The position numbers were made by a program, and so were the translations under genes. A DNA stretch of 64,000 bases from Sulfitobacter geojensis (GTDB taxonomy: Bacteria > Pseudomonadota > Alphaproteobacteria > Rhodobacterales > Rhodobacteraceae), in NCBI RefSeq assembly GCF_000622325.1, contig NZ_JASE01000005.1, forward strand, positions 1,364,001 through 1,428,000, read 5' to 3'. Positions 1 to 64,000 of this stretch are shown one piece after another. The notes under the pieces are model-generated. The model did no database searches, was not told the origin of the DNA, and was given only the letters and a program-made list of their open reading frames with translations. Numbering within the stretch: position 1 is the stretch's first letter; each line of letters opens with the position of its first letter.

Positions 1-572
1 GCATAAGGCAGGAATTTTAAAATGTTGAGCACCCAGAACACGATCACCGTGGTCGCCTGAAACTGGGTTTTGCTTAGACCGCGGCTGAGCAAAAAGAACG
101 CAGCCGGCGGTCCACCCGCATGGCTGATAAAGGTGGTGAACCCCGTCAAAGTGCCAAAGAAAAAACCGGCACCATCCGGCATTCGTGTCTTGGCCATTCG
201 CACAATGCCCGTCGCCAACGCCACCTGCCACAACACGAACGCGACCGACACACTGCCAATCAAAAGGCGCAGTAAATCCGGTGACGCCACGCGGTACAAA
301 AGGATGCCCGCCACGATGCCCGGCAATCCGCCAAGGATCAGTAATTTTGCGTCCGCCACGCTCCATTTCCCCCAGTAGGGTTTCAGCGATGAGACGTCGA
401 TCAGCATCAGTAACGGCAGCATGATTCCAAGTGCCAGTTCGGGAGGCACAACCAAGGCAAGGATCGATGCTGATGCAAAGGCGGCCCCTGATCCAAAACC
501 GGCCTTTGAGACGCCCGCAAAGATGACTGCCGGACCGGCGACGCAGAAAAAGAACAGATCAAGATTTAGCAT
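1..572 (-). CDS. TauE/SafE-family membrane permease (partial)
   Basis: The reading frame starts at an ATG at 572 and runs off the left edge of the window, so only about the first 190 residues are seen. The translation is strongly hydrophobic with several membrane spans (FFFCVAGPAVIFAGV near the N-terminus, LLILGGLPGIVAGILL, LLIGSVSVAFVLWQVAL). It carries glycine-rich signatures of the TauE/SafE (DUF81) family: AGVSKAGFGSGAAFAS near the N-terminus and the later FTTFISHAGGPPAAFFLLSR, an SHAGGPP-type second-repeat motif. Family members export sulfite, sulfoacetate or other organosulfur anions across the inner membrane. Substrate here is unknown. It is divergent from the PRC-barrel gene. A second family member lies at 21212-22126. 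Confidence 0.85.
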   Translation of the reverse strand, partial: MLNLDLFFFCVAGPAVIFAGVSKAGFGSGAAFASASILALVVPPELALGIMLPLLMLIDVSSLKPYWGKWSVADAKLLILGGLPGIVAGILLYRVASPDLLRLLIGSVSVAFVLWQVALATGIVRMAKTRMPDGAGFFFGTLTGFTTFISHAGGPPAAFFLLSRGLSKTQFQATTVIVFWVLNILKFLPY

Positions 573-647
573 GTCGTCAATTAAAGCCGTTCTTTTTGTT
601 AAGTTTTCGCGGAACGAAAATTGAGCAGCGCCGTTGTTAAGTCAGAC

Positions 648-662
648 GGATGATTATCATCC
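648..662. repeat. 15-nt inverted repeat GGATGAT-T-ATCATCC
   Basis: A perfect 7-bp inverted repeat around a single T lies 24 nt before the ATG of the PRC-barrel gene and about 76 nt upstream of the divergent permease start. It is too short to be a convincing terminator and sits where an operator or 5'-UTR hairpin would be. No regulator is recognised. Confidence 0.3.
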
Positions 663-685
663 AAGACACTAAAGGAGTACTAGAT

Positions 686-1555
686 ATGAAACGCTTTCTG
701 AGCACAACTGCAGTCCTTTTGGCATTCTCCGGCGCGGCATTCGCGGACGCCCACGCATCGAACTTTGGCACCGTACAATTCGAACAGGATGACTTCTTTG
801 CGTCCGACCTGATCGGCATGCGGATCTACAACAGCGAGAGCCAGATCGAAGACGGGTACACGATCAACGACGGTGGCGAAACCGAATGGGATGACATCGG
901 TGAAATCAACGACATCATCGTAAGCAAAGATGGCGAAATTCGTGCAGTCGTATTGGGTGTTGGTGGCTTTTTGGGCCTCGGCGAACGTGACGTGACTGTT
1001 TCAATGGACGCAATCAAGGTCGTACAGGAAAAAGACGACGCCGATGATCGCTTTCTGGTCGTGACCACGTCCAAGGAAATTTTGGAAAACGCGCCAGTGT
1101 TTGAAGCAGACATGGACGACGACATGGCCGAAAACAACGATAACATGGCCAAGGACGACGCCGTAGAGAAAGACATGGCAGAGTCAAAGGTGGATGACAC
1201 AACAGCCATGTCCAACGACTCAGCTCTGGTACGTCCGATGATGGAGCGCGACGGTTATGCCGAAATCGAACCGGTAGAAGTCGAGCAACTGACGGCGGAA
1301 AAAATTCAAGGGTCGTACGTTTACGGTGAGAACGACGAAACCGTCGGCGAAATCGGCAGCCTGCTGATGAATGACGACGGCAAGGTATCGCAGGCCGTGA
1401 TCAACGTGGGCGGTTTCCTTGGCTTGGGCGAAAAACCTGTCGCCGTTAGCTTTGAGAAAATCCAGATCCTGAAAGGCGTTGATGGCGACGACTACCGCTT
1501 CTACATCGACAGCACTCAGGAAAAACTGGAAGCGCTGCCAGAATACGAAGACTAA
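686..1555 (+). CDS. secreted protein with two PRC-barrel domains
   Basis: This 289-aa protein begins at the ATG at 686, preceded by an AAAGGAG Shine-Dalgarno; an upstream in-frame start at 650 has no such site and would spoil the signal peptide. Residues 1-22 form a typical Sec signal ending AFADA. Two PRC-barrel-like halves follow, about residues 30-140 and 195-285, each with a near-identical core (GVGGFLGLGERDVTVS near 91-106, NVGGFLGLGEKPVAVS near 240-255). They are joined by an acidic, methionine-rich linker (about 141-180). PRC barrels are small beta-barrel modules found in photosynthetic reaction-centre subunit H and RimM; exported versions are probably envelope or stress-related. The exact role is unknown. 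A strong hairpin follows the stop. Confidence 0.85.
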   Translation: MKRFLSTTAVLLAFSGAAFADAHASNFGTVQFEQDDFFASDLIGMRIYNSESQIEDGYTINDGGETEWDDIGEINDIIVSKDGEIRAVVLGVGGFLGLGERDVTVSMDAIKVVQEKDDADDRFLVVTTSKEILENAPVFEADMDDDMAENNDNMAKDDAVEKDMAESKVDDTTAMSNDSALVRPMMERDGYAEIEPVEVEQLTAEKIQGSYVYGENDETVGEIGSLLMNDDGKVSQAVINVGGFLGLGEKPVAVSFEKIQILKGVDGDDYRFYIDSTQEKLEALPEYED

Positions 1556-1581
1556 GCGCTCGTTTCCTTCCAATTCTAACC

Positions 1582-1607
1582 AAAGGCCGCCTTTTTAGGC
1601 GGCCTTT
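1582..1607 (+). terminator. hairpin terminator after PRC-barrel gene
   Basis: A perfect 10-bp stem (AAAGGCCGCC with GGCGGCCTTT) closes a 6-nt T-rich loop, starting 27 nt after the PRC-barrel stop codon. The trailing T-run is short, so it may act as a weak terminator or 3'-end stabiliser. Confidence 0.65.
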
Positions 1608-1717
1608 GACGTTTCTACCGCAGGGCTTTTGCGGTATGTCAGGCGCAGTAAGCAAAGGTAGGAAAACCACGCAACTTGCAGGCTGCTGCGCATTTCGTTA
1701 TCTCGGCGGCAAATTAA

Positions 1718-2698
<981 letters not shown>

Positions 2699-2722
2699 AC
2701 ATCAGATACATGTAAGACAGTG

Positions 2723-2749
2723 AAACGCGTCCCTTTGGGGCGCGTTTTT
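2723..2749 (+). terminator. rho-independent terminator of mdh
   Basis: A GC-rich stem (AAACGCG-T-CCC with GGG-G-CGCGTTT, one G-U pair) with a TTT loop runs straight into TTTTTCTTTT, 24 nt after the mdh stop codon. It has the classical intrinsic-terminator form. Confidence 0.85.
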
Positions 2750-2823
2750 CTTTTGCGGAGCGGGCAGGGGAGCTCGCGCAAAAGAGAGGTGCAAGAATAA
2801 GGGCACTGACCTAAGCTTACGCC

Positions 2824-3498
2824 ATGCGCCTCTTGCTGCCCTTGATCCTGACGATCTTGCCCTTACCCGCCGCTGCTTGCGGATTGGCCTTGGTGCTGGC
2901 TGTTGATGTGTCGGGGTCTGTCGATCAACGGGAATACCGGATCCAAATGGACGGCTTGGCCGAAGCCCTGCGGGACGGGATTGTCGTCGATGCGCTGATT
3001 GATCAAGGGGCGCAGGTCAGCCTGATCCAGTGGTCCGGTTCCTCGCGACAGGAAGTGTCGGTACCTTGGACCCAATTGACGCGCGTCGTGGACGTCTACC
3101 GTTTGGCTGATGCGATTGAGGCTGCGCCGCGCAGGTGGCGCAACTATTCCACTGCCATTGGCGAAGCGCTGGCCCTTGCGATCGCAGCCTTTGAGGACCT
3201 TGAGAAAACCACTGCATGCGATCGAAGGGTGATTGACGTTTCGGGCGACGGGGTTTCGAACGAAGGGCCGTCACCACAAAGCATGCGACAGGCCCTGCGC
3301 CGGGCCGCGATCAATGTGAACGCCCTGGCCATCGAAGAGGAAGGCGAGGACCTGACCGCATATTTTTACGAAAACCTGATCGACGGAGAAGGGGCGTTTG
3401 TCATCACAGCCAACGGGTTTCAGGACTATCCGGCCCAAATCCGGCGCAAGTTGCAGCGTGAAACAACGAAACAACTGAGTCGGCTGCTCCCGCATTGA
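2824..3498 (+). CDS. DUF1194 (VWA-like) exported protein
   Basis: This 224-aa protein has an N-terminal signal peptide (LLPLILTILPLPAAACG) and then a von Willebrand factor A-like fold. The metal-site motif D-x-S-G-S is visible in LAVDVSGSVDQREY at about residues 28-41, with later RRVIDVSGDGVSN as the central strand and second acidic loop. This pattern matches the DUF1194 family common in Rhodobacterales, whose role is not established; VWA domains usually mediate protein-protein contacts through a divalent cation. Probably periplasmic. It is flanked by a terminator on the left and a double dyad on the right, so likely a single-gene unit. Confidence 0.85.
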   Translation: MRLLLPLILTILPLPAAACGLALVLAVDVSGSVDQREYRIQMDGLAEALRDGIVVDALIDQGAQVSLIQWSGSSRQEVSVPWTQLTRVVDVYRLADAIEAAPRRWRNYSTAIGEALALAIAAFEDLEKTTACDRRVIDVSGDGVSNEGPSPQSMRQALRRAAINVNALAIEEEGEDLTAYFYENLIDGEGAFVITANGFQDYPAQIRRKLQRETTKQLSRLLPH

Positions 3499-3500
3499 AA

Positions 3501-3531
3501 TGTGATCACACCGCTTTCTGGCGTGATCACA
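3501..3531. repeat. paired GTGATCAC palindromes forming a larger dyad
   Basis: Two copies of the 8-nt palindrome GTGATCAC (3502-3509 and 3523-3530) lie 21 bp apart, two helical turns. Together they can also fold as one 12-bp stem with a single A-C mismatch around a CTTTCT-type loop. The element is 2 nt after the DUF1194 stop and about 170 nt upstream of sdhC. It could be a terminator of the first gene or a regulator-binding site for the sdh operon. The trailing AAAACAGG lacks a T-tract in the + direction. Confidence 0.5.
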
Positions 3532-3609
3532 AAACAGGCAATGTTAGGGTATTGCCCTGATTTTGCCCGCAATTGTCTGGGAAACCACGGCACAAATGCA
3601 TCGACCCCC

Positions 3610-3637
3610 GTGACACTGCCCTAAAAACCGCTATGTA
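3610..3637 (+). promoter_or_regulatory. candidate sigma-70 promoter of sdh operon
   Basis: GTGACA (3610-3615) and TATGTA (3632-3637) are separated by 16 bp and lie about 60 nt upstream of the sdhC start. The match to TTGACA/TATAAT is moderate. No other good candidate is visible between the DUF1194 gene and sdhC. Confidence 0.35.
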
Positions 3638-3699
3638 TCGTGGGGATGAATAGAAATACGCAGCCACTCTTTTTGTAGCCACCTCAAAGGACCCGTGCC

Positions 3700-4083
3700 A
3701 TGGCCGATGTAAACCGGGGCAATCGTCCCCTGTCGCCACATTTGACGATCTACCGTCCGCAACTTACTTCGATGACCTCGATCCTGACGCGGATCACGGG
3801 CAATGCGATGCTCGTCGCGGCGCTGATGATCGTGTGGTGGTTTCTGGCCGCGGCCAGCTCCGCAGAATATTTCGCAATCGCAAACGGTTTTGTCACCAGC
3901 TGGTTTGGCGATCTGATCATGTTCTTTTCGCTGCTGGGCCTGTGGTATCACACGCTTGCCGGCATCCGGCATCTGATCTGGGACAATGGACACGCGATGG
4001 ACATCCCGACGGCGGAAAAACTGGGCTGGGCCTGTCTGGGCGGATCGGTGGTTTTGACCATCCTGACCGCTTTGATCGTGTAA
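3700..4083 (+). CDS. sdhC: succinate dehydrogenase cytochrome b556 subunit
   Basis: This 127-aa membrane subunit anchors succinate dehydrogenase (complex II) and helps bind haem b and ubiquinone. The family signature RPLSPHLTIYRPQLTSMTSI is seen at residues 9-28, covering the quinone-site Ser/Arg region, and the haem-ligand motif HTLAGIRHLIWD at about 84-95. Three hydrophobic spans are apparent (about 33-54, 68-90, 106-126). It starts at an ATG after AAAGGAC, opens the operon, and is followed 12 nt later by sdhD. Confidence 0.96.
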   Translation: MADVNRGNRPLSPHLTIYRPQLTSMTSILTRITGNAMLVAALMIVWWFLAAASSAEYFAIANGFVTSWFGDLIMFFSLLGLWYHTLAGIRHLIWDNGHAMDIPTAEKLGWACLGGSVVLTILTALIV

Positions 4084-4095
4084 GGGAGCATTCAC

Positions 4096-4467
4096 ATGGC
4101 ATATTTGACAGATCGTAAACGCGCACAGGGTCTGGGCTCTGCGAAAAGCGGCACCGCACATTTCTGGTCGATGAAGGTCAGCGCGGTTGCGTTGTTGATC
4201 CTGATCCCGTTGTTTGTCTTTACCTTTGGTGCAGCGCTTGGCGGCACTTACGAGGAAATCATCGCCTATTACAGCCGTCCCTTCCCCGCGATCATCGCGG
4301 CGCTGACGCTGGCTGTGGGCTTCAAACATTTCAACGACGGTGCCCAAACCATGATCGAAGACTACGTTCATGGCACGGCACAGAAAGTCGTATTAATTCT
4401 GGTGACCTGCCTTAGCTACGGCGCAGCGGCAGTTGGCATTTTCGCCATTGCCCGTCTTGCACTGTAA
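4096..4467 (+). CDS. sdhD: succinate dehydrogenase membrane anchor subunit
   Basis: This 123-aa protein has three membrane spans (about 27-50, 58-77 and 95-121). The haem/quinone-side helix carries HFNDGAQTMIEDYVHG, typical of alphaproteobacterial SdhD. It pairs with SdhC to form the membrane anchor of complex II. The ATG follows AAGGGAGC 12 nt after sdhC, and sdhA starts 41 nt further on, so translation of the three genes is probably coordinated. Confidence 0.93.
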   Translation: MAYLTDRKRAQGLGSAKSGTAHFWSMKVSAVALLILIPLFVFTFGAALGGTYEEIIAYYSRPFPAIIAALTLAVGFKHFNDGAQTMIEDYVHGTAQKVVLILVTCLSYGAAAVGIFAIARLAL

Positions 4468-4508
4468 TTCCGGCGCTCTGACCAAAACATTCCCGAAGGA
4501 AGACCAAT

Positions 4509-6314
4509 ATGGCCGCATATGAGTATGAAACCCACGAATATGACGTGGTTGTTGTGGGCGCTGGCGGGGCTGGCCTGCGCGCAACATTGGGGATGGCAGA
4601 GCAGGGGTTGCGTACCGCCTGTGTCTCCAAAGTGTTCCCGACACGCTCGCACACCGTTGCCGCGCAGGGCGGCATTGCTGCATCGCTTAGCAACATGGGG
4701 CCCGACAACTGGCAGTGGCACATGTATGACACGGTCAAGGGGTCCGACTGGCTGGGCGACACCGACGCGATGGAATACCTTGCGCGCGAAGCCCCAAAGG
4801 CGGTGTATGAACTTGAGCACTACGGCGTGCCGTTTTCACGTACAGAGCAAGGCAAGATTTACCAGCGTCCCTTTGGCGGTCACACAACCGAATTCGGCGA
4901 AGGCCCCCCCGTGCAGCGCACCTGCGCCGCGGCGGACCGCACCGGCCACGCCATTCTGCACACGCTTTACGGCCAATCGCTGAAGAACAACGCGGAATTT
5001 TACATCGAATATTTCGCGATTGATCTGATCATGTCCGATGATGGCGTTTGTCAGGGTGTCCTGTGCTGGAAACTTGACGATGGCACCATGCACCTGTTCA
5101 GCGCCAAGATGGTTGTGCTGGCCACGGGCGGTTATGGCCGCGCCTATTTCAGCGCCACTTCGGCCCACACCTGCACCGGCGATGGCGGCGGTATGACCGC
5201 ACGTGCGGGCCTGCCGTTGCAAGACATGGAGTTCGTTCAGTTCCATCCCACCGGCATTTACGGTGCGGGCTGTCTGATCACCGAAGGGGCGCGCGGCGAG
5301 GGTGGATACCTGACCAACTCCGAGGGTGAGCGGTTCATGGAACGCTATGCGCCGACCTATAAGGATCTGGCGTCACGTGACGTGGTAAGCCGTTGCATGA
5401 CAATGGAAATCCGCGAAGGACGCGGTGTGGGCGAGAACAAGGATCACATCCACCTGCATCTCAACCACCTGCCGCCGGAAACGCTGGATCTGCGCTTGCC
5501 GGGGATCTCTGAAAGTGCGCGCATCTTCGCCGGTGTCGATCTGACTAAAGAACCCATTCCGGTCCTGCCGACTGTTCACTACAACATGGGCGGTATTCCG
5601 ACGAACTATTGGGGCGAGGTTCTGGCCCCGACGGATGATGACCCGGACAAAGTGTCACCGGGCCTAATGGCCGTGGGCGAAGCGGGCTGCGCTTCTGTGC
5701 ATGGTGCGAACCGCCTTGGGTCCAACAGCCTGATCGACCTTGTGGTCTTTGGCCGCGCCGCGGCGATCCGCGCTGCCGAAATCGTAGATCCGAAAACCGC
5801 CGTGCCGACACCGAACAAGGCTTCTGTCGAAGCCGCGTTCGACCGGTTTGACGGGCTGCGCTATGCCAAGGGTCAGATCCCGACCGCCGAATTGCGCCTT
5901 GAGATGCAGAAAACCATGCAGGCCGACGCCGCTGTTTTCCGCACCGACAAGACGCTGGCCGAGGGTGAGGAAAAAATGAAGAGCGTCGCGGCCAAGCTCG
6001 ACGACTTGAACGTCACCGACAAATCACTGGTCTGGAACTCCGACCTAATGGAAACGCTGGAACTGACCAACCTCATGCCCAACGCAACGGCGACAATCAC
6101 CGCCGCCGCCGCGCGCAAGGAAAGCCGTGGTGCCCATGCCCACGAAGATTACCCTGACCGTGATGACAAGAACTGGCGCAAGCATTCCTTGACGTGGTTC
6201 AAGGGCAACGAAGCGACACTTGGTTTCCGTGGCGTGCAGCTGAAGCCGCTGACAACCGAGCAAGAGGGCGGGATCGACATGAAAAAGATCGCACCAAAAG
6301 CGAGGGTGTATTAA
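4509..6314 (+). CDS. sdhA: succinate dehydrogenase flavoprotein subunit
   Basis: This 601-aa catalytic subunit oxidises succinate to fumarate. The FAD-binding GAGGAGL loop is at residues 17-23, and the histidine that carries covalent FAD is H48 in [10 protein letters not shown]. Further family signatures include [11 protein letters not shown], the active-site region with SRDVVSR, and the [18 protein letters not shown] block near residues 398-415. The length is standard for bacterial SdhA. It follows a GAAGGA ribosome-binding site. The stop codon overlaps the ATG of the next small gene (TAATG), so that gene is translationally coupled to sdhA rather than sdhB being next. Confidence 0.98.
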
Positions 6315-6607
6315 TGCGTATGATGCTGAAAACACAGCTGTTGGCGGTCACAGTCGGGCTGGTGTCATCCTTGCCCATGGCTGTGCAGGCCGACGGGCAT
6401 AGCGACATCTATGCCGGATCAAAGGGATATGTTGGTAAGGTCGACGCGCGACCAACTCGACAGTATTACTCGAAAGATCGTAGCAACGGCAGCCAACCCA
6501 AGCGGGTGCGCAGCACTGTCCGCTACACGGTTCCGGGCTGTCCGCCGGGTTTCAACGGCATGTATCGCGGCACGCTTTACTGTGTCGACGGCCGCCCGAT
6601 CGAGTGA
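6314..6607 (+). CDS. small exported protein in sdh operon
   Basis: This 97-aa product starts at the ATG overlapping the sdhA stop codon (TAATG). It has a signal peptide (about 1-26, ending VQADG) and a short basic, tyrosine-rich mature part. Two cysteines (PGCPPGF and LYCVDG) near the C-terminus could form a periplasmic disulfide. I do not recognise a domain. Its position between sdhA and sdhB and its coupling to sdhA suggest co-expression with complex II. Whether it has anything to do with complex II is an inference only. Confidence 0.7.
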   Translation: MRMMLKTQLLAVTVGLVSSLPMAVQADGHSDIYAGSKGYVGKVDARPTRQYYSKDRSNGSQPKRVRSTVRYTVPGCPPGFNGMYRGTLYCVDGRPIE

Positions 6608-6622
6608 TGGTAGCACAGTAAC

Positions 6623-6949
6623 ATGAGGGCAATTGCCGCCGCATTATTGTTGGTTCTGACAGCCTGCGCACCAGTGCAGCAGGCGGTCGATACCACTGCG
6701 CGCCAAGGGGCCAAGGGGGTCGTGACCGAAACATTGGCCACCCGCTTTCCGCAGGTGCCCAAGGAATTGATCACGCCTTTCACCGACTGCATCATCGACA
6801 ATTCGTCCGCACTGGAAATCCGCGATTTTGCCAAAGCCGCGGTGCTTGGTGTGGATGATCAAACCGTGGCCACAGTTCGCGCGGTGCTTGCGCGGCCCGA
6901 AACGGTGCAATGTCTGCAAACGACTGCACTGCGCAGCGGGATTATTTAA
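6623..6949 (+). CDS. small predicted lipoprotein in sdh operon
   Basis: This 108-aa product has an N-terminal lipoprotein signal with lipobox LTAC (Cys15) followed by an Ala/Thr-rich stretch. The mature part reads as mostly helical and carries two further cysteines (TDCIIDNS and VQCLQTT), possibly a disulfide in the periplasm. No known domain is recognised. It lies 15 nt after the preceding exported protein and 3 nt before the methyltransferase gene, all on the sdh strand, so it is almost certainly co-transcribed. Confidence 0.75.
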   Translation: MRAIAAALLLVLTACAPVQQAVDTTARQGAKGVVTETLATRFPQVPKELITPFTDCIIDNSSALEIRDFAKAAVLGVDDQTVATVRAVLARPETVQCLQTTALRSGII

Positions 6950-6952
6950 GCC

Positions 6953-7765
6953 ATGAACGCGCTGGCCAACCCAACGTTTAACCCGATTGATGCGGCCCGC
7001 TCTGCGGCCGCGCTGCGGTCGGTTTTTCGGGGGGCAGATAAAAAAACCCGTAGGCAGATGGTACCGATCCTCCCGCCCGAGGTCATCGAATTTGCGGGCG
7101 TACGGATGTATGTGGACCCGCGCGACAATTACACCGATCGCATGATCTGGCGTGACGGGCATCCGCCCGAGATACAATCGCTTATGGCATTGACCGAAAT
7201 CGTCGAAGACCGCAAAGCGCTGGTACTTGATATCGGTGCGAACTCCGGCGCGTTTACGATCCCTTTGGGGGTTGCCGCCGGACCGGGCAGCCGCGTGATC
7301 GCGTTTGAGCCCAATCCCGCGATGATCGGCCGGTTGGGGCACAATGTGCGTCTGAACCATCTGGGCCAAGTGGTGCGCATCGAAGGATGTGCATTAGCGG
7401 CTGAAAGCGGCGAGGCCCTGTTGAATTTTCGAACTCAGAATTTTGGTCAGGCATCACTCATGCCCATAAAGGCGGCAATGAGTGACGGTGCGACAATCGT
7501 TCCTGTGCGGCCTTTACTTGATTTCATCGAGGACGCCGAAAGTTACGATGTTTCAGTGCTGAAAATCGATGTTGAAGGTGCTGAAGTGGCGGCCCTTGGT
7601 CCGCTGCTTGACGCTGCCGGATGGCTGCCCGACGCGATGTTGGTCGAAACGGCCCATGCGGATGAATGGTCCGTTGATCTGGTCGAGAAAATTACAGGGC
7701 TTGGGTATGAAATCACCCTTCAAGCCGAACAAAATACGCTGTTCATCCGCAAGGATGCAGCCTGA
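6953..7765 (+). CDS. FkbM-family SAM-dependent methyltransferase
   Basis: This 270-aa protein shows the class I methyltransferase core: motif I VLDIGANSGAFTIPLG (about residues 91-106), the acidic end of strand 2 in VIAFEPNP, and the FkbM-typical VLKIDVEGAE block followed by LVETAHADEW. FkbM enzymes O-methylate small molecules or glycans; the substrate here cannot be read from the sequence. It sits 3 nt after the lipoprotein gene and 68 nt before sdhB, embedded in the succinate dehydrogenase operon, which is an unusual location. Confidence 0.88.
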   Translation: MNALANPTFNPIDAARSAAALRSVFRGADKKTRRQMVPILPPEVIEFAGVRMYVDPRDNYTDRMIWRDGHPPEIQSLMALTEIVEDRKALVLDIGANSGAFTIPLGVAAGPGSRVIAFEPNPAMIGRLGHNVRLNHLGQVVRIEGCALAAESGEALLNFRTQNFGQASLMPIKAAMSDGATIVPVRPLLDFIEDAESYDVSVLKIDVEGAEVAALGPLLDAAGWLPDAMLVETAHADEWSVDLVEKITGLGYEITLQAEQNTLFIRKDAA

Positions 7766-7833
7766 ATAATCACTGCCCTATGCGGCAAAACGGATGAAAC
7801 GGGCAAGCCTGCCCAGAAAGATGGAGACGCGAC

Positions 7834-8613
7834 ATGGTTCAGCTGACACTCCCCAAGAACTCGCGGATGACGACGGGCAAGACCTGGCCGAAGCCGTCAG
7901 GGGCGAGCAACATCAAGGAATTCCACATTTACCGTTGGAACCCTGATGACGGTAAAAACCCGGCGGTGGATACCTATTTCGTTGATATGGACACCTGCGG
8001 GCCGATGATTCTGGACGCGCTGATCAAAATCAAGAACGAGATTGATCCAACGCTCACCTTCCGCCGCTCTTGCCGCGAGGGCATTTGCGGGTCCTGCGCC
8101 ATGAACATCGACGGCATCAACACGCTGGCTTGTACCTATGGCGTCGAAGAAGTGAACGGCGCGGTAAAAGTCTATCCGCTGCCGCATATGCCAGTGGTCA
8201 AGGATTTGATCCCCGATCTGACGCATTTCTATGCCCAGCACGCCAGCATCCAGCCTTGGCTGGAGACTGAGACACCCGCCCCTGTGAAGGAGTGGAAACA
8301 GTCGGTGGATGACCGCGCCAAACTGGATGGCCTGTATGAATGTATCATGTGCGCCTGCTGTTCGACATCCTGCCCCAGCTACTGGTGGAATGGCGATCGC
8401 TACCTTGGACCAGCTGCTTTGCTGCACGCGTACCGCTGGATCATTGACAGCCGCGATGAAGCCACGGGCGAACGGTTGGATGAGCTTGAGGATCCGTTCA
8501 AGCTGTACCGCTGCCACACGATCATGAACTGCGCCAAAACTTGTCCCAAGGGTTTGAACCCTGCATTGGCGATTTCCAAGATCAAGAAACTGATGGTCGA
8601 ACGCACAGTTTGA
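7834..8613 (+). CDS. sdhB: succinate dehydrogenase iron-sulfur subunit
   Basis: This 259-aa subunit transfers electrons from SdhA FAD to quinone. The [2Fe-2S] ligands are C80, C85, C88 and C100 (CREGICGSC...C). The [4Fe-4S] and [3Fe-4S] clusters use C170-x2-C173-x2-C176-x3-C180 and C227-x5-C233-x3-C237 ([14 protein letters not shown]). All expected ligands are present and the length is standard. The ATG follows a GATGGAGACG site. It is separated from sdhA by about 1.5 kb holding three other genes in the same orientation. Confidence 0.98.
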
Positions 8614-8633
8614 TCTGACGATACTTATATATT

Positions 8634-8668
8634 TCCGGCAATCCGGCGGTCACGCTGCGATTGCCGGA
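8634..8668 (+). terminator. hairpin after sdhB
   Basis: A 10-bp perfect stem (TCCGGCAATC with GATTGCCGGA) encloses a 15-nt loop, 20 nt after the sdhB stop. There is no T-tract. It may be a weak terminator or a 3' stabiliser of the sdh mRNA. The next small gene starts 18 nt later. Confidence 0.45.
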
Positions 8669-8686
8669 TCAAGATAAAGACTGCCG

Positions 8687-8902
8687 GTGCTTTTCCTTCC
8701 TTTCCTGATCATCGTCGTGATTGCGGTGGCGATATATGCCAACCGCAATAAGGACCGTCGCCGGTGCCGGTGGCGGCGCAACACTCAGGAAAGCAAGGGG
8801 GCGTTAATCCGGTATAACTGCATCACGTGTGGCCAAGAGGCCTATCGCAGCAATGGCGCGCCGCGGGAATGTCTGGCCAGACTTAGAACGCCAAAGCTGT
8901 GA
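8687..8902 (+). CDS. small membrane protein with cysteine motif
   Basis: This 71-aa frame opens with a GTG. Residues 2-17 are a single hydrophobic span (LFLPFLIIVVIAVAIY), followed by a very basic segment (NRNKDRRRCRWRR). A C-terminal part has Cys-x2-Cys (NCITCGQEAYRSNG...C), which could be a small zinc ribbon or knuckle. I do not recognise the family. It lies downstream of sdhB on the same strand after a weak hairpin. The upstream ribosome-binding site is poor (AAGATAAAGACTGCCG), so the start is uncertain. Confidence 0.5.
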   Translation: MLFLPFLIIVVIAVAIYANRNKDRRRCRWRRNTQESKGALIRYNCITCGQEAYRSNGAPRECLARLRTPKL

Positions 8903-9010
8903 CTTTGCGTCTATCTCGACAATCGGACATGCCAGACACGAACCTTCTCTGAAGCGGGAAGGATACATGAACAGCTTTGAAGCTGGGATTATCATCGCAG
9001 GGAAAAATGC

Positions 9011-9859
9011 ATGACACACAACCAACCAGACGACGCGGATGCACGCCGCGCGATCAAGCCGGTGATTTGCTATCCGGTCGAAACTTTGCCGCATCCAGAC
9101 ATGACGCTTTATACGCAAGCGCGCGGCGATTTGCGCAAAACAGACGAAGTGTTGGTGCCGCCGCGTGACGCAAAAAGCTTTAGCGTGCCAGCTGGCCATT
9201 TCTTTCGCATCTCCTCTGTTGAGGGATCGCAGGTCGGGGATTTGAACCTGTGGAATGCCAACGACCTAAGCGAGCGGTTTTATTCCGGTAAAACCCGCGC
9301 ATTGCATGGCACCCATATCACCACAGGCCAGCAGATGTGGTCCAGCTTTCCGCATTTGCGTCCTTTGGCGACGATCACCCACGATACTTTGGACTGGTAC
9401 GGCATCGACGATTTCGGTGGATCGGTGCATGATGTGATCGGCACGCGCTGTGATCCTTATACGCACCATCTGTTGAAAGGCGGGCAATACCACCATTGTT
9501 GCCACTCCAATTTGACGCGGGCACTGGCAGCGCATCTGGATGTTCCATTGGCAGAGGCTGAGCCCCATGTGCATGATGTTTTGAACGTGTTTATGTGCAC
9601 CGGCTTTACGCGCGACACCGGCCAGTACTTTATGAAAGCCAGCCCCGTGCGTCCCGGTGATTACCTTGAGTTTTTCGCGGAGGTCGATCTGTTAGGGGCG
9701 CTCAGTGCCTGCCCGGGCGGGGATTGTTCGGCAGAGCATTCATCGGATGTGGCCAGATGCCATCCCTTGCTGGTCGAGGTGTTTGCCCCGAAAACAGATG
9801 TGTTAAAGGCCCGTGCGGACAACCATGCGAATGGCTATGATCGCACACACGGGCTGTAA
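9011..9859 (+). CDS. DUF1989 (urea carboxylase-associated type) protein
   Basis: This 282-aa protein matches the DUF1989 family, whose members are often annotated as urea carboxylase or urea amidolyase associated proteins. Visible signatures are VPAGHFFRISSVEGSQVGDLNLWN near the N-terminal third, GTRCDPYTHHLL, HHCCHSNLTRAL, and the cysteine-bearing SACPGGDCS, which is a likely metal site. No urea carboxylase genes are next to it. The role is unproven; the family is thought to act in amine or guanidine metabolism. The ATG follows GCAGGGAAAA. Confidence 0.85.
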   Translation: MTHNQPDDADARRAIKPVICYPVETLPHPDMTLYTQARGDLRKTDEVLVPPRDAKSFSVPAGHFFRISSVEGSQVGDLNLWNANDLSERFYSGKTRALHGTHITTGQQMWSSFPHLRPLATITHDTLDWYGIDDFGGSVHDVIGTRCDPYTHHLLKGGQYHHCCHSNLTRALAAHLDVPLAEAEPHVHDVLNVFMCTGFTRDTGQYFMKASPVRPGDYLEFFAEVDLLGALSACPGGDCSAEHSSDVARCHPLLVEVFAPKTDVLKARADNHANGYDRTHGL

Positions 9860-9862
9860 GCT

Positions 9863-10567
9863 TTAGGCAAACGCCGCCTCAAGCGCGATTTCGACCATAT
9901 CGCCAAAGGTCTTTTCGCGATCTTCGGAGGGCAATGCCTCCCCGGTTTGCAAATGGTCCGATACGGTGAGCACAGCCAATGCGCGCCGCCCGTGACGGGC
10001 GGCGAGCGTGTAAAGCTCCGCCGCTTCCATCTCAACACCGAGAATACCGTGGCGCACCATTTGTTCATCCAGATCGGGGCGTTCGGCGTAGAACACATCG
10101 GATGAATAGATGCCGCCGACATGCGTTTTCGTATCCCGTGTTTCTGCCGCGGCAACGGCGGCGCGCAACAAGGACCAATCGGCCGTCGGCGCGAAATTGA
10201 ATTCACGGAAAATAGCAGAAGAAGGGGAAGTAATTGTGCTGGCCGTCATCGCGATGATGACATCGCGAATGCCGACATGCGCCTGCATCCCGCCACAAGA
10301 CCCGATGCGGATAAGGGTTTGCACGTCATATTCGCTGATCAGCTCATTCGCATAGATCGAAAGCGATGGCATTCCCATGCCCGACCCCTGAATTGTCACA
10401 GGATTGCCGTTCCACGTGCCGGTGAAACCCAGCATACCGCGCACTTCATTAACCAGCTTGGCATCTTTCAGAAACGTTTCAGCTGCCCATTTCGCACGAT
10501 AGGGATCGCCCGGCATCAAAACGGTTGGGGCAATTTCTCCGGGGGCGGCACCGATATGGACGGTCAT
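9863..10567 (-). CDS. deoD: purine-nucleoside phosphorylase, DeoD type
   Basis: This 234-aa enzyme cleaves purine nucleosides with phosphate to base plus (deoxy)ribose-1-phosphate. The N-terminus has [20 protein letters not shown], and the core shows the phosphate/nucleoside motifs [14 protein letters not shown] and RIGSCGGM. The C-terminal half has [13 protein letters not shown] and the catalytic Asp in TVSDHL. The ATG at 10567 follows AAAAAGGAG; a longer frame to 10645 has no support. It belongs to the hexameric low-molecular-mass (E. coli) class. Convergent with the DUF1989 gene (3-nt gap). It may process nucleosides taken up by the BMP-type transporter at 22-27 kb, though the loci are separate. 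Confidence 0.95.
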
Positions 10568-10747
10568 AGAAAACTCCTTTTTTCTGGATACGCAGAGTGC
10601 ACCTACTGGCGGGAGGGGCAATAGGGAAGAGATGAAATCACGCAAGACGTGCGTAACGTCAATCGCTTGTTCCTATGGCGGGAATATTCAATCTGCGGGT
10701 GAATTACCTATTCGAATCAGTTTGTTATGCTGAAATGCGCCGCCTGC

Positions 10748-10782
10748 GAAGGCGCGCGGCCGGTGATCGGTGGCGCGCCTTC
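10748..10782. terminator. GC-rich hairpin downstream of H-NS-like gene
   Basis: A perfect 10-bp stem (GAAGGCGCGC with GCGCGCCTTC) with a 15-nt loop starts 20 nt after the stop of the minus-strand H-NS-like gene, upstream of deoD. It has the position of a terminator for the H-NS-like transcript but lacks a clear T-tract. Confidence 0.55.
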
Positions 10783-10801
10783 AATCACAGCGGGATATGG
10801 T

Positions 10802-11146
10802 TTAGATCTTCATCGCGTCTGGATTTGTGCCATTTGCAACGGCTTCACGAAACCAATTTGGTTGTCGTCCTTTGCCCGTCCATGTTTGGTCGGGGTCAGC
10901 CGGGTTGGCGTACATAGGTTTCGATTTAACCTTTGTTTTCTTGGCTTTGCTTTTCACTACCTTGCGAGGGGCCGGTGCGTTTTCAGACAATTCATCCAGC
11001 GAAAAGCCGAATTCGGCGGCGGCTTTTTCTGCGGCTTTTTTGGCCTCGCGTCGGTCACGTGCCTGCGCGCTGGCCAAAGCTTTCTTTACATCCTTAAGAT
11101 GTTTTTCCAGCTCTTTACGGGTCATTGATTTCAGGTCGAAAGACAT
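10802..11146 (-). CDS. H-NS-family histone-like nucleoid protein
   Basis: This 114-aa protein has an N-terminal helical, highly charged oligomerisation part (about 1-50, KELEKHLKDVKKALASAQ). A lysine-rich linker (about 60-80, KVVKSKAKKTKVKSK) leads to the C-terminal H-NS DNA-binding motif YANPADPDQTWTGKGRQPNW (about 79-98). In this motif TWTGKGRQP is the AT-hook-like loop that reads the minor groove. Such proteins silence AT-rich genes. The start codon follows AAAAAGGGGATTAATCCT. It is flanked by its own hairpin and by the ethylmalonyl-CoA mutase gene upstream on the same strand, 84 nt away. Confidence 0.9.
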   Translation of the reverse strand: MSFDLKSMTRKELEKHLKDVKKALASAQARDRREAKKAAEKAAAEFGFSLDELSENAPAPRKVVKSKAKKTKVKSKPMYANPADPDQTWTGKGRQPNWFREAVANGTNPDAMKI

Positions 11147-11230
11147 AGGATTAATCCCCTTTTTACGCAGTCTATTTCAAACGTGATTAACCAACTCCTA
11201 ACCGAAATAAAGGATTGTTTTGTGGCAGGC

Positions 11231-13198
11231 CTATTCGGCTGCTGTTGCCTTTGGATCGGCTAGGGTGACGATGTCCTGCATAATTGTATTCAATTCGAAG
11301 TCTTTGGGCGTATATACCCGTGCAACGCCCATTGCTTTCAGACGTGCGGCATCATCATCGGGGATAATCCCGCCGACAATTACAGGGATATGCCCCAAAC
11401 CTGCCGCGCGCATTTGGGCAACCAGATCTTCAACCAAGGGAATATGCGACCCCGAAAGTATCGACAAACCAACGACATGGGCGTCGTCCTTGCGGGCGGC
11501 TGCGACGATCTCTGACGGGGTCAGACGGATACCTTCGTACGCGATATCCATGCCGCAATCACGGGCCCGCACGGCAATTTGTTCCGCACCGTTCGAATGC
11601 CCGTCAAGGCCGGGTTTCCCGACAAGGAATTTCAATCGACGTCCCAGTTTGTCGCTCACGGCATCGACAGCAGCGCGCAGATCATCCAGCCCTTCGGTTT
11701 TGTTGGATTGTCCTTTGGCAACGCCGGTGGGCCCGCGGTATTCACCATGAACGGTGCGCATTTGCGCGGCCCATTCGCCGGTAGTTACCCCCGCCTTTGC
11801 CGCAGCGACAGATGCTGGCATGACATTGCGTCCTTCGGCGGCTGCGGCACGCAGGTCGGCCAGTGCGGCTTTGACCTCACCCTCGTTGCGTTCGGCCCGC
11901 CACGCATTCAGGCGGCCAATTTGTTCCGCTTCAACGGCCGGATCGACAACCATGATCCCGCCATCTCCTGTCATCAGGGGCGATGGTTCGCCCTGCTGCC
12001 ATTTGTTCACGCCGACAACCACTGTTTCCCCAGCTTCAATGCGGCCCAAACGGTCCGAATTACTCTCGACCAGTCGGCCTTTCATATAGTCGATGGCGTC
12101 GATTGCGCCGCCCATACCGTCCAGCAGCGCCAGTTCCGCACGCGCACCGGCTTTCAATTCCTCGACCTTTTTGTCGACCGCAGGGTTGCCGTCGAACAGA
12201 TCGTCGAATTCCAGAAGGTCGGTTTCATACGCTAGAATTTGCTGCATCCGCATGGACCATTGTTGATCCCACGGGCGCGGCAGGCCAAGTGCTTCGTTCC
12301 AGGCAGGCAATTGCACAGCGCGGGCACGTGCCTTTTTCGACAGGGTCACCGCCAGCATTTCGATAAGAATACGGTAGACGTTATTCTCCGGCTGCTGTTC
12401 CGTAAGGCCAAGCGAATTGACCTGCACCCCATAGCGGAAACGACGGTATTTCGCTTCTTCAACGCCATATCGTTCAAGACAGATTTCGTCCCAAAGGTCG
12501 ACAAAGGCACGCATCTTGCACATTTCAGTGACGAAACGAATACCGGCATTCACAAAGAATGAAATACGCCCGACCAAAGCCGGAAAGTCCTTTTCATCCA
12601 CACGCGGGCGCAATTGATCAAGAACGGCGGTGGCGGTGGCCAAAGCGAATGCCAATTCCTGTTCGGGCGTCGCACCGGCTTCTTGCAGGTGATAGGAACA
12701 CACGTTCATCGGGTTCCATTTCGGGACATTTGTATAACAATACTCTGCCACATCCGCGATCATTTTGAGCGAAGGGGCAGGCGGGCAGATATAAGTGCCG
12801 CGTGACAGGTATTCTTTGATCAGATCGTTTTGAACGGTGCCATTCAGGGCTGAAATATCTGCACCCTGTTCCTCTGCCACAGCGATATAGAGGGCCAGCA
12901 ACCAAGGTGCGGTCGCATTGATTGTCATCGACGTGTTCATCTGGTCGAGAGGAATGTCGCGGAAAAGCATCCGCATATCACCTAGATGGCTGACGGGCAC
13001 ACCGACCTTACCGACCTCGCCGCGCGACAGGATATGATCGCTGTCATAGCCGGTTTGTGTCGGCAGGTCGAAGGCGACGGACAGGCCGGTCTGCCCCTTG
13101 GCCAGGTTCGCACGATACAGGGCATTCGATGCCTCAGCGGTAGAGTGGCCCGCATAAGTACGGATCAGCCATGGACGGTCTTTGGTTTGCTCGGACAT
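11231..13198 (-). CDS. ecm: ethylmalonyl-CoA mutase (adenosylcobalamin-dependent)
   Basis: This 655-aa single-chain mutase has an N-terminal catalytic TIM barrel (RPWLIRTYAGHSTAEASN, GLSVAFDLPTQTGYDSDH) and a C-terminal B12-binding domain. The cobalamin ligand is in DGHSNG (about D532/H534). It belongs to the methylmalonyl-CoA mutase superfamily. Its compact single-subunit length and linkage to ccrA (2.5 kb away) point to ethylmalonyl-CoA mutase, which makes methylsuccinyl-CoA from ethylmalonyl-CoA in acetyl-CoA assimilation. A true methylmalonyl-CoA mutase subunit is less likely, as that enzyme is usually about 710 residues. The ATG at 13198 follows AGGAGCC; a start nine codons upstream has no such site. 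Confidence 0.88.
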   Translation of the reverse strand: MSEQTKDRPWLIRTYAGHSTAEASNALYRANLAKGQTGLSVAFDLPTQTGYDSDHILSRGEVGKVGVPVSHLGDMRMLFRDIPLDQMNTSMTINATAPWLLALYIAVAEEQGADISALNGTVQNDLIKEYLSRGTYICPPAPSLKMIADVAEYCYTNVPKWNPMNVCSYHLQEAGATPEQELAFALATATAVLDQLRPRVDEKDFPALVGRISFFVNAGIRFVTEMCKMRAFVDLWDEICLERYGVEEAKYRRFRYGVQVNSLGLTEQQPENNVYRILIEMLAVTLSKKARARAVQLPAWNEALGLPRPWDQQWSMRMQQILAYETDLLEFDDLFDGNPAVDKKVEELKAGARAELALLDGMGGAIDAIDYMKGRLVESNSDRLGRIEAGETVVVGVNKWQQGEPSPLMTGDGGIMVVDPAVEAEQIGRLNAWRAERNEGEVKAALADLRAAAAEGRNVMPASVAAAKAGVTTGEWAAQMRTVHGEYRGPTGVAKGQSNKTEGLDDLRAAVDAVSDKLGRRLKFLVGKPGLDGHSNGAEQIAVRARDCGMDIAYEGIRLTPSEIVAAARKDDAHVVGLSILSGSHIPLVEDLVAQMRAAGLGHIPVIVGGIIPDDDAARLKAMGVARVYTPKDFELNTIMQDIVTLADPKATAAE

Positions 13199-13545
13199 GG
13201 AAGGCTCCTTGAATCGGGTTGGCAATAATCTTGCGTGAATTGCTGTTTACGAGACATTTTATACCAATGTCAATTCGCTGCGTTGCGGCATGATGCGACG
13301 GGAAATGACGCAAGGCAAGCATAGGGATAGCTGGCGCGGCATCCTGTCGATGAATACTGTGACGGGACCAAAAGAAGTGAAGTCTATTATTTCGATACCG
13401 CTGTGCGTCGGTGGTGCGGGGGGCGAGGCAGATGCGCCTTTGAAAAACGAGGCAAGGCCGGGACGCGTCGTTACAGCGACGCCAGATTGCCCCCTGTGTT
13501 TAAGCGAATTCTAGGTATCCAATACCCAGTGGGTTTGGGAACCAT
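13199..13545. promoter_or_regulatory. intergenic upstream of ecm, with GACATT-N7-AATGTC dyad
   Basis: This 347-bp gap separates the mutase start from the stop of the next minus-strand gene. It contains an inverted repeat GACATT-N7-AATGTC (13253-13271) about 55-73 nt upstream of the mutase ATG, overlapping an AT-rich TATAAA stretch, so it is a plausible operator or promoter zone. The rest has no convincing gene; short frames across it lack family features and a good ribosome-binding site. Confidence 0.4.
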
Positions 13546-14136
13546 TCAAGCGGCAATAGGGCACAGCATTTTCGTGCTGCTTTTGAACCCGAATACGTGT
13601 TGAAGCAGGCCAAGGTTTTCTTGTCCGATGGGCTCAAACCCCTCGCGTTCATAAAGTGCGCGGGCGCGCGGGTTACTGTCAATCACGTCAAGCCGGACAG
13701 CGCTCAGCCCCTGCGCGGCAGCCTCGTTTTTGATCGCGCCCAAAAGGGCGGTGCCCAGCCCCATGCCCCGCGCCTGCGCGGAGACGCAAATACCATCCAT
13801 CAACAAAATACCGTCGGCCAGATCACGTTCAACCATCAACAACAGGGGCGCGCGCCAGCAGGTCGACAACCAGCCATAGGTGCGTGCGATGTCGGGCAAT
13901 TCACCGCCAATCAAGGCACCCTTTGATGTTTTGAAACCGGCAACGCCAAGGATGGTCCCCTTTGCTCCGCGCGCGACCAGCGCGAAATCCGGCTGTAATT
14001 GAGCCGCGATAAAGTGCAGTGCCTTATGGCGTGGGCCAAGGACATAGTGCAACTTTTGCGCGAAAGCCTCCCAATACAGCACGGCCACCTCTGCGCGTTC
14101 CTGTTGTAAAAATCCTTTAGTGATCGTGAAATCCAC
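13546..14136 (-). CDS. GNAT-family N-acetyltransferase
   Basis: This 196-aa protein shows the GNAT acetyl-CoA fold. There is a central strand ILLMDGICVSAQ, the pyrophosphate-binding loop ARGMGLGTALL (Q/R-x-x-G-x-G/A type), and the C-terminal VRLDVIDSNPRARALYEREGF helix-strand motif. The target amine cannot be inferred. I chose the GTG at 14136 (VDFTITKGF); a TTG at 14154 is possible. It is divergent from the PlsB-like acyltransferase gene (66-nt gap). Confidence 0.88.
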   Translation of the reverse strand: MDFTITKGFLQQERAEVAVLYWEAFAQKLHYVLGPRHKALHFIAAQLQPDFALVARGAKGTILGVAGFKTSKGALIGGELPDIARTYGWLSTCWRAPLLLMVERDLADGILLMDGICVSAQARGMGLGTALLGAIKNEAAAQGLSAVRLDVIDSNPRARALYEREGFEPIGQENLGLLQHVFGFKSSTKMLCPIAA

Positions 14137-14202
14137 GTGCCGGCCCCCATGCAACCTAGATCATATATTGTTCTTGGCCTGCGACACTGCAAGGGTGCGG
14201 CC

Positions 14203-15597
14203 ATGACTCAGACCGTGCAACTTCCTCTCTGGCTCTTCGTGCTGATCATGCTGTTCGCAGCGGTCACCGCGCTTAGCCATTTTCTGTTGCCTTCGGTACG
14301 CTGGTTTTTCCGACGACGTTTGGAAAGGGCGGTGAAGCGGCTGAACACCCGTTTGAAGCGCCCGATCGAACCTTTCAAGCTGGCGCGGCGCTATGACATG
14401 ATCCAACGCCTGATCTACGATCCCGAAGTGACGCGCGAGATTGTGAATTATGCCCGTGAACACAAAGTGCCCGAAAACGTCGCCTTTGAAAAAGCGCGGG
14501 TCTATGCGCGTGAAATCGTGCCGAGCTTTTCAGCCTTTGCCTATTTCAGTTTTGCGATCCGGCTGACCCGCCTTTTGGCGAATTTCGTTTACAGGATCGA
14601 AAGTTCGGAAACGAACAACGAGATATTCAACGAGATCCCGAAAGACGCCACAGTGGTCTTTGTCATGAACCACCGCAGCAATATGGATTACGTGCTGGTG
14701 ACCTATTTGGCTGCCCGCGATTCCGCCCTGTCTTATGCGGTAGGGGAATGGGCGCGGGTCTGGCCGCTCAGCTGGCTCATCAAATCACTGGGGGCTTACT
14801 TTATCCGACGCCGCTCACGTGGTGCGCTTTATCGCAAGGTGCTGGCCCGTTACGTGCAGATGGCAACCGAAGGCGGGGTCAATCAGGCGTTTTACCCCGA
14901 AGGCGGTTTAAGCCTGACAGGCAAATTGCAACCACCGAAATTGGGGTTGATGTCCTATCTTGTTGAAGGGTTCGACCCCGAAGGCGCGCGCGATGTGGTG
15001 TTTGTGCCGGTCGCGATCAATTATGACCGTGTGCTGGAAGATGTCGTGCTGATCGCGGCACACGAACGCGGCGACCGGCGCTTTGGCGCGCGCATCTCCG
15101 TCGTTGTGGGGTTTATCCTGCGCAAGCTCTGGCAACGGATGACCTTTCAGGAGACCCGTTTTGGCACTGCCGCTGTCGCCTTCGGCCCCCCTCTGTCGCT
15201 GCGTGCGGCGGGGTCCGAGATGGAAGTGCGGGAGTTATCCAAAGAGTTGATGTCGCGGATTTCGGGGGTGATGCCTGTTCTGGCGGTTCCGGCGGTGTGC
15301 CATGTGTTGCTGGGACGGGATGGTATCGGTGACGCGGCATTGCGCGAACAGGCTGCGGCGCTGTTTGATGCGGTCCCGCAGGGAAACCGCAGCGTGGACG
15401 CTGAGGGCAGGGCGCTCGAAATCTCCAGAGGGATCGAGGGGCTCGCGAGCCGCAAATTGATCGAGCAACGCGACGGCAACTGGTATATCGTCGCCGGAAA
15501 ACAGCCGCTGTTGAATTTCTACGCCAACTCGATTGCCCATTTTTTCAAGAGCGATGCTGCGGCCGCAAAGGATTTTTCTGCGACTGCGGGGTCATAA
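14203..15597 (+). CDS. glycerol-3-phosphate acyltransferase, PlsB-like
   Basis: This 464-aa protein starts with one membrane span (about 8-30). Its acyltransferase domain carries the HxxxxD catalytic motif in NHRSNMDYVL (H157/D162), an arginine-rich block IRRRSRGALYRKVL, and the substrate motif FYPEGG (230-235). These match the LPLAT/GPAT superfamily, closest to PlsB-type glycerol-3-phosphate acyltransferases though shorter than E. coli PlsB (about 800 aa). It would add the first acyl chain to glycerol-3-phosphate at the inner membrane. The ATG at 14203 lies after GGTGCGGCC; upstream in-frame ATGs are less likely. Confidence 0.85.
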   Translation: MTQTVQLPLWLFVLIMLFAAVTALSHFLLPSVRWFFRRRLERAVKRLNTRLKRPIEPFKLARRYDMIQRLIYDPEVTREIVNYAREHKVPENVAFEKARVYAREIVPSFSAFAYFSFAIRLTRLLANFVYRIESSETNNEIFNEIPKDATVVFVMNHRSNMDYVLVTYLAARDSALSYAVGEWARVWPLSWLIKSLGAYFIRRRSRGALYRKVLARYVQMATEGGVNQAFYPEGGLSLTGKLQPPKLGLMSYLVEGFDPEGARDVVFVPVAINYDRVLEDVVLIAAHERGDRRFGARISVVVGFILRKLWQRMTFQETRFGTAAVAFGPPLSLRAAGSEMEVRELSKELMSRISGVMPVLAVPAVCHVLLGRDGIGDAALREQAAALFDAVPQGNRSVDAEGRALEISRGIEGLASRKLIEQRDGNWYIVAGKQPLLNFYANSIAHFFKSDAAAAKDFSATAGS

Positions 15598-15715
15598 AGT
15601 TACAAAATCAGCAGTTCAGGTGTTGCATTGTTGCGCGGTGCCTCATATCCCATTCCTACACCGACGCGATTCTGCATCGCGGCAATTCAGTTGATTTACC
15701 CACAGGAGGCCGCCC

Positions 15716-16996
15716 ATGGCACTCGATTCAAACGTCGCGCAATATGACGCACCTGAAAAGGACCTCTATGAGGTTGGTGAAATGCCCCCGATGGGTCATG
15801 TCCCGAAACAGATGTATGCATGGACAATCCGCCGCGAACGTCACGGCGAACCTGACAAAGCGATGCTGCAAGAGATTGTGGATGTGCCCGAGCTCGACAG
15901 CCACGATGTGCTTGTCCTCGTGATGGCCGCCGGTGTGAATTATAACGGCGTTTGGGCGTCACTGGGGGAGCCGATCAGCCCGTTTGACGGTCACAAACAG
16001 CCGTTCCACATTGCGGGCTCCGATGCATCAGGCATCGTTTGGGCTGTGGGTGACAAGGTCAAGCGCTGGAAAGTCGGTGACGAAGTGGTGATCCACTGTA
16101 ACCAGGATGATGGCGATGACGAGGAATGCAACGGCGGTGATCCGATGTATTCGCCGTCACAGCGTATCTGGGGCTACGAAACACCGGACGGGTCTTTCGC
16201 GCAGTTCACCAACGTGCAAGCGCAGCAGTTGATGCCGCGCCCCAAGCACCTGACATGGGAAGAGGCGGCTTGCTACACACTGACCCTTGCCACCGCGTAC
16301 CGCATGTTGTTCGGCCACGAACCACATGACCTGAAGCCCGGCCAAAACGTACTGGTCTGGGGCGCGTCGGGCGGTTTGGGCTCCTATGCAATCCAGCTGA
16401 TCAATACAGCAGGGGCCAACGCGATCGGTGTGATTTCAGACGAAAGCAAACGCGATTTTGTGATGGATCTCGGGGCCAAAGGCGTTCTGAACCGCAAGGA
16501 CTTTAACTGCTGGGGCCAACTGCCCACAGTGAACACGCCTGAATACGCCGAGTGGTTCAAAGAGGCGCGCAAGTTCGGCAAAGCGATCTGGGACATCACC
16601 GGCAAAGGTGTGAACGTCGATATGGTGTTTGAACACCCCGGCGAGGCGACCTTCCCTGTGTCCACATTTGTTGTGAAAAAGGGCGGCATGGTCGTTATCT
16701 GTGCGGGGACCTCCGGTTTTAACCTGACCTTCGACGTACGCTATATGTGGATGCACCAGAAGCGCCTGCAAGGCAGCCACTTTGCCCACCTCAAACAGGC
16801 ATCTTCCGCCAACAAGCTGATGCTTGAGCGCCGGCTTGATCCTTGCATGTCCGAAGTGTTTACGTGGAATGATCTGCCCGAAGCGCACATGAAAATGCTG
16901 CGCAACGAGCATAAGCCCGGCAACATGTCAGTGCTGGTGCAATCGCCGAAGACGGGCTTGCGTACGCTGGAAGACGCACTGGACGCCCGTGGTTAA
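15716..16996 (+). CDS. ccrA: crotonyl-CoA carboxylase/reductase
   Basis: This 426-aa zinc-independent MDR-family enzyme reductively carboxylates crotonyl-CoA to ethylmalonyl-CoA with NADPH and CO2, the key step of the ethylmalonyl-CoA pathway. Diagnostic features are the N-terminal AWTIRRERHGEP, AAGVNYNGVWASLGEP (residues 71-86), the acidic NQDDGDDEECNGGDPMYSPSQ (129-149), and the nucleotide loop WGASGGLGSYA (215-225). Length is standard for the family. A strong ACAGGAGG ribosome-binding site precedes the ATG. It is followed by an intrinsic terminator. The partner mutase gene lies about 2.5 kb upstream on the opposite strand. Confidence 0.96.
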   Translation: MALDSNVAQYDAPEKDLYEVGEMPPMGHVPKQMYAWTIRRERHGEPDKAMLQEIVDVPELDSHDVLVLVMAAGVNYNGVWASLGEPISPFDGHKQPFHIAGSDASGIVWAVGDKVKRWKVGDEVVIHCNQDDGDDEECNGGDPMYSPSQRIWGYETPDGSFAQFTNVQAQQLMPRPKHLTWEEAACYTLTLATAYRMLFGHEPHDLKPGQNVLVWGASGGLGSYAIQLINTAGANAIGVISDESKRDFVMDLGAKGVLNRKDFNCWGQLPTVNTPEYAEWFKEARKFGKAIWDITGKGVNVDMVFEHPGEATFPVSTFVVKKGGMVVICAGTSGFNLTFDVRYMWMHQKRLQGSHFAHLKQASSANKLMLERRLDPCMSEVFTWNDLPEAHMKMLRNEHKPGNMSVLVQSPKTGLRTLEDALDARG

Positions 16997-17025
16997 CCTC
17001 TGATTGTTTCCTGATTGGAAACACT

Positions 17026-17061
17026 GGCCCGCGAATCGCTTTGGTGGTTCGCGGGCCTTTT
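17026..17061 (+). terminator. rho-independent terminator of ccrA
   Basis: A perfect 10-bp GC-rich stem (GGCCCGCGAA with TTCGCGGGCC) with a 12-nt loop is followed by TTTTGCTGTTTT, 30 nt after the ccrA stop. It isolates ccrA from the quorum-sensing locus. Confidence 0.85.
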
Positions 17062-17174
17062 GCTGTTTTAGGCGAGTGTTAAATGGATCAAAGACTTGGA
17101 AAACGCCGCCTCGCCATATCTGGGGAGTGGAAACCAGTGAATATCTTTCAATTATGAACACATGCTAGGGTTGT

Positions 17175-17191
17175 GTTAACGATCTGTTAAC
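17175..17191 (+). promoter_or_regulatory. two GTTAAC sites 11 bp apart before the luxR unit
   Basis: GTTAAC occurs at 17175-17180 and 17186-17191, one helical turn apart, directly upstream of the TTGGAGGC ribosome-binding site of the small ORF. A third copy is at 18147-18152, 51 nt upstream of luxI. They are candidate binding sites only; no classical 20-bp lux box was seen. Confidence 0.3.
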
Positions 17192-17212
17192 CAATTGGAG
17201 GCGAGTCTACAT

Positions 17213-17419
17213 ATGCGAAATGACTGGATTTTAGACGTTCTGGCTGATTTGAAAACTTTCGCATTGTCGGTCGAATTACCCGCCTTGGCGGAACAGTTGG
17301 ACGACACTGCAATTGTGGCTTTGGCTGAGATCGCGTCGCTTGAAGAGAGGACGCAAGCGCATACGCATGGGCAAGACACCGCAATTGGAGTTCATACTGG
17401 AGAGTTTGGAACAAGCTGA
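17213..17419 (+). CDS. small ORF overlapping luxR
   Basis: This 68-aa frame has a good ribosome-binding site (TTGGAGGCGAGTCTACAT before the ATG) and a plausible acidic helical sequence (MRNDWILDVLADLKTFAL, then PALAEQLDDTAIVALAEIAS). The C-terminal third, from about residue 52, overlaps the luxR start in another frame by 53 nt, so translation may be coupled. I do not recognise a domain. Its better ribosome-binding site than the luxR gene suggests that it leads the unit and may set LuxR levels. Confidence 0.6.
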   Translation: MRNDWILDVLADLKTFALSVELPALAEQLDDTAIVALAEIASLEERTQAHTHGQDTAIGVHTGEFGTS

Positions 17420-18086
17420 CACGCTTGTTGGCCTCCAAGAGGCGACGGAAGCCTTACAGCAAAATCTGGAAGTGGATCATATCGCCTATCATTGGGTGGA
17501 TTCCGCCGGCGATCAATACGGGTGCGGAACGTATTCAGTCGCATGGCAGCAACGATACATTGATCAGAACTACCTGCGGATCGACCCTGTCGTTATCGGG
17601 TGTTTCCAAAGGTTTCACCCCGTCGACTGGAAACAGCTCGATTGGTCTTCCAAGGCCGTGCGCGCCTTCCAGCTTGAGGCGATAGAATATGGTCTGGGCA
17701 ATCAGGGGTATTCGATCCCGGTGCGCGGACCGAACGGGCAATTCGCCTTGTTTACGATCAACCACAGCTGTGACGATGATGCATGGGCGATTTTTACCCA
17801 AAAACACCGGCGCGAATTGATCCTGATTGCCCATTTCCTGAATGAAAAGGCGCTGGAGTTTGAACCGGGCCGGACGCCGGATGTTGGACAAGCGCTTAGT
17901 CCGCGCGAAGTGGATGCAATGACCTTGCTGGCCATCGGATATAACCGCGCACAGGTCGCCAATTCACTGTCGATTTCGGAACACACGCTGCGTGTCTACA
18001 TCGAAAGCGCGCGGTTCAAGCTGGGCGCGCTCAACACCACCCATGCAGTGGCGCGCGCGCTAAGCCGTGGATTGATCGTCGTGTGA
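17367..18086 (+). CDS. luxR: LuxR-family autoinducer-responsive regulator
   Basis: This 239-aa regulator has an N-terminal autoinducer-binding domain (about 5-160). The conserved Trp/Tyr/Asp/Pro/Trp pocket residues are visible as W60, Y64, D73-P74 and W88. A C-terminal LuxR-type helix-turn-helix follows (about 175-235, LSPREVDAMTLLAIGYNRAQVANSLSISE...). It should bind an acyl-homoserine lactone and control transcription. I chose the ATG at 17367, which follows a weak GAAGAGAGG and overlaps the preceding 68-aa ORF; a longer frame exists but adds arginine-rich sequence outside the family. luxI lies 116 nt downstream. Confidence 0.9.
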   Translation: MGKTPQLEFILESLEQADTLVGLQEATEALQQNLEVDHIAYHWVDSAGDQYGCGTYSVAWQQRYIDQNYLRIDPVVIGCFQRFHPVDWKQLDWSSKAVRAFQLEAIEYGLGNQGYSIPVRGPNGQFALFTINHSCDDDAWAIFTQKHRRELILIAHFLNEKALEFEPGRTPDVGQALSPREVDAMTLLAIGYNRAQVANSLSISEHTLRVYIESARFKLGALNTTHAVARALSRGLIVV

Positions 18087-18202
18087 TGCTGCCTGCCGAC
18101 ACTGTTGCACAATGCGCCGTAGGTGCGCACGCTCCCTTGCTGCCACGTTAACGGGCGTTGGGGTAACTCTTTGGTCATAAACCAGTTTGACCGGAGATCC
18201 CT

Positions 18203-18838
18203 ATGCTGCGTTACCTTTATGCTGACGAATTGCACCACCATCCGCGCCTTGCAAAATCCATGTTTCTGGATCGTGCGGACCAGTTCAAAAAGCGGTTGGG
18301 CTGGGAGGTGGACGTAGACGCGCAAGGCGAAGAACGCGATGCGTATGACGCGTTGAACCCGCTCTATGTGATCTGGGAAGAGCCCGACGGCAGCCACGGC
18401 GGCTCTATGCGATTTTTGCCGACTACGGGTCCGGTGATGGTAAACGAACATTTCGGTCATCTCATTGAAGGGCCGGTCACCAGTCCGCTGATTTGGGAAT
18501 GCACACGGTTCTGCCTGAAACGTGGGGCGGGCGGGCATGTTGCCGCCGCTTTGATGCTGGGCGGTGGGGAAATCATGCAAGGCTTTGGCATCAAGCACTT
18601 CGTCGGGGTGTTTGATGCACGTATGGTGCGGATTTACAGGATGATTGGATCCTCGCCCGAAGTATTGGGCAGCGAGGGCGAAGGCGCTGCGAAAATTTCG
18701 GTCGGGTTGTGGGATTTCTGTGCACAGGCTCAGGCGCTTGTCAGTGCCCGTGCCGGTGTCCCGCCGGAACAGTCACGGTTCTGGTTTGATCAGGCCATGG
18801 GCAATCAGCGCCGCCACCCTTGGGCGAAAACCGCCTGA
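18203..18838 (+). CDS. luxI: acyl-homoserine-lactone synthase
   Basis: This 211-aa LuxI-family enzyme makes an N-acyl-homoserine lactone from S-adenosylmethionine and an acyl-ACP. The conserved residues fall at expected places: R24, F28, W34 (DRADQFKKRLGWEV), acidic D46/D49 (EERDAYD), R70 (GGSMRFLPT), E99 and R102 (WECTRFCL). The C-terminal extension (to HPWAKTA) is typical of roseobacter homologues. The ATG follows CCGGAGATCCCT. It forms a luxR-luxI pair with the preceding gene and is followed by a hairpin that also covers the start of the helicase gene. Confidence 0.95.
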   Translation: MLRYLYADELHHHPRLAKSMFLDRADQFKKRLGWEVDVDAQGEERDAYDALNPLYVIWEEPDGSHGGSMRFLPTTGPVMVNEHFGHLIEGPVTSPLIWECTRFCLKRGAGGHVAAALMLGGGEIMQGFGIKHFVGVFDARMVRIYRMIGSSPEVLGSEGEGAAKISVGLWDFCAQAQALVSARAGVPPEQSRFWFDQAMGNQRRHPWAKTA

Positions 18839-18859
18839 GGCTGTGCAATCCTGCTGGCC

Positions 18860-18888
18860 CCCCCTGTCCGCCTTGCGTAGACAGGGGG
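18860..18888 (+). promoter_or_regulatory. hairpin sequestering the helicase Shine-Dalgarno
   Basis: A perfect 9-bp stem (CCCCCTGTC with GACAGGGGG) and an 11-nt loop end one nucleotide before the ATG of the helicase gene. The right arm contains the only G-rich Shine-Dalgarno-like sequence. In mRNA extending from luxI this would block ribosome access unless opened. It could also act as a weak luxI terminator, although there is no T-tract. Confidence 0.55.
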
Positions 18889-18889
18889 C

Positions 18890-20428
18890 ATGAGCACCGA
18901 ACTTACCTATTCCGACGATCAGGCCGCCGCCTTTGACGCTGTGGCAGAGATGCTGCGCCATGCGGGCATTGATCTGGACGACAGCCTGTTGATGCCGCCG
19001 GCCGGCGGGGCCGAACAGGTGATGGCCGTGACCGGCAAGGCGGGGTCGGGCAAGACGCTGTTGTTGGCTGAACTGTATAGGGCTTTGGAAGCCGCAGGCG
19101 TTGAGGTCATCTCGGGCGATTACGAAAGCAAGAAGCGCAAGGACAAGCGCACGCTCGCCATTCTTGCACCGACCAACAAGGCCGCCAGTGTTCTGCGGTT
19201 GCGCGGCGTGCCTGCAACAACCATTCACCGCATTCTTTATACCCCTGTTTATGACCCCGAATATGAACGCATCGCCGAATGGCTGGCGGGGAACGGCGAA
19301 CGCCCCGAAATTGAAGGGCTGACCGAGATATCGCTCGACCGCGCCGCGGCGTTTTATGCGAATAACAAATCTATCCCCGGTGCCTTGGCCGCTGCCGGTC
19401 TGCGCGGGTCGGATTTCATCACCGGCTGGAAACGGCGCGAGGAACCTTTGGACATCGGTTTTGTGGATGAATCCTCAATGTTGGATGACAAGCAGTTCGA
19501 AGACCTTAAGGAGATCTTTCCAACACTCTTGCTGTTCGGCGATCCGGCACAATTGGCCCCTGTGAACCAGTCCGGCACCATGGTCTTTGAGAAATTGCCA
19601 GAAGAGCGCGTGATGAACCTGAACCGGATTTTCCGGCAGGATGCGGGCAACCCGATCCTTGATCTGGCCCATGCGCTGGCCGATCCCGATTTGGGGTTTG
19701 AACAGTTCGAACGCATGATCGAAGAGGCGTCCAAGAAAGATGACCGCGTCGTTTGGGGACAACGGGTCGAAGTGGATCTGATGGCGCGTTCACCGGTGCT
19801 GGTGTGGCGCAACGCGACGCGCATCCGTCTGATCAATGCTTTCCGGTCGGTGCATAGCGCGCCCGAGGATGCGCTGCTGGCCGGTGAGCCGCTGATCTGT
19901 GATGGCATCGAACTGCCCTTGAAACACCGTAAGAAACGGCTGGACCTCGAAGCGCGCGGGTTGATCAAAGGGGCGCAGGTGATCTGGCTTGGTGACGGGC
20001 GCAAACCGGGGTTCAGCCGGTTGCATGTGATGGGCGCGGAAGACCCGCAGGTCAGCGCCGCGTCGATTGTGAAAATCGAAAAGCCTGACGAGGAGGAACC
20101 GTTTATTCCATTTGCAGCCCGTATGGGGGCCACCTTTTTGCATGGCGCGGCCGTGACCATTCACAAGGCGCAGGGTAGCCAGTGGGAAAACGTACAGGTA
20201 TTTGCACCGGATCTATATGCTGCCGCCCGAATGGGCCGGATGGAGGCGGGACAGCCACTGTGGAAACGACTGGCCTATGTTGCCATCACACGTGCGCAGG
20301 AACGTCTGATCTGGGTTGTGCGCAACCGCTTGTCCAAGCCCAGCGGACCTTTGGTGGTGGATGACCTTAAATCGGTTCCAGCGGCCCCGTTGACACTGGA
20401 CGCGCCGGAACCGGAACAGTTTCTTTAG
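18890..20428 (+). CDS. superfamily 1 DNA helicase (RecD/Dda-like)
   Basis: This 512-aa protein has Walker A GKAGSGKT (49-56), motif Ia LAPTNKAASVL with TIHRILY, Walker B IGFVDESSML, motif III FGDPAQLAPV, motif IV-like LNRIFRQ, and the C-terminal UvrD_C_2 part with TIHKAQGSQWENV and AITRAQERLIWVV. This order is that of RecD/Dda-type 5'-3' helicases (exodeoxyribonuclease V alpha-like). No RecB or RecC genes are adjacent, so it probably works alone in repair or replication restart. The start lies 51 nt after luxI, within reach of the hairpin described above. Confidence 0.9.
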   Translation: MSTELTYSDDQAAAFDAVAEMLRHAGIDLDDSLLMPPAGGAEQVMAVTGKAGSGKTLLLAELYRALEAAGVEVISGDYESKKRKDKRTLAILAPTNKAASVLRLRGVPATTIHRILYTPVYDPEYERIAEWLAGNGERPEIEGLTEISLDRAAAFYANNKSIPGALAAAGLRGSDFITGWKRREEPLDIGFVDESSMLDDKQFEDLKEIFPTLLLFGDPAQLAPVNQSGTMVFEKLPEERVMNLNRIFRQDAGNPILDLAHALADPDLGFEQFERMIEEASKKDDRVVWGQRVEVDLMARSPVLVWRNATRIRLINAFRSVHSAPEDALLAGEPLICDGIELPLKHRKKRLDLEARGLIKGAQVIWLGDGRKPGFSRLHVMGAEDPQVSAASIVKIEKPDEEEPFIPFAARMGATFLHGAAVTIHKAQGSQWENVQVFAPDLYAAARMGRMEAGQPLWKRLAYVAITRAQERLIWVVRNRLSKPSGPLVVDDLKSVPAAPLTLDAPEPEQFL

Positions 20429-20453
20429 ATCACAGACAAACGGTTTTGTTCGA

Positions 20454-21212
20454 TCAGCGGCGGAAAGCGGAAAATACGGCTGACGCGCCCCAACCGGCGG
20501 CAATGGCAATTGCCAGTGACATCAACCCGTATAAAAATGCGCTTTCGCGTGACATACGAAACAGCCAACGCTCCATGCCGACCTTGCGCACGAAAATGCT
20601 GGTTTCGTATTTGGAAATGACGTCGCCACCCCGCGTCAGAAAGATGCGTGTTTTATAATCGCCTTCGGTCAGGGCCGCGGGCAATTTGATCGCCGTGCGA
20701 AACAGCGTTTGTTCATCAACGCTGACCGTACCTTCGTTAAGCTGATATTGGTTTGATGCCGACTTGATACGGATCAGCGCTTGGGAAAAGCTTTCGCTGT
20801 CGGTGATATTCATCGGCGCGCCCACAGACCGGATCGCGCGGGGAATCGAAACGCTGTGACGCTGGTCCTCGGTTTCGGAAAGGGCCAGCCCCAGCACTGT
20901 GCTGGTCGATACGGCATAAAAGCTGGGGGCGTGATCCACCTCGACGGCGTCGACATTAACCCAGATGCCAAACCGCTTTTCCTTGCGCCGTACCGTCACC
21001 GGTTCGGACGGGCCGGCAACTGTGACAATCACTTGCAAACGTGGCTCGTCGGGGGCAGGGGCGTCCCGTTTCACCGCGCCGAAAATAAGGATTTCGGACC
21101 CGTCAAAGTTGGTGTTGATCGACACCTGATCGCTGCTGAGCCCCAGCACGATATCTTCTGCCCAGGCAGGCAGCGCGAGGAGCAGGGCGAATGCAAGAAC
21201 CAAACCGCGCAT
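20454..21212 (-). CDS. TIGR02186-family membrane-anchored protein
   Basis: This 252-aa protein has a signal peptide (LVLAFALLLALPAWAED), a beta-rich periplasmic domain and one C-terminal membrane span (about 222-245, ESAFLYGLMSLAIAIAAGWGASAVF). It fits the TIGR02186 family, which in alphaproteobacteria occurs next to a TauE/SafE permease, as here; function is unknown but coupling to sulfur-anion export is plausible. The ATG overlaps the permease stop codon (ATGA), so translation is coupled. Confidence 0.85.
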   Translation of the reverse strand: MRGLVLAFALLLALPAWAEDIVLGLSSDQVSINTNFDGSEILIFGAVKRDAPAPDEPRLQVIVTVAGPSEPVTVRRKEKRFGIWVNVDAVEVDHAPSFYAVSTSTVLGLALSETEDQRHSVSIPRAIRSVGAPMNITDSESFSQALIRIKSASNQYQLNEGTVSVDEQTLFRTAIKLPAALTEGDYKTRIFLTRGGDVISKYETSIFVRKVGMERWLFRMSRESAFLYGLMSLAIAIAAGWGASAVFSAFRR

Positions 21213-22126
21213 CAGTGTCCGCCCGCCGCGCCAAGGGAATAGAGTTCTGAAGGCTGCAACAGCAGGTCCATCGCCAGCTTGCCGCAAACGCCCAGAACCA
21301 TCATCGCCAATAGAATGCGCAGCTGTTCGGCTTTCATCTTGACGCCGATCCTTGCGCCAATTTGCGCGCCGATCACACCACCCACGAGCAAAAGGACAGC
21401 CAGCACAATATCAACGGTATAGTTGGTGGTGGCGTGCAGCATGGTCGTGAACGCGGTCACGAATATAATCTGGAACAGCGACGTTCCGACAACCACTTTG
21501 GTCGGCATGCCCAAGAGATAAATCATCGCCGGCACCATAATGAATCCGCCGCCAACACCCATGATCGCGGCCAGAATACCAACGGCAACGCCGACAAGCA
21601 GCGGGGGAATAACGGAAATATACAAACCTGAAACGCGAAATCGCATTTTGAAAGGCAGGCCGTGGATCCAGTTATGTTTCTTGCGCGGCGGGGCTTTGCC
21701 CTTTTTGGTATTTCGGATCGCATTGAGCGATTCCAGAAACATCAATCCGCCGATGACACCAAGGAAAACCACGTAACAAAGCTTGACCAGCAGATCGACC
21801 TGACCCTGCGCTTTGAGGTAGTTAAAAACCAGTACCCCCAGTGCCGCACCGACCAAACCGCCGATCAGCAGCACGGTGCCCATCCTGAGATCCACCGTCT
21901 TTCGCTTGAAATGCGCTAAAACGCCGGAGAAGGAGGATGCAACGATCTGGTTTGCTTCGGTTGCCACGGCCACCGCTGGCGGGATGCCGATGAAAAACAA
22001 AAGCGGCGTCATCAAGAAACCGCCGCCGACGCCGAACATACCCGAAAGGACCCCCACCAGTCCGCCCAGCCCCAGCAAGAGGAAGGCGTTGACCGATACT
22101 TCGGCGATAGGAAGATAGATTTGCAT
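21212..22126 (-). CDS. TauE/SafE-family sulfite/organosulfur permease
   Basis: This 304-aa membrane protein has the two-fold repeat of the DUF81 family. The first repeat carries GLGGLVGVLSGMFGVGGGFLMTPLL, the second GVAVGILAAIMGVGGGFIMVPAMI, with about eight hydrophobic spans overall. Family members are thought to export sulfite or related anions. It is the first gene of a two-gene unit with the TIGR02186 protein (4-nt overlap). The N-terminus MQIYLPIAEVSVNAF starts at an ATG at 22126. Confidence 0.9.
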   Translation of the reverse strand: MQIYLPIAEVSVNAFLLLGLGGLVGVLSGMFGVGGGFLMTPLLFFIGIPPAVAVATEANQIVASSFSGVLAHFKRKTVDLRMGTVLLIGGLVGAALGVLVFNYLKAQGQVDLLVKLCYVVFLGVIGGLMFLESLNAIRNTKKGKAPPRKKHNWIHGLPFKMRFRVSGLYISVIPPLLVGVAVGILAAIMGVGGGFIMVPAMIYLLGMPTKVVVGTSLFQIIFVTAFTTMLHATTNYTVDIVLAVLLLVGGVIGAQIGARIGVKMKAEQLRILLAMMVLGVCGKLAMDLLLQPSELYSLGAAGGH

Positions 22127-22226
22127 GAGTCCCCTTAGCGCGATGGTTGTATCAAATCAACGGTCCTTACGGTGCGTCACCGCAAAGGACCTATGGGTCG
22201 CGCAAACTGGCCTTATCGCGGCCGGT

Positions 22227-23195
22227 TTAGCGCTCTTTCACATATGGCTCTCCGCCTGCTCTTGGCGGGATCGCTTTGCCAACGAACCCTGCCAGAATAA
22301 CCACCGTCATGATATAGGGCAGCGCCCCAAGCAACTGGCCCTGTACCTTCATGCCGATCACCGCTTCGATCACATCGGGACGGGTTTCAAGCGCGCCGAA
22401 CAGACCAAACAACAGCGTCGCCCAAAGCGCATACCATGGCCGCCATTTGGCAAAGATCAGTGCGGCCAATGCGATAAATCCGCGCCCTGCTGACATGTCT
22501 TTGACAAAACCCGCCTGCAACGCGGTGCTAAGATAGGCACCCGCAATCCCGCAAAGCACGCCACAAATGGCAACAGCGGCATAGCGCAATCCAACAACGG
22601 AGATCCCAGCGGTATCTACCGAGGCGGGGTTTTCGCCCACGGCCCGCAGACGCAGACCAAAGCGGGTGCGATAAAGCAGCCACCATGTCAACGGCACGGC
22701 GGCGAACGCCATGTAAACAAGGATCGAATGGCCCGAAATCAATTCCGCATAAAGCGGCCCGATAAGGGGGACATCTGCGATGGCCTCTGCACCGGGCAGG
22801 GTAATCCCCTCGAAGCGGGCACCGCCCACCAAAGACGGGGTGCGCCCGCCCTGGCGGAACCAGTCCTGCGCGATAAGCACGGTCATACCTGCCGCGAGAA
22901 AGTTGATCGCCACACCCGAGATCAACTGGTTGCCGCGAAAGGTGATTGACGCGATCCCATGCAGGGCCGCAAGCGCAAGCGATGCGCCGACACCGGCAAG
23001 AAGACCGATCCAGACATTGCCGGTCAGCGAAGCGACCGCGGCAGAAAAGAACGCCGCCGCCAGCATCTTGCCCTCAAGACCGATGTCGAAAATACCGGCA
23101 CGTTCACTGAACAATCCAGCCAGACAGGCCAGCAGCAGGGGCGTCGCAAGGCGCACGGTTGAATCCAGCAATTGGATAAGCGTGAGGTAATCCAT
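22227..23195 (-). CDS. BMP-family (nucleoside-type) ABC permease 2
   Basis: This 322-aa inner-membrane permease of the BPD_transp_2 type has about nine hydrophobic spans and family motifs GLFSERAGIFDIGLEGKMLAAAF and the EAA-like GENPASVDTAGISVVGLRYAAV. It is the last gene of a four-gene ABC operon with a BMP-type binding protein, a double ATPase and another permease. Its ATG overlaps the stop of the preceding permease (TAATG), showing translational coupling. Related systems import nucleosides (NupABC-like) or purine compounds; substrate here is inferred. Confidence 0.9.
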   Translation of the reverse strand: MDYLTLIQLLDSTVRLATPLLLACLAGLFSERAGIFDIGLEGKMLAAAFFSAAVASLTGNVWIGLLAGVGASLALAALHGIASITFRGNQLISGVAINFLAAGMTVLIAQDWFRQGGRTPSLVGGARFEGITLPGAEAIADVPLIGPLYAELISGHSILVYMAFAAVPLTWWLLYRTRFGLRLRAVGENPASVDTAGISVVGLRYAAVAICGVLCGIAGAYLSTALQAGFVKDMSAGRGFIALAALIFAKWRPWYALWATLLFGLFGALETRPDVIEAVIGMKVQGQLLGALPYIMTVVILAGFVGKAIPPRAGGEPYVKER

Positions 23196-24310
23196 TATTC
23201 CACGCCTCCCGTTTTGGCCATGCGCGCATTTCGCAAGGCAAGAAAGACCTTTTCAAGCGGCATGCGCACCATGTTGTCGAGCGCGCCGGTGAACAGGATC
23301 ACAAGGGCCTGAATGACCACGATCAATTCACGCGGGATTGACGTCCACAGCGCTAGTTCTGCCCCGCCTTGATAGAGAAACCCGAACAGGATCGCCGCGA
23401 TAAAGACACCAACAGGATGCGAACGCCCCATCAACGCGACCGCAATACCGATAAATCCGGCCCCCTCGGTGGAGTTCAGGACCAGCCGTTCGGCTTCGCC
23501 CATAACGTTGTTGGTTGCCATCAAACCGGCCAGCGCACCGGAAATGATCATGGCGATCATGGTGATTTTCACCGGCGAGATGCCCGCGTATTTTGCGGCG
23601 GATTCAGAATGCCCGTAGGCGCGGATTTCGTAGCCCAGCCGCGTGCGCCAGATCAGCACCCAAAGCGCGACACAGGCGGCGATTGCGACCAGCAGCGACA
23701 CGTTTGCGGGCGCGGCTTTGGAAAACTCGATCCCCAAGGGGGCCAGCAAATCGTGCAGTGTTGGCAGGTTGGTCGCCTCGGGAAAACGGGCCGTGGCCGG
23801 ATCCATGCTGCCCTTGGGACGCAACATGTTGACCAGTGCGTAATTCAGCAAAGCGGCCGCGATAAAGTTGAACATGATCGTTGTGATGACGATGTGACTG
23901 CCGCGTTTGGCCTGCAACCATGCAGGGATCGCGGCCCAGATTGCGCCGAACAACCCCGCCATCACCGCGGCACCGATCAGCGCCAGCGACCAATGGGGCC
24001 AAGGAATATAGAGACAGGCCAAAGCCACGCCCAAGCCCCCCAACATTGCCTGACCTTCGCCCCCGATATTGAACAGCCGCGCGTGAAAAGCGATGGCGAC
24101 GGCCAACCCCGTGAACATAAAATTCGTCGCGTAATACAGGGTATAGCCCCAACCGTAGGTCGAACCAAGCGCACCGGTCACCATCAATTTTGCAGCCGCA
24201 ACCGGATCTTCACCGATGGCCAAAACCACAAGCGCCGAGATGATGCCGGCAAGCAAAAGCGAAATCAGCGGCACAAGGACAACTTCGGCCCATTTTGGCA
24301 TCACATCCAT
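23195..24310 (-). CDS. BMP-family (nucleoside-type) ABC permease 1
   Basis: This 371-aa permease begins MDVMPKWAEVVLVPLISLLLAG and has about ten hydrophobic spans. The signature block GLAVAIAFHARLFNIGGEGQAMLGGLG parallels that of the second permease, and GHSESAAKYAGISPVKIT is the cytoplasmic coupling loop. It is placed directly after the ATPase gene (TAG stop at 24312, ATG at 24310). A longer start inside the ATPase gene is not supported. It should form the transmembrane channel together with the 322-aa permease. Confidence 0.9.
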   Translation of the reverse strand: MDVMPKWAEVVLVPLISLLLAGIISALVVLAIGEDPVAAAKLMVTGALGSTYGWGYTLYYATNFMFTGLAVAIAFHARLFNIGGEGQAMLGGLGVALACLYIPWPHWSLALIGAAVMAGLFGAIWAAIPAWLQAKRGSHIVITTIMFNFIAAALLNYALVNMLRPKGSMDPATARFPEATNLPTLHDLLAPLGIEFSKAAPANVSLLVAIAACVALWVLIWRTRLGYEIRAYGHSESAAKYAGISPVKITMIAMIISGALAGLMATNNVMGEAERLVLNSTEGAGFIGIAVALMGRSHPVGVFIAAILFGFLYQGGAELALWTSIPRELIVVIQALVILFTGALDNMVRMPLEKVFLALRNARMAKTGGVE

Positions 24311-24311
24311 G

Positions 24312-25904
24312 CTATGTCCCCTTTGCAGCTTTTGCCGCATCCGTATCGGTGATGCCAGCCATCAGCAGCCCCAGTTCTTTCTCGTCGGTTTGATCCGGCA
24401 GCCGTTCACCCATCACCTGACCATCAAACATCACTGCAATCCGGTCGCTGAGGGCAAGGATTTCTTCCAGCTCGACTGAAACCAGAAGGATCGCTTTGCC
24501 TTGATCGCGCAGGGCGACGATTTGCTGGTGGATGAATTCAATCGCACCAATGTCGACGCCGCGTGTCGGTTGTCCGATGAGCAGCAGATCAGGGTTTCGT
24601 TCGATTTCCCGCGCCAGTACGATTTTTTGCTGATTGCCGCCCGAGAAATTCTTGGCCGCCAGTTTCGGATTTGGCGGGCGCACGTCGAAACGCTCCATCT
24701 TTTCGGCTGTGTCTTCGCGGATTGCGGCATTGTTCATTAACAGGCCCGTGCGGTAATCCGCGTCATGGTGATAGCCAAACGCAGTGTTTTCCCAGGCCTG
24801 GTATTCCATGATCAGCCCTTCGCGCTGGCGGTCTTCCGGCACATGGGCGATGCCGCGGGCACGTCGCGATTGCCCGTCCGACAAACGGCCCGTGAGGTCC
24901 AGCGCAACGCCGTTCAGCGTTACTTCGCCGGTGCCATCGGCATAGCCGCCCAACACCTCAAGCAGTTCCGATTGCCCGTTGCCCGCGACACCCGCAATGC
25001 CCAGCACCTCGCCGGCGCGCACCTGTAGATCAATACCGCGCAGACGCTCGACACCCTTATCGTCAATCACCCTAAGGCCCTTGACATCAAGCACGACGTC
25101 GCCCGGCGTTGCGGGTACTTTATCCACCCGTAACAATACCTTACGCCCGACCATCAGCTCGGCAAGTTCCGCCGGAGAGGTCTCTGACGTTTTAACCGTT
25201 GCGGTCATTTCACCGCGCCGCATGACCGAAACCGTATCCGTGGTTTCCATGATCTCGCGCAGCTTGTGGGTGATCAGAATGATTGTTTTGCCTTCGGATT
25301 TCAGCCGGTCGAGAATGCGAAACAACTGGTCCGCCTCGGCGGGGGTGAGCACGCCGGTGGGTTCGTCCAGAATCAGGATGTCGGCCTGTCGATACAGCGC
25401 CTTCAGGATCTCGACCCGCTGCTGCATGCCAACGCCGATGTCCTGGATCAGCGCATCAGGATCAACGTTCAATCCGTAGTCATTGGCCAGTTCCACCAGC
25501 GAACGGCGCGCTTTGGCCAGTGACGGTTTCAACAACCGCCCGTCTTCGGCACCCAGAATAATATTTTCGAGCACCGTGAAATTTTCAACCAGTTTAAAGT
25601 GCTGGAACACCATCCCGATGCCCGCGGCAATGGCCGCCTGACTGTCGGTGATTGCGGTCTTGGACCCGTTGATCCAAACCTCGCCTTTGTCAGCTTTGTA
25701 AAAGCCGTAAAGGATCGACATCAGCGTCGATTTCCCCGCGCCGTTTTCCCCGATGATCCCGTGGATCGTGCCGGGCATGACGCGGATCGAAATATCTTTG
25801 TTGGCCTGAACCGGACCAAAGGCTTTGGAAATGCCTTTGAGCTCGATCGCGGGAGCAGTGGAAGCGGCAGTTGCCTGCCGCTTCGCTGTAGTTTGGTCGC
25901 TCAC
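24312..25904 (-). CDS. BMP-family ABC transporter double ATPase
   Basis: This 530-aa protein fuses two ABC ATPase halves. The first half has Walker A GENGAGKST (about 53-61), the degenerate signature IGVGMQQRVEILKAL and Walker B ILILDEPTGVL. The second half has an altered Walker A-like GVAGNGQSEL, signature NFSGGNQQKIVLARE and Walker B DLLLIGQPTRGVD, where Glu is replaced by Gln. This is the architecture of sugar and nucleoside importers (MglA/NupA-type) in which the second site is impaired. It starts with a GTG immediately after the binding-protein stop codon, so co-translation is likely. Confidence 0.93.
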   Translation of the reverse strand: MSDQTTAKRQATAASTAPAIELKGISKAFGPVQANKDISIRVMPGTIHGIIGENGAGKSTLMSILYGFYKADKGEVWINGSKTAITDSQAAIAAGIGMVFQHFKLVENFTVLENIILGAEDGRLLKPSLAKARRSLVELANDYGLNVDPDALIQDIGVGMQQRVEILKALYRQADILILDEPTGVLTPAEADQLFRILDRLKSEGKTIILITHKLREIMETTDTVSVMRRGEMTATVKTSETSPAELAELMVGRKVLLRVDKVPATPGDVVLDVKGLRVIDDKGVERLRGIDLQVRAGEVLGIAGVAGNGQSELLEVLGGYADGTGEVTLNGVALDLTGRLSDGQSRRARGIAHVPEDRQREGLIMEYQAWENTAFGYHHDADYRTGLLMNNAAIREDTAEKMERFDVRPPNPKLAAKNFSGGNQQKIVLAREIERNPDLLLIGQPTRGVDIGAIEFIHQQIVALRDQGKAILLVSVELEEILALSDRIAVMFDGQVMGERLPDQTDEKELGLLMAGITDTDAAKAAKGT

Positions 25905-26903
25905 TTAGAAGCTCAGTGCTGGGCAGGTATCGTCGGAGCTGTAGTCATGCACAGCCAGCGACCCATCCGCGATTTTCGCAGCAGCCGCATCAACAGCCGA
26001 CTGCATGTCCGCGCTTACGAGGTCTTTGTTATGCTCGTCCATCGCATAGCCGACGCCACCGTTGGCGAGGGTCATGGTGAAGTTACCGGTCTCAAGGTCG
26101 GTGCCCTGCGACATCGCGTCAAAGACTGCATTGTCCACGCGCTTGAGCATGGAAGTCAGAACTTTGCCGGAGTGCAGGTGGTTCTGGTTGCTGTCCACGC
26201 CGATGGACAGGATGCCCTCGTCAGCTGCGGTTTGCAGAACGCCGACACCTGTACCGCCAGCCGCGGCAAAGACGACGTCGGAGCCTTGGGAAATCTGCGC
26301 TTTGGTCAGTTCGGAGCCTTTAACGGGGTCGTTCCAAGCGGCAGGCGTTGTGCCTGTCATGTTGGCGATGACTTTGACGTCTGCATTCGCCGCCACTGCA
26401 CCTTGGGCAAAGCCGCAGGCGAATTTGCGGATCAGCGGGATGTCCATGCCACCGATAAAGCTAACGGTGCCGGTTTTGGACGCTTGCGCGGCCAGCATGC
26501 CAACAAGGTAGGAGCCTTCATGTTCCGCAAAACCGATGCCACGTACGTTGGGCAGGTCGAGCCAGTTCACATCGACAACCGCAAACTTGGTGTCTGGATA
26601 GTCAGGTGCGACTTGGCTCAAGGCGTCTGCAAACGCGAAACCGGTCATTACGATCGGGTTAGCACCTGCTTCGGCGAAACGGCGCAGAGCCTGCTCGCGC
26701 TGTGCTTCGGATTGCAATTCGATGTCGCGGAACGTGCCGCCGGTTTCTTCGGCCCAACGTGTGGCACCGGCAAACGCGGCTTCGTTGAAGGATTTGTCGA
26801 ATTTGCCGCCAAGGTCGAAAATCAGCGCAGGTTCGGCCAATGCTGCACCGGCGCTCAATGCCATTGCGGCCGCGGCACCCATGAATTTGGTCATAAGGCT
26901 CAT
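25905..26903 (-). CDS. BMP-family ABC substrate-binding protein
   Basis: This 332-aa periplasmic protein has a signal peptide (about 1-23, FMGAAAAMALSAGAALAEP) and BMP/PnrA-like motifs: IFDLGGKFDKSFNEAAF (the conserved DKSFN ligand loop), FAEHEGSYLVGMLAA, FIGGMDIPLIRKFACGFAQG, and GVDSNQNHL. Homologues bind purine nucleosides (PnrA, NupN) in other bacteria; that is the most likely substrate here. It is the first gene of the operon and probably the most abundant product. Confidence 0.92.
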   Translation of the reverse strand: MSLMTKFMGAAAAMALSAGAALAEPALIFDLGGKFDKSFNEAAFAGATRWAEETGGTFRDIELQSEAQREQALRRFAEAGANPIVMTGFAFADALSQVAPDYPDTKFAVVDVNWLDLPNVRGIGFAEHEGSYLVGMLAAQASKTGTVSFIGGMDIPLIRKFACGFAQGAVAANADVKVIANMTGTTPAAWNDPVKGSELTKAQISQGSDVVFAAAGGTGVGVLQTAADEGILSIGVDSNQNHLHSGKVLTSMLKRVDNAVFDAMSQGTDLETGNFTMTLANGGVGYAMDEHNKDLVSADMQSAVDAAAAKIADGSLAVHDYSSDDTCPALSF

Positions 26904-26930
26904 GTTATGTCTCCCAGTTTTTCAATGTTG

Positions 26931-26958
26931 GGGCAGGGCCAGCAGCGGCCCCTTGCCC
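26931..26958 (-). terminator. hairpin between rimI and the BMP operon
   Basis: GGGCA-GGGCC pairs with GGCCC-(CT)-TGCCC around a 6-nt loop. On the minus strand it lies about 48 nt after the rimI stop and 28 nt before the start of the binding-protein gene. It may end the tsaB-rimI transcript or structure the 5'-UTR of the transporter operon. There is no T-tract. Confidence 0.4.
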
Positions 26959-27005
26959 GAGATCAGTCGATCAGGGGTAATTTAGGGCGCAGCGGGGGGG
27001 CAGGG

Positions 27006-27452
27006 TCAACCGCTTTCTGGCATGTGAAGACTTGAATCACCCGAGGTTATGTCGCGGCGCAGGACAATCGCATCAGCCGGCGCTGCATTTTTACGCGCAT
27101 AATACGCACTGCGGCGGGCGATTTCGCTGAAACCCAAGGATAAATACAGCGCGTGGGCGGCATTGTTATCCGCGGTAACCTCCAGAAATGCGGTATCGGC
27201 AACCGGAGCGATTGCGGCCAGCCACTCCATTGTCAGGGTACGCCCGATCCCTTGGCGCTGGTGGGCTGGATCAACGGCAAGGGTCAAAAGCTCGGATTCG
27301 CCGGCAATGGTGCGCGCAAGGGCAAACCCCTGCGGCACCGCATAAAGCGCGACATAGGCGCTGGTTAAAAGAGATTCGAATTCGCAGGCCGCCCATGGTC
27401 GTTCGGTTTTAAAGGCAGCGTGATGCAGCGCCGACAGGTGCTGCGGGGTCAC
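27006..27452 (-). CDS. rimI: ribosomal-protein-alanine N-acetyltransferase
   Basis: This 148-aa GNAT protein begins at a GTG (VTPQHLSALHHAAF) that overlaps the tsaB stop codon (GTGA). It carries LLTLAVDPAHQRQGIGRTLTMEWL, the acetyl-CoA loop, and FLEVTADNNAAHALYLSLGF with the Y of the GNAT C-terminus. Coupling to tsaB is the standard tsaB-rimI arrangement, supporting assignment as RimI, which acetylates the N-terminus of ribosomal protein S18 in E. coli. The much longer frame running upstream into tsaB is not real coding sequence. Confidence 0.88.
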   Translation of the reverse strand: MTPQHLSALHHAAFKTERPWAACEFESLLTSAYVALYAVPQGFALARTIAGESELLTLAVDPAHQRQGIGRTLTMEWLAAIAPVADTAFLEVTADNNAAHALYLSLGFSEIARRSAYYARKNAAPADAIVLRRDITSGDSSLHMPESG

Positions 27453-28054
27453 GTCAGAATCGCCGGCGCTTTGTCTCGGGCGGGCGCTGCGTCCGCGGGG
27501 CGCAGATAAAGCGGCGCAGGGCGGGCAGTTTCGGTGGTGAAACGCGTCGCCGTGATCCGCGCGATGGCCTGCGCGACAGGATAGGCCGGGGCATCGCCAC
27601 CATGGCCGATCAGCGGACCGGTAAAGGCGGGCAAAGCGGCAAGATCTTTCAACGCCGGCGCGGTCTGTGTGGGTTGGCCATAGGTTTTGAAAAAAACCTG
27701 ATCGCGCCGCCCATCCACAGCGCAGGCGCAAGGACCGGTCTGGCCGAACTGCAACGCGTCAAACGCAGAGACACCGACGGCTTCGATGCCAAGGCCCAAG
27801 GCCAGTCCGCGCGCGGCAGACACCGAAATGCGGATGCCTGTGAAATTCCCGGGGCCAATGCCAACGCCGATGGCATCCAATGCGCGGAATTCTACCCCCG
27901 CTTGCGCAAGCAGGTCCTGACATAGCCCCAAAAGCCGTTCCGCCTGACCCTTGGCCATCGGCTCTTGAGCGCTTTGCAGCACTTCATCGCCAGACAGCAC
28001 AGCGGCCGCGCAATGCGCAGCCGAGGTGTCGAAAGCCAGTATCAGAGGGGACAT
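27449..28054 (-). CDS. tsaB: tRNA threonylcarbamoyladenosine protein TsaB
   Basis: This 201-aa ASKHA-fold protein has MSPLILAFDTSAAHCAAAVL at the N-terminus and the conserved GVGIGPGNFTGIRISVSAARGLALGL block (about 62-87). It acts with TsaD and TsaE to make t6A37 in ANN-decoding tRNAs. The length is slightly shorter than E. coli TsaB (231 aa), which is common in alphaproteobacteria. It forms an operon with rimI and lies 8 nt after the NifU-like gene on the same strand. Confidence 0.93.
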   Translation of the reverse strand: MSPLILAFDTSAAHCAAAVLSGDEVLQSAQEPMAKGQAERLLGLCQDLLAQAGVEFRALDAIGVGIGPGNFTGIRISVSAARGLALGLGIEAVGVSAFDALQFGQTGPCACAVDGRRDQVFFKTYGQPTQTAPALKDLAALPAFTGPLIGHGGDAPAYPVAQAIARITATRFTTETARPAPLYLRPADAAPARDKAPAILT

Positions 28055-28062
28055 AAGGACGC

Positions 28063-28623
28063 TCAGGCGACGGGGCGTACTTCGGTCACTTCGGGAATGT
28101 AGTGGCGCAGCAAGTTTTCGATGCCCATTTTCAAGGTCAGCGTAGATGACGGGCAGCCGGCGCAGGCCCCTTGCATATGCAGATAAACAACGCCGCGTTC
28201 GAACCCGTGGAACGTGATGTCGCCGCCGTCCTGAGCCACCGCAGGACGCACACGGCTGTCCAGCAACTCCTTGATCTGGCCGACAATCTCGCCGTCGTCA
28301 CCGGTGTGTTCTGCATGGCCTGAGGTCGCTTGGTGATCCTCGCCCATCACCGGCTGGCCGGATTGGTAATGTTCCATGATCGCACCCAACAGCGCAGGTT
28401 TGATGTGGTCCCATTCAATCGAATCGGCCTTTGTCACGGTGACAAAATCGGTGCCAAAGAAAACGCCGGTGACACCATCAATGGCAAACAAGCGCAGCGC
28501 GAGTGGCGAGCCGCCCGCCGTATCCGCCGTTGGGAAATCGGCGGTACCGACTTCAAGCACGGATTGTCCCGGCAGGAACTTCAACGTGGCGGGGTTCGGA
28601 GTGGATTCGGTCTGGATAAACAT
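28063..28623 (-). CDS. NifU-family Fe-S scaffold/carrier protein
   Basis: This 186-aa protein has an N-terminal Nfu-N domain (MFIQTESTPNPATLKFLPGQ, about 1-88). The C-terminal NifU domain (about 112-186) has the Fe-S cluster motif CAGC (C154, C157, in GACAGCPSSTLTL). It carries assembled [4Fe-4S] clusters to target enzymes such as SdhB or aconitase. The ATG at 28623 begins the eukaryote-like Nfu N-terminus; the longer frame upstream is not conserved in character. It leads the tsaB-rimI group. Confidence 0.9.
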   Translation of the reverse strand: MFIQTESTPNPATLKFLPGQSVLEVGTADFPTADTAGGSPLALRLFAIDGVTGVFFGTDFVTVTKADSIEWDHIKPALLGAIMEHYQSGQPVMGEDHQATSGHAEHTGDDGEIVGQIKELLDSRVRPAVAQDGGDITFHGFERGVVYLHMQGACAGCPSSTLTLKMGIENLLRHYIPEVTEVRPVA

Positions 28624-28724
28624 GCTGCGCGTCCTTTGGATGTCTGGGGCTGATATGCGGATCAGACCTCGCATTTTCAAGTCTTGGAATCATTCTAAAC
28701 CCATTGTGATGCAGGGTCCAGAGT

Positions 28725-29183
28725 TCAGGTAATCGCCTCAAGCCGCTCCTTGCTGAGATCGCCGGGCACAATGGTGATCGGCACAGGCAAGGTGCCAGCC
28801 GAGCGGGTCAGCTGGGTAACCAAAGGGCCGGGCCCCTTTTTCTTGTCCGAGGAGGCCCCCAGCACCAGCACCCCGATTTCGGGGTCATCCGCAATTTGTG
28901 CGATGATTTCATCTGCCGGTTCACCCTCGCGGATGACCAGTTCGGGGTCGACGCCCTGTTTGTCGCGCATCCATTTGGCAAACACCTCGAAATGAACTTC
29001 GATCCGCTCGCGGGCCTCTTCGCGCATGATGTCGCCCACTCCGATCCAGTGGTTGAACTCATCCGGCGGGATCACCGACAAAACCTCGACGCCACCGCCG
29101 GTGTGATTGGCTCTGAGTGCTGCAAAGCGCATCGCATTCAGACATTCGGTGCTGTCATCCAGCACAACGAGGAACTTACGCAT
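28725..29183 (-). CDS. universal stress protein (UspA family)
   Basis: This 152-aa UspA-fold protein starts MRKFLVVLDDSTECLNAMRF, with the conserved Asp at the end of strand 1. Near the C-terminus it has the nucleotide-binding type sequence VLVLGASSDKKKGPGPLVTQL and PVPITIVPGDLS. It may bind ATP, though the G-x2-G-x9-G(S/T) motif is only partly conserved. Function is probably stress survival. The ATG follows AAGGAGAAATACA. It is monocistronic or follows the aminotransferase gene on the same strand. Confidence 0.85.
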   Translation of the reverse strand: MRKFLVVLDDSTECLNAMRFAALRANHTGGGVEVLSVIPPDEFNHWIGVGDIMREEARERIEVHFEVFAKWMRDKQGVDPELVIREGEPADEIIAQIADDPEIGVLVLGASSDKKKGPGPLVTQLTRSAGTLPVPITIVPGDLSKERLEAIT

Positions 29184-29275
29184 TGTATTTCTCCTTGGAC
29201 ACGGATCATCGCAATTGCGCAGGGTCCGCGCAATCGTATTCTGTTTCTGGCCCTGTTGTTGTCGTCGCTTTGGTC

Positions 29276-30151
29276 CTAGCGTTCCGAGGCAGCCCAGTCC
29301 CAATACATCTCGCGTACACGGCGGGTCACGGGGTTTGCATTCGCGCCCACTTCGTAAACCGTATCGTCAAATGCCGCGACGGGGGTAACTTTCATCATAT
29401 TCCCCGACAGGAACACCTCGTCGGCGTCGTGGAAATCGTTAAACGACAGCACCGCCTCATGCACCTGCATGCCGTCTGCCCGCATGTTGATCATATGACG
29501 TTCGCGGGTAATGCCCGCTAGAAAAGTACCGTTTGGCACGGGGGTGAAAACTTCGCCGTCCTTGACCATAAATACATTCGCGGACGCGGTTTCTGCAACA
29601 TTTCCAATCGCATCCGCCACCAGTGCATTGCCGAAGCCCTTTGCACGTGCTTCGACCATCATCCGCGCGTTGTTGGGGTAAAGACAGCCCGCTTTGGCGT
29701 TGACCACATTGTCTTCAAGCACGGGACGGCGGAACCGCGTGCGGGTCAGGGTCGTTGCCGCCTCCGGCGGGGCCATCGGGATTTCTTCGAGTGAAATCGC
29801 GAAGCCTGTCGCGCCGGCGCGGGGCACAATGCCCAGTTCATCGCCCGCCAGCGCCCAATACATCGGACGGATATAAACCGGTTGGTTTCGCGCATAGCTG
29901 GCCAAACCTTCGCGCACCGTTGCCACCATATCTTCGGTACTGACGGTCGGTGTGATCATCAACGCTTCGGCTGAACGGTTGATCCGTGCGCAGTGTTTTT
30001 CAAGATCAGGCGACAGACCGTCAAACAGCCGCGCCCCGTCAAAGACGGTGGTGCCAAGCCATGCCCCGTGATCAGCGGCGTTGATGACCATGCGGTCACC
30101 ATCATGCCATGCGCCGTCGTAATAGGTTTTGATATTGGTGCCGGTTGCCAT
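29276..30151 (-). CDS. ilvE: branched-chain amino acid aminotransferase
   Basis: This 291-aa fold-type IV PLP enzyme has YDGAWHDGDRM and TVFDGARLFDG at the N-terminus. The PLP-lysine region is NVVNAKAGCLYPNNARMMVEA (about 150-170, K around 154), and the C-terminal phosphate loop is in FLAGITRERHM. It transaminates Leu, Ile and Val or a related substrate. A D-amino acid aminotransferase of the same fold cannot be fully excluded. It is followed by a 3' gap and the universal stress gene. Confidence 0.88.
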   Translation of the reverse strand: MATGTNIKTYYDGAWHDGDRMVINAADHGAWLGTTVFDGARLFDGLSPDLEKHCARINRSAEALMITPTVSTEDMVATVREGLASYARNQPVYIRPMYWALAGDELGIVPRAGATGFAISLEEIPMAPPEAATTLTRTRFRRPVLEDNVVNAKAGCLYPNNARMMVEARAKGFGNALVADAIGNVAETASANVFMVKDGEVFTPVPNGTFLAGITRERHMINMRADGMQVHEAVLSFNDFHDADEVFLSGNMMKVTPVAAFDDTVYEVGANANPVTRRVREMYWDWAASER

Positions 30152-30167
30152 GTTCGATCCTTGCTGG

Positions 30168-30401
30168 TCAGTCGGGGGCGCTGCGGTAGATGCCTTCGGG
30201 CAGGTTCAATGCCGCTGTCAGGTCGCGCAGTTGCTCGGGGGAAAGGGTGATCTTTGATATTGTATCGGTGCGTGGATCCCATTGTTCAAATGTGATCTGG
30301 CTTGCAAAGGCCTGCACCGTCACGTCCTCGCGCAAAGGTGTACCGCCTTCATCGACAAGCGTGATGACCGAGGCATCAAATTCGTGTTCTATTGTAAACA
30401 T
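30168..30401 (-). CDS. conserved small hypothetical protein
   Basis: This 77-aa frame begins MFTIEHEFDASVITLVDEGG and ends in a helical QLRDLTAALNLPEGIYR segment. The charged, mostly beta-rich sequence looks like a small folded cytoplasmic protein, but I recognise no family. The start at 30401 is preferred by protein character; ATGs at 30431 and 30485 would extend it. It is 16 nt upstream of the aminotransferase gene on the same strand and probably co-transcribed with it. Confidence 0.6.
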   Translation of the reverse strand: MFTIEHEFDASVITLVDEGGTPLREDVTVQAFASQITFEQWDPRTDTISKITLSPEQLRDLTAALNLPEGIYRSAPD

Positions 30402-30527
30402 GTTGGGAAACTGTGCTTTTCGGCGGATCATTGCAAGGTCGCTTTGCAAAGATATACGTTCGGGCTGGTCCCCCGCAGCTGCCATGCTAACATGGTATAT
30501 CGCACGACTGTGAAAAAGGACGGACTG

Positions 30528-31241
30528 ATGATCAAACAGACGCTCATGGCCCTTGCCGCCGCCGCTTTGCTTGCTGGCTGCGACGTGGCACCGGTTGGGC
30601 AGGCCCCGACAGCGCCTGTGCCTTCACCGTCCACGACCCCTGCAATGTCGGCAAATCAGGCGGCTCGCAGTTTCGTGCGCGTTGTGCAAACGCTTGAACC
30701 TGTGGCAGAGCGTGAATGCCGCGCGCGCACATCCGGGGTGAATTGCGATTTCAACATCGTGGTCGATGATCGCCCCGGTCAGCCTGCTAACGCATTTCAA
30801 ACGCTGGATAAAAACGGGCGGCCTGTTGTGGCGTTTACATTGGCACTGATCGCGGATGCCCGTAACGAGGACGAATTGGCCTTTGTCTTGGGCCATGAAG
30901 CGGCCCACCATATTGGCGGCCACATCGCGCGGCAGCAGCAAAACGCTGTGGCAGGGGCGGTGATATTTGCGGGCCTCGCGACCCTGTCCGGTGGCGGTGC
31001 CGAAGCTGTGCGAAGTGCGCAAAAGCTGGGGGCCGAAGTGGGCGCGCGCAGCTATTCAAAAGACTTTGAGCTGGAGGCGGATGCGCTGGGCACGATTATC
31101 ACCAAACGCGCCGGATATGACCCCCTGCGCGGGGCCGAGTTCTTTACCCGCATCCCCGATCCCGGTGACAAATTTCTTGGCACACATCCGCCGAATGCCT
31201 CGCGGATCGACGTGGTGCGGCGGACTGCTGCGGGGCTTTGA
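30528..31241 (+). CDS. M48-family metalloprotease lipoprotein
   Basis: This 237-aa protein has a lipoprotein signal with lipobox LLAGC (Cys18) and a proline-rich linker. The catalytic domain carries the zinc motif HEAAH (123-127, in FVLGHEAAHHIGGH) and the third-ligand helix ELEADALG (about 181-188), as in M48 peptidases such as BepA/LoiP. It probably degrades misfolded outer-membrane proteins in the periplasm. The ATG at 30528 follows AAAAAGGACGG; sequence upstream in the same frame is not coding. It is divergent from the small hypothetical gene. Confidence 0.9.
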   Translation: MIKQTLMALAAAALLAGCDVAPVGQAPTAPVPSPSTTPAMSANQAARSFVRVVQTLEPVAERECRARTSGVNCDFNIVVDDRPGQPANAFQTLDKNGRPVVAFTLALIADARNEDELAFVLGHEAAHHIGGHIARQQQNAVAGAVIFAGLATLSGGGAEAVRSAQKLGAEVGARSYSKDFELEADALGTIITKRAGYDPLRGAEFFTRIPDPGDKFLGTHPPNASRIDVVRRTAAGL

Positions 31242-31287
31242 CGTGCAGCGCCGCTATGTTGTGTTTCAAGGATAACTGCTGAAACCG

Positions 31288-31686
31288 ATGGTTAAGTTGA
31301 TTAAACTGGGCAATATCCTGACCGATCGCGGTTCCAAATACGCGGTGTCGGGGGCGGCTGTGCTTGATCGTAGCGATGTCGATGCGGTGCTGAAATCCCT
31401 CAAACGGGACAAGGCCTATGCCAAGGCAACCCATAATACATGGGGCGTACTGTTGCCGGACGGCGTACCGCTAAAAGGCGATGACGGGGAGTCCGGTGCC
31501 GGCATGGTGATCCTGCGGATGCTGGAGCGCGAAGCGCTGCACGGCCATGTGATCATCGTGACCCGTTGGTATGGCGGGAAACATTTGGGCGGCGACCGGT
31601 TCCGCCACGTACAAACCTGTGTCAGCGCCTATCTAGACGCCCATGCTGCAAATGCTGATCGCGATGGCGCCAAACAGACAGGTTGA
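31288..31686 (+). CDS. YigZ/IMPACT-family protein
   Basis: This 132-aa protein shows the UPF0029 N-terminal domain: SKYAVSGAAVLDRSDVDAVL, THNTWGVLLPDGVPLKGDDGESGAGMVIL, and VTRWYGGKHLGGDRF, which is the conserved signature (RWYGGxxLGxxR). It lacks the C-terminal RNA-binding-like domain of full-length YigZ (about 200 aa). Bacterial homologues have no firmly known function; the eukaryotic relative IMPACT affects translation control. Its 3' end overlaps the convergent PAQR gene by 54 bp. Confidence 0.85.
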   Translation: MVKLIKLGNILTDRGSKYAVSGAAVLDRSDVDAVLKSLKRDKAYAKATHNTWGVLLPDGVPLKGDDGESGAGMVILRMLEREALHGHVIIVTRWYGGKHLGGDRFRHVQTCVSAYLDAHAANADRDGAKQTG

Positions 31687-32271
31687 GGCGACCAGCACAA
31701 AGCTGTGCCAGATCGCGTTCTGATAGGGCATGCCGGGATGCGCATAGACGCGTGTGCCCGCAGAATAGGTTAGCCCGCCGATCACCACCAGCGCCACAAC
31801 CATGCCATCCAGATGCTGCCACATCGGCCAGATCAACAGCGCTGACAGCCAGCCCATCAGCAAATATAGCGCCAGCGATCCCTTTGCATCAGTGGGCCAG
31901 AATGACAGCTTTGCAATGGCCCCCAAGGCGGCCAGCGCCCAGACAAGCCCCAGCACCCCATAGGCAAAGCTGGATCCGATCACGACCACGATGGGCGTAT
32001 AGGACCCCGCGATTTTAAGATAGATCGCCGCGTGGTCAATCCGGTGCAACATCGGGCGCATGCGGTCCAGCGGGCACATGTGATACAGCGCCGATGCGCC
32101 GAAGGCGAGGATCAGACAGGCGGCATAAAGCGCCGTCGCGGCGAGTTCAGCCGATGATTTCTCTGCCGCGCGTCCCATCAGGACCATGCAGGCCGGTATC
32201 GCCAACAGCAGACCCGCCGCATGTACCGCCCCATCCGCGAGCGTTTCTGGTTTGGAATAAGGATAGGCCAT
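31633..32271 (-). CDS. PAQR/hemolysin III-family membrane protein (TrhA-like)
   Basis: This 212-aa protein has seven hydrophobic spans and the PAQR metal-site signatures ASALYHMCPLD (first), HRIDHAAIYLKIAGSYTP (second) and the C-terminal IWHSFVLVAS histidine. These residues form a zinc site in the family. Bacterial members are linked to membrane-fluidity homeostasis (TrhA) or were called hemolysin III. The gene is convergent with the YigZ-like gene, sharing 54 bp of opposite-strand coding sequence. Confidence 0.9.
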   Translation of the reverse strand: MAYPYSKPETLADGAVHAAGLLLAIPACMVLMGRAAEKSSAELAATALYAACLILAFGASALYHMCPLDRMRPMLHRIDHAAIYLKIAGSYTPIVVVIGSSFAYGVLGLVWALAALGAIAKLSFWPTDAKGSLALYLLMGWLSALLIWPMWQHLDGMVVALVVIGGLTYSAGTRVYAHPGMPYQNAIWHSFVLVASTCLFGAIAISICSMGV

Positions 32272-32364
32272 GACACGGGCCTATCACCCTTGCGTAAACA
32301 TCTTATGGTGTCAGCGGGCGGGGTATGTTTTCAAATTTAGCGTATCTGTGCGGGTACGATGCCC

Positions 32365-32736
32365 TTAGCGCGGTTTGTTACTGTCGATCCAGCGTGACAT
32401 CAGGGTGCGGTCGCGAAAACACTCCGGCGGCACCTCACTGCGTTTCAGCCGCGCAATACGTTCGGCAAACCCCACTTGTTTGGAGGAAGGATATTCCGAA
32501 AACCGCCCTTGCGGGGCGGGGGGCTTATGCGCGTCGATCCACTTGGACAGGGCCGCACGGTCTGCGGCGATGTTACCCGGCAGCGGTTGTTTCGACTTTG
32601 CCGCTAGCGTTTTGGCATAGGCCAGCTGTTTCTGCGTCGCCGGCAACGGCGCGGCCGCTTGCTCGGCGTTGGGCTGCACGGGCGTCGCCCCTTGGGAAGG
32701 AGAGAACAGACCGGGAAATGTTGGTTGAAAAGACAT
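32365..32736 (-). CDS. tandem topoisomerase III C-terminus-like motif protein
   Basis: This 123-aa protein has an unstructured Pro/Ala/Gln-rich N-terminus (1-32) and two related 39-residue units about 50 residues apart: 34-72 (QKQLAYAKTLAAK...DRAALSKWIDAHKP) and 84-122 (SKQVGFAERIARL...DRTLMSRWIDSNKP). The K-Q-x3-(F/Y)-A-x-x-(I/L)-A...P...D-R-x2-(L/M)-S-x-W-(I/L)-D pattern resembles the small repeats at the C-termini of some alphaproteobacterial topoisomerase III and other plasmid DNA proteins, from memory only. It has a good AGAGGAGC ribosome-binding site and a LexA-type box in its promoter, pointing to a DNA-damage role. No enzyme domain is present. Confidence 0.75.
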   Translation of the reverse strand: MSFQPTFPGLFSPSQGATPVQPNAEQAAAPLPATQKQLAYAKTLAAKSKQPLPGNIAADRAALSKWIDAHKPPAPQGRFSEYPSSKQVGFAERIARLKRSEVPPECFRDRTLMSRWIDSNKPR

Positions 32737-32766
32737 CGTATGCTCCTCTTCTTAACGTTGGTTAAG

Positions 32767-32795
32767 GTATAGAACATAAGTGGAACAAATTCAAG
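32767..32795 (-). promoter_or_regulatory. sigma-70 promoter with LexA (SOS) operator in spacer
   Basis: On the minus strand TTGAAT (32795-32790) and TATACC (32772-32767) are separated by exactly 17 bp. That spacer contains GTTC-N7-GTTC (on the + strand GAAC-ATAAGTG-GAAC at 32773-32787), the LexA recognition pattern known for Rhodobacter and other alphaproteobacteria. The -10 ends about 30 nt from the ATG at 32736. LexA bound here would occlude RNA polymerase, so the small gene should be induced by DNA damage. Confidence 0.7.
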
Positions 32796-32942
32796 TGTTC
32801 TCGATTTGTGCTGGTTTTGCGGCGAGCCGAAACAGCGCGTGCCGTGCAGTGGCAGACCGCGGGGTGGCGCATCTGGGCTATCGATCTGGTAGTTTATAAA
32901 GGCGGTGGGGCAGTGGTGAAGTTGCAGCTTGGCACTGCAAGG

Positions 32943-32968
32943 TCGCTAGGTCCTCTTTAGGACAGCGA
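32943..32968. repeat. bulged hairpin downstream of rimO
   Basis: TCGCT-AG-GTCCT pairs with AGGAC-AGCGA around a CTTT tetraloop, giving a 10-bp stem with a 2-nt bulge. A second small hairpin (32922-32940) is adjacent. No T-run is present on either strand. The role is unknown. Confidence 0.35.
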
Positions 32969-33089
32969 GCCAGCACAAAGGGCGAAAAACGCTGAGAGAT
33001 TTAATGCACGCCGAAGCGGAACAACCCTAGTTCGGATGTGTCTTGGGCACTGGTTGGTCCGTGTTACGTAAAATGGCCAAGGACCTCCC

Positions 33090-34460
33090 TCAAACAACCC
33101 GCCCCCACAAATCATACTCGCCTGCTTCCTCGACCTCGACCGTCACGATATCCCCCACCGACAGGGCATTAAACCCCTCGTCAATAAACAGGTTGCCGTC
33201 GATCTCGGGTGCATCCGCCTTTGTCCGGCAAGTTGCGGCCTCGTCGTCGATCTCGTCAACGATCACATCAATCCGGCGACCGACCTTTGCTTCCAGCTTG
33301 GCTTCCGAAATTGCCTGCGCCTTTTCCATAAAGCGGTTCCAGCGGTCCTGTTTCACGTCGGTATCCACATGATCGGGCAGGGCGTTTGAACGTGCGCCTT
33401 CGACGTTTTCGTATTGAAAGCAACCCACACGGTCCAACTGTGCCTCGTCCAGCCAATCCAGCAGGGTCTGGAACTCTGCCTCTGTCTCGCCCGGATAGCC
33501 GACGATGAAGGTGGAGCGCAGCGTGATATCGGGGCAGGTGTCGCGCCAGGCGGCGATTTCGTCCAGTGTTTTGGCCGCTGCCGCAGGGCGGGCCATGCGT
33601 CTAAGGACATCGGGGTGCGCGTGCTGGAACGGGATATCCATATAGGGCAGCACCAGCCCTTCGGCCATCAGCGGGATCAACTGGCGCACATGCGGGTAGG
33701 GATAGACATAGTGCAGCCGCACCCAAGCGCCCAAAGAGCCCAGATCACGCGCCAGATCGGTGATATGCGCGCGGTGGCCGCGGTCCTCGGCATGTTTGAT
33801 ATCGACCCCGTAGGCAGAGGTGTCCTGGCTGATCACCAGCAATTCCTTGACGCCGTTATCGACCAACCGTTCGGCCTCGCGCAGCACGGCATGGGCAGGA
33901 CGCGATTGCAACCGCCCGCGCATGTCGGGGATGATGCAAAACTTGCACTTGTGGTTACAGCCTTCGGAAATTTTGAGATAGCTGTAGTGGCGCGGCGTGA
34001 GGGAGACCTGTTGCGCAGGCAACAGATCGATAAAGGGGTCGGGCGACGGTGGCACGGCGCTGTGCACGGCATCCAGCACCTGTTCGTATTGATGTGGCCC
34101 GGTCACGGCAAGGATCTTGGGGTGATGTTCGCGGATGTAGTCAGGTTCGGCCCCCAGACATCCCGTCACAATCACCCGCCCGTTTTCGTTCAGCGCTTCA
34201 CCGATGGCATCAAGGGATTCTGCCTTGGCTGAATCGAGAAACCCGCAGGTATTCACAATCACCGCATCCGCACCGGAATAATCGGGCGACACGCCATACC
34301 CTTCGGCCCGCAGGCGCGTCAGAATACGTTCGCTGTCGACCAAAGCTTTGGGGCAGCCCAAGGATACCATGCCGATGGACGGCTGGCCCGGGCGGGAGGG
34401 ATTGCTGATTTTGGCTTTGGGGGCCAGATCAGGGCGCAGATTGGGTGGGTTTGTGCTCAT
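33090..34460 (-). CDS. rimO: ribosomal protein S12 methylthiotransferase
   Basis: This 456-aa radical-SAM enzyme methylthiolates Asp88 of ribosomal protein S12. It has the N-terminal UPF0004 domain with three cluster cysteines ([31 protein letters not shown]), then the radical-SAM CxxxCxxC in [17 protein letters not shown], and a C-terminal TRAM domain (about the last 65 residues). RimO rather than MiaB is supported by [12 protein letters not shown]. The ATG at 34460 ([11 protein letters not shown]) is preferred over an upstream start. It is divergent from the AsmA gene (62-nt gap). Confidence 0.95.
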
Positions 34461-34522
34461 GAATGTGGCTATAGTCGATGCAAAGCGGCTGGGAAAGCCC
34501 AAGGGTGCAAGAGGGAAGCGCG

Positions 34523-36451
34523 ATGAAATGGATCATAAGAGGGCTGGGCGTTCTGGCACTGATTGCCGTGATTGCGGTGGTGGGTGTGCTGATGTTGCCG
34601 GCGGAGCGGATCGCGCGGATCGCATCGGATCAGTTGACGCGGCTGACGGGGCGCTCTGTGACAATCAGCGGCGATGTGTCCATGACCTTTTGGCCGGTGC
34701 TGGGGGTCAGTGCGGGTGGGCTGGAGGTCGGTAATGCCGATTGGGCCAAAGAGGGCGCGATGTTTTCGACAGCGCAGGCGGCGATTGGCGTGGATGCCAG
34801 CGCGTTGCTGCGCGGTGAAATCAGGATCACCAATGTCGAAGCCACCAGCCCGACGATCCGTTTGCAAAGCCGCAAGGACGGAAGGGCCAACTGGGTCTTT
34901 ACCGATGCTGACGGTGCTGCACAGATCGAGACGGAAAATACCCCGTCCAAACCCGCCACACCGTTGACCATTGAACGGCTGGTGATCCGTGATGCGGCAC
35001 TGATCTATGATGCGGAAGGGGCGGATCTGGTGTCTTACGCCGGTGTTGATCTGACGCTGGACTGGCCGGAGAAAGACGGTGCGGCGCAAATCGGGGCGGC
35101 GTTGCGCCCGGCCGGGCAGGTGGTCAAGCTTGACGCGACAATCGACCAGTTTGCCGGTTTTCTTGATGGACAAGTACAGCCGGTCACCCTTGCGCTGAAT
35201 GCTGCAGGCGGCGGGCTGACGCTCAAGGGGCGTGCCTCGCTTGCCGGTGCGGTTGCGGGGGCACTTGCCCTTGAAACCTCGGATACGGGCGCGTTTCTGG
35301 GAGCCTTGGGGGCGGGCGGCGTGGAGTTACCCAAAGGTTTGGGCCAAAGCATGCAAACCCGCGCCGACATTACCCTGACACCGGACCGCCGCTTGGCTCT
35401 GCGCAATCTGGTGTCCGATCTGGGTGGCAATACCCTGCGCGGTGCTGCGGATATCGAACTGGACGGCACACCGCAGATCAATGCGCAATTGCAAGCGGGG
35501 GAATTGAACCTTGCGGTGCTGGCATCCGGTGGCGGGGAAAGCGGCGGTGCAGCAGCGGATGGATGGTCGCGCACACCTATTGTTGCGGCGGGGTTGTCGG
35601 CGTTTAACGGAGCGATTGCGTTGAACGCGGACAGCATTGATCTGGGCACGCTGAAACTGGGTAAAACGCGCAGCCTGCTCACCAATGACCGGTCGCGGAT
35701 GGTATTTGAGCTGCGCGAAGTGCAGGCCTATAGCGGTTTGTTTACCGGTGAATTTGTCATGAACAACCGCAGCGGCCTGTCGGTTGGCGGCAAACTGCGG
35801 GCGGATGATGTGCAGATACGCGATCTGTTAAACGATCTGGCTGGATTGACGCGGTTTACAGGACTGGGCGACGCGGAGGTGTCTTTCCTTGGGGTGGGGC
35901 AAACCCTTGATGCGATCATGCGGTCCTTGTCCGGCAAAGGCGCAATCAATCTGGGCCGTGGGTCGATCGAAGGGATTGATCTGGATGACCTGCTGGGGTC
36001 ATTCGATGTGCAAGGGGGCACGACCGTTTTTGATGCGCTCACAGGTACGTATGTGATCGACAAAGGGGTGGTGAACAACACGGACCTCAAAATGTTGCTG
36101 CCGAACTTTGAGGCAACGGGTGCCGGGTTGGTGAACCTCGGGGCGCAAACGCTTGATTACACCGTCACGCCCAAAGCGTTGCGGGTAAACAAAGACCGCG
36201 GTTTGGCTGTGCCTGTGCGGATATCGGGGCCTTGGAGTGATCCAAAAATTAGTGCGGACGTGAAGGCGGTCATTGATCTGAATTTTCGCGAAGAGGTCGA
36301 CCGTGCCGAAGAGAAAGCGAAGCAGAAAATTGAGCAAAAACTGGAAGAGGAGCTGGGGCTGACGCGACAGGATGGTCAATCGGTCGAGGATGCCGTGAAA
36401 GACAGGCTTGAGGACAAGTTGAAGAAAGAGTTGTTCAAGATTTTCGATTAG
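34523..36451 (+). CDS. AsmA-family protein
   Basis: This 642-aa protein starts with a membrane anchor (about residues 3-22, [22 protein letters not shown]). An AsmA N-terminal domain follows ([41 protein letters not shown]) and then long beta-rich repeats with [10 protein letters not shown] and [25 protein letters not shown] near the AsmA C-terminal part. It ends in a charged coiled coil (about 590-642, [17 protein letters not shown]). AsmA proteins are thought to help move lipids between the membranes or affect outer-membrane assembly. The ATG at 34523 follows GAGGGAAGCGCG. Confidence 0.9.
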
Positions 36452-36526
36452 GCGTTAATCCTGCGTCTACTTTGATTTGGGAGATTGCGGCACGCGTTTC
36501 CTGCCCGCCAATACGACGCCCGAATT

Positions 36527-36721
36527 ATGGCTGCGCCAGCTTTACGGATCCAAATCTGCGCTGGATGGGGGGGAGTGCGACGTAAGGTGGCAGATGGGGA
36601 CAGGATCGTTGGATGTCCGGCGTTTGAGGCCGATGTGCGCCGGCGCGGGGGCCGTGCGGTGCGAAACGGGACAATGCATGTGGTGTTCTGCAATCATAAA
36701 GATTTGCGGTTGATCGAGTAG
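36527..36721 (+). CDS. doubtful small ORF upstream of trpB
   Basis: A 64-aa frame begins at an ATG at 36527 and ends at TAG at 36721. The C-terminal half (PAFEADVRRRGGRAVRNGTM, then HVVFCNHKDLRLIE) reads like a folded basic protein, but there is no good ribosome-binding site, and I recognise no family. Another overlapping frame is equally long. It could be a small gene or chance. Confidence 0.28.
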   Translation: MAAPALRIQICAGWGGVRRKVADGDRIVGCPAFEADVRRRGGRAVRNGTMHVVFCNHKDLRLIE

Positions 36722-36749
36722 GCCATTTCCCTGAAAGGAAATGGGGCAG

Positions 36750-36765
36750 GACTTTTGCAAAAGTC
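36750..36765. repeat. 16-nt palindrome GACTTTTGCAAAAGTC
   Basis: This perfect palindrome lies 66-82 nt upstream of trpB. It shares the core TTTTGCAAAA with palindromes at 46371-46390 and 57799-57810. It may be an operator, a small dispersed repeat or an RNA hairpin. Confidence 0.6.
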
Positions 36766-36831
36766 TTGGGGTTTCGCATGGGGTAAGGCTGCGTTAGATG
36801 TCTGCCCTGAACGCGCGACAGGAGACGCCCC

Positions 36832-38064
36832 ATGGCCAACGATCTTTTCAACAGTTTCATGACCGGTCCCGACGAAAAAGGCCGCTTTGGTGACTTCGGG
36901 GGGCGTTTCGTCTCCGAGACACTGATGCCTCTGATCCTTGAGCTGGAAAAGCAATACGAGATCGCCAAGACGGACGAAAGCTTCTGGGCAGAAATGCACG
37001 ATCTGTGGACGCATTATGTTGGCCGCCCCAGCCCGCTTTATTTTGCCGAAAGGCTTACGGAAAAGCTGGGCGGTGCCAAGGTCTATATGAAGCGCGACGA
37101 GTTGAACCACACGGGCGCGCATAAGATCAACAACGTTCTGGGCCAGATCATTCTGGCGCGCCGGATGGGCAAAAAGCGCATCATCGCCGAAACAGGTGCC
37201 GGCCAGCACGGCGTTGCCACGGCGACGGTTTGTGCCAAGTTCGGGTTGAAATGCGTGGTCTATATGGGCGCGCATGACGTCGAGCGTCAGGCCCCCAATG
37301 TATTCCGTATGCGTCTGTTGGGCGCAGAAATTGTTCCCGTCACGTCTGGGCGTGGCACGTTGAAAGACGCGATGAACGATGCGCTGCGCGATTGGGTCAC
37401 CAACGTGCGCGATACCTTCTATTGCATTGGTACGGTTGCGGGGCCGCACCCCTATCCGGCGATGGTGCGTGATTTCCAAAGCATTATCGGCAAGGAAGTC
37501 CGCGAACAGATGACGGCCGCAGAGGGGCGTCTGCCTGACACAGTGATTGCTGCGATTGGCGGCGGGTCCAACGCGATGGGGCTGTTCTATCCGTTCCTTG
37601 ATGACAAGGAAGTGGGCATCATCGGTGTCGAGGCGGGCGGCAAAGGCGTGAACGCGAAGATGGAGCATTGCGCATCGCTCACGGGCGGGCGTCCGGGCGT
37701 GTTGCACGGCAACCGGACCTATCTGTTGCAGGATGATGACGGGCAAATTCTGGAAGGGTTCAGTATTTCGGCCGGTCTTGATTATCCGGGCATCGGGCCA
37801 GAACACGCGTGGTTACACGAAATCGGCCGCGCTAAATATGTGTCGATCACGGATAAGGAAGCCTTGGAAGCGTTTCAGGTGTCCTGTGAGTTGGAGGGGA
37901 TTATTCCAGCGCTCGAACCGTCCCATGCCTTGGCCCATGTGATGAAGATTGCGCCGGAACTGCCCAAGGATCACATCATCTGCATGAACATGTGCGGGCG
38001 CGGTGACAAGGACATCTTTACCGTGGCAAAGGCGCTTGGTTTCGAGATGGGTGAGTTTGCCTGA
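36832..38064 (+). CDS. trpB: tryptophan synthase beta chain
   Basis: This 410-aa PLP enzyme joins indole to serine. The PLP-binding lysine is K98 in [10 protein letters not shown], the phosphate-binding loop is GGGSNAMG (about 241-248), and further signatures include [13 protein letters not shown] and [18 protein letters not shown]. The length is standard for TrpB1. It is not next to trpA, which lies on the opposite strand about 7.4 kb to the right; trpF is not in the window. The ATG follows CAGGAGACGCCCC. A terminator follows the stop. Confidence 0.97.
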
Positions 38065-38158
38065 CCCGCGGCTGGACTGTTTGACTAGGGGCTGGGTTAA
38101 AACCGCTGGCAGGTTTTCCGGCTAATGCTGCACTACAGTATATAGGGCCAAAAAGAGG

Positions 38159-38186
38159 AAGGGCGCGGGGGGAAACCTGCGCCCTT
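38159..38186. terminator. bidirectional terminator between trpB and DUF2237 gene
   Basis: An 8-bp GC-rich stem (AAGGGCGC with GCGCCCTT) with a 12-nt loop is followed by TGTCTTGTT on the right and preceded by AAAAAGAGG on the left. It lies 94 nt after trpB and 8 nt after the minus-strand DUF2237 stop, so it can serve both genes. Confidence 0.65.
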
Positions 38187-38194
38187 TGTCTTGT

Positions 38195-38572
38195 TCAGCG
38201 ACCGGTTAGAGCGTGTTTCTGCAAGATCTCCAGCGGCACGATTTCCAACGCGCGTTGGTGGGTTGCTTCAAGGTGGACATCAGGGCCGCACCCCTCGTCG
38301 GCGGCTTGCAGGAACCGGCCGGCACAGAGGCACCAGGGATCGCCTGGCTTTAGTCCGGCAAAACCGAATTCGGGGCGTGGCGTGCTAAGGTCATTGCCGA
38401 CATATTTTGAATAGGCGAGGAATTCAGCGGTCATGACGGCGCAGACGGTATGGCTGCCTTGGTCTGCGTCACAGGTATTGCACATGCCATCACGGAAGAA
38501 ACCGGTAACAGGATCGGTGCCACAAATCACGAGCTGGCCGCCCAGAACATTTATGCTTTCATCAGGGTTCAT
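38195..38572 (-). CDS. DUF2237-family protein
   Basis: This 125-aa protein is a full-length DUF2237 member. The signature positions are present: NVLGGQLVICGTDPVTGFFRDG, the cysteine/His-rich MCNTCDADQGSHTVCAVMTAEFL, GNDLSTPRPEFGFAGLKPGDPWCLCAGRF, and the C-terminal HLEATHQRALEIVPLEIL. Many conserved cysteines suggest metal or redox chemistry; the family has no established role. It follows the serine hydrolase gene by 12 nt on the same strand. Confidence 0.88.
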   Translation of the reverse strand: MNPDESINVLGGQLVICGTDPVTGFFRDGMCNTCDADQGSHTVCAVMTAEFLAYSKYVGNDLSTPRPEFGFAGLKPGDPWCLCAGRFLQAADEGCGPDVHLEATHQRALEIVPLEILQKHALTGR

Positions 38573-38584
38573 AATTTTTCTCGG

Positions 38585-39757
38585 TCATTTACCTTTTTGG
38601 GTTTTGGCAATCTGGCGGAACATGTCGATGTTTTGCTGTGCAACACCTTCCTCGCGGAACTTGCGGTCTGCGGCATTGGTCGCAATGACGACGTTTCGTG
38701 CCGTATCGATATAAATGTATTGGCCATAAATACCCCGCGCCATGTATTCGCCTGCTGCCGCCCCTGCGGGGATCCACCATTGATAGCCATAGCCGATTTC
38801 GCCCGTCTTGGTCGGAGCGCTGGGCACGGTGGAGGCGTTGACCCAGTCGGCCGGTACGATTTGTTGACCCTGCCATTGCCCGCCCTGAAGAAACATCTGG
38901 CCGAACCGCGCATAGTCGCGGGTTGTGATGTTCAGACCGCCCAGCACGAAGGCCGTGCCGACACCGTCGGTCAGATAATAGGGCTCGTGTTCAAGCCCCA
39001 GCGGTGTGATTACTTTTTCGCCAAGCAGGTCCGCGATGGAACGGCCAGTTGCCCCGCGCACGACCATGCCGACCACATGGGTGTCGATTGACACATATTT
39101 CCATTCCGCGCCGGGGGCGGCAAAGGTATCCGTCAGCTCGGCAGTGAAATCGTCCATTTTGCCGCCAAGTGCCAGAATGCGACCCATGCGGTTGATATCG
39201 GAGTTCTTGTCCAGATAGTCCTCGTCAAAGGTCACGCCGCTGGCCATGTTCAGCACATGGCGCAGGCTGGCCCCGTCATAGGCCGTGCCCTTGAGACGGG
39301 GTGCATATTTGGTGACAGGGTCGTCGATGGATGTGATCGTGCCCTCATCAATCAGGATGCCCACCAATGCAGAAAGATAGCTTTTGGCGACGGACCAACT
39401 GATCCGCCGATCCTCCGGTTGGGTGCCATGAAAATAGTTCTCATACGTGATTGCGCCGTCTTTCAGTATCACAAGCGCCGTGACGTTACGCTCTTTGACC
39501 CATGTGTCGACAGCAGCTGGCGGGGTGTATGCGTCGCCATAAGTCAATGTGCTGGTCGGCCCCGCGCCGCGATCCACAGGTGTGTTCAGGAAGGCGGTAT
39601 TCATATTGCTGAAATTGTGAACAATCTTGTCCTGCGAAAACAGCGAATTCACCGCCAGCAAACGGGTGATTTCCTCGCGTTTCCACAGGCCGACGGCCGC
39701 AGCGACCAACACCAGCACCAGCAGGATCCGCCCCAGCCATTTCCCGAATTTGCGCAT
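38585..39757 (-). CDS. beta-lactamase-family serine hydrolase
   Basis: This 390-aa protein begins with a membrane anchor or signal (about 7-25, WLGRILLVLVLVAAAVGLW). It carries the class C/PBP-like SxxK in RISWSVAKSYLSALVG (catalytic Ser-Val-Ala-Lys) and a YxN-like KYVSIDT region. A C-terminal block with GYGYQWWIPAG corresponds to the third motif. It may be a periplasmic esterase or D-aminopeptidase rather than an antibiotic lactamase. It is the upstream gene of a small unit with DUF2237. Confidence 0.87.
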   Translation of the reverse strand: MRKFGKWLGRILLVLVLVAAAVGLWKREEITRLLAVNSLFSQDKIVHNFSNMNTAFLNTPVDRGAGPTSTLTYGDAYTPPAAVDTWVKERNVTALVILKDGAITYENYFHGTQPEDRRISWSVAKSYLSALVGILIDEGTITSIDDPVTKYAPRLKGTAYDGASLRHVLNMASGVTFDEDYLDKNSDINRMGRILALGGKMDDFTAELTDTFAAPGAEWKYVSIDTHVVGMVVRGATGRSIADLLGEKVITPLGLEHEPYYLTDGVGTAFVLGGLNITTRDYARFGQMFLQGGQWQGQQIVPADWVNASTVPSAPTKTGEIGYGYQWWIPAGAAAGEYMARGIYGQYIYIDTARNVVIATNAADRKFREEGVAQQNIDMFRQIAKTQKGK

Positions 39758-39807
39758 CTGTCACTCCTGCGTTGCTTTAAGGATCACTCAATCACAGGTG
39801 AACCCGC

Positions 39808-40848
39808 TTAGCTAGCATAGGCCCATTTGACCCAGCGTCCGTGGAAATCCGCGCGGCCAAGATCAAGGGTCAGATCACCGGGCCAAAGCCGCAATGTCAG
39901 GGCTGCACCGACCTTGCCGGTTGTATCGCCGTCGGTTTCCATCGACAGCCATGCCAGCGGGCGATGCGCCGTGGCTTGCGCGCCGGCGGCTTCGATCAAT
40001 GCTGTGCCTCTGGCTTGCACCGCAGCGGGGAAATACTGCCATGCAACCGTGTGCTGGATCAGGTGCAACCGGCCTTGCGGCGCGCTTGCAAGACGCGGGC
40101 CGAGCCAGTCGATCGCGTCGCCCTGTTCGGGGGACGTGGTGGCGACCGATGCGGCCGCGCGGGTCATGCGCAGGCGGTCCGGCTGATCGGCCCACAGATA
40201 GGCGGTCAGGCGTAGCAGATGGTCCGCGCGGGTTGGGTCCAGCGGGTTCAGATCCACGCCTGCGCGATCCGCGATGTCCGGGCTGGCCTTTGGCGGCGGC
40301 GCACCGGTCCATTCAGGGGACAGCAGGACCGCCGGCATTTCGGGTCCAAACCGGGTTCCGTCGACGTCTAGCGCGTATTGATCCCACATCAGGTTCAATC
40401 CACCGCTTGCCCCCAGTTCGGACAGGTGGATCGGCAAATCGAAATGCTGCAATGCCACATGGGCGCCGGCAATCAACGCGCCTGACCTGCGCACTTCGTT
40501 TGTTTGGGGCGGGCTGCTTACCCAGTCGAGCAGGAAATCCTGATGCGTTTCCAAAGCGGCAAGCACGCCGGTCCGCAGGGCGGCATCCGTTGCACGATGG
40601 GGCGGGTAAAGCCGGGCCAGTTCCGGTGCTGCATTGCTCAGGACCAGCGCGTGCAACCCGCCGGCGATCCGCAGGGGAAGGGAATGACCGGCAGGTCCGA
40701 TATCACCGGTAAACCCCGCAAACTTGCGGCCAAGCGCGCTGTCCGTCGGCCAGTCAGCGGCAAGAATCGTCAACAGTTGCCCCATGAAAGGCGAGTCCAT
40801 CCGCGTGCAGGTGTCGGCCTGAGCGGCGAAAGCCTCGGAGAGGCTCAT
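39808..40848 (-). CDS. DUF2332-family protein
   Basis: This 346-aa protein matches DUF2332. Typical blocks are FAAQADTCTRMDSPFMGQLLTILA at the N-terminus, LRIAGGLHALVLSNAAPELARLYPP, the ELGASGGLNLMWDQY glycine loop, and the C-terminal HTVAWQYFPAAVQARG. The family is common in alphaproteobacteria and has no known function; the ELGASGGLN block recalls a methyltransferase-like nucleotide loop, an inference only. Its start codon overlaps the pth stop codon (ATGA), so it is coupled to pth. Confidence 0.85.
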   Translation of the reverse strand: MSLSEAFAAQADTCTRMDSPFMGQLLTILAADWPTDSALGRKFAGFTGDIGPAGHSLPLRIAGGLHALVLSNAAPELARLYPPHRATDAALRTGVLAALETHQDFLLDWVSSPPQTNEVRRSGALIAGAHVALQHFDLPIHLSELGASGGLNLMWDQYALDVDGTRFGPEMPAVLLSPEWTGAPPPKASPDIADRAGVDLNPLDPTRADHLLRLTAYLWADQPDRLRMTRAAASVATTSPEQGDAIDWLGPRLASAPQGRLHLIQHTVAWQYFPAAVQARGTALIEAAGAQATAHRPLAWLSMETDGDTTGKVGAALTLRLWPGDLTLDLGRADFHGRWVKWAYAS

Positions 40849-41534
40849 TTGAAGCGCTCCATCAGTTTTTGCATGGGCGATTTGGCGGCCTCGGCCGCGG
40901 GTGCCTGTTCAGGTGGGGCGGGTTTTTCAACAGGCTTGGGGCGTTTGGTGCCGGTGCTTGAGCGGGGCGGGTTCACCCGCATCGCCACGGCGTTCAAAAA
41001 CTTGGAGGTGTCGCCCGCTGCCAGATCGGCAGCCCCGTCGCTGATACCGCGCAGTACATCGTCCAGCCAGACCTCGTCGGCCTTGGGGAAATCACGCAAT
41101 ACGAAACTGGGTACGGCATCTTTGTGCCCGGGGTGGCCCACGCCCAGCCGTACGCGGTCATACTCCGGCCCGATATGCGCGTGGATCGAACGCAAACCGT
41201 TGTGCCCTGCGTGACCGCCACCGGTTTTGCATTTGACCTTGGCGGGGGCGAGATCAATTTCGTCGTGCAAGACGATCACATCCGACGGTTCCAGCTTGTA
41301 AAAACGCATTGCGGCCTGCACCGATTGCCCTGACAGGTTCATAAATGTTTCGGGTTTCAGCAGCACAGCGCGATCCGAGCCAAAGCGCCCCTCGCTGATG
41401 CTGCCCTGATGTTTGCCTTTCCACGGGCCAAATCCGTGATCCGACGCGATCCGGTCCAATGCCATAAATCCGATGTTGTGACGGTTGCGGGCGTATTTGG
41501 CCCCCGGATTGCCAAGACCGACGATCAGTTTCAT
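40845..41534 (-). CDS. pth: peptidyl-tRNA hydrolase
   Basis: This 229-aa enzyme frees tRNA from stalled peptidyl-tRNA. Catalytic elements are N9 (VGLGNPG), H19 in ARNRHNIGF, the Asp in VLHDEIDL (about 93), and the Asn in GHAGHNGLRS (about 113). A proline/alanine-rich C-terminal extension (from about 190, with KRPKPVEKPAPPEQAP) is common in Rhodobacterales. The ATG at 41534 gives the exact family N-terminus. It follows rplY on the same strand, the usual rplY-pth order, and is coupled to the DUF2332 gene. Confidence 0.96.
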   Translation of the reverse strand: MKLIVGLGNPGAKYARNRHNIGFMALDRIASDHGFGPWKGKHQGSISEGRFGSDRAVLLKPETFMNLSGQSVQAAMRFYKLEPSDVIVLHDEIDLAPAKVKCKTGGGHAGHNGLRSIHAHIGPEYDRVRLGVGHPGHKDAVPSFVLRDFPKADEVWLDDVLRGISDGAADLAAGDTSKFLNAVAMRVNPPRSSTGTKRPKPVEKPAPPEQAPAAEAAKSPMQKLMERFK

Positions 41535-41617
41535 GAGAATGCTCCGTTCGCTTTTTGCACATACTAGCAGGCGCGCGCCCGAAGCTAAATGCCTGCGATG
41601 CAGACCCGGTAAATGCA

Positions 41618-41645
41618 AAACGGGGCCGCAAATGCGACCCCGTTT
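41618..41645 (-). terminator. hairpin between rplY and pth
   Basis: AAACGGGG pairs with CCCCGTTT, with an inner CGC/GCG pair set and an AAAT loop, 28 nt after the rplY stop in the minus direction. The sequence that follows on that strand is TGCATTTACC, a weak T-tract, so it may attenuate rather than fully end transcription into pth. Confidence 0.55.
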
Positions 41646-41673
41646 CAGTTCCTCTTGTGAGAGAGGCTATGGC

Positions 41674-42324
41674 TTATTCACCGTCTGGTGGACCCATTTC
41701 TGTCGTTGGCACTTCGTCTGCATCAACATCATCGTCGTCGTCAGCAGAGGCCAGACCGGAAGGCGCGGACACCTGTGCGATCACGAAATCACGGTCGATT
41801 GTCGGCTTGGCACCCTCGGGCAACTTCACATCGGAAATTGTCAGGTTGTCGCCGATTTCGAGGTTGGTGATGTCGATGACAAGGCTTTCAGGAATGTCAG
41901 CCGCAGTCACAACCAGTTCAACTTCTGGACGGACCAGGTTCAATGTCCCGCCCTTTTTCAGGCCAACACATTCTTCTTCACCCTGAACTTCAACGTTGAT
42001 GAACAGGTTGATCTTTGTTGTACGCTTGAGGCGCATGAAGTCGACGTGCGTTGGCAGGTCTTTAACAACATGGCGCTGAACGTCGCGGCAGATAACGCGC
42101 ACGTCATCGTGGCCTTCGACTTTCATGTTGAACAGGGTGGATTTGAATCGGCCCTTGCGCAGCATGGTCAGCAGCTTGTTGAAATCAAGGGTGATCGGCA
42201 GCGGGTCAACATCGCCACCAAAAACAATGCCTGGTACCAAGCCATCACGACGTGCCTGACGAGCGGCGCCCTTGCCTGTCCCCGTCCGTTCCTGGGCGAT
42301 AAGATCTGGAATCTCTCCGGCCAT
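41674..42324 (-). CDS. rplY: 50S ribosomal protein L25/general stress protein Ctc
   Basis: This 216-aa protein has the L25 N-terminal 5S rRNA-binding domain ([25 protein letters not shown]). A Ctc/TL5-type C-terminal beta domain follows, then an acidic tail rich in aspartate (about 198-206). The ATG at 42324 starts [15 protein letters not shown]. The longer frame running upstream to 42822 is not real. It precedes pth on the same strand and is divergent from the MFS gene. Confidence 0.95.
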
Positions 42325-42472
42325 TTGTATTCTCCAATATGTTAGGGCGGGAATCCTCCAAGGCTGTATCCCCGCGTGAAGCCGTGCGCATAGACGGTTT
42401 TTGGCTCTGAGAAAAGGGCAAAAAGGTCCAAGCCTGCTTGGCATTGCATTTGCGCTGTGCAAAGTCCGGTTG

Positions 42473-43615
42473 ATGTCACTGAAACATGATTTTTTCCTCT
42501 CGCGCAAACCCTTGGCCGGTTTCATGGCAATCGGCGCGGCATGGGCGACGTATTTTGCGCAGATGCCGGTGATCAAGGCACAGGTCGGCGCAACCGACGG
42601 GCAGTATGGTGTGGCTTTGCTCATGGCCGCCTTCGGGGCAATTGCCGCGATGTGGCTGGCACCGGCATGTCGTCGCGTCGCCGGCGGGTATGCCGTGCCT
42701 TTGGGGATCGGTTTCATTGCCGTTGGGATGTTGGCCGCGGGGGCGTCGACCACTCTTGTGGCTTTGACTGCGGCGATGATGCTGGCCTCCACCGGATCGG
42801 GTGTGGTGGATGTTTTGGTCAATGCGCGCGTGTCCGAGATCGAGGAAACCAGCGGGCGGGCTCTGATGAACCTTAATCACGCGCTTTACGCTTTTGCGTA
42901 TGCCGCAGGCGCATTGGCCACCGGCGCAATGCGACATGCAGGCTTTGGGCCGTCCGTGGTATTTGCCGTGCTGCTGGCCATCTTGCTGCTGCTCGCATGG
43001 GGCGCACGTGACACGGCACCGACCGCAGAACCGGAAGCGCAGGGCGACACCGGCACGGCACCGCTGACGGTTGTGCTGTTGGCGGGCGGCATCGTTCTGA
43101 TGGCCTTCCTGACGGAAGCTTCAACCGAAGGTTGGTCTGCCCTCCATCTGGAACGCACGCTGGGGGGCGGGCCGGGGCAGGGTGCCTTGGGACCCGCCGC
43201 GCTGGGGCTGATGATGGGAATGGGCCGGTTGGGTGGTCATGCGCTGGCAGGGCGGGTGCGCGATACCACGTTGATGATGATCGCCACGCTGGTTTCTGCC
43301 GGCGGTGTTGCGATTGCGGGGCTTGCACCGACCGTGATGATGGCCCTTGCAGGGTTCGCAATTGCGGGTCTGGGAATTTCGGTTGTGGTGCCGCTGGTCA
43401 TGGCGCTGGTCGGTCGCGTGGTGCCACACGCACAGCGGTTGATCGCAATCAGCCGCGTGTCCGTCATCGGCTATGGCGCGTTCTTTTTCGGCCCTCCGTT
43501 GATGGGGCTGGTGGCTGAAGGGTTCGGTCTGCGCATCGCTTTTATCACGGTCGCAGCGCTGTTGGGGATGACCGCGATCATGTTGATCCCCGCCCTGGCG
43601 CGGCGCGCGGACTAA
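42473..43615 (+). CDS. MFS transporter
   Basis: This 380-aa protein has about twelve hydrophobic spans, with glycine/alanine-rich helices ([45 protein letters not shown]) typical of major facilitator superfamily drug/sugar exporters of the YbjJ type. Substrate is unknown. I chose the ATG at 42473 ([17 protein letters not shown]); a longer start at 42401 lacks a ribosome-binding site. The last 4 bp overlap the convergent sulfotransferase gene. Confidence 0.88.
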
Positions 43616-44232
43616 GCTTGGGGCGTGACCAGATGGCCCTTTGCCTCCATCACCGCATCATAAAGCATGAAATCTTCCGCCCGCGCCTCACGCAAAAGCG
43701 CCAATGTTTCATCACCCAAAGGGGCGTCGATCAAGGGAGAAACGTTTTTGGGTGTAATTTCAACCGGATGCTGAAGGTGTTCTGACAGGAACATCAAAAA
43801 CGCTTCTTGGTGTTCATAGGCAAACACATGATCTGCCATCACCCGTGTCTTGCCATCGGTCAGAAAACTAAACTGTCGCCCGATCTGCGCCCGCTCGGGC
43901 GGTTTGTCCGACACAACTTCGCGCACGAATTGGTCAAAACTGATCCCCTTGGTGCTTTGCTTGGTGCCATCCAGCCGCTTTTGACTGCGGTATTTGTACC
44001 AGCTGCGGATCTGGTCGACGGGTTCGCGCATCACGGCGACTGACGCGGGGCGCACCCCGAACGTATCCTCAAGGAAGGGCGCGATTTTATTGGCATAGCG
44101 CACCGCCGTAATGTGTTTGCGGTTCTTCGAAAACACAATTTCGGCGCGCGGCTTTAACGCCATTTCCACAGCGGTCGTGCCGGTCTTGGGGGTGGCAAGG
44201 AACGTGATCTTATGGCGCAGGAATACAAGCAT
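43612..44232 (-). CDS. sulfotransferase-family protein
   Basis: This 206-aa protein carries the PAPS 5'-phosphosulfate loop type motif FLATPKTGTTAVEMAL near residues 11-26 and a 3'-phosphate-binding-like VMREPVDQIRSWYKYR region (about 68-83). These fit the sulfotransferase fold (sulfotransfer family 2). Substrate is unknown. It lies 21 nt after lldD on the same strand and is convergent with the MFS gene by a 4-bp overlap. Confidence 0.8.
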   Translation of the reverse strand: MLVFLRHKITFLATPKTGTTAVEMALKPRAEIVFSKNRKHITAVRYANKIAPFLEDTFGVRPASVAVMREPVDQIRSWYKYRSQKRLDGTKQSTKGISFDQFVREVVSDKPPERAQIGRQFSFLTDGKTRVMADHVFAYEHQEAFLMFLSEHLQHPVEITPKNVSPLIDAPLGDETLALLREARAEDFMLYDAVMEAKGHLVTPQA

Positions 44233-44253
44233 GCTGCCAGACCTATCCCAGCC

Positions 44254-45423
44254 TCAGGTTTTCTGCCAGCGCCCGCCGAAATCTTCAGGGATCAGCAGGT
44301 TGTGCCGCCCCAGATTTGCAACATTGGTTTCGCCGCACAGCGCCATGGTGGTGTCCAGTTCTTTGTGAATCACCTCAAGGGCGGTCTGCACACCCTTTTG
44401 CCCCATTGCGCCCAAACCATAGACAAAGGCACGCCCGATCATGGTACCTTTGGCCCCCATGGCAAGCGCCTTCAACACGTCCTGACCAGAGCGGATGCCG
44501 CTATCAAGATGTACCTCGACCTGATCCCCGACCGCGTCCAGAATGGAGGGCAGAGCAGAGATCGAGCTGACCGCCCCGTCCAATTGCCGCCCGCCGTGAT
44601 TAGAGACAACAATCGCGTCTGCGCCCACCTTTAGCGCCATTTTAGCGTCCTCGGCGTCCAGAATGCCCTTGAGGATCACCTTGCCGCCCCATTGTTCCTT
44701 GAGCTTGGCAATCTTGGCCCAATCGAGCGTCAAATCAAACTGTTCCGCCGTCCATGCCCCGAGACTGGAGGCATCGGAAATGCCGTGCACATGCCCGACG
44801 ATATTGCCGAATTCGCGCCGCTTGGCTTGCAGCATTTCAATGCCCCACGCCCATTTGGTTGCGAGGTTCAGGATGGTTTTCGGGGTAAGTTTCGGCGGGG
44901 CGGACAGGCCGTTTTTCAGATCCTTGTGCCGCTGCCCCAGTATTTGCAGATCAAGCGTGATCACCAGTGCGGAACAATTCGCATCCTTGGCCCGCTGGAT
45001 CAGCCGCTTGATATAATCGTCGTCTTTCATCGTATAAAGCTGGAACCAGAATGGCGCATTTGTCGCCTCTGCCACATCTTCGATGGAGTTGATGGACATC
45101 GTCGACAGGGTGAAGGGAACGCCAAAGGCCTTGGCCGCTTTCGCTGCCTTGATCTCGCCATCCGCATGCTGCATGCCGGTCAACCCGACAGGGGCCAGCG
45201 CCACTGGCATCGCCACATCCTGTCCGATCATCTGCCCCGCTGTGCTGCGCCCCGACATATCAACGGCAACGCGCTGACGCAGACGTAGCTTGTCGAAATC
45301 AGAGGTGTTCTCGCGGAATGTCTGCTCTGTCCAGCTGCCGGATTCGCAATAGTCATAAAACATGCGCGGGACGCGACGTTCGTAAATCCGCTTAAGGTCG
45401 CCGATATTGGTGATGACAGGCAT
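44254..45423 (-). CDS. lldD: FMN-dependent alpha-hydroxy-acid (L-lactate) dehydrogenase
   Basis: This 389-aa protein is an FMN-dependent (S)-2-hydroxy-acid oxidoreductase. The N-terminal FMN region has RRVPRMFYDYCESGSWTEQTFREN, the catalytic histidine is in VVSNHGGRQLDGAVSS, and the phosphate loop in LDSGIRSGQDVLKALAMGAKG. It most likely oxidises L-lactate to pyruvate into the respiratory chain; a glycolate or mandelate role is possible. A GTC-CAAT inverted repeat lies upstream (see 45437-45459). The ATG at 45423 is preferred over one five codons upstream. Confidence 0.88.
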   Translation of the reverse strand: MPVITNIGDLKRIYERRVPRMFYDYCESGSWTEQTFRENTSDFDKLRLRQRVAVDMSGRSTAGQMIGQDVAMPVALAPVGLTGMQHADGEIKAAKAAKAFGVPFTLSTMSINSIEDVAEATNAPFWFQLYTMKDDDYIKRLIQRAKDANCSALVITLDLQILGQRHKDLKNGLSAPPKLTPKTILNLATKWAWGIEMLQAKRREFGNIVGHVHGISDASSLGAWTAEQFDLTLDWAKIAKLKEQWGGKVILKGILDAEDAKMALKVGADAIVVSNHGGRQLDGAVSSISALPSILDAVGDQVEVHLDSGIRSGQDVLKALAMGAKGTMIGRAFVYGLGAMGQKGVQTALEVIHKELDTTMALCGETNVANLGRHNLLIPEDFGGRWQKT

Positions 45424-45436
45424 ACGGGTGCTCCAC

Positions 45437-45459
45437 ATTGGTCATCTTTACTTACCAAT
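45437..45459 (-). promoter_or_regulatory. ATTGGT-N11-ACCAAT inverted repeat upstream of lldD
   Basis: A 6-bp inverted repeat with an 11-nt spacer lies 14-36 nt upstream of the lldD start. ATTGGT and ACCAAT half-sites resemble those of LldR/FadR-type GntR operators, though the spacing here is longer than in the known E. coli sites. No regulator gene is adjacent. Confidence 0.4.
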
Positions 45460-45496
45460 CCGGTGCGCGTCGGTCAATTCGCGGATTTATTGTAAG

Positions 45497-46288
45497 TCAG
45501 GCGGCGTGGGCCCCATCCGCAAGGGATTTCACAAAGCCCAAGACGTCCGCCACCGAATCCCCTGCCGCGATCCGCGCGACAATGGCGGAGCCGACAACAA
45601 CCCCGTCTGCGACTTCTGCAATGGCTTGGGACTTTGCCGGTGTGTTCACACCAAATCCGACAATGACCGGCAGTCCGCTGGCGTCGCGGATGCGCACAAC
45701 CTCTGGCGCGACATCGCCGGCATCGGCTTCGGCCGAACCGGTGATGCCGGTGATCGAAACGTAATATACAAAGCCCGAGGTGTTCTGCACAACACGGGGC
45801 AGGCGATTGTCGTCGGTTGTCGGCGTTGCCAGGCGGATAAAGTTCAATCCGGCCTCTTGAGCGGGCAGGCACAATTCACTGTCTTCTTCGGGTGGCAAAT
45901 CGACAATGATCAACCCGTCGATGCCCGCTTCTTTGGCCGCTTTCAGGAAGGTTTCGACACCCATGGAATAGATCGGGTTGTAATACCCCATCAAAACAAT
46001 CGGCGTGGAGTCGTCGTCTTTGCGAAAGGCCGCGGCCATTTGCAGCGTCTTGAGCAGGGTCATGCCGCCTTCAAGGGCGCGCTGTCCGGCCAACTGGATG
46101 GTAGGACCATCCGCCATCGGATCGGTAAAGGGCAGACCCAGTTCGATCACATCGACACCGGCAGCAGGCAAGCCGCGCATGATTTCCAGTGACGTCTCCA
46201 TATCAGGATCACCCGCCATGATATAAGAAACAAAAGCCTTTTTGCCTTGGGCTTTCAGGTCTGCGAATTTGGCGTCGATACGGGTCAT
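45497..46288 (-). CDS. trpA: tryptophan synthase alpha chain
   Basis: This 263-aa subunit splits indole-3-glycerol phosphate. The catalytic residues are Glu49 in [17 protein letters not shown] and Asp60. The C-terminal phosphate-binding loops are visible as [13 protein letters not shown] and VVVGSAIV. It should pair with TrpB to form the alpha-beta complex. It lies on the opposite strand from trpB and upstream of lldD on the same strand. The ATG is at 46288, with a TTTTGCAAAA palindrome 83-102 nt upstream. Confidence 0.97.
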
Positions 46289-46370
46289 TTGGGCGGGCCT
46301 TTGCGTTTGTATCCCCGTTCAATGGCGAACCTTGCGCCGGAAATCAATGTGCGACCTGCGCTGCGGGGGG

Positions 46371-46390
46371 CGGAATTTTGCAAAATTCCG
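46371..46390. repeat. 20-nt palindrome CGGAATTTTGCAAAATTCCG
   Basis: This perfect palindrome lies between the divergent trpA and ychF genes, 83 nt from the trpA start. Its core TTTTGCAAAA is shared with the palindromes before trpB and before the ABC binding-protein gene at 57.7 kb. It is followed 4 nt later by a separate hairpin. Confidence 0.7.
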
Positions 46391-46393
46391 GTC

Positions 46394-46413
46394 CGGAAAA
46401 TCGAAATTTTCCG
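46394..46413. repeat. hairpin CGGAAAAT-CGAA-ATTTTCCG
   Basis: An 8-bp stem closes a CGAA tetraloop directly after the 20-nt palindrome, 94 nt before the ychF start. It could fold in the 5'-UTR of either divergent transcript. Function unknown. Confidence 0.5.
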
Positions 46414-46506
46414 CGTCCGAGACCGGCGGAGCGGGTCCAAACCCTTGCACCGCCCCTTATCAGGCCATAGGACAGCGCAAAATCTGCTGTCGCAAGGATC
46501 AAGATC

Positions 46507-47604
46507 ATGGGTTTCAAAATGGGTATCGTGGGTCTGCCGAACGTCGGCAAGTCGACCTTGTTTAACGCGCTCACCCGCACCGCCGCCGCGCAGGCCGCGA
46601 ACTTCCCCTTCTGTACGATTGAACCCAACGTGGGTGAAGTTGCTGTTCCGGACGCGCGGTTGGACAAACTTGCCGCCATCGCAACGTCGAAATCGATCAT
46701 TCCGACGCGGATGACATTTGTTGATATCGCAGGATTGGTCAAAGGTGCCTCCAAGGGTGAAGGGCTGGGCAACCAGTTCCTCGCCAACATCCGCGAAACC
46801 GATGCCATCGCCCATGTACTGCGCTGTTTCGAGGATGGTGATGTGACCCACGTTGAGGGGCGCGTCGATCCGGTGGCGGATGCGGAAACAATTGATACCG
46901 AATTGATGCTGGCCGATCTTGAAAGCATCGAAAAGCGTCGCGCCGGATTGGTGCGCAAGCTCAAGGGCAACGACAAGGACGCGGTACAACAGGACCGTCT
47001 GCTGGGTCTTGCGCAAGACGCGATCGAAGCGGGCAAGCCTGCGCGTACCGTCGAAATTGACGAAGATGACGCCAAAGCGTGGCGTATGTTGCAATTGCTG
47101 ACGACCAAGCCGGTTCTGTATGTTTGTAACGTGGGCGAAAGCGAAGCCGCAGAGGGCAACCAGTTCTCCGCAAAAGTTGGTGAGATGGCTGCCGCGCAAG
47201 GCAATTCACATGTTATTATCTCGGCGCAGATCGAGGAAGAGATCAGTCAGCTTGAAGACGAGGAAGCAGAAATGTTTCTTGAGGAGATGGGGTTGGCCGA
47301 AGCGGGGCTCGACCGTCTGATCCGTGCCGGCTACGAGCTTTTGCATCTTGAAACTTACTTTACCGTTGGCCCGAAAGAGGCCCGCGCCTGGACCATCAAA
47401 GCGGGGACTTCCGCTCCCAAAGCGGCCGGCGTGATCCACGGCGATTTTGAAAAAGGATTCATCCGCGCGGAAACGATTGCCTATGATGACTTTGTTTCAC
47501 TGGGCGGCGAGGGGCCGGCCAAGGAAGCGGGAAAAATGCGCGCTGAGGGCAAAAGTTACGTGGTAAAAGACGGGGATGTGTTGCACTTTCTGTTCAACAC
47601 TTAA
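46507..47604 (+). CDS. ychF: redox-regulated ribosome-associated ATPase YchF
   Basis: This 365-aa Obg-family protein has the P-loop GLPNVGKST (about 9-17) and the G3 loop DIAGLVKGASKGEGLGNQFL. The specificity loop is NVGE rather than NKxD, which is why YchF prefers ATP. The C-terminal TGS-like domain ends KSYVVKDGDVLHFLFNT. It is associated with ribosomes and the oxidative stress response. The ATG follows AAGGATCAAGATC. A terminator lies between it and the convergent next gene. Confidence 0.96.
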   Translation: MGFKMGIVGLPNVGKSTLFNALTRTAAAQAANFPFCTIEPNVGEVAVPDARLDKLAAIATSKSIIPTRMTFVDIAGLVKGASKGEGLGNQFLANIRETDAIAHVLRCFEDGDVTHVEGRVDPVADAETIDTELMLADLESIEKRRAGLVRKLKGNDKDAVQQDRLLGLAQDAIEAGKPARTVEIDEDDAKAWRMLQLLTTKPVLYVCNVGESEAAEGNQFSAKVGEMAAAQGNSHVIISAQIEEEISQLEDEEAEMFLEEMGLAEAGLDRLIRAGYELLHLETYFTVGPKEARAWTIKAGTSAPKAAGVIHGDFEKGFIRAETIAYDDFVSLGGEGPAKEAGKMRAEGKSYVVKDGDVLHFLFNT

Positions 47605-47677
47605 GGCCTGTTTAATACGTAAGGATCGGCTGGCCCCGTTGCGAAACGGGAATGGCATTTCTCCTGCCAGATACAAC

Positions 47678-47705
47678 AAAGGCCCGGACAGATGTCCGGG
47701 CCTTT
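47678..47705. terminator. 12-bp bidirectional terminator between ychF and exported protein gene
   Basis: A perfect 12-bp stem (AAAGGCCCGGAC with GTCCGGGCCTTT) with an AGAT loop sits 73 nt after ychF and 22 nt after the convergent gene's stop. It suits termination from both sides. A smaller CCCGTT-GCGA-AACGGG hairpin precedes it at 47635-47650. Confidence 0.75.
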
Positions 47706-47727
47706 GCCGTTTAAAGGTGTGACAGGT

Positions 47728-48024
47728 TTAGCGGCTGTCGTTGCCTTCGCCAAAGCCACCATAGATGTAGCCTTCGCCCTGCGATTTGATCGCGCTGCGT
47801 GTCGAAATGGACACGTCGTCATTCTTTGTGTTGTCTGCTGTCGAGCGCTGCTGGCTTGCACCGCGCTGGGCTGCGTCAAGGTCAGTCGGGCGTGTTTCGT
47901 CAGAAAACACCTGATTTGCAGTTTTCGATGTGTCCAGACGCAAATCGTTATAACGATCGGAGTTGTCTGCGAATGCTGCGGTGCTGATCAAAGCGGCGGC
48001 TGCGGTTGTGATAAAAAGTTTCAT
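47728..48024 (-). CDS. small exported hypothetical protein
   Basis: This 98-aa protein has a clear signal peptide (MKLFITTAAAALISTAAFAD, about 1-20). The mature part is Asp/Ser/Thr-rich, hydrophilic and likely disordered, with the C-terminal EGYIYGGFGEGNDSR. I recognise no domain. The ATG at 48024 follows GGAAGGATACGAC. It is probably monocistronic: terminator on one side, a 457-bp gap on the other. Confidence 0.75.
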   Translation of the reverse strand: MKLFITTAAAALISTAAFADNSDRYNDLRLDTSKTANQVFSDETRPTDLDAAQRGASQQRSTADNTKNDDVSISTRSAIKSQGEGYIYGGFGEGNDSR

Positions 48025-48481
48025 TGTCGTATCCTTCCAGTTTCCATTTGCGAAGAAGGACGCTGTGTCCGTCTCGCTGTCTGAGCACTCAACCGACCGA
48101 AACTGAAATTGGTTTCGCGAAAAGTTCCGGTTTCTTTGCAGGAGAGCGAAAAATGGGGGGCGGTTGTACAGGGTATTCCGAATTATTACAATTTAAACAA
48201 TTGGTTAGGTTGTTTTCTCGCTATGCCTCACGCGGTTTCACGCAGCTGTGAGAGTCTGTAATTTTTCAAGAATGCCCGTTGCTATAGGGTTTTCCCGCTA
48301 ACGAAATCCTCCCCAATGCCTCAGTAAAAAGCGCTGTTTGCGACGCGGCGGTGGCTCTGCGCCCTCTAAATTATTAAAATTTCGATAATTGTTGACCCGA
48401 CGCCCAGTCTGTTTCTAGCTTGTTACAAAGCATGCGTAGGGCTGCGCCTGTTCATTCACGCATTCGACCTGGGGGTTCCAC
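48025..48481. promoter_or_regulatory. upstream region of peptide ABC operon
   Basis: This 457-bp gap separates the minus-strand exported gene from the ABC operon. It is AT-rich near 48175-48215 and 48365-48395. A candidate promoter for the operon is TTGACC (48392-48397) and CTAGCT (48415-48420) with a 17-bp spacer. An inverted repeat AATTAT/ATAATT (48369-48390) directly precedes the -35. Short frames within the gap do not look coding. Confidence 0.4.
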
Positions 48482-49966
48482 ATGATGCACATTCAGAAAT
48501 CACTTCAATTTACCGCTTTCGCCATGGCGCTCGGATTTAGCGTGACCGCTGCTGCCGCCGCGGACCTTGTGATCGGAATGCAGCAGGAGCCAACGTCGCT
48601 TGATCCGACATCAGATGCCACCGCGTCCATTGACGGCATGATGACCCAGAACGTTTATGAATCACTGACCATCGTTTCTGAAAACGGTGAAGTCGGGCCA
48701 AATCTGGCCACCGCATGGGATGTGTCCGAAGACGGTCTGACCTACACGTTCACGCTGACGGATGCGGCGCAATTCCATGACGGTACCGCCTTTGATTCCG
48801 AGGACGTGCTGTTTTCTTTCAACCGCGCCATGGCGGAAGACAGTGTGAACCCGTCCAAAGGCATTTTCAAACCTATCGAAAATGTCACGGCACCGGATGC
48901 GCGCACTGTGCAGATCAAGCTCAAGAACAAGGATGCGTTTTTCTTGTTCAACATGGGGCAGGGTGACAGCGCCATCGTCGCGTCAGAATCGGTGGATACC
49001 AACAATGCCACGCCGGTCGGCACCGGCCCTTTCAAGTTTGACAGCTGGACACGCGGCGACCGGTTGACGCTGGTGAAAAACCCTGACCACCGTGATGCGG
49101 CGTCTGTGGCGCTGGACAAGGTGACCTACCGCTTCATTTCCGACCCCGCCGCTGCAACCGCGGCGATGATGGCTGAAGAACTGGACGCTTTCCCAGGCTT
49201 CCCCGCCCCCGAGCTGCTGGAGCAATTCGAGGCTGATCCACGGTTCCGCGTCAATCTGGGCAGCACCGAAGGCGAGGTCATTCTGGCGATGAACAACGCC
49301 AAGCCCCCGTTTGATAACATCGAGGTGCGCCGCGCCGTTTCGACGGCGATCAACCGCGATGAAATCATTGACGGTGCGATGTATGGCAAGGCGACCCCCA
49401 TCGGCAGCTTTTATCCCCCACACGGCAAAGCCTATGTTGATCTCACCGGTGCCTACCCGACCGACACCGCCAAGGCCAAAGAGATGTTCGAGGCCGCTGG
49501 CGTTGCAGGCAGCACAATGACCCTGCGCGTACCGCCGTTTCCCTATGCCACACGTTCGGCCGAAATCATTCAGGCACAACTTGCGGATGCGGGCATCGAC
49601 GCCAAGGTCGAGAACGTCGAATGGGGGTTCTGGATCGACGAGATCTATAAGAAACAGAATTACGACATGACGATCATCGCCCATACCAGCCCTAACGACA
49701 TGGGCAACTTTGCCCGTGGCCCGAAATATTTCTACGGCTATGACGACCCGAAAATGACCGCCCTGTGGGAAAACATTTCCACCGAAGCGGATGCGGACAA
49801 GCGCGATATGTTGCTGAAAGAAGGCCAGCAGTATCTGTCCGATCAGGCGGTGCATGGCTTTTTGTTCCAGCTGCCGCTGCTGGGCGTGTTCCGTACCGAA
49901 GTTAAAGGGTACTGGTCCTCGGCACCGGTTCTTTACACACCGCTGAAAGGTGTGTCCAAAGGTTGA
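48482..49966 (+). CDS. ABC transporter substrate-binding protein, peptide type
   Basis: This 494-aa SBP_bac_5 (DppA/OppA class) periplasmic protein has a signal peptide (about 1-27, FAMALGFSVTAAAAADL) and family signatures AQFHDGTAFDSEDVLFSFNRAM, GTGPFKFDSWTRGDRLTLVKNP, and EVRRAVSTAINRDEIIDGAMYG. It binds its substrate and delivers it to the two permeases downstream. It is the first gene of a seven-gene unit. The operon partners suggest a phosphorylated solute, though dipeptides are the family default. Confidence 0.93.
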   Translation: MMHIQKSLQFTAFAMALGFSVTAAAAADLVIGMQQEPTSLDPTSDATASIDGMMTQNVYESLTIVSENGEVGPNLATAWDVSEDGLTYTFTLTDAAQFHDGTAFDSEDVLFSFNRAMAEDSVNPSKGIFKPIENVTAPDARTVQIKLKNKDAFFLFNMGQGDSAIVASESVDTNNATPVGTGPFKFDSWTRGDRLTLVKNPDHRDAASVALDKVTYRFISDPAAATAAMMAEELDAFPGFPAPELLEQFEADPRFRVNLGSTEGEVILAMNNAKPPFDNIEVRRAVSTAINRDEIIDGAMYGKATPIGSFYPPHGKAYVDLTGAYPTDTAKAKEMFEAAGVAGSTMTLRVPPFPYATRSAEIIQAQLADAGIDAKVENVEWGFWIDEIYKKQNYDMTIIAHTSPNDMGNFARGPKYFYGYDDPKMTALWENISTEADADKRDMLLKEGQQYLSDQAVHGFLFQLPLLGVFRTEVKGYWSSAPVLYTPLKGVSKG

Positions 49967-49981
49967 AACGCCACCGAATAG

Positions 49982-50004
49982 GGGAGGGGGCAGCCCGCCC
50001 TCCC
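49982..50004 (+). promoter_or_regulatory. intercistronic hairpin after the binding-protein gene
   Basis: A 7-bp GGGAGGG/CCCTCCC stem lies 15 nt after the binding-protein stop and 17 nt before the first permease start. Such hairpins stabilise the upstream message so that binding protein exceeds permeases. It has no T-tract. Confidence 0.5.
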
Positions 50005-50021
50005 GCTAGGCGATACCCCGT

Positions 50022-50966
50022 ATGAGTTATTTCCTTTTGCGCCGGACAATCGGCTTTCTGGCGACGTTGATCGCTGTGTCGATTGTTGTGTTTGCTGTGA
50101 TGAATGTGCTGCCAGGCGATCCCGCACTGACGATTCTCGGGCTCGATGCGACGGATGATGCGCTGGCCGCCCTGCGCGAAGATCTTGGTCTGAACGATCC
50201 GCTGCTGACCCGCTATTTCGCGTGGGTAAGCGGCGCGTTGGTCGGTGATCTGGGCATCAGCCATTCCTTCCGCGTGCCTGTTTCAGAACTGATTGCGGAA
50301 CGCCTGCCAATGACCATCTCCTTGGCCGTCGCGGGTATGATCGTAACCTTGGTGATTGCGCTGAGCGTCGGCATCTATGCGGCGTCCCACCATGGCAAGG
50401 CGGGGGATTGGGCCACCATGTTCCTGAGCCAGCTGGGCATCGCAGTTCCAGCGTTCTGGTTGTCGATCCTGCTGGTGCTGCTGTTTGCCGTGAAACTGCG
50501 GTGGCTGCCGCCCGGTGGCTTTGCCGGCTGGTCTGATCCTGTTGCTGCGATCCGGTCGCTGATCCTGCCCACCGTTGCGCTGGCGCTCGTGCAATCTGCG
50601 GTACTGGCACGGGTCACACGTTCCTCCGCACTGGAAGTCATGCGTCAGGATTTCACCCGCACGGCGCGGGCGTCAGGGCTGTCCCAGCGGCGCATTCTGT
50701 GGCGGCATGTCTTGCCAAATGCTTTGGTGCCGATTGTCACGATCGTGGGGATGCAGTTCGCGGCCCTTGTCACGGGTACAATCGTCATCGAAAACGTCTT
50801 TTACCTGCCCGGTCTGGGGCGGTTGATTTTTCAATCCATCGCCAACCGCGACCTGCCGACAGTGCAGGCATTGGTGATGCTGTTCGCGGTCATCGTGGTC
50901 ACAGCGAACTTTATCGTTGATCTGTTGTACGTACTGATCGACCCGCGCCTGAAGGCCCGCACATGA
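50022..50966 (+). CDS. ABC transporter permease, DppB type
   Basis: This 314-aa inner-membrane permease has about six hydrophobic spans and the EAA-type loop TRSSALEVMRQDFTRTARASGLSQ (about 206-229), followed by RHVLPNALVPIVTIVG. The N-terminus MSYFLLRRTIGFLATLIAV is typical of the B-type permease. Its stop overlaps the start of the second permease by 4 bp (ATGA). Confidence 0.93.
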   Translation: MSYFLLRRTIGFLATLIAVSIVVFAVMNVLPGDPALTILGLDATDDALAALREDLGLNDPLLTRYFAWVSGALVGDLGISHSFRVPVSELIAERLPMTISLAVAGMIVTLVIALSVGIYAASHHGKAGDWATMFLSQLGIAVPAFWLSILLVLLFAVKLRWLPPGGFAGWSDPVAAIRSLILPTVALALVQSAVLARVTRSSALEVMRQDFTRTARASGLSQRRILWRHVLPNALVPIVTIVGMQFAALVTGTIVIENVFYLPGLGRLIFQSIANRDLPTVQALVMLFAVIVVTANFIVDLLYVLIDPRLKART

Positions 50967-51781
50967 AACGGCTACCGGCAAATTTCATCATCGGTGCGGT
51001 GCTTGTGGCGCTGGTTGTCGGGGTGGCGGCCCTGTCGCTGATCTGGACACCCCATGATCCGAGTGACCTGAACATTCGTGGCAAGTTCGGCCCGCCGACC
51101 ACTGTGAACTGGCTTGGTACCGACCAGCTGGGCCGCGATATCATCAGCCAGCTGATGGCAGCGGCGCGCAATTCGATGACCGTCGCCCTTGTCGCGGTGC
51201 TGCTGGGCGGGTCCATCGGCGTTGCACTGGGGCTCCTGGCCTCGGCCATCGGGGGCTGGGTCGAAGACATCGTGATGCGGCTGGCCGATCTTGGCTTTGC
51301 CTTTCCCGCGCTCTTGTTTGCGATCATGTTGGCGGCGGTCTTTGGCCCGTCCCTGACCAATGCGGTGCTGGCAATCGCCTTTATCAACATCCCGATTTTT
51401 GCCCGTGTTGCGCGAGCCTCTGCCAATCAGGTCTGGACCCGGGAATACGTATTGGCCGCCCGCGCTGCCGGGATGAACAAGCTGGTGATCACCTGCGATC
51501 ATATCCTGCCCAACATCGCCGCCGCTGTGATTGTTCAGGCCACCATTGAATTTGCCGTCGCCATTCTGGCCGAAGCGGCGCTGTCCTATCTGGGGCTGGG
51601 CGCGCAGCCGCCCGCGTCAAGCTGGGGGCGAATGCTGTCAGAGGCGCAGACCCTGATGTATCTCGCGCCGGAACTGGCGATCTATCCCGGACTTTGCATC
51701 GTGACTGCGGTGTTGGGGTTCGGTCTGCTGGGGGACGGGCTGCGCGACATTACCGATCCGCGACTGGCGAGGGCGCGCTGA
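50963..51781 (+). CDS. ABC transporter permease, DppC type
   Basis: This 272-aa C-type permease has about six spans and the EAA-like loop SANQVWTREYVLAARAAGMNKLVITCDHILPN (about 153-184). An extended N-terminal part precedes LGTDQLGRDIISQLMAAARNS, the DQLGRD signature of this family. Its ATG lies within the upstream permease stop, and the ATPase gene begins 2 nt after its own stop codon. Confidence 0.93.
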   Translation: MKRLPANFIIGAVLVALVVGVAALSLIWTPHDPSDLNIRGKFGPPTTVNWLGTDQLGRDIISQLMAAARNSMTVALVAVLLGGSIGVALGLLASAIGGWVEDIVMRLADLGFAFPALLFAIMLAAVFGPSLTNAVLAIAFINIPIFARVARASANQVWTREYVLAARAAGMNKLVITCDHILPNIAAAVIVQATIEFAVAILAEAALSYLGLGAQPPASSWGRMLSEAQTLMYLAPELAIYPGLCIVTAVLGFGLLGDGLRDITDPRLARAR

Positions 51782-51782
51782 T

Positions 51783-52745
51783 ATGTTCGAGATGCACAAT
51801 ATGACCGTGCGCTTTGCTGTCGGCGAAGCCCTGCGCGACGCCTCCCTGCGGATCGCTGCGGGCGACCGGATCGGCATCGTCGGCGAAAGTGGTTCTGGCA
51901 AATCCATGCTGGCAGCTTGTTTGATGGGTATGGTGCCTGAAAGCGCTGAACTGAGCGGGTCATTGACGATTGACGGCACCGACATGACCCACGCGACAGA
52001 AGAAACATGGCAAACCATCCGCGCGCGGCGTGCGGCGATGATTTTTCAGGAACCTATGTCGGCACTGAACCCGCTACGCCGCGTCGGCGACACAGTGGCC
52101 GAACCCATGCGGGTTCATCTGGGGCTTACCAAAACGCAAGCGCGCGCGCGGGTCATCACGTTGTTCGAGGAGGTCGGCATCCCCGATCCCGCCGCCCGCT
52201 TGCGGATGTTTCCGCACGAATTATCCGGCGGCCAGCGCCAGCGTGTGCTGATCGCGCTCGCGCTGGCCTGTGACCCGGAACTTTTGATTGCGGACGAACC
52301 TACCACCGCGCTGGACGCCAATGTCGCGCTCAAGATCACCGATTTGTTGGTGCACCTGAGCCAGTCGCGCAATATGGCGCTGGTGTTCATCAGTCACGAC
52401 CTTGCCGCCGTGGCCCGCGCCACCACCGATATCGCGGTGATGTATGGCGGCGATATTGTCGAGCGCGGAAAGACGGCCGAGGTGCTGGCCGACCCCGCAC
52501 ATCCCTATACCCAAGGGTTGCTCGCTGCCCGCCCTGATCCGCGTGCCATACCGCGCGATGCCGATGGCCGTCGCCGTCGCTTGCCCACGATCCCCGGCAC
52601 GGTGCCGCCTTTGACGGCCATGCCGCAAGGGTGTCGTTTTGCGGGGCGTTGCGCGGTGCAACGCAGTGAGTGCGCCAGCATCAAACCGATGCCAGCCGGC
52701 CCGCGTCTTGCAACCTGTCATGCCGTTCTGCGAGATACCCCATGA
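51783..52745 (+). CDS. ABC transporter ATPase, DppD type
   Basis: This 320-aa ATPase has Walker A GESGSGKS (about 38-45), signature [16 protein letters not shown], Walker [13 protein letters not shown] and switch His in [10 protein letters not shown]. It ends with the cysteine-containing [12 protein letters not shown]...[15 protein letters not shown] motif of oligopeptide ATPases. It pairs with the second ATPase downstream (ATGA overlap at 52742-52745). Confidence 0.94.
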
Positions 52746-53515
52746 GTTTGCTGCAGGCCCGTGGCCTTACGCGCCGCTATAAACTTCCCCGCACGACGCT
52801 GTTCGGGGCACCACCGGTATTGACCGCTGTGGACGACATCAGCTTTGACATTGTCGCCGGTCAAACCCTTGGCGTGGTTGGTGAAAGCGGATCAGGAAAA
52901 TCCACACTGGCTAAGACGGCGATGGCGTTCGAGGCACCGGATGCGGGCCAGATCCTGTTTGAGGGGCAAGATATTCATGCGCTCGGGGCTGGCGATTTGC
53001 GCCGTTTGCGCCCCGATTTCCAGATGATTTTCCAAGACCCGTTCAGCTCGCTTGACCCGCGCCGCAAGGTCGGATGGTCCATCGCGGAACCCCTGCGTGC
53101 CATGGGCATCACGGCGCCCGAACGCGTGGCCGAAGCCTTTGAACAAGTCGGTTTGCATCCTGCTGACGCGGGTAAATACCCGCACGAATTTTCCGGTGGC
53201 CAACGCCAGCGCATCGCGATTGCGCGCGCCATCATCACCCGCCCCAAGCTGCTTATCGCGGATGAAGCAGTATCGGCGCTGGATGTCTCGGTGCAGGCGC
53301 AAATCCTTAATCTGTTGATGGATTTGCAGGACACGCTGGGCCTTGGCATCTTGTTCATCAGTCACGACCTGGCGGTTGTGGCGTCGATCTGCGACACGTT
53401 ATTGGTGATGCAGCGCGGGCGGGCACTGGAATACGGGCCTGCCGCTGATATTCTCAACACCCCAAGCCACGCCTATACCCGATCCCTCATCACTGCCGCC
53501 GGAGACACGCATTGA
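52742..53515 (+). CDS. ABC transporter ATPase, DppF type
   Basis: This 257-aa ATPase has Walker [10 protein letters not shown] (about 46-54), the Q-loop IFQDPFSSLDPR, signature FSGGQRQRIAIARAI, Walker B LLIADEAVSALDV and SHDLAVVASI. It lacks the C-terminal cysteine motif seen in its partner, ending soon after SHAYTRSLITAAG. The ATG at 52742 overlaps the preceding stop codon. Its stop overlaps the TTG start of the phosphoesterase gene. Confidence 0.92.
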   Translation: MSLLQARGLTRRYKLPRTTLFGAPPVLTAVDDISFDIVAGQTLGVVGESGSGKSTLAKTAMAFEAPDAGQILFEGQDIHALGAGDLRRLRPDFQMIFQDPFSSLDPRRKVGWSIAEPLRAMGITAPERVAEAFEQVGLHPADAGKYPHEFSGGQRQRIAIARAIITRPKLLIADEAVSALDVSVQAQILNLLMDLQDTLGLGILFISHDLAVVASICDTLLVMQRGRALEYGPAADILNTPSHAYTRSLITAAGDTH

Positions 53516-54318
53516 CCCGTTTTATCCATCTTACCGATTTGCATATTTCGCACCCAGACGCGAACGACCCCAAGGACAAGGGTACCAGCCGCGCAGCCCT
53601 GCAACGTGTGGTCGGGATCATTAACGCAATGGATCCGCAGCCGGAATTTGTGGTGGCCAGCGGCGATTTGACGAATATGGGGGACGTGGCGAGTTACGGG
53701 TTGGTGCGCGACCTGCTTGCGCCTTTGAAAGCGCCGCTTGTAATGGCCATGGGCAATCACGATTTGCGGGCCGGGTTCCGCGCCGTCTTTGGCGGGGATG
53801 AAGGGGATGCGCCCTATTTTCACGACACGCTGCACGGTGGGCTGCACGTTATCACGCTGGACACCAAGGTGCCCGAACGGGTGGCAGGGGCGATTTGTGA
53901 GACGCAATTTTCTTTTCTGGACGAGGCTTTGCAACGCCACGCAGATGTGCCCAAGCTGATCGTGATGCACCACCCGCCGCGTGTCGATGACGCAGGGCTG
54001 CCGTGGGGGACAATTGATCTGGACTCGACGCACCGGTTGGCCGAAGCGCTGAAGGGGCATGAAATCGCGGGTATTCTGTCGGGTCATATCCACATCAACC
54101 AAATTCATCATTGGCATGGCATCCCGATCTGCATCAACTCCGGTTTGGATTACACCATCGACCTGTTGGAGCGCCGTGATCTGCGCCTGCTTGAAGGCAC
54201 CACAATGGCGATTTGCGAACACCGCGCTTCCGGTCTGTCGGTCAGCTTTGTGCCGCTCAGCCCGGCGCAGCAGGATCTGGGCACAATTGATCGCGCCCGA
54301 TTACTGGCCTTCACATGA
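53512..54318 (+). CDS. CpdA-type metallophosphoesterase
   Basis: This 268-aa calcineurin-fold enzyme starts at a TTG overlapping the ATPase stop (TTGA). All metal-site motifs are present in order: LTDLHISH (D-x-H), ASGDLTNMG (GD), MGNHDLR (GNHD), MHHPPRVD (H) and GHIHINQ (GHxH). The pattern resembles class III cyclic nucleotide or glycerophosphodiester phosphodiesterases. In this operon it probably hydrolyses the imported phosphodiester or its product. Cytoplasmic; no signal peptide. Confidence 0.88.
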   Translation: MTRFIHLTDLHISHPDANDPKDKGTSRAALQRVVGIINAMDPQPEFVVASGDLTNMGDVASYGLVRDLLAPLKAPLVMAMGNHDLRAGFRAVFGGDEGDAPYFHDTLHGGLHVITLDTKVPERVAGAICETQFSFLDEALQRHADVPKLIVMHHPPRVDDAGLPWGTIDLDSTHRLAEALKGHEIAGILSGHIHINQIHHWHGIPICINSGLDYTIDLLERRDLRLLEGTTMAICEHRASGLSVSFVPLSPAQQDLGTIDRARLLAFT

Positions 54319-55064
54319 TGGACATGCCACGCCATATCGCCCTTCAGGGCAGCTATAACATCCGTGATCTAGGCGGATATGTTACCGCGCGCGGGACGCC
54401 CATCCCGCCACGCCGGTTTTTGCGCGCCGATTGCCTGCACCGCCTTGAACCGGGCGGGACCGACCACCTTGTTGGGGAGGGGCTGCGCTGTGTGATTGAT
54501 TTGCGTACCGGCAGCGAAGTGGCGAATGCACCCAGCCTTTTTGACGGGCTCACGGGGGTTGATTACGTCAACCTGCCGCTGTTTGACGATCTGTCCCCGA
54601 CCGCCCTTGCTGATGCGGGGGCCGCAGATCTGCACCCGTTGGTGCCGTTTTATATCAGGGCACTGGATACACGCAGTGGTGCCGTTCGCGATATCGTCAC
54701 GCATATTGCGCGGGTTTCCGACGGGGCGGTGTTGTTCAACTGCACCGCAGGCAAGGACCGCACGGGGATCATCGCGGCCCTGCTGTTGGGGGTGGCCGGT
54801 GTGTCAGAGGCAGAAATCATCGAGGATTACGTGCTGACCGAACAGATGATCCCCGATCTGGTCGCGGAATTCCTGTCGATCTCGCGGGCCAATGGCGGCG
54901 ATGTTGAACGCTACGCAACCCTGCTGCAAAGCCCCGCAGATACAATGGCGAAAATGCTGTCCCATATTCGGGAGCAATACGGCAGCGCCGCGGATTATCT
55001 GTTGCAAAGCGGTGTCGCCCGCCCCGATCTGTCGCGCCTGCAAGATCGCTTGTACGGCGGTTGA
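54315..55064 (+). CDS. tyrosine-phosphatase-like protein (DUF-type Cys phosphatase)
   Basis: This 249-aa protein has the Cys phosphatase loop NCTAGKDRTGI (C-x5-R, C about 139). Upstream is SYNIRDLGGYVTARGTPIPP...RADCLHRL, the signature of bacterial tyrosine-protein-phosphatase/phytase-like family members (IphP-type). Downstream the block EDYVLTEQMIPDL is present. It should remove phosphate from a small molecule or from phosphotyrosine. The ATG overlaps the phosphoesterase stop (ATGATGG). It is the last gene of the ABC operon. Confidence 0.88.
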   Translation: MMDMPRHIALQGSYNIRDLGGYVTARGTPIPPRRFLRADCLHRLEPGGTDHLVGEGLRCVIDLRTGSEVANAPSLFDGLTGVDYVNLPLFDDLSPTALADAGAADLHPLVPFYIRALDTRSGAVRDIVTHIARVSDGAVLFNCTAGKDRTGIIAALLLGVAGVSEAEIIEDYVLTEQMIPDLVAEFLSISRANGGDVERYATLLQSPADTMAKMLSHIREQYGSAADYLLQSGVARPDLSRLQDRLYGG

Positions 55065-55072
55065 GTGCGACG

Positions 55073-55882
55073 TTAGGACCGCCAGCCCAACAGGCGCTTT
55101 TCGATTTGCCCGATGGCCATGCTCAACGCGACACCAAGCACCGAAAGAATGGCAACGCCGGCAAACAGCCGTTCCAGATCGTACAGCGATCCGGCCTCCA
55201 GTATGTAGGCCCCGATCCCGTATTCTGCGCCCAGCATCTCGGCGGCGACCAAAAGGATAATCGCGATCGACAGCGAAATGCGCAGACCCGACAGGATGCC
55301 GGGCATGGCCCCGGGCAAAACGATTTTGCGCACGATCGAGAACCACGACAGGCCGAAACTTTGACCCATGCGGATCAGCGACCGATCAACGTTATCCACC
55401 GCGCCATAGGTCGCGACGACAGTGGGGGTGAAAGTGCCAAAGGCAATCAGCGCATATTTGGATGCCTCGTCAATGCCGAACCAGATTACAAACAAGGGCA
55501 ACAGGGCGATTTTTGGAATTGGAAAAATGGCCGCGACCAAAGGGATCAATCCGGCGCGCACATAAGAGAACAAGCCGATCATCACGCCAACGACAATGCC
55601 CAGAGACGCCCCGATGGCCGCGCCAACGGCCAGTCGCGTCAAGGACGGAACGAGGTGTTTGAACAATAGCCCGCTTTGCCAAAGCTCCCCGAAGGTCGCA
55701 AGCACATCTGACGGGCGGGGCAGGGTCAGCGCGGTGATCCATCCACTGCGTGTCCCCCATTCCGCGAGGACAATCAGCACGACAAACACCGCCACGCCGG
55801 CAAAACGCCGCGGCTTCGGGGCAAATCCGCCGCCGCGAAACCGGACCTCGCGGGCCGTGTGCTCGGTCGACATATCAGACAT
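55073..55882 (-). CDS. NitT/TauT-type ABC transporter permease
   Basis: This 269-aa permease has about six spans and the family loop ALIAFGTFTPTVVATYGAVDNVDRSLIRMGQSFG, followed by VLPGAMPGILSGLRISLSIA. It belongs to the SsuC/TauC-type permeases for nitrate, taurine, sulfonates or thiamine-precursor-like solutes. The start at 55882 is preferred (MSDMSTEH), overlapping the ATPase gene end; 55873 is the alternative. Convergent with the phosphatase gene, with an 8-nt gap. Confidence 0.9.
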   Translation of the reverse strand: MSDMSTEHTAREVRFRGGGFAPKPRRFAGVAVFVVLIVLAEWGTRSGWITALTLPRPSDVLATFGELWQSGLLFKHLVPSLTRLAVGAAIGASLGIVVGVMIGLFSYVRAGLIPLVAAIFPIPKIALLPLFVIWFGIDEASKYALIAFGTFTPTVVATYGAVDNVDRSLIRMGQSFGLSWFSIVRKIVLPGAMPGILSGLRISLSIAIILLVAAEMLGAEYGIGAYILEAGSLYDLERLFAGVAILSVLGVALSMAIGQIEKRLLGWRS

Positions 55883-56642
55883 CCAGCAATTCCTCATCCG
55901 CTGCGCGGGCTTCTTCGCGCATCAACTCCCACAGGTGTTTCTGGGTCTGTTCAAGGCGGGGGTCCCCGTGGCTGCGCTCGGCCAGAGGCATGTCAATCTC
56001 GACAACCTCGCGGATCTGGCCGGGTCTGCGGGATAGCACAACGATACGATGCCCAAGGCGCACGGCCTCTGCCAGATTATGGGTGACATAAGCGGCGGTG
56101 AAAGGTTGGCGCGTCCACAGGGCGATCAGATCGTCCATCAGCAATTCGCGGGTCTGGCTGTCCAGTGCGGACAGGGGTTCATCCATCAACATCACCGCAG
56201 GGTTCACCGCCAGGGCCCGCGCAATTGCGACCCGTTGTTTCATTCCGCCGGACAGCTGACGCGGCAAGGCGTCGCGAAAATCGCTGAGCTTGGTGCGGGC
56301 CAGAACATCGGAAATGATCGCATCCGCATCTGCGCCCCTGATCCCGTGATCTTCAAGCACCAGCGAAATATTGCCCCGCACGGAGCGCCACGGCAGCAGG
56401 GCAAAGTCCTGAAAAATATAGGTGAGCGGGTTCAGGCAATCAGCTGGCGGCGTTCCAAGCTGCAAAATACGCCCCGAGGCGGGTCGTTCCAGCCCGCCGA
56501 TCAGCCGCAAAAGTGTGGATTTCCCGCAACCGGACGGCCCGACCAGACAGACAATCTGCCCTGCGGGAATATCCAGAGAAATGTCGCGCAGAACTTCGGT
56601 GTCGCCATAGAAGTGGCTGATCCCGTCCAGACGGATATCCAT
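55875..56642 (-). CDS. NitT/TauT-type ABC transporter ATPase
   Basis: This 255-aa ATPase has Walker A GPSGCGKST (about 35-43), FQDFALLPWRSVRGNI at the Q-loop, signature LSGGMKQRVAIARAL, Walker B VMLMDEPLSALD and the switch VTHNLAEAV. It energises uptake with the adjacent permease and binding protein. It is followed by the permease with an 8-nt coding overlap. Confidence 0.92.
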   Translation of the reverse strand: MDIRLDGISHFYGDTEVLRDISLDIPAGQIVCLVGPSGCGKSTLLRLIGGLERPASGRILQLGTPPADCLNPLTYIFQDFALLPWRSVRGNISLVLEDHGIRGADADAIISDVLARTKLSDFRDALPRQLSGGMKQRVAIARALAVNPAVMLMDEPLSALDSQTRELLMDDLIALWTRQPFTAAYVTHNLAEAVRLGHRIVVLSRRPGQIREVVEIDMPLAERSHGDPRLEQTQKHLWELMREEARAADEELLDV

Positions 56643-56673
56643 AATGCAGCTGACCTATTCTCGTCTTGAAACA

Positions 56674-56702
56674 GGCTGGCCACGCATAACGGGCGGCCAG
56701 CC
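56674..56702 (-). promoter_or_regulatory. intercistronic hairpin after the NitT/TauT binding-protein gene
   Basis: An 8-bp stem (GGCTGGCC with GGCCAGCC) with a 13-nt loop lies 12 nt past the binding-protein stop on the minus strand and 31 nt before the ATPase start. Like the one at 49982-50004 it probably protects the upstream message. Confidence 0.5.
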
Positions 56703-56714
56703 ATTGAGACGCTC

Positions 56715-57734
56715 TTATGCTTCGAAAGTGTCCACGTAGCTGGTATCGACAAGCGTATCGAGCGTGATGCTTTCATCGACCAGACCTTCGGACTGAAACC
56801 AGCCAAGCTGATCCTGAACCGATGCCACGTTCATCTTGGCACCTTCGTTCAGGCGCATTGTGCCGTTGATGATCGAGGGGGCCGCCTTTTCGCGCGGACG
56901 GTCAGTGTAGACATATTTGTGGATCAGATCGACCATGGCATTCACGCCATCCTCGCCGCCGGATTTGTCGATCATCGCCGAATTGTAATCGCTGACCCCT
57001 TTGCCAAAACCACTCAGGAAGGCCGCGGTTTGATCGCGTTCATCTGCGGCATTCTTGGCCGAGGTAAAGACGGTGGTGACCTGATAGTTCGGCAGGTAGT
57101 CAGAGACGTTACCGATGATATGCACCGCACCGGATCCTGCCAGCGGCTTGGCGATATGGGGGACGATGGACCATGCATCAATCTGGCCGGTTTTCAGCGC
57201 ACCAATGATCGCACCCACTTTTTGCAGCGGCTTGAATGACATCTCGATGCCTTCGGCCTGTGCCACCTTGGACCCCATGTAATGAAAGGACGAACCGGCA
57301 GTGGAAATTCCGAAAGATTTGCCCGCCAGACCGGCCGGCGTTGTGACGCCCGCCTTGAATGCAGCATCAGAGGCGAGAATTTTTTGCCCGTCGATGCCCG
57401 GTTCTTCGCTCAACGCGCCGCCGATGACTTTGATCGCGCCCTTGTCGGCCAGCGACACAAGTCCGCCGGAAATCGCCGTTACCGCGTAATCCACATCACC
57501 CGAGGCAATCGCGACCGCCATCGGTTGCGCTGCTTGGAAAAAGCGCAATTCGACATCAAGACCGGCCTCTGCGAAATAGTTGCGTTCTACGGCGATGAAA
57601 CTGCCGGAATGCGACGTAAAGCGCAGTGCGCCAACAACGATCTTTTTGTTTTGCGCAATCGCAGGGGCTGCAAGCCCCGTGGCCGCCGCCGCGCCGATCA
57701 GGCCCAATGTGTGGCGTCTGTTAAAGTTGATCAT
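56715..57734 (-). CDS. NitT/TauT-family ABC substrate-binding protein
   Basis: This 339-aa periplasmic protein starts with a twin-arginine-like signal (NFNRRHTLGLIGAAAATGLAAPAIAQ), then KKIVVGALRFTSHSGSFIAVERNYFAEAGLDVEL. The core IASGDVDYAVTAISGGLVSLADKGAIKVIGG is typical of the SsuA/TauA/NMT1-like family. The substrate (sulfonate, nitrate or thiamine precursor) cannot be told from sequence. It is the first gene of a three-gene ABC unit and has a TTTTGCAAAA palindrome 65-76 nt upstream. Confidence 0.9.
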   Translation of the reverse strand: MINFNRRHTLGLIGAAAATGLAAPAIAQNKKIVVGALRFTSHSGSFIAVERNYFAEAGLDVELRFFQAAQPMAVAIASGDVDYAVTAISGGLVSLADKGAIKVIGGALSEEPGIDGQKILASDAAFKAGVTTPAGLAGKSFGISTAGSSFHYMGSKVAQAEGIEMSFKPLQKVGAIIGALKTGQIDAWSIVPHIAKPLAGSGAVHIIGNVSDYLPNYQVTTVFTSAKNAADERDQTAAFLSGFGKGVSDYNSAMIDKSGGEDGVNAMVDLIHKYVYTDRPREKAAPSIINGTMRLNEGAKMNVASVQDQLGWFQSEGLVDESITLDTLVDTSYVDTFEA

Positions 57735-57798
57735 GCTATCCTCCCAGATTGATCACGGCGTCCTGTACCGATGGCACGCGCGCCCTATCCGCAATGTT

Positions 57799-57810
57799 CT
57801 TTTGCAAAAG
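57799..57810. repeat. 12-nt palindrome CTTTTGCAAAAG
   Basis: This perfect palindrome lies 65-76 nt upstream of the minus-strand binding-protein start, within a 207-bp gap. It is the third example in the window of a palindrome with TTTTGCAAAA core. Confidence 0.55.
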
Positions 57811-57895
57811 CAGCATCTTGGCCGCGCCCCCGCATGGCGTGCAAGGTAACAGGTTGGTTTTGAACTGCAATGCTGCTTGCGGCTTGCCGTAAGCG

Positions 57896-57936
57896 GGGGC
57901 CACAGGCCGGCGCGTCACGCACCGCTCTGTGGCCCC
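57896..57936 (-). terminator. GC-rich hairpin after the SDR gene
   Basis: A perfect 10-bp stem (GGGGCCACAG with CTGTGGCCCC) with a 21-nt loop starts 6 nt after the SDR stop on the minus strand. It is a likely terminator of the oxidoreductase-SDR unit; T-tract is absent. Confidence 0.6.
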
Positions 57937-57941
57937 TCACG

Positions 57942-58784
57942 TCAGGTTTTCTTGCGATCATCCACGATCTTCATCAAAGACATATCGCTTTGCCCCAGCT
58001 CGAATGCGGCAAAGGGGCCGCCCTGCAACATGGTGCCGGGATCGGTTGGATCGGCGGCGCCGGCTTCGGCCAGAATTGCCTCGGCAAATTGTTCGGCGTT
58101 GTCTTTCGGGCGATACCCCAGAAACGAAGCTTTGTGATTGTCCACCGGTGCACGGTCATTGTTGGACACGCCATAGACCACGCTGAACCCGACGACAGGT
58201 GTATCAATTGCGCGGCTGACCAACTGGATCAGGTCGTCATAGGACAACCATGACCCCAAAGCGCGCGGATTGGTGACCTGAGCGGCAGAAAGGATGCGCA
58301 GGTGAACGGATTCCATCTGGCGCTTTTCCCAGTACATCCGGCCCAAATCTTCGGTGAAACATTTGGCCAGACCGTAAAACGTGTCAGGGCGGTGGGCGAC
58401 TTCGGTGTCGATGAATTCAGTCTTGGGGTACATGCCGACCGCGTGGATCGAGCTGGCATAGACCACCCGTTTCACGCCGTGCTGAAAACCGGCTTCCCAG
58501 ATATTATAGCTGCCGACAAAATTTGGCCCCAACATTTCCTCGAAGGGGCGTTCGTCTACGATGGCACCGAAGTGCACAACCATATCCGCGCCTTCAAGGA
58601 TCGCGTGAACCTCGTCGAATTTGGCGACATCCGCCTGAACAAAGCGCTCGCCGGGGTAAAGCGTGCCGATGTCATCCACGATGTCGGTGCTGACCAGTTC
58701 GTCACACATCTTGCTCAGCGGTTCACGCAGGTAAGACCCAAGCCGTCCTGCGGCACCCGTCAATACAAGTTTCTTCAGTTTCAT
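57942..58784 (-). CDS. NAD-dependent SDR, uronate-dehydrogenase-like
   Basis: This 280-aa extended SDR has the Rossmann loop LTGAAGRLGSYL (8-19), HFGAIVDERPFEEMLGPN, the Ser of the active site in YASSIHAVGMYP (about 109-120), and YxxxK as Y137-x3-K141 (FYGLAKCFTED). Features such as HAVGMYP and GSWLSYDDLIQL fit uronate dehydrogenases, which oxidise D-galacturonate or glucuronate to aldarolactone. A related sugar dehydrogenase is possible. The ATG is at 58784. It lies 24 nt after the FAD oxidoreductase gene on the same strand. Confidence 0.82.
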   Translation of the reverse strand: MKLKKLVLTGAAGRLGSYLREPLSKMCDELVSTDIVDDIGTLYPGERFVQADVAKFDEVHAILEGADMVVHFGAIVDERPFEEMLGPNFVGSYNIWEAGFQHGVKRVVYASSIHAVGMYPKTEFIDTEVAHRPDTFYGLAKCFTEDLGRMYWEKRQMESVHLRILSAAQVTNPRALGSWLSYDDLIQLVSRAIDTPVVGFSVVYGVSNNDRAPVDNHKASFLGYRPKDNAEQFAEAILAEAGAADPTDPGTMLQGGPFAAFELGQSDMSLMKIVDDRKKT

Positions 58785-58808
58785 CCTATCATTCCTCAAT
58801 TAGCGCGA

Positions 58809-60011
58809 TCAGATCACGGCTTTTTCCATGAATTTTTGTTGGTTTTCTATGCGGTCATAGCCAAAGGGGGCAAGGTCCAGCGTACGGTATTCGCCATGCG
58901 CAATTTGTTCGGCAATGCCGCGCCCCATGGCGGGGGATTGTTGCAGGCCATGTCCCGAAAAACCGTTGGCAAAGACAAAGTTGCTGACCTTTGTATGTCG
59001 CCCGATCACCGCGTTCTGGTCAAATGTGTTATAGGCGTAATGACCGACCCATTCGTTGATCACCTTGACCTGCTCAAAGGCGGGCACGCGGGTTGCGATG
59101 ATAGGCCAGACCTTTTCCTGCCAGAGGCTGTGATCAAATCCGAAATCATCGGGGGCCACATCGGGGTCTTCATCCGGCGGGCAACCGGCCAGATAGTATT
59201 TGCCTTCCGAACGCATATGCACCCCTGACGGATCAATTGTCAGCGGCAGGTCGCGGTCCAGCGGGTTGGCGGCGTCAAAGATAAATGTATAGCGTTTGCG
59301 CGGCCGCACCGGCAGGTCGATCCCCGCCATCCGCGCAGTCGCTACCGCCCGCGGACCTGAGGCATTGACCACGCTCCCGCAAGAAATCGTGTCACCCGAT
59401 TTCAGGGTGACACTGTCCACCCCTGTGCCGGCCGCATTCAGGGTCATGCCCGTCACTTCGTCGTGGATATATTCCACACCGTTGCGCCGGGCCATGCGTT
59501 TGAACCAGTCAAACATTGTGCCCCCGTCAAAATATCCTTCGTCGACAAGGTTGTGGTTGGCGGCCAGCACATCGTCCAATTGGTAAAATGGATATTCTGC
59601 AGCGATTTCAGCAGGCGTCATGTGGCGGGTATGGGCCCCCTCGGCCGCTTGTATCGCCTGACTTTCGCGCAAAGTTTGTGCAAATTCGGGCGTGTCTGCC
59701 AGATAAAGATACCCATAGCTCTGCAACACAAGTTCGGGCACCTCGGGGTCATCCCCCATAAAGCCACGAAAGCCTTTGATGAATTCAGCACCAAAACGCG
59801 AAATCTGGATATTCAACCGGTTGGAAAACTGCTGCCGGATGCAGGAATTCGTGTGGCTGGTCGAGGCAAATTCATAGGTCGGATCGCGTTCGACTACCAG
59901 TATACGCCCGTCAAACCCCTGCATCTGGGTCAGCCACCACGCGACAGAGGAGCCATAAATAGCCCCGCCAATGATCACAACGTCATAGTTTTTATGTGCG
60001 GCGTTTCCCAT
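58809..60011 (-). CDS. FAD-dependent oxidoreductase (DAO/sarcosine-oxidase-like)
   Basis: This 400-aa protein has the FAD loop VVIIGGAIYGSSVAWWL (about 11-27) in which a standard GxGxxG reads GGAIYG. A DAO-type core follows with SHTNSCIRQQFSN, GGTMFDWFKRMARRNG, VNASGPRAVATA, and the C-terminal FANGFSGHGLQQSPAMGRGIAEQI (the second FAD motif). It should oxidise an amino or hydroxy acid such as sarcosine or an N-methylated amine. It starts a unit with the SDR gene. Alternative: FOXRED1-like. Confidence 0.88.
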   Translation of the reverse strand: MGNAAHKNYDVVIIGGAIYGSSVAWWLTQMQGFDGRILVVERDPTYEFASTSHTNSCIRQQFSNRLNIQISRFGAEFIKGFRGFMGDDPEVPELVLQSYGYLYLADTPEFAQTLRESQAIQAAEGAHTRHMTPAEIAAEYPFYQLDDVLAANHNLVDEGYFDGGTMFDWFKRMARRNGVEYIHDEVTGMTLNAAGTGVDSVTLKSGDTISCGSVVNASGPRAVATARMAGIDLPVRPRKRYTFIFDAANPLDRDLPLTIDPSGVHMRSEGKYYLAGCPPDEDPDVAPDDFGFDHSLWQEKVWPIIATRVPAFEQVKVINEWVGHYAYNTFDQNAVIGRHTKVSNFVFANGFSGHGLQQSPAMGRGIAEQIAHGEYRTLDLAPFGYDRIENQQKFMEKAVI

Positions 60012-60087
60012 GAATCCCCCTTGATTCTAATTCCTGTCCAGAACGGTCTATCGCGGCGATGCGATCTGCGTAAAGCTCTGTGAACGC

Positions 60088-60699
60088 TCAGGGATCAAAT
60101 GGGGTGTTCAGCGCATGTTCGACCATGAACAACCGATCTTGGCCGTAAAACATATCGCCCTCAACGAAATAGGTCGGAGAACCGAAGACCGAACGCGCGA
60201 TTGCTTCTTCGGTGTTGGCGCGATGCTGTGCCTGTATCTCTTCGCTTTTGGCCGCCTGCAACAGCGCGGCACCGTCCAGACCTGTTTCGCGGGCCAGTTC
60301 CGTCAATACGGCAGCATCGGCAATATCCGCATCGTCGCGCCAATGGGCCTGCAAGATCGCGCGACTGAGCGCGCTGGCATCTGCACCTGCAGCGATGATC
60401 GCACCATTGGCCAGTGTCAGCGGATTATCATGAAACGTCGGACGGTGCCGCACCATTGGCAAATCGCGAAGCTGCGCCCAACGCACCATCTCGCGGCCAA
60501 AGAAATAGTCGATATGCGCCTGTGTCCGCTCCTTGAACCCGCGGCCACCTGCCGCCGCCATGACCGGCGCGAAATCGAAAGGCCGGTGAATGATCTTCGC
60601 GCCAGTTCGGGTCGCGATCCGGTCCAGTTCCCATGCACCGAGATAAGCATAGGCCGAATGGGCTGAGTAGAAATACTCAATGGTTTTTGATGTTTGCAT
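60088..60699 (-). CDS. DsbA-family 2-hydroxychromene-2-carboxylate isomerase-like protein
   Basis: This 203-aa thioredoxin-fold protein begins TIEYFYSAHSAYAYLGAWEL, the position where isomerases have a serine/aspartate rather than DsbA CxxC. FGSPTYFVEGDMFYGQDRLFMVEHAL is the cis-Pro and C-terminal signature. Family members use glutathione to isomerise 2-hydroxychromene-2-carboxylate in aromatic degradation; other GST-kappa-like roles are possible. The ATG at 60699 follows AAAGGACTGAC. It is divergent from the ECF sigma gene. Confidence 0.88.
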   Translation of the reverse strand: MQTSKTIEYFYSAHSAYAYLGAWELDRIATRTGAKIIHRPFDFAPVMAAAGGRGFKERTQAHIDYFFGREMVRWAQLRDLPMVRHRPTFHDNPLTLANGAIIAAGADASALSRAILQAHWRDDADIADAAVLTELARETGLDGAALLQAAKSEEIQAQHRANTEEAIARSVFGSPTYFVEGDMFYGQDRLFMVEHALNTPFDP

Positions 60700-60825
60700 G
60701 TCAGTCCTTTCTGATTGGCAGCATCTAAACAGGCAAGCGCCGGCGGTGAAAGGGCATTGACTTCGCACTATACTGCCTCAAGTTTAACGCCAGACTGTAT
60801 CGCGCAAGGGCGGAGGCATCGCGAC

Positions 60826-61371
60826 GTGACAGACCGCGAGGAGATTGAAGAGCTGATCGCGCGCGTGGCCCTTAAGGACCGTGCCGCATTCGAGATGCTT
60901 TACGATCGGGTCAGTGCGAAACTCTTTGGGGTTTGCTTGCGTGTCTTGTCCAAACGGGCAGCGGCCGAGGATGCGATGCAGGACACATTTGTAAAAATCT
61001 GGAACAACGCAGATCGCTACCGTGCGAACGGTTTATCGCCGATGACATGGCTGATCACGATTGCGCGCAATACATCGATCGACCGGCTGCGGGCGCGCAA
61101 GAAGGGCCAGCAGGATATTGACACGCCGGGGCTGAACCTGATCGCCCCCGGTCCTTCGCCGGAACAGGCCGCAATCGCGGCTTCCGAAGCGAACCGGTTG
61201 ACCGGATGTCTTGACCAACTGGCAGAGGACCGCGGATCGGCCATTCGCGGCGCTTACCTTGAAGGGCTGACCTATGCCGATCTGGCGGCTAAATTCGACG
61301 TGCCTTTAAACACCATGCGCACGTGGTTGCGCCGCGGATTGATCGCGCTGCGCGATTGCATGAGCGCATGA
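60826..61371 (+). CDS. ECF-family RNA polymerase sigma factor
   Basis: This 181-aa protein has sigma region 2 (about 20-85, MLYDRVSAKLFGVCLRVLSKRAAAEDAMQDTFVKIW, with ...MTWLITIARNTSIDRLRARKK) and region 4 (about 125-178, LDQLAEDRGSAIRGAYLEGLTYADLAAKFDVPLNTMRTWLRRGLIALRDCM). The GTG start at 60826 follows GGGCGGAGGC. It overlaps the anti-sigma gene by 4 bp and so forms a coupled sigma/anti-sigma pair. The promoter it reads is unknown. Confidence 0.92.
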   Translation: MTDREEIEELIARVALKDRAAFEMLYDRVSAKLFGVCLRVLSKRAAAEDAMQDTFVKIWNNADRYRANGLSPMTWLITIARNTSIDRLRARKKGQQDIDTPGLNLIAPGPSPEQAAIAASEANRLTGCLDQLAEDRGSAIRGAYLEGLTYADLAAKFDVPLNTMRTWLRRGLIALRDCMSA

Positions 61372-62057
61372 GCGACGAAGACCTCTCCCCCCGCGATGCG
61401 GAAGATGCGCAGGCTGCTGAATATGTGCTGGGTCTGGCGTCGGATGACGTGCTTGAACAGGCACAGACCCGCGCCGCTCATGACGCGGCGTTCGCCCAGC
61501 GGGTTGCGTCGTGGCAGGAACGGCTGGTCACCCTGACCGACAGCATCAAACCGGTTAACCCGCCAAAAAAGCTCAAGCGCAAGCTGTTGAAAACACTTTT
61601 CCCCAAGGTCTCCGTACCGCTGTTGCAGCGGCTCTGGATCTGGCAGGGCATCGCTGTTTGCGCGCTGGTGCTGGCCGCATATCTTGCCACCCCGCTGTTG
61701 CAACCTGACAGTACCGATGTGCCGCGCGATGTCTTTGCGACCCAGATGACCAGTACCGATTTCGACCTGCAAGTATTGGCTGTGGTGGACACGAAGAACA
61801 GCATCGCTTTGCGCCGCCTTGCAGGGGCTGCACCTGCGGGCCGTGTTCTGGAACTTTGGGCGATCCTGCCGGATCAGGCACCGGTGTCACTGGGCGTGCT
61901 GCCCGAAGGTGAAACCGCGCGCGTTCCGTTACCGCGCGCAATGGCGGATCAGATCGCGTCGATCACGCTGGCCATAACCGACGAACCGGTGGGCGGTGCG
62001 CCGCGCGGCGTGCCAAGCGGCGATATCCGCGCCGCAGGTGTGATCAGCGCGCTGTGA
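61368..62057 (+). CDS. anti-sigma factor, RskA type
   Basis: This 229-aa protein has an N-terminal cytoplasmic part (about 1-80, AQAAEYVLGLASDDVLEQAQ, with helices that should clamp the sigma factor). One membrane span follows (about 88-108, LWIWQGIAVCALVLAAYLATPLL). The C-terminal RskA domain is periplasmic (about 115-229, with AVVDTKNSIALRRLAG, GRVLELWAILPDQAPVSLGVLPEG). The ATG overlaps the sigma stop codon (ATGA). It should release sigma on proteolysis. Confidence 0.88.
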   Translation: MSDEDLSPRDAEDAQAAEYVLGLASDDVLEQAQTRAAHDAAFAQRVASWQERLVTLTDSIKPVNPPKKLKRKLLKTLFPKVSVPLLQRLWIWQGIAVCALVLAAYLATPLLQPDSTDVPRDVFATQMTSTDFDLQVLAVVDTKNSIALRRLAGAAPAGRVLELWAILPDQAPVSLGVLPEGETARVPLPRAMADQIASITLAITDEPVGGAPRGVPSGDIRAAGVISAL

Positions 62058-62140
62058 CATGGGCCGTATAGGTCCGAACCGTCACAAACCATGTCGTTTT
62101 CGATGTTGAGTGGCGGCAAGGTCCGGTCCATGCTGACGGC

Positions 62141-63121
62141 ATGAAAACACCTCTGATCGACAACCTGCAATACGCCAATTTCTCGCCGAAAATCTTTGAA
62201 CAGATGCGCGCAGGGGGCGTTGACGCTGTGCATGTCACCATCGCCTATCACGAAAGTTTTCGTGAAATGGTGCTGAACCTCGAACGCTGGAACCGCTGGT
62301 TCGAGGACCACAGTGATCTGATTTTTAAAGGCACCTGCGCGGCCGACGTCACGCGGGCGCAGGACAGCAATCGCACGGCGATCTTTTTCGGTTTCCAAAA
62401 CCCCAGCCCGATCGAGGACGACATCGGTTTGGTCGAAATCTGTCACCAGCTCGGCGTGCGTTTCATGCAGCTGACTTATAACAATCAAAGTCTTCTGGCC
62501 ACGGGCTGTTACGAGGATGACGACACAGGTCTGACCCGCATGGGACGCGCCGTGGTGGAGGAAATGAACCGCGTCGGCATGGTGATCGACATGAGCCATT
62601 CCGGCGAACGCTCCACCTTGGACGCCATCGCGCACTCCACCCGTCCCATCGCCATCACCCATGCCAATCCGCATTGGTGGCATGCGGCGCTGCGCAATAA
62701 ATCCGATGCGGTTCTCAAGGCGCTGACCGATGCGGGCGGCATGTTGGGGTTCTCTGTTTACCCGCACCATCTGGCAGGCGGATCAGACTGCACCCTTGAG
62801 GGGTTCTGCACGATGATCGCCGAAGCTGCCGCGCGCTACGGCGCGCAAAACCTCGGGATTGGCACGGATCTTTGTCAGGATCAGCCTGACAGCATCGTCG
62901 AATGGATGCGTGTCGGACGCTGGACCAAGGGCATTGATTACGGTGAGGGCTCAGCCAGCAATGCAGGCTTTCCGCCGATGCCGGTCTGGTTCAACGACAA
63001 CCGTGATTTCGGAAATATCCGCAGCGGTTTATACGCCGCAGGAATGGTGGCGGATGAGATTGACGGCATCATGGGGGGTAACTGGATGCGGTTTTATGAC
63101 AGCAGTTTCGGGCCGCTGTGA
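62141..63121 (+). CDS. M19 membrane dipeptidase-like protein, atypical metal site
   Basis: This 326-aa protein has the M19/renal-dipeptidase fold, with DMSHSGERSTLDAI and ITHANPHWWHAALRNKSD as the two histidine motifs and GIGTDLCQDQP near the C-terminus. The usual N-terminal HxD metal pair (DGHND) is absent: the start reads MKTPLIDNLQYANFSPKIF. The bridging Glu motif (EGGE/EGG) is replaced by IFFGFQNPSPIED. So activity as a dipeptidase is uncertain; a related amidohydrolase with another metal arrangement is possible. It is followed by an overlapping hypothetical gene. Confidence 0.82.
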   Translation: MKTPLIDNLQYANFSPKIFEQMRAGGVDAVHVTIAYHESFREMVLNLERWNRWFEDHSDLIFKGTCAADVTRAQDSNRTAIFFGFQNPSPIEDDIGLVEICHQLGVRFMQLTYNNQSLLATGCYEDDDTGLTRMGRAVVEEMNRVGMVIDMSHSGERSTLDAIAHSTRPIAITHANPHWWHAALRNKSDAVLKALTDAGGMLGFSVYPHHLAGGSDCTLEGFCTMIAEAAARYGAQNLGIGTDLCQDQPDSIVEWMRVGRWTKGIDYGEGSASNAGFPPMPVWFNDNRDFGNIRSGLYAAGMVADEIDGIMGGNWMRFYDSSFGPL

Positions 63122-64000
63122 CACAGGGAACCGCCCCGCCACAGGTCGCGCTACGCCCGCCGGATGAGGTGATGCGTCTGTCGCGGATGGGGGCGATGTT
63201 TCCCACGCGCCTATCGTTTTTGCGCACCCTGATCCGCCGGCTGGCCGCTGAAAAGGTCACCGTTTCGCGCCCCGTTTGGGACATGTGCAAGGACGGTTTT
63301 GGCCATGCTGTTTATTCGCTGCGCCTTGGTTCTCACACCTATTCCCTTGTCGCCGTGTCCACCGATCTGCCGCCCGAAATGCGCACGGATCGCGTCATCG
63401 CCACCGCGTGGGACAGCGCGTATGTGCTTTATGACGGGGTGCCGGATGCGGCTGAAATCACCCGTATTCGCGCCGCCGCGCCCAAACAGGAAGCCGCCCG
63501 TTTCACCGAACGCGACCTGATCCTGAGCCGTGCCAATAAATCTGTGCGCCTGTTTGCCCATGTGGTCGCAGCATTGCGCGCCGGCCGCCAGCCCGACGCC
63601 GCCATGGTGCGCGATGTCGGTTACCTGATGCGGACAACGGCGGTGTACGGCAATGGTAAATTCGGCATCGCCGATCGCGCCTTGATTGACACACGCCCCG
63701 GACTTGAGGGGCCTTTCGCTGCGGAAATGCTGACCGTTTGGCTGATCCGCCACTTCACCCATGATCTGGTGGAACATGTGGGGCAGGGCGTTTTGGATGC
63801 GTCGTTGAAACGGCATCTGGGCATTGGCAATTCTACGGGCTTGGGCATGGCACCGTTTCTGGTGACGCACCCTGTTTTGCTGAACAACTGGATGCAGGCG
63901 CGCGAAACGGCGCTGGCACGGGTCCGCGCGATTGAAACGCTCGGCATGACCGAACAAACCCGCCTAAAGGCACTTGCCATGCGCGCGGCGCAGCATCTGG
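63118..64000 (+). CDS. conserved hypothetical protein (partial)
   Basis: The frame starts at a GTG that overlaps the M19 gene stop (GTGA) and runs off the right edge after about 294 residues. The visible part starts MTQGTAPPQVALRPPDEVMRL, then SRMGAMFPTRLSFLRTLIRR, and later VGYLMRTTAVYGNGKFGIAD, HFTHDLVEHVGQGVLD and LGIGNSTGLGMAPFLVTHP. I recognise no family. The tight coupling implies a role linked to the M19-type enzyme. Confidence 0.75.
   Translation, partial: MTQGTAPPQVALRPPDEVMRLSRMGAMFPTRLSFLRTLIRRLAAEKVTVSRPVWDMCKDGFGHAVYSLRLGSHTYSLVAVSTDLPPEMRTDRVIATAWDSAYVLYDGVPDAAEITRIRAAAPKQEAARFTERDLILSRANKSVRLFAHVVAALRAGRQPDAAMVRDVGYLMRTTAVYGNGKFGIADRALIDTRPGLEGPFAAEMLTVWLIRHFTHDLVEHVGQGVLDASLKRHLGIGNSTGLGMAPFLVTHPVLLNNWMQARETALARVRAIETLGMTEQTRLKALAMRAAQHL

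Follow-up and report, generated by a model that had tools for sequence, protein, structure and literature searches.

A small marine-bacterial gene with very probable induction by DNA damage encodes a stand-alone relative of plasmid-type topoisomerase III tails

A short open reading frame (ORF) of Sulfitobacter geojensis is preceded by what looks like a LexA operator placed inside a promoter, which raises the questions of whether this gene belongs to the SOS response and what its product of 123 amino acids could contribute there. In this study, we analyzed the gene within a stretch of 64,000 nucleotides, in the following referred to as the window, and compared its promoter, its product and its neighborhood with those of relatives on chromosomes and plasmids.

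The coding sequence is located on the minus strand at positions 32365-32736, as read from the sequence and from homologues and codon-position differences, and encodes P0001, a basic protein of two units. Its ATG start codon at 32736 follows the ribosome-binding site GAGGAG (32743-32748, minus strand) and a promoter consisting of the −35 hexamer TTGAAT (32789-32794), a spacer of 17 nt (32772-32788) and the −10 hexamer TATACC (32766-32771), the end of which is 29 nt from the ATG, all on the minus strand. The LexA box GTTCCACTTATGTTC (32772-32786, minus strand) occupies 15 of the 17 spacer bases. The original prediction had described exactly this arrangement, TTGAAT-N17-TATACC with GTTC-N7-GTTC in the spacer and a ribosome-binding site before the ORF, and direct re-reading of the sequence confirmed both. 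In homologous promoters the TTG of the −35 hexamer is kept, and the majority form of the −10 hexamer is TATAT. The upstream neighbor is a radical-SAM gene with TRAM and UPF0004 domains, which we read as RimO-like, and the downstream neighbor is a haemolysin III-like gene (both Pfam). Searches of the 64-kb window with ARAGORN and Rfam (gathering threshold) gave no match.

The 5′ leader contains the stretch TTAACCAACGTTAA (32752-32765, minus strand), in which two TTAA tetramers are separated by a gap of 6 bases and not of 7. TTAA-N7-TTAA is the spacing of the CtrA box, and near relatives have a CtrA-box-like TTAA-N7-TTAA here; in total, 7 of 80 homologous loci (L123, L125-L129, L185) carry it downstream of the LexA box and ahead of the start codon. 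In one Sulfitobacter clade, LexA and CtrA may jointly control the gene.

GTTC-N7-GTTC, or GAAC-N7-GAAC when read on the other strand, is the target of alphaproteobacterial LexA. A match to such a short motif could be due to chance, and the plain counts fit this explanation: the window contains 2 sites where 2.07 are expected, and the bare motif is not enriched genome-wide, with 134 sites versus 167 for the reversed control. When a T before the second GTTC was included, 42 versus 32 sites were counted in the genome. Since the occurrence is close to expectation in the window and there is no enrichment in the genome, the motif match alone is insignificant, and conservation of the box was therefore taken as evidence. 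The other site in the window (60106-60120, plus strand) is located inside a 226-aa ORF of the opposite strand and looks like a chance occurrence.

GTTC-N7-GTTC was found upstream of the gene in all 80 homologous loci fetched, which are the nearest 80 of 522 relatives, overlap in part with the 58 genomes of the genus discussed below and, being related by descent, are not independent of one another. It also stands upstream of all 46 delimited family ORFs in a set of 49 loci, one of which (L076) was counted with a start upstream of its likely start; L037 and L039, which are outside these 46, carry the box too, and L072, a broken gene copy, has none within the stretch searched. An order-wide search added 22 family loci (L098-L119), 18 of which belong to other genera; the box is present in all 22, and plasmid copies likewise retain it. 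Alignment of the 80 promoters gave a profile of approximately cTTGaaaaTGTTC(c/t)....(a/t)TGTTCTATAt, i.e. −35 region, box and −10 region with a 17-nt spacer, in which the −35 TTG is conserved to 84/84/78% and the −10 TATAT to 91/79/69/60/78%. A minority of relatives depart from this profile, such as Tateyamaria L151, where TTG is absent at the place of the −35 hexamer. Two boxes are present in 16 of the 80 loci, with one GTTC common to both in the examples read. As every intact family copy examined has the upstream box, a mere chance match is hardly credible.

In the same genome, boxes of this form stand before lexA, recA and mmcB; the lexA product possesses a LexA DNA-binding and an S24 domain. 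A further box precedes an ORF ahead of two genes, one for a Y-family polymerase and one of the dnaE2 type; Pfam gave no hit for this ORF, which we read as imuA by its position and sequence. Comparison with the recA, lexA and imuA motifs, as the original prediction had suggested, yielded the same GTTC-N7-GTTC/GAAC-N7-GAAC spacing. The 123-aa gene thereby shares its promoter operator with the alphaproteobacterial LexA regulon (recA, lexA, imuA-imuB-dnaE2, mmcB). In the direction of the gene, the box reads GAAC-N7-GAAC at recA, lexA and imuA, unlike at the 123-aa gene; the mmcB promoter, with TTGCAA followed by the box, has the same layout as that of the 123-aa gene. PMC6473078 describes GTTC and GAAC consensus groups of LexA sites and predicts LexA sites at lexA and recA of Dinoroseobacter. 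Conservation of the box and the boxes at recA, lexA, imuA-imuB-dnaE2 and mmcB strongly support the predicted LexA control. Judged from these comparisons, the 123-aa gene is almost certainly controlled by LexA and very probably induced upon DNA damage. Two other sites were noticed on the way: GTTC-N7-GTTC in an AT-rich stretch of the own genome about 500 nt upstream of an mraZ-like ORF (L092, 1501-1515), and GTTC-N7-GTTC before a 108-aa ORF adjoining a recombinase-like gene (L087, 1501-1515), where the stretch examined gave no Pfam match.

For analysis of the product, 70 homologues were tried in a codon comparison, 7 of which had another C-terminus and were excluded. Because the last 44 codons differ from those of the 63 remaining homologues at codon positions 1/2/3 in 458/262/1367 cases, the ORF is judged to be under purifying selection. 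An AlphaFold2 model based on 58 sequences (whole chain: mean pLDDT 82.2, pTM 0.53) predicts two helical units, or pairs, with high confidence (block mean pLDDT 82-97), whereas the mean pLDDT per 10-residue block is 50-55 for residues 1-30. Accordingly, codons 1-31 (32644-32736, minus strand) were assigned to an N-terminal tail, the first approximately 30 residues of which are predicted to be disordered and which includes FPGLF at residues 7-11 (32704-32718, minus strand). From the model and from hhalign, unit 1 comprises residues 33-72 (32521-32640, minus strand) and unit 2 residues 82-122 (32371-32493, minus strand). Two related repeats of 39 residues had been claimed; hhalign aligned the units over 40 columns with an E-value of 1.1e-13 and a score of 56.9, whereas none of 100 column-shuffled controls scored above 16.8, so that on this evidence the two units are homologous to each other. 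The protein is basic (pI 10.2, charge +8.6), as is the family (median pI 10.1, 51 members); both units are positively charged (+4.8 and +3.5), and the N-terminal tail is slightly acidic.

Domain and structure databases contributed little. Among the members scanned, none was seen to reach a Pfam or NCBIfam cut-off, the best NCBIfam E-value for 25 members was 0.027, and hits to other families below threshold (TyeA, TfoX_N, U-box, Arc-like, PopD) were dismissed as noise. Foldseek against the PDB returned nothing at an E-value of 0.001 or better (best 1.5), and the best hit of a PDB sequence search, with an E-value of 0.28, was regarded as chance. Among viral models, Foldseek matched an Aeromonas phage protein (E 2e-4) with a low TM-score of 0.32, as well as short stretches to single units. 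DUF3072 (PF11272) matches 15 of 58 family members and covers unit 1 in both members looked at; with 13.3 bits for the window protein and 25.7 bits for L123, which has the best E-value (1e-5), these matches fall short of the cut-off of 27.5 bits. A distant kinship of the family to DUF3072, which is unmentioned in the literature searched, is possible from these scores.

The original prediction had likened the two units to the C-terminal repeats of topoisomerase III and proposed an HMM comparison with such tails. In this comparison, the family profile aligned with five plasmid-type topoisomerase III tails with a probability of 99.4, an E-value of 5.1e-21 over 92 columns and a score of 115.7; the maximum in 100 column-shuffled controls was 19.5. 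The likeness is real, and the profiles demonstrate that the 123-aa protein is homologous to the C-terminal tails of topoisomerase III of the plasmid (TopB/TraE) type and collinear with them; these tails have two homologous units of about 40 residues in the same order. Single matches point the same way: by tblastn, a Variovorax plasmid gene annotated as DNA topoisomerase (E 7e-9, 37.9% identity); topB genes on Xanthomonas plasmids (E 3e-4 for the best one listed); an Ancylobacter topoisomerase adjoining virB11, with a weak match (E 0.1) to one unit; and a 772-codon frame with Topoisom_bac and Toprim domains in a genome of the same genus (G024, E 1.3e-5). The L073 enzyme carries PF01131 and PF01751. 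In contrast to these enzymes, the 123-aa protein stands alone: Pfam found in it neither the Toprim nor the type IA topoisomerase catalytic domain, in agreement with the predicted lack of an enzyme domain, and its gene has a LexA-type promoter.

Genomes that lack a topoisomerase III-grade match also possess the gene. Such matches, four in number with an E-value of 1e-114 or better and none above the curated cut-off, were limited to 3 of the 58 genomes of the genus, while 57 of the 58 contain the 123-aa gene. Other topoisomerase matches were far weaker (245 bits or less versus 384 or more), and two of these, which were inspected, we read as TopA. The module therefore lives without topoisomerase III in nearly all of the 58 genomes. 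This bears on the idea that the protein belongs to topoisomerase III as a genuine accessory subunit, supplying or competing with the tail of the enzyme. Collinear and homologous tails would be in line with such a role; however, the survey of the 58 genomes disfavors a dedicated topoisomerase III partner, and according to their C-termini the three topoisomerase III-grade enzymes read (L213, L214, L215) already have two units of their own. We regard this role as very unlikely. Of the predicted accessory protein, the homology to topoisomerase III tails has thus been substantiated, and an accessory function for topoisomerase III itself has lost ground.

With regard to distribution, all 54 genus genomes with at least 90% completeness and at most 5% contamination contain a homologue, and 71 of the 80 loci retain at least one neighbor present in the window, e.g. 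rimO or the haemolysin III-like gene. In a sample of the order, a match was obtained for 62 of 195 genomes, representing 33 of 87 genera; two of the matches are weak, one of these within an 871-aa frame. In a sample of the class, the 5 matches in 289 genomes comprised two from the own genus, two frames of topoisomerase length and one frame of 153 aa. No relative was detected in phage records by tblastn at an E-value of 0.01. At an E-value of 0.001, 167 plasmid records matched, some of these being topoisomerase tails; the stand-alone plasmid copies listed are labelled hypothetical protein or are unannotated. In four of six neighborhoods of stand-alone plasmid copies examined, helicase, toprim, RadC, DUF932 or ArdC-like genes adjoin the copy. 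The Sulfitobacter, Gemmobacter and Martelella plasmid copies (L203, L207, L211) have a conserved arrangement, being divergent from a large gene for a helicase/methyltransferase or for a strawberry notch protein and having toprim and DUF2493 genes nearby. The Pseudosulfitobacter plasmid copy is near a zincin-like metallopeptidase gene, read by us as ArdC-like, and the Ruegeria and Octadecabacter copies have different neighbors. A 150-aa protein of another alphaproteobacterial family (L120, 642-1094, minus strand; E 5.5e-7) has one unit and no Pfam domain above the cut-off.

We propose that LexA, when bound to its GTTC-N7-GTTC operator between the two promoter hexamers, would block RNA polymerase, and that cleavage of LexA after DNA damage would release the promoter. 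The small basic protein then made, with its two helical 40-residue units, would bind DNA, with replication intermediates that are single-stranded or gapped as its probable substrates, and would serve as a targeting or accessory factor for repair or replication proteins other than topoisomerase III. DNA binding fits the pI and charge of the protein, and its role as a DNA-binding accessory factor is put forward tentatively, as a suggestion drawn from sequence. For the whole reading, an SOS-induced accessory protein that binds DNA or targets the fork and represents a free-standing topoisomerase-tail module, we estimate a probability of about 0.5.

The main alternative is a modulator of the SOS response that acts by binding proteins. 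DinI and PsiB are small proteins acting on RecA, and the 123-aa protein might similarly use its units to bind RecA, SSB or another repair protein; small size and SOS control would suit this, as would the plasmid copies, which lie among genes read as typical of plasmid establishment regions. The strongly basic character and the homology to the tail of a DNA enzyme weigh against such a modulator, neither the DinI nor the PsiB family appeared among the NCBIfam, Pfam or PDB sequence results, and we consider it improbable. SOS regulons often include a cell-division inhibitor or growth-arrest protein such as SulA, SidA or DidA, and a small protein under LexA control invites this comparison. Here too the tail homology speaks for another function; moreover, the sequence is basic and looks hydrophilic, with no evident membrane segment by eye, and PADLOC-DB gave no match for 25 members, which leaves a division inhibitor distinctly unlikely. 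YebG of Escherichia coli, a small SOS protein under LexA control and annotated as DNA damage-inducible, was hinted at by two weak HMM matches: PRK10061 for one of 25 members (E 0.13) and PF07130 for the Variovorax topoisomerase tail (E 0.082). PF07130 (YebG) had no match in the own genome (G000) at an E-value of 0.001. Profile-profile comparison with 26 YebG sequences, namely that of E. coli and those from 25 loci out of 30 fetched (5 were unmatched by the sequence pattern), gave an hhalign probability of 0.6% and an E-value of 0.1. Homology to this gammaproteobacterial protein was rejected on this basis as extremely unlikely, and E. coli YebG has no profile similarity to the 123-aa family.

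For the preferred reading of a DNA-binding accessory protein, the N-terminal tail offers a speculative addition. Among 70 chromosomal-type relatives, 61 contain P[GDNSA][LIMVF]F and 35 contain Q..LP[LIV], versus 1.6 and 0.5 in shuffles, respectively, controls that overstate significance as the relatives are not independent. The second motif has the Q-x-x-L-P-[LIV] form of the N-terminal clamp-binding motifs QFKLPL in Caulobacter HdaA and QLSLPL in E. coli Hda (PMC3836487); in contrast to HdaA and Hda, the 123-aa protein has no AAA+ domain. Peptides regarded as marks of sliding-clamp binding in a disordered segment were those of the QxxLPL or QL[SD]LF type. The disordered N-terminus of many relatives, with motifs resembling sliding-clamp-binding peptides, might speculatively dock the protein at the fork via the clamp. 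The window copy retains FPGLF and has the degenerate QGATPV and QPNAEQ in place of Q..LP[LIV], and plasmid copies of 97-98 aa are missing the N-terminal tail; a clamp-binding N-terminus is therefore a lead and not a finding. In its widest form, the family would be an SOS effector, so far unnamed, of roseobacters and plasmids, namely the freed targeting tail of a mobile topoisomerase III, which is produced in response to DNA damage, docks at the clamp by its N-terminal peptide and, by binding single-stranded or branched DNA with its two units, directs enzymes of repair, restart or topology where forks have stalled. This picture in full is unlikely.

The literature searched contains no description of the gene family, which the LexA comparative-genomics paper PMC545464 may list, and the available parts of PMC6473078, PMC9044938, PMC7305329, PMC7140829 and PMC3836487 neither name the gene as a member of the LexA regulon nor report that DNA damage induces it. 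The 123-aa gene is an addition to the known LexA regulon that is built from an existing, uncharacterized module. Thereby, a conserved, unnamed gene family joins the SOS response of a widespread group of marine bacteria. The tail of a nucleic-acid enzyme occurs here as a free, separately regulated protein on chromosomes and plasmids, and because it is free-standing, the function of the tail itself is directly testable. A gene for such a tail without the enzyme suggests a new helper protein in DNA repair or replication.
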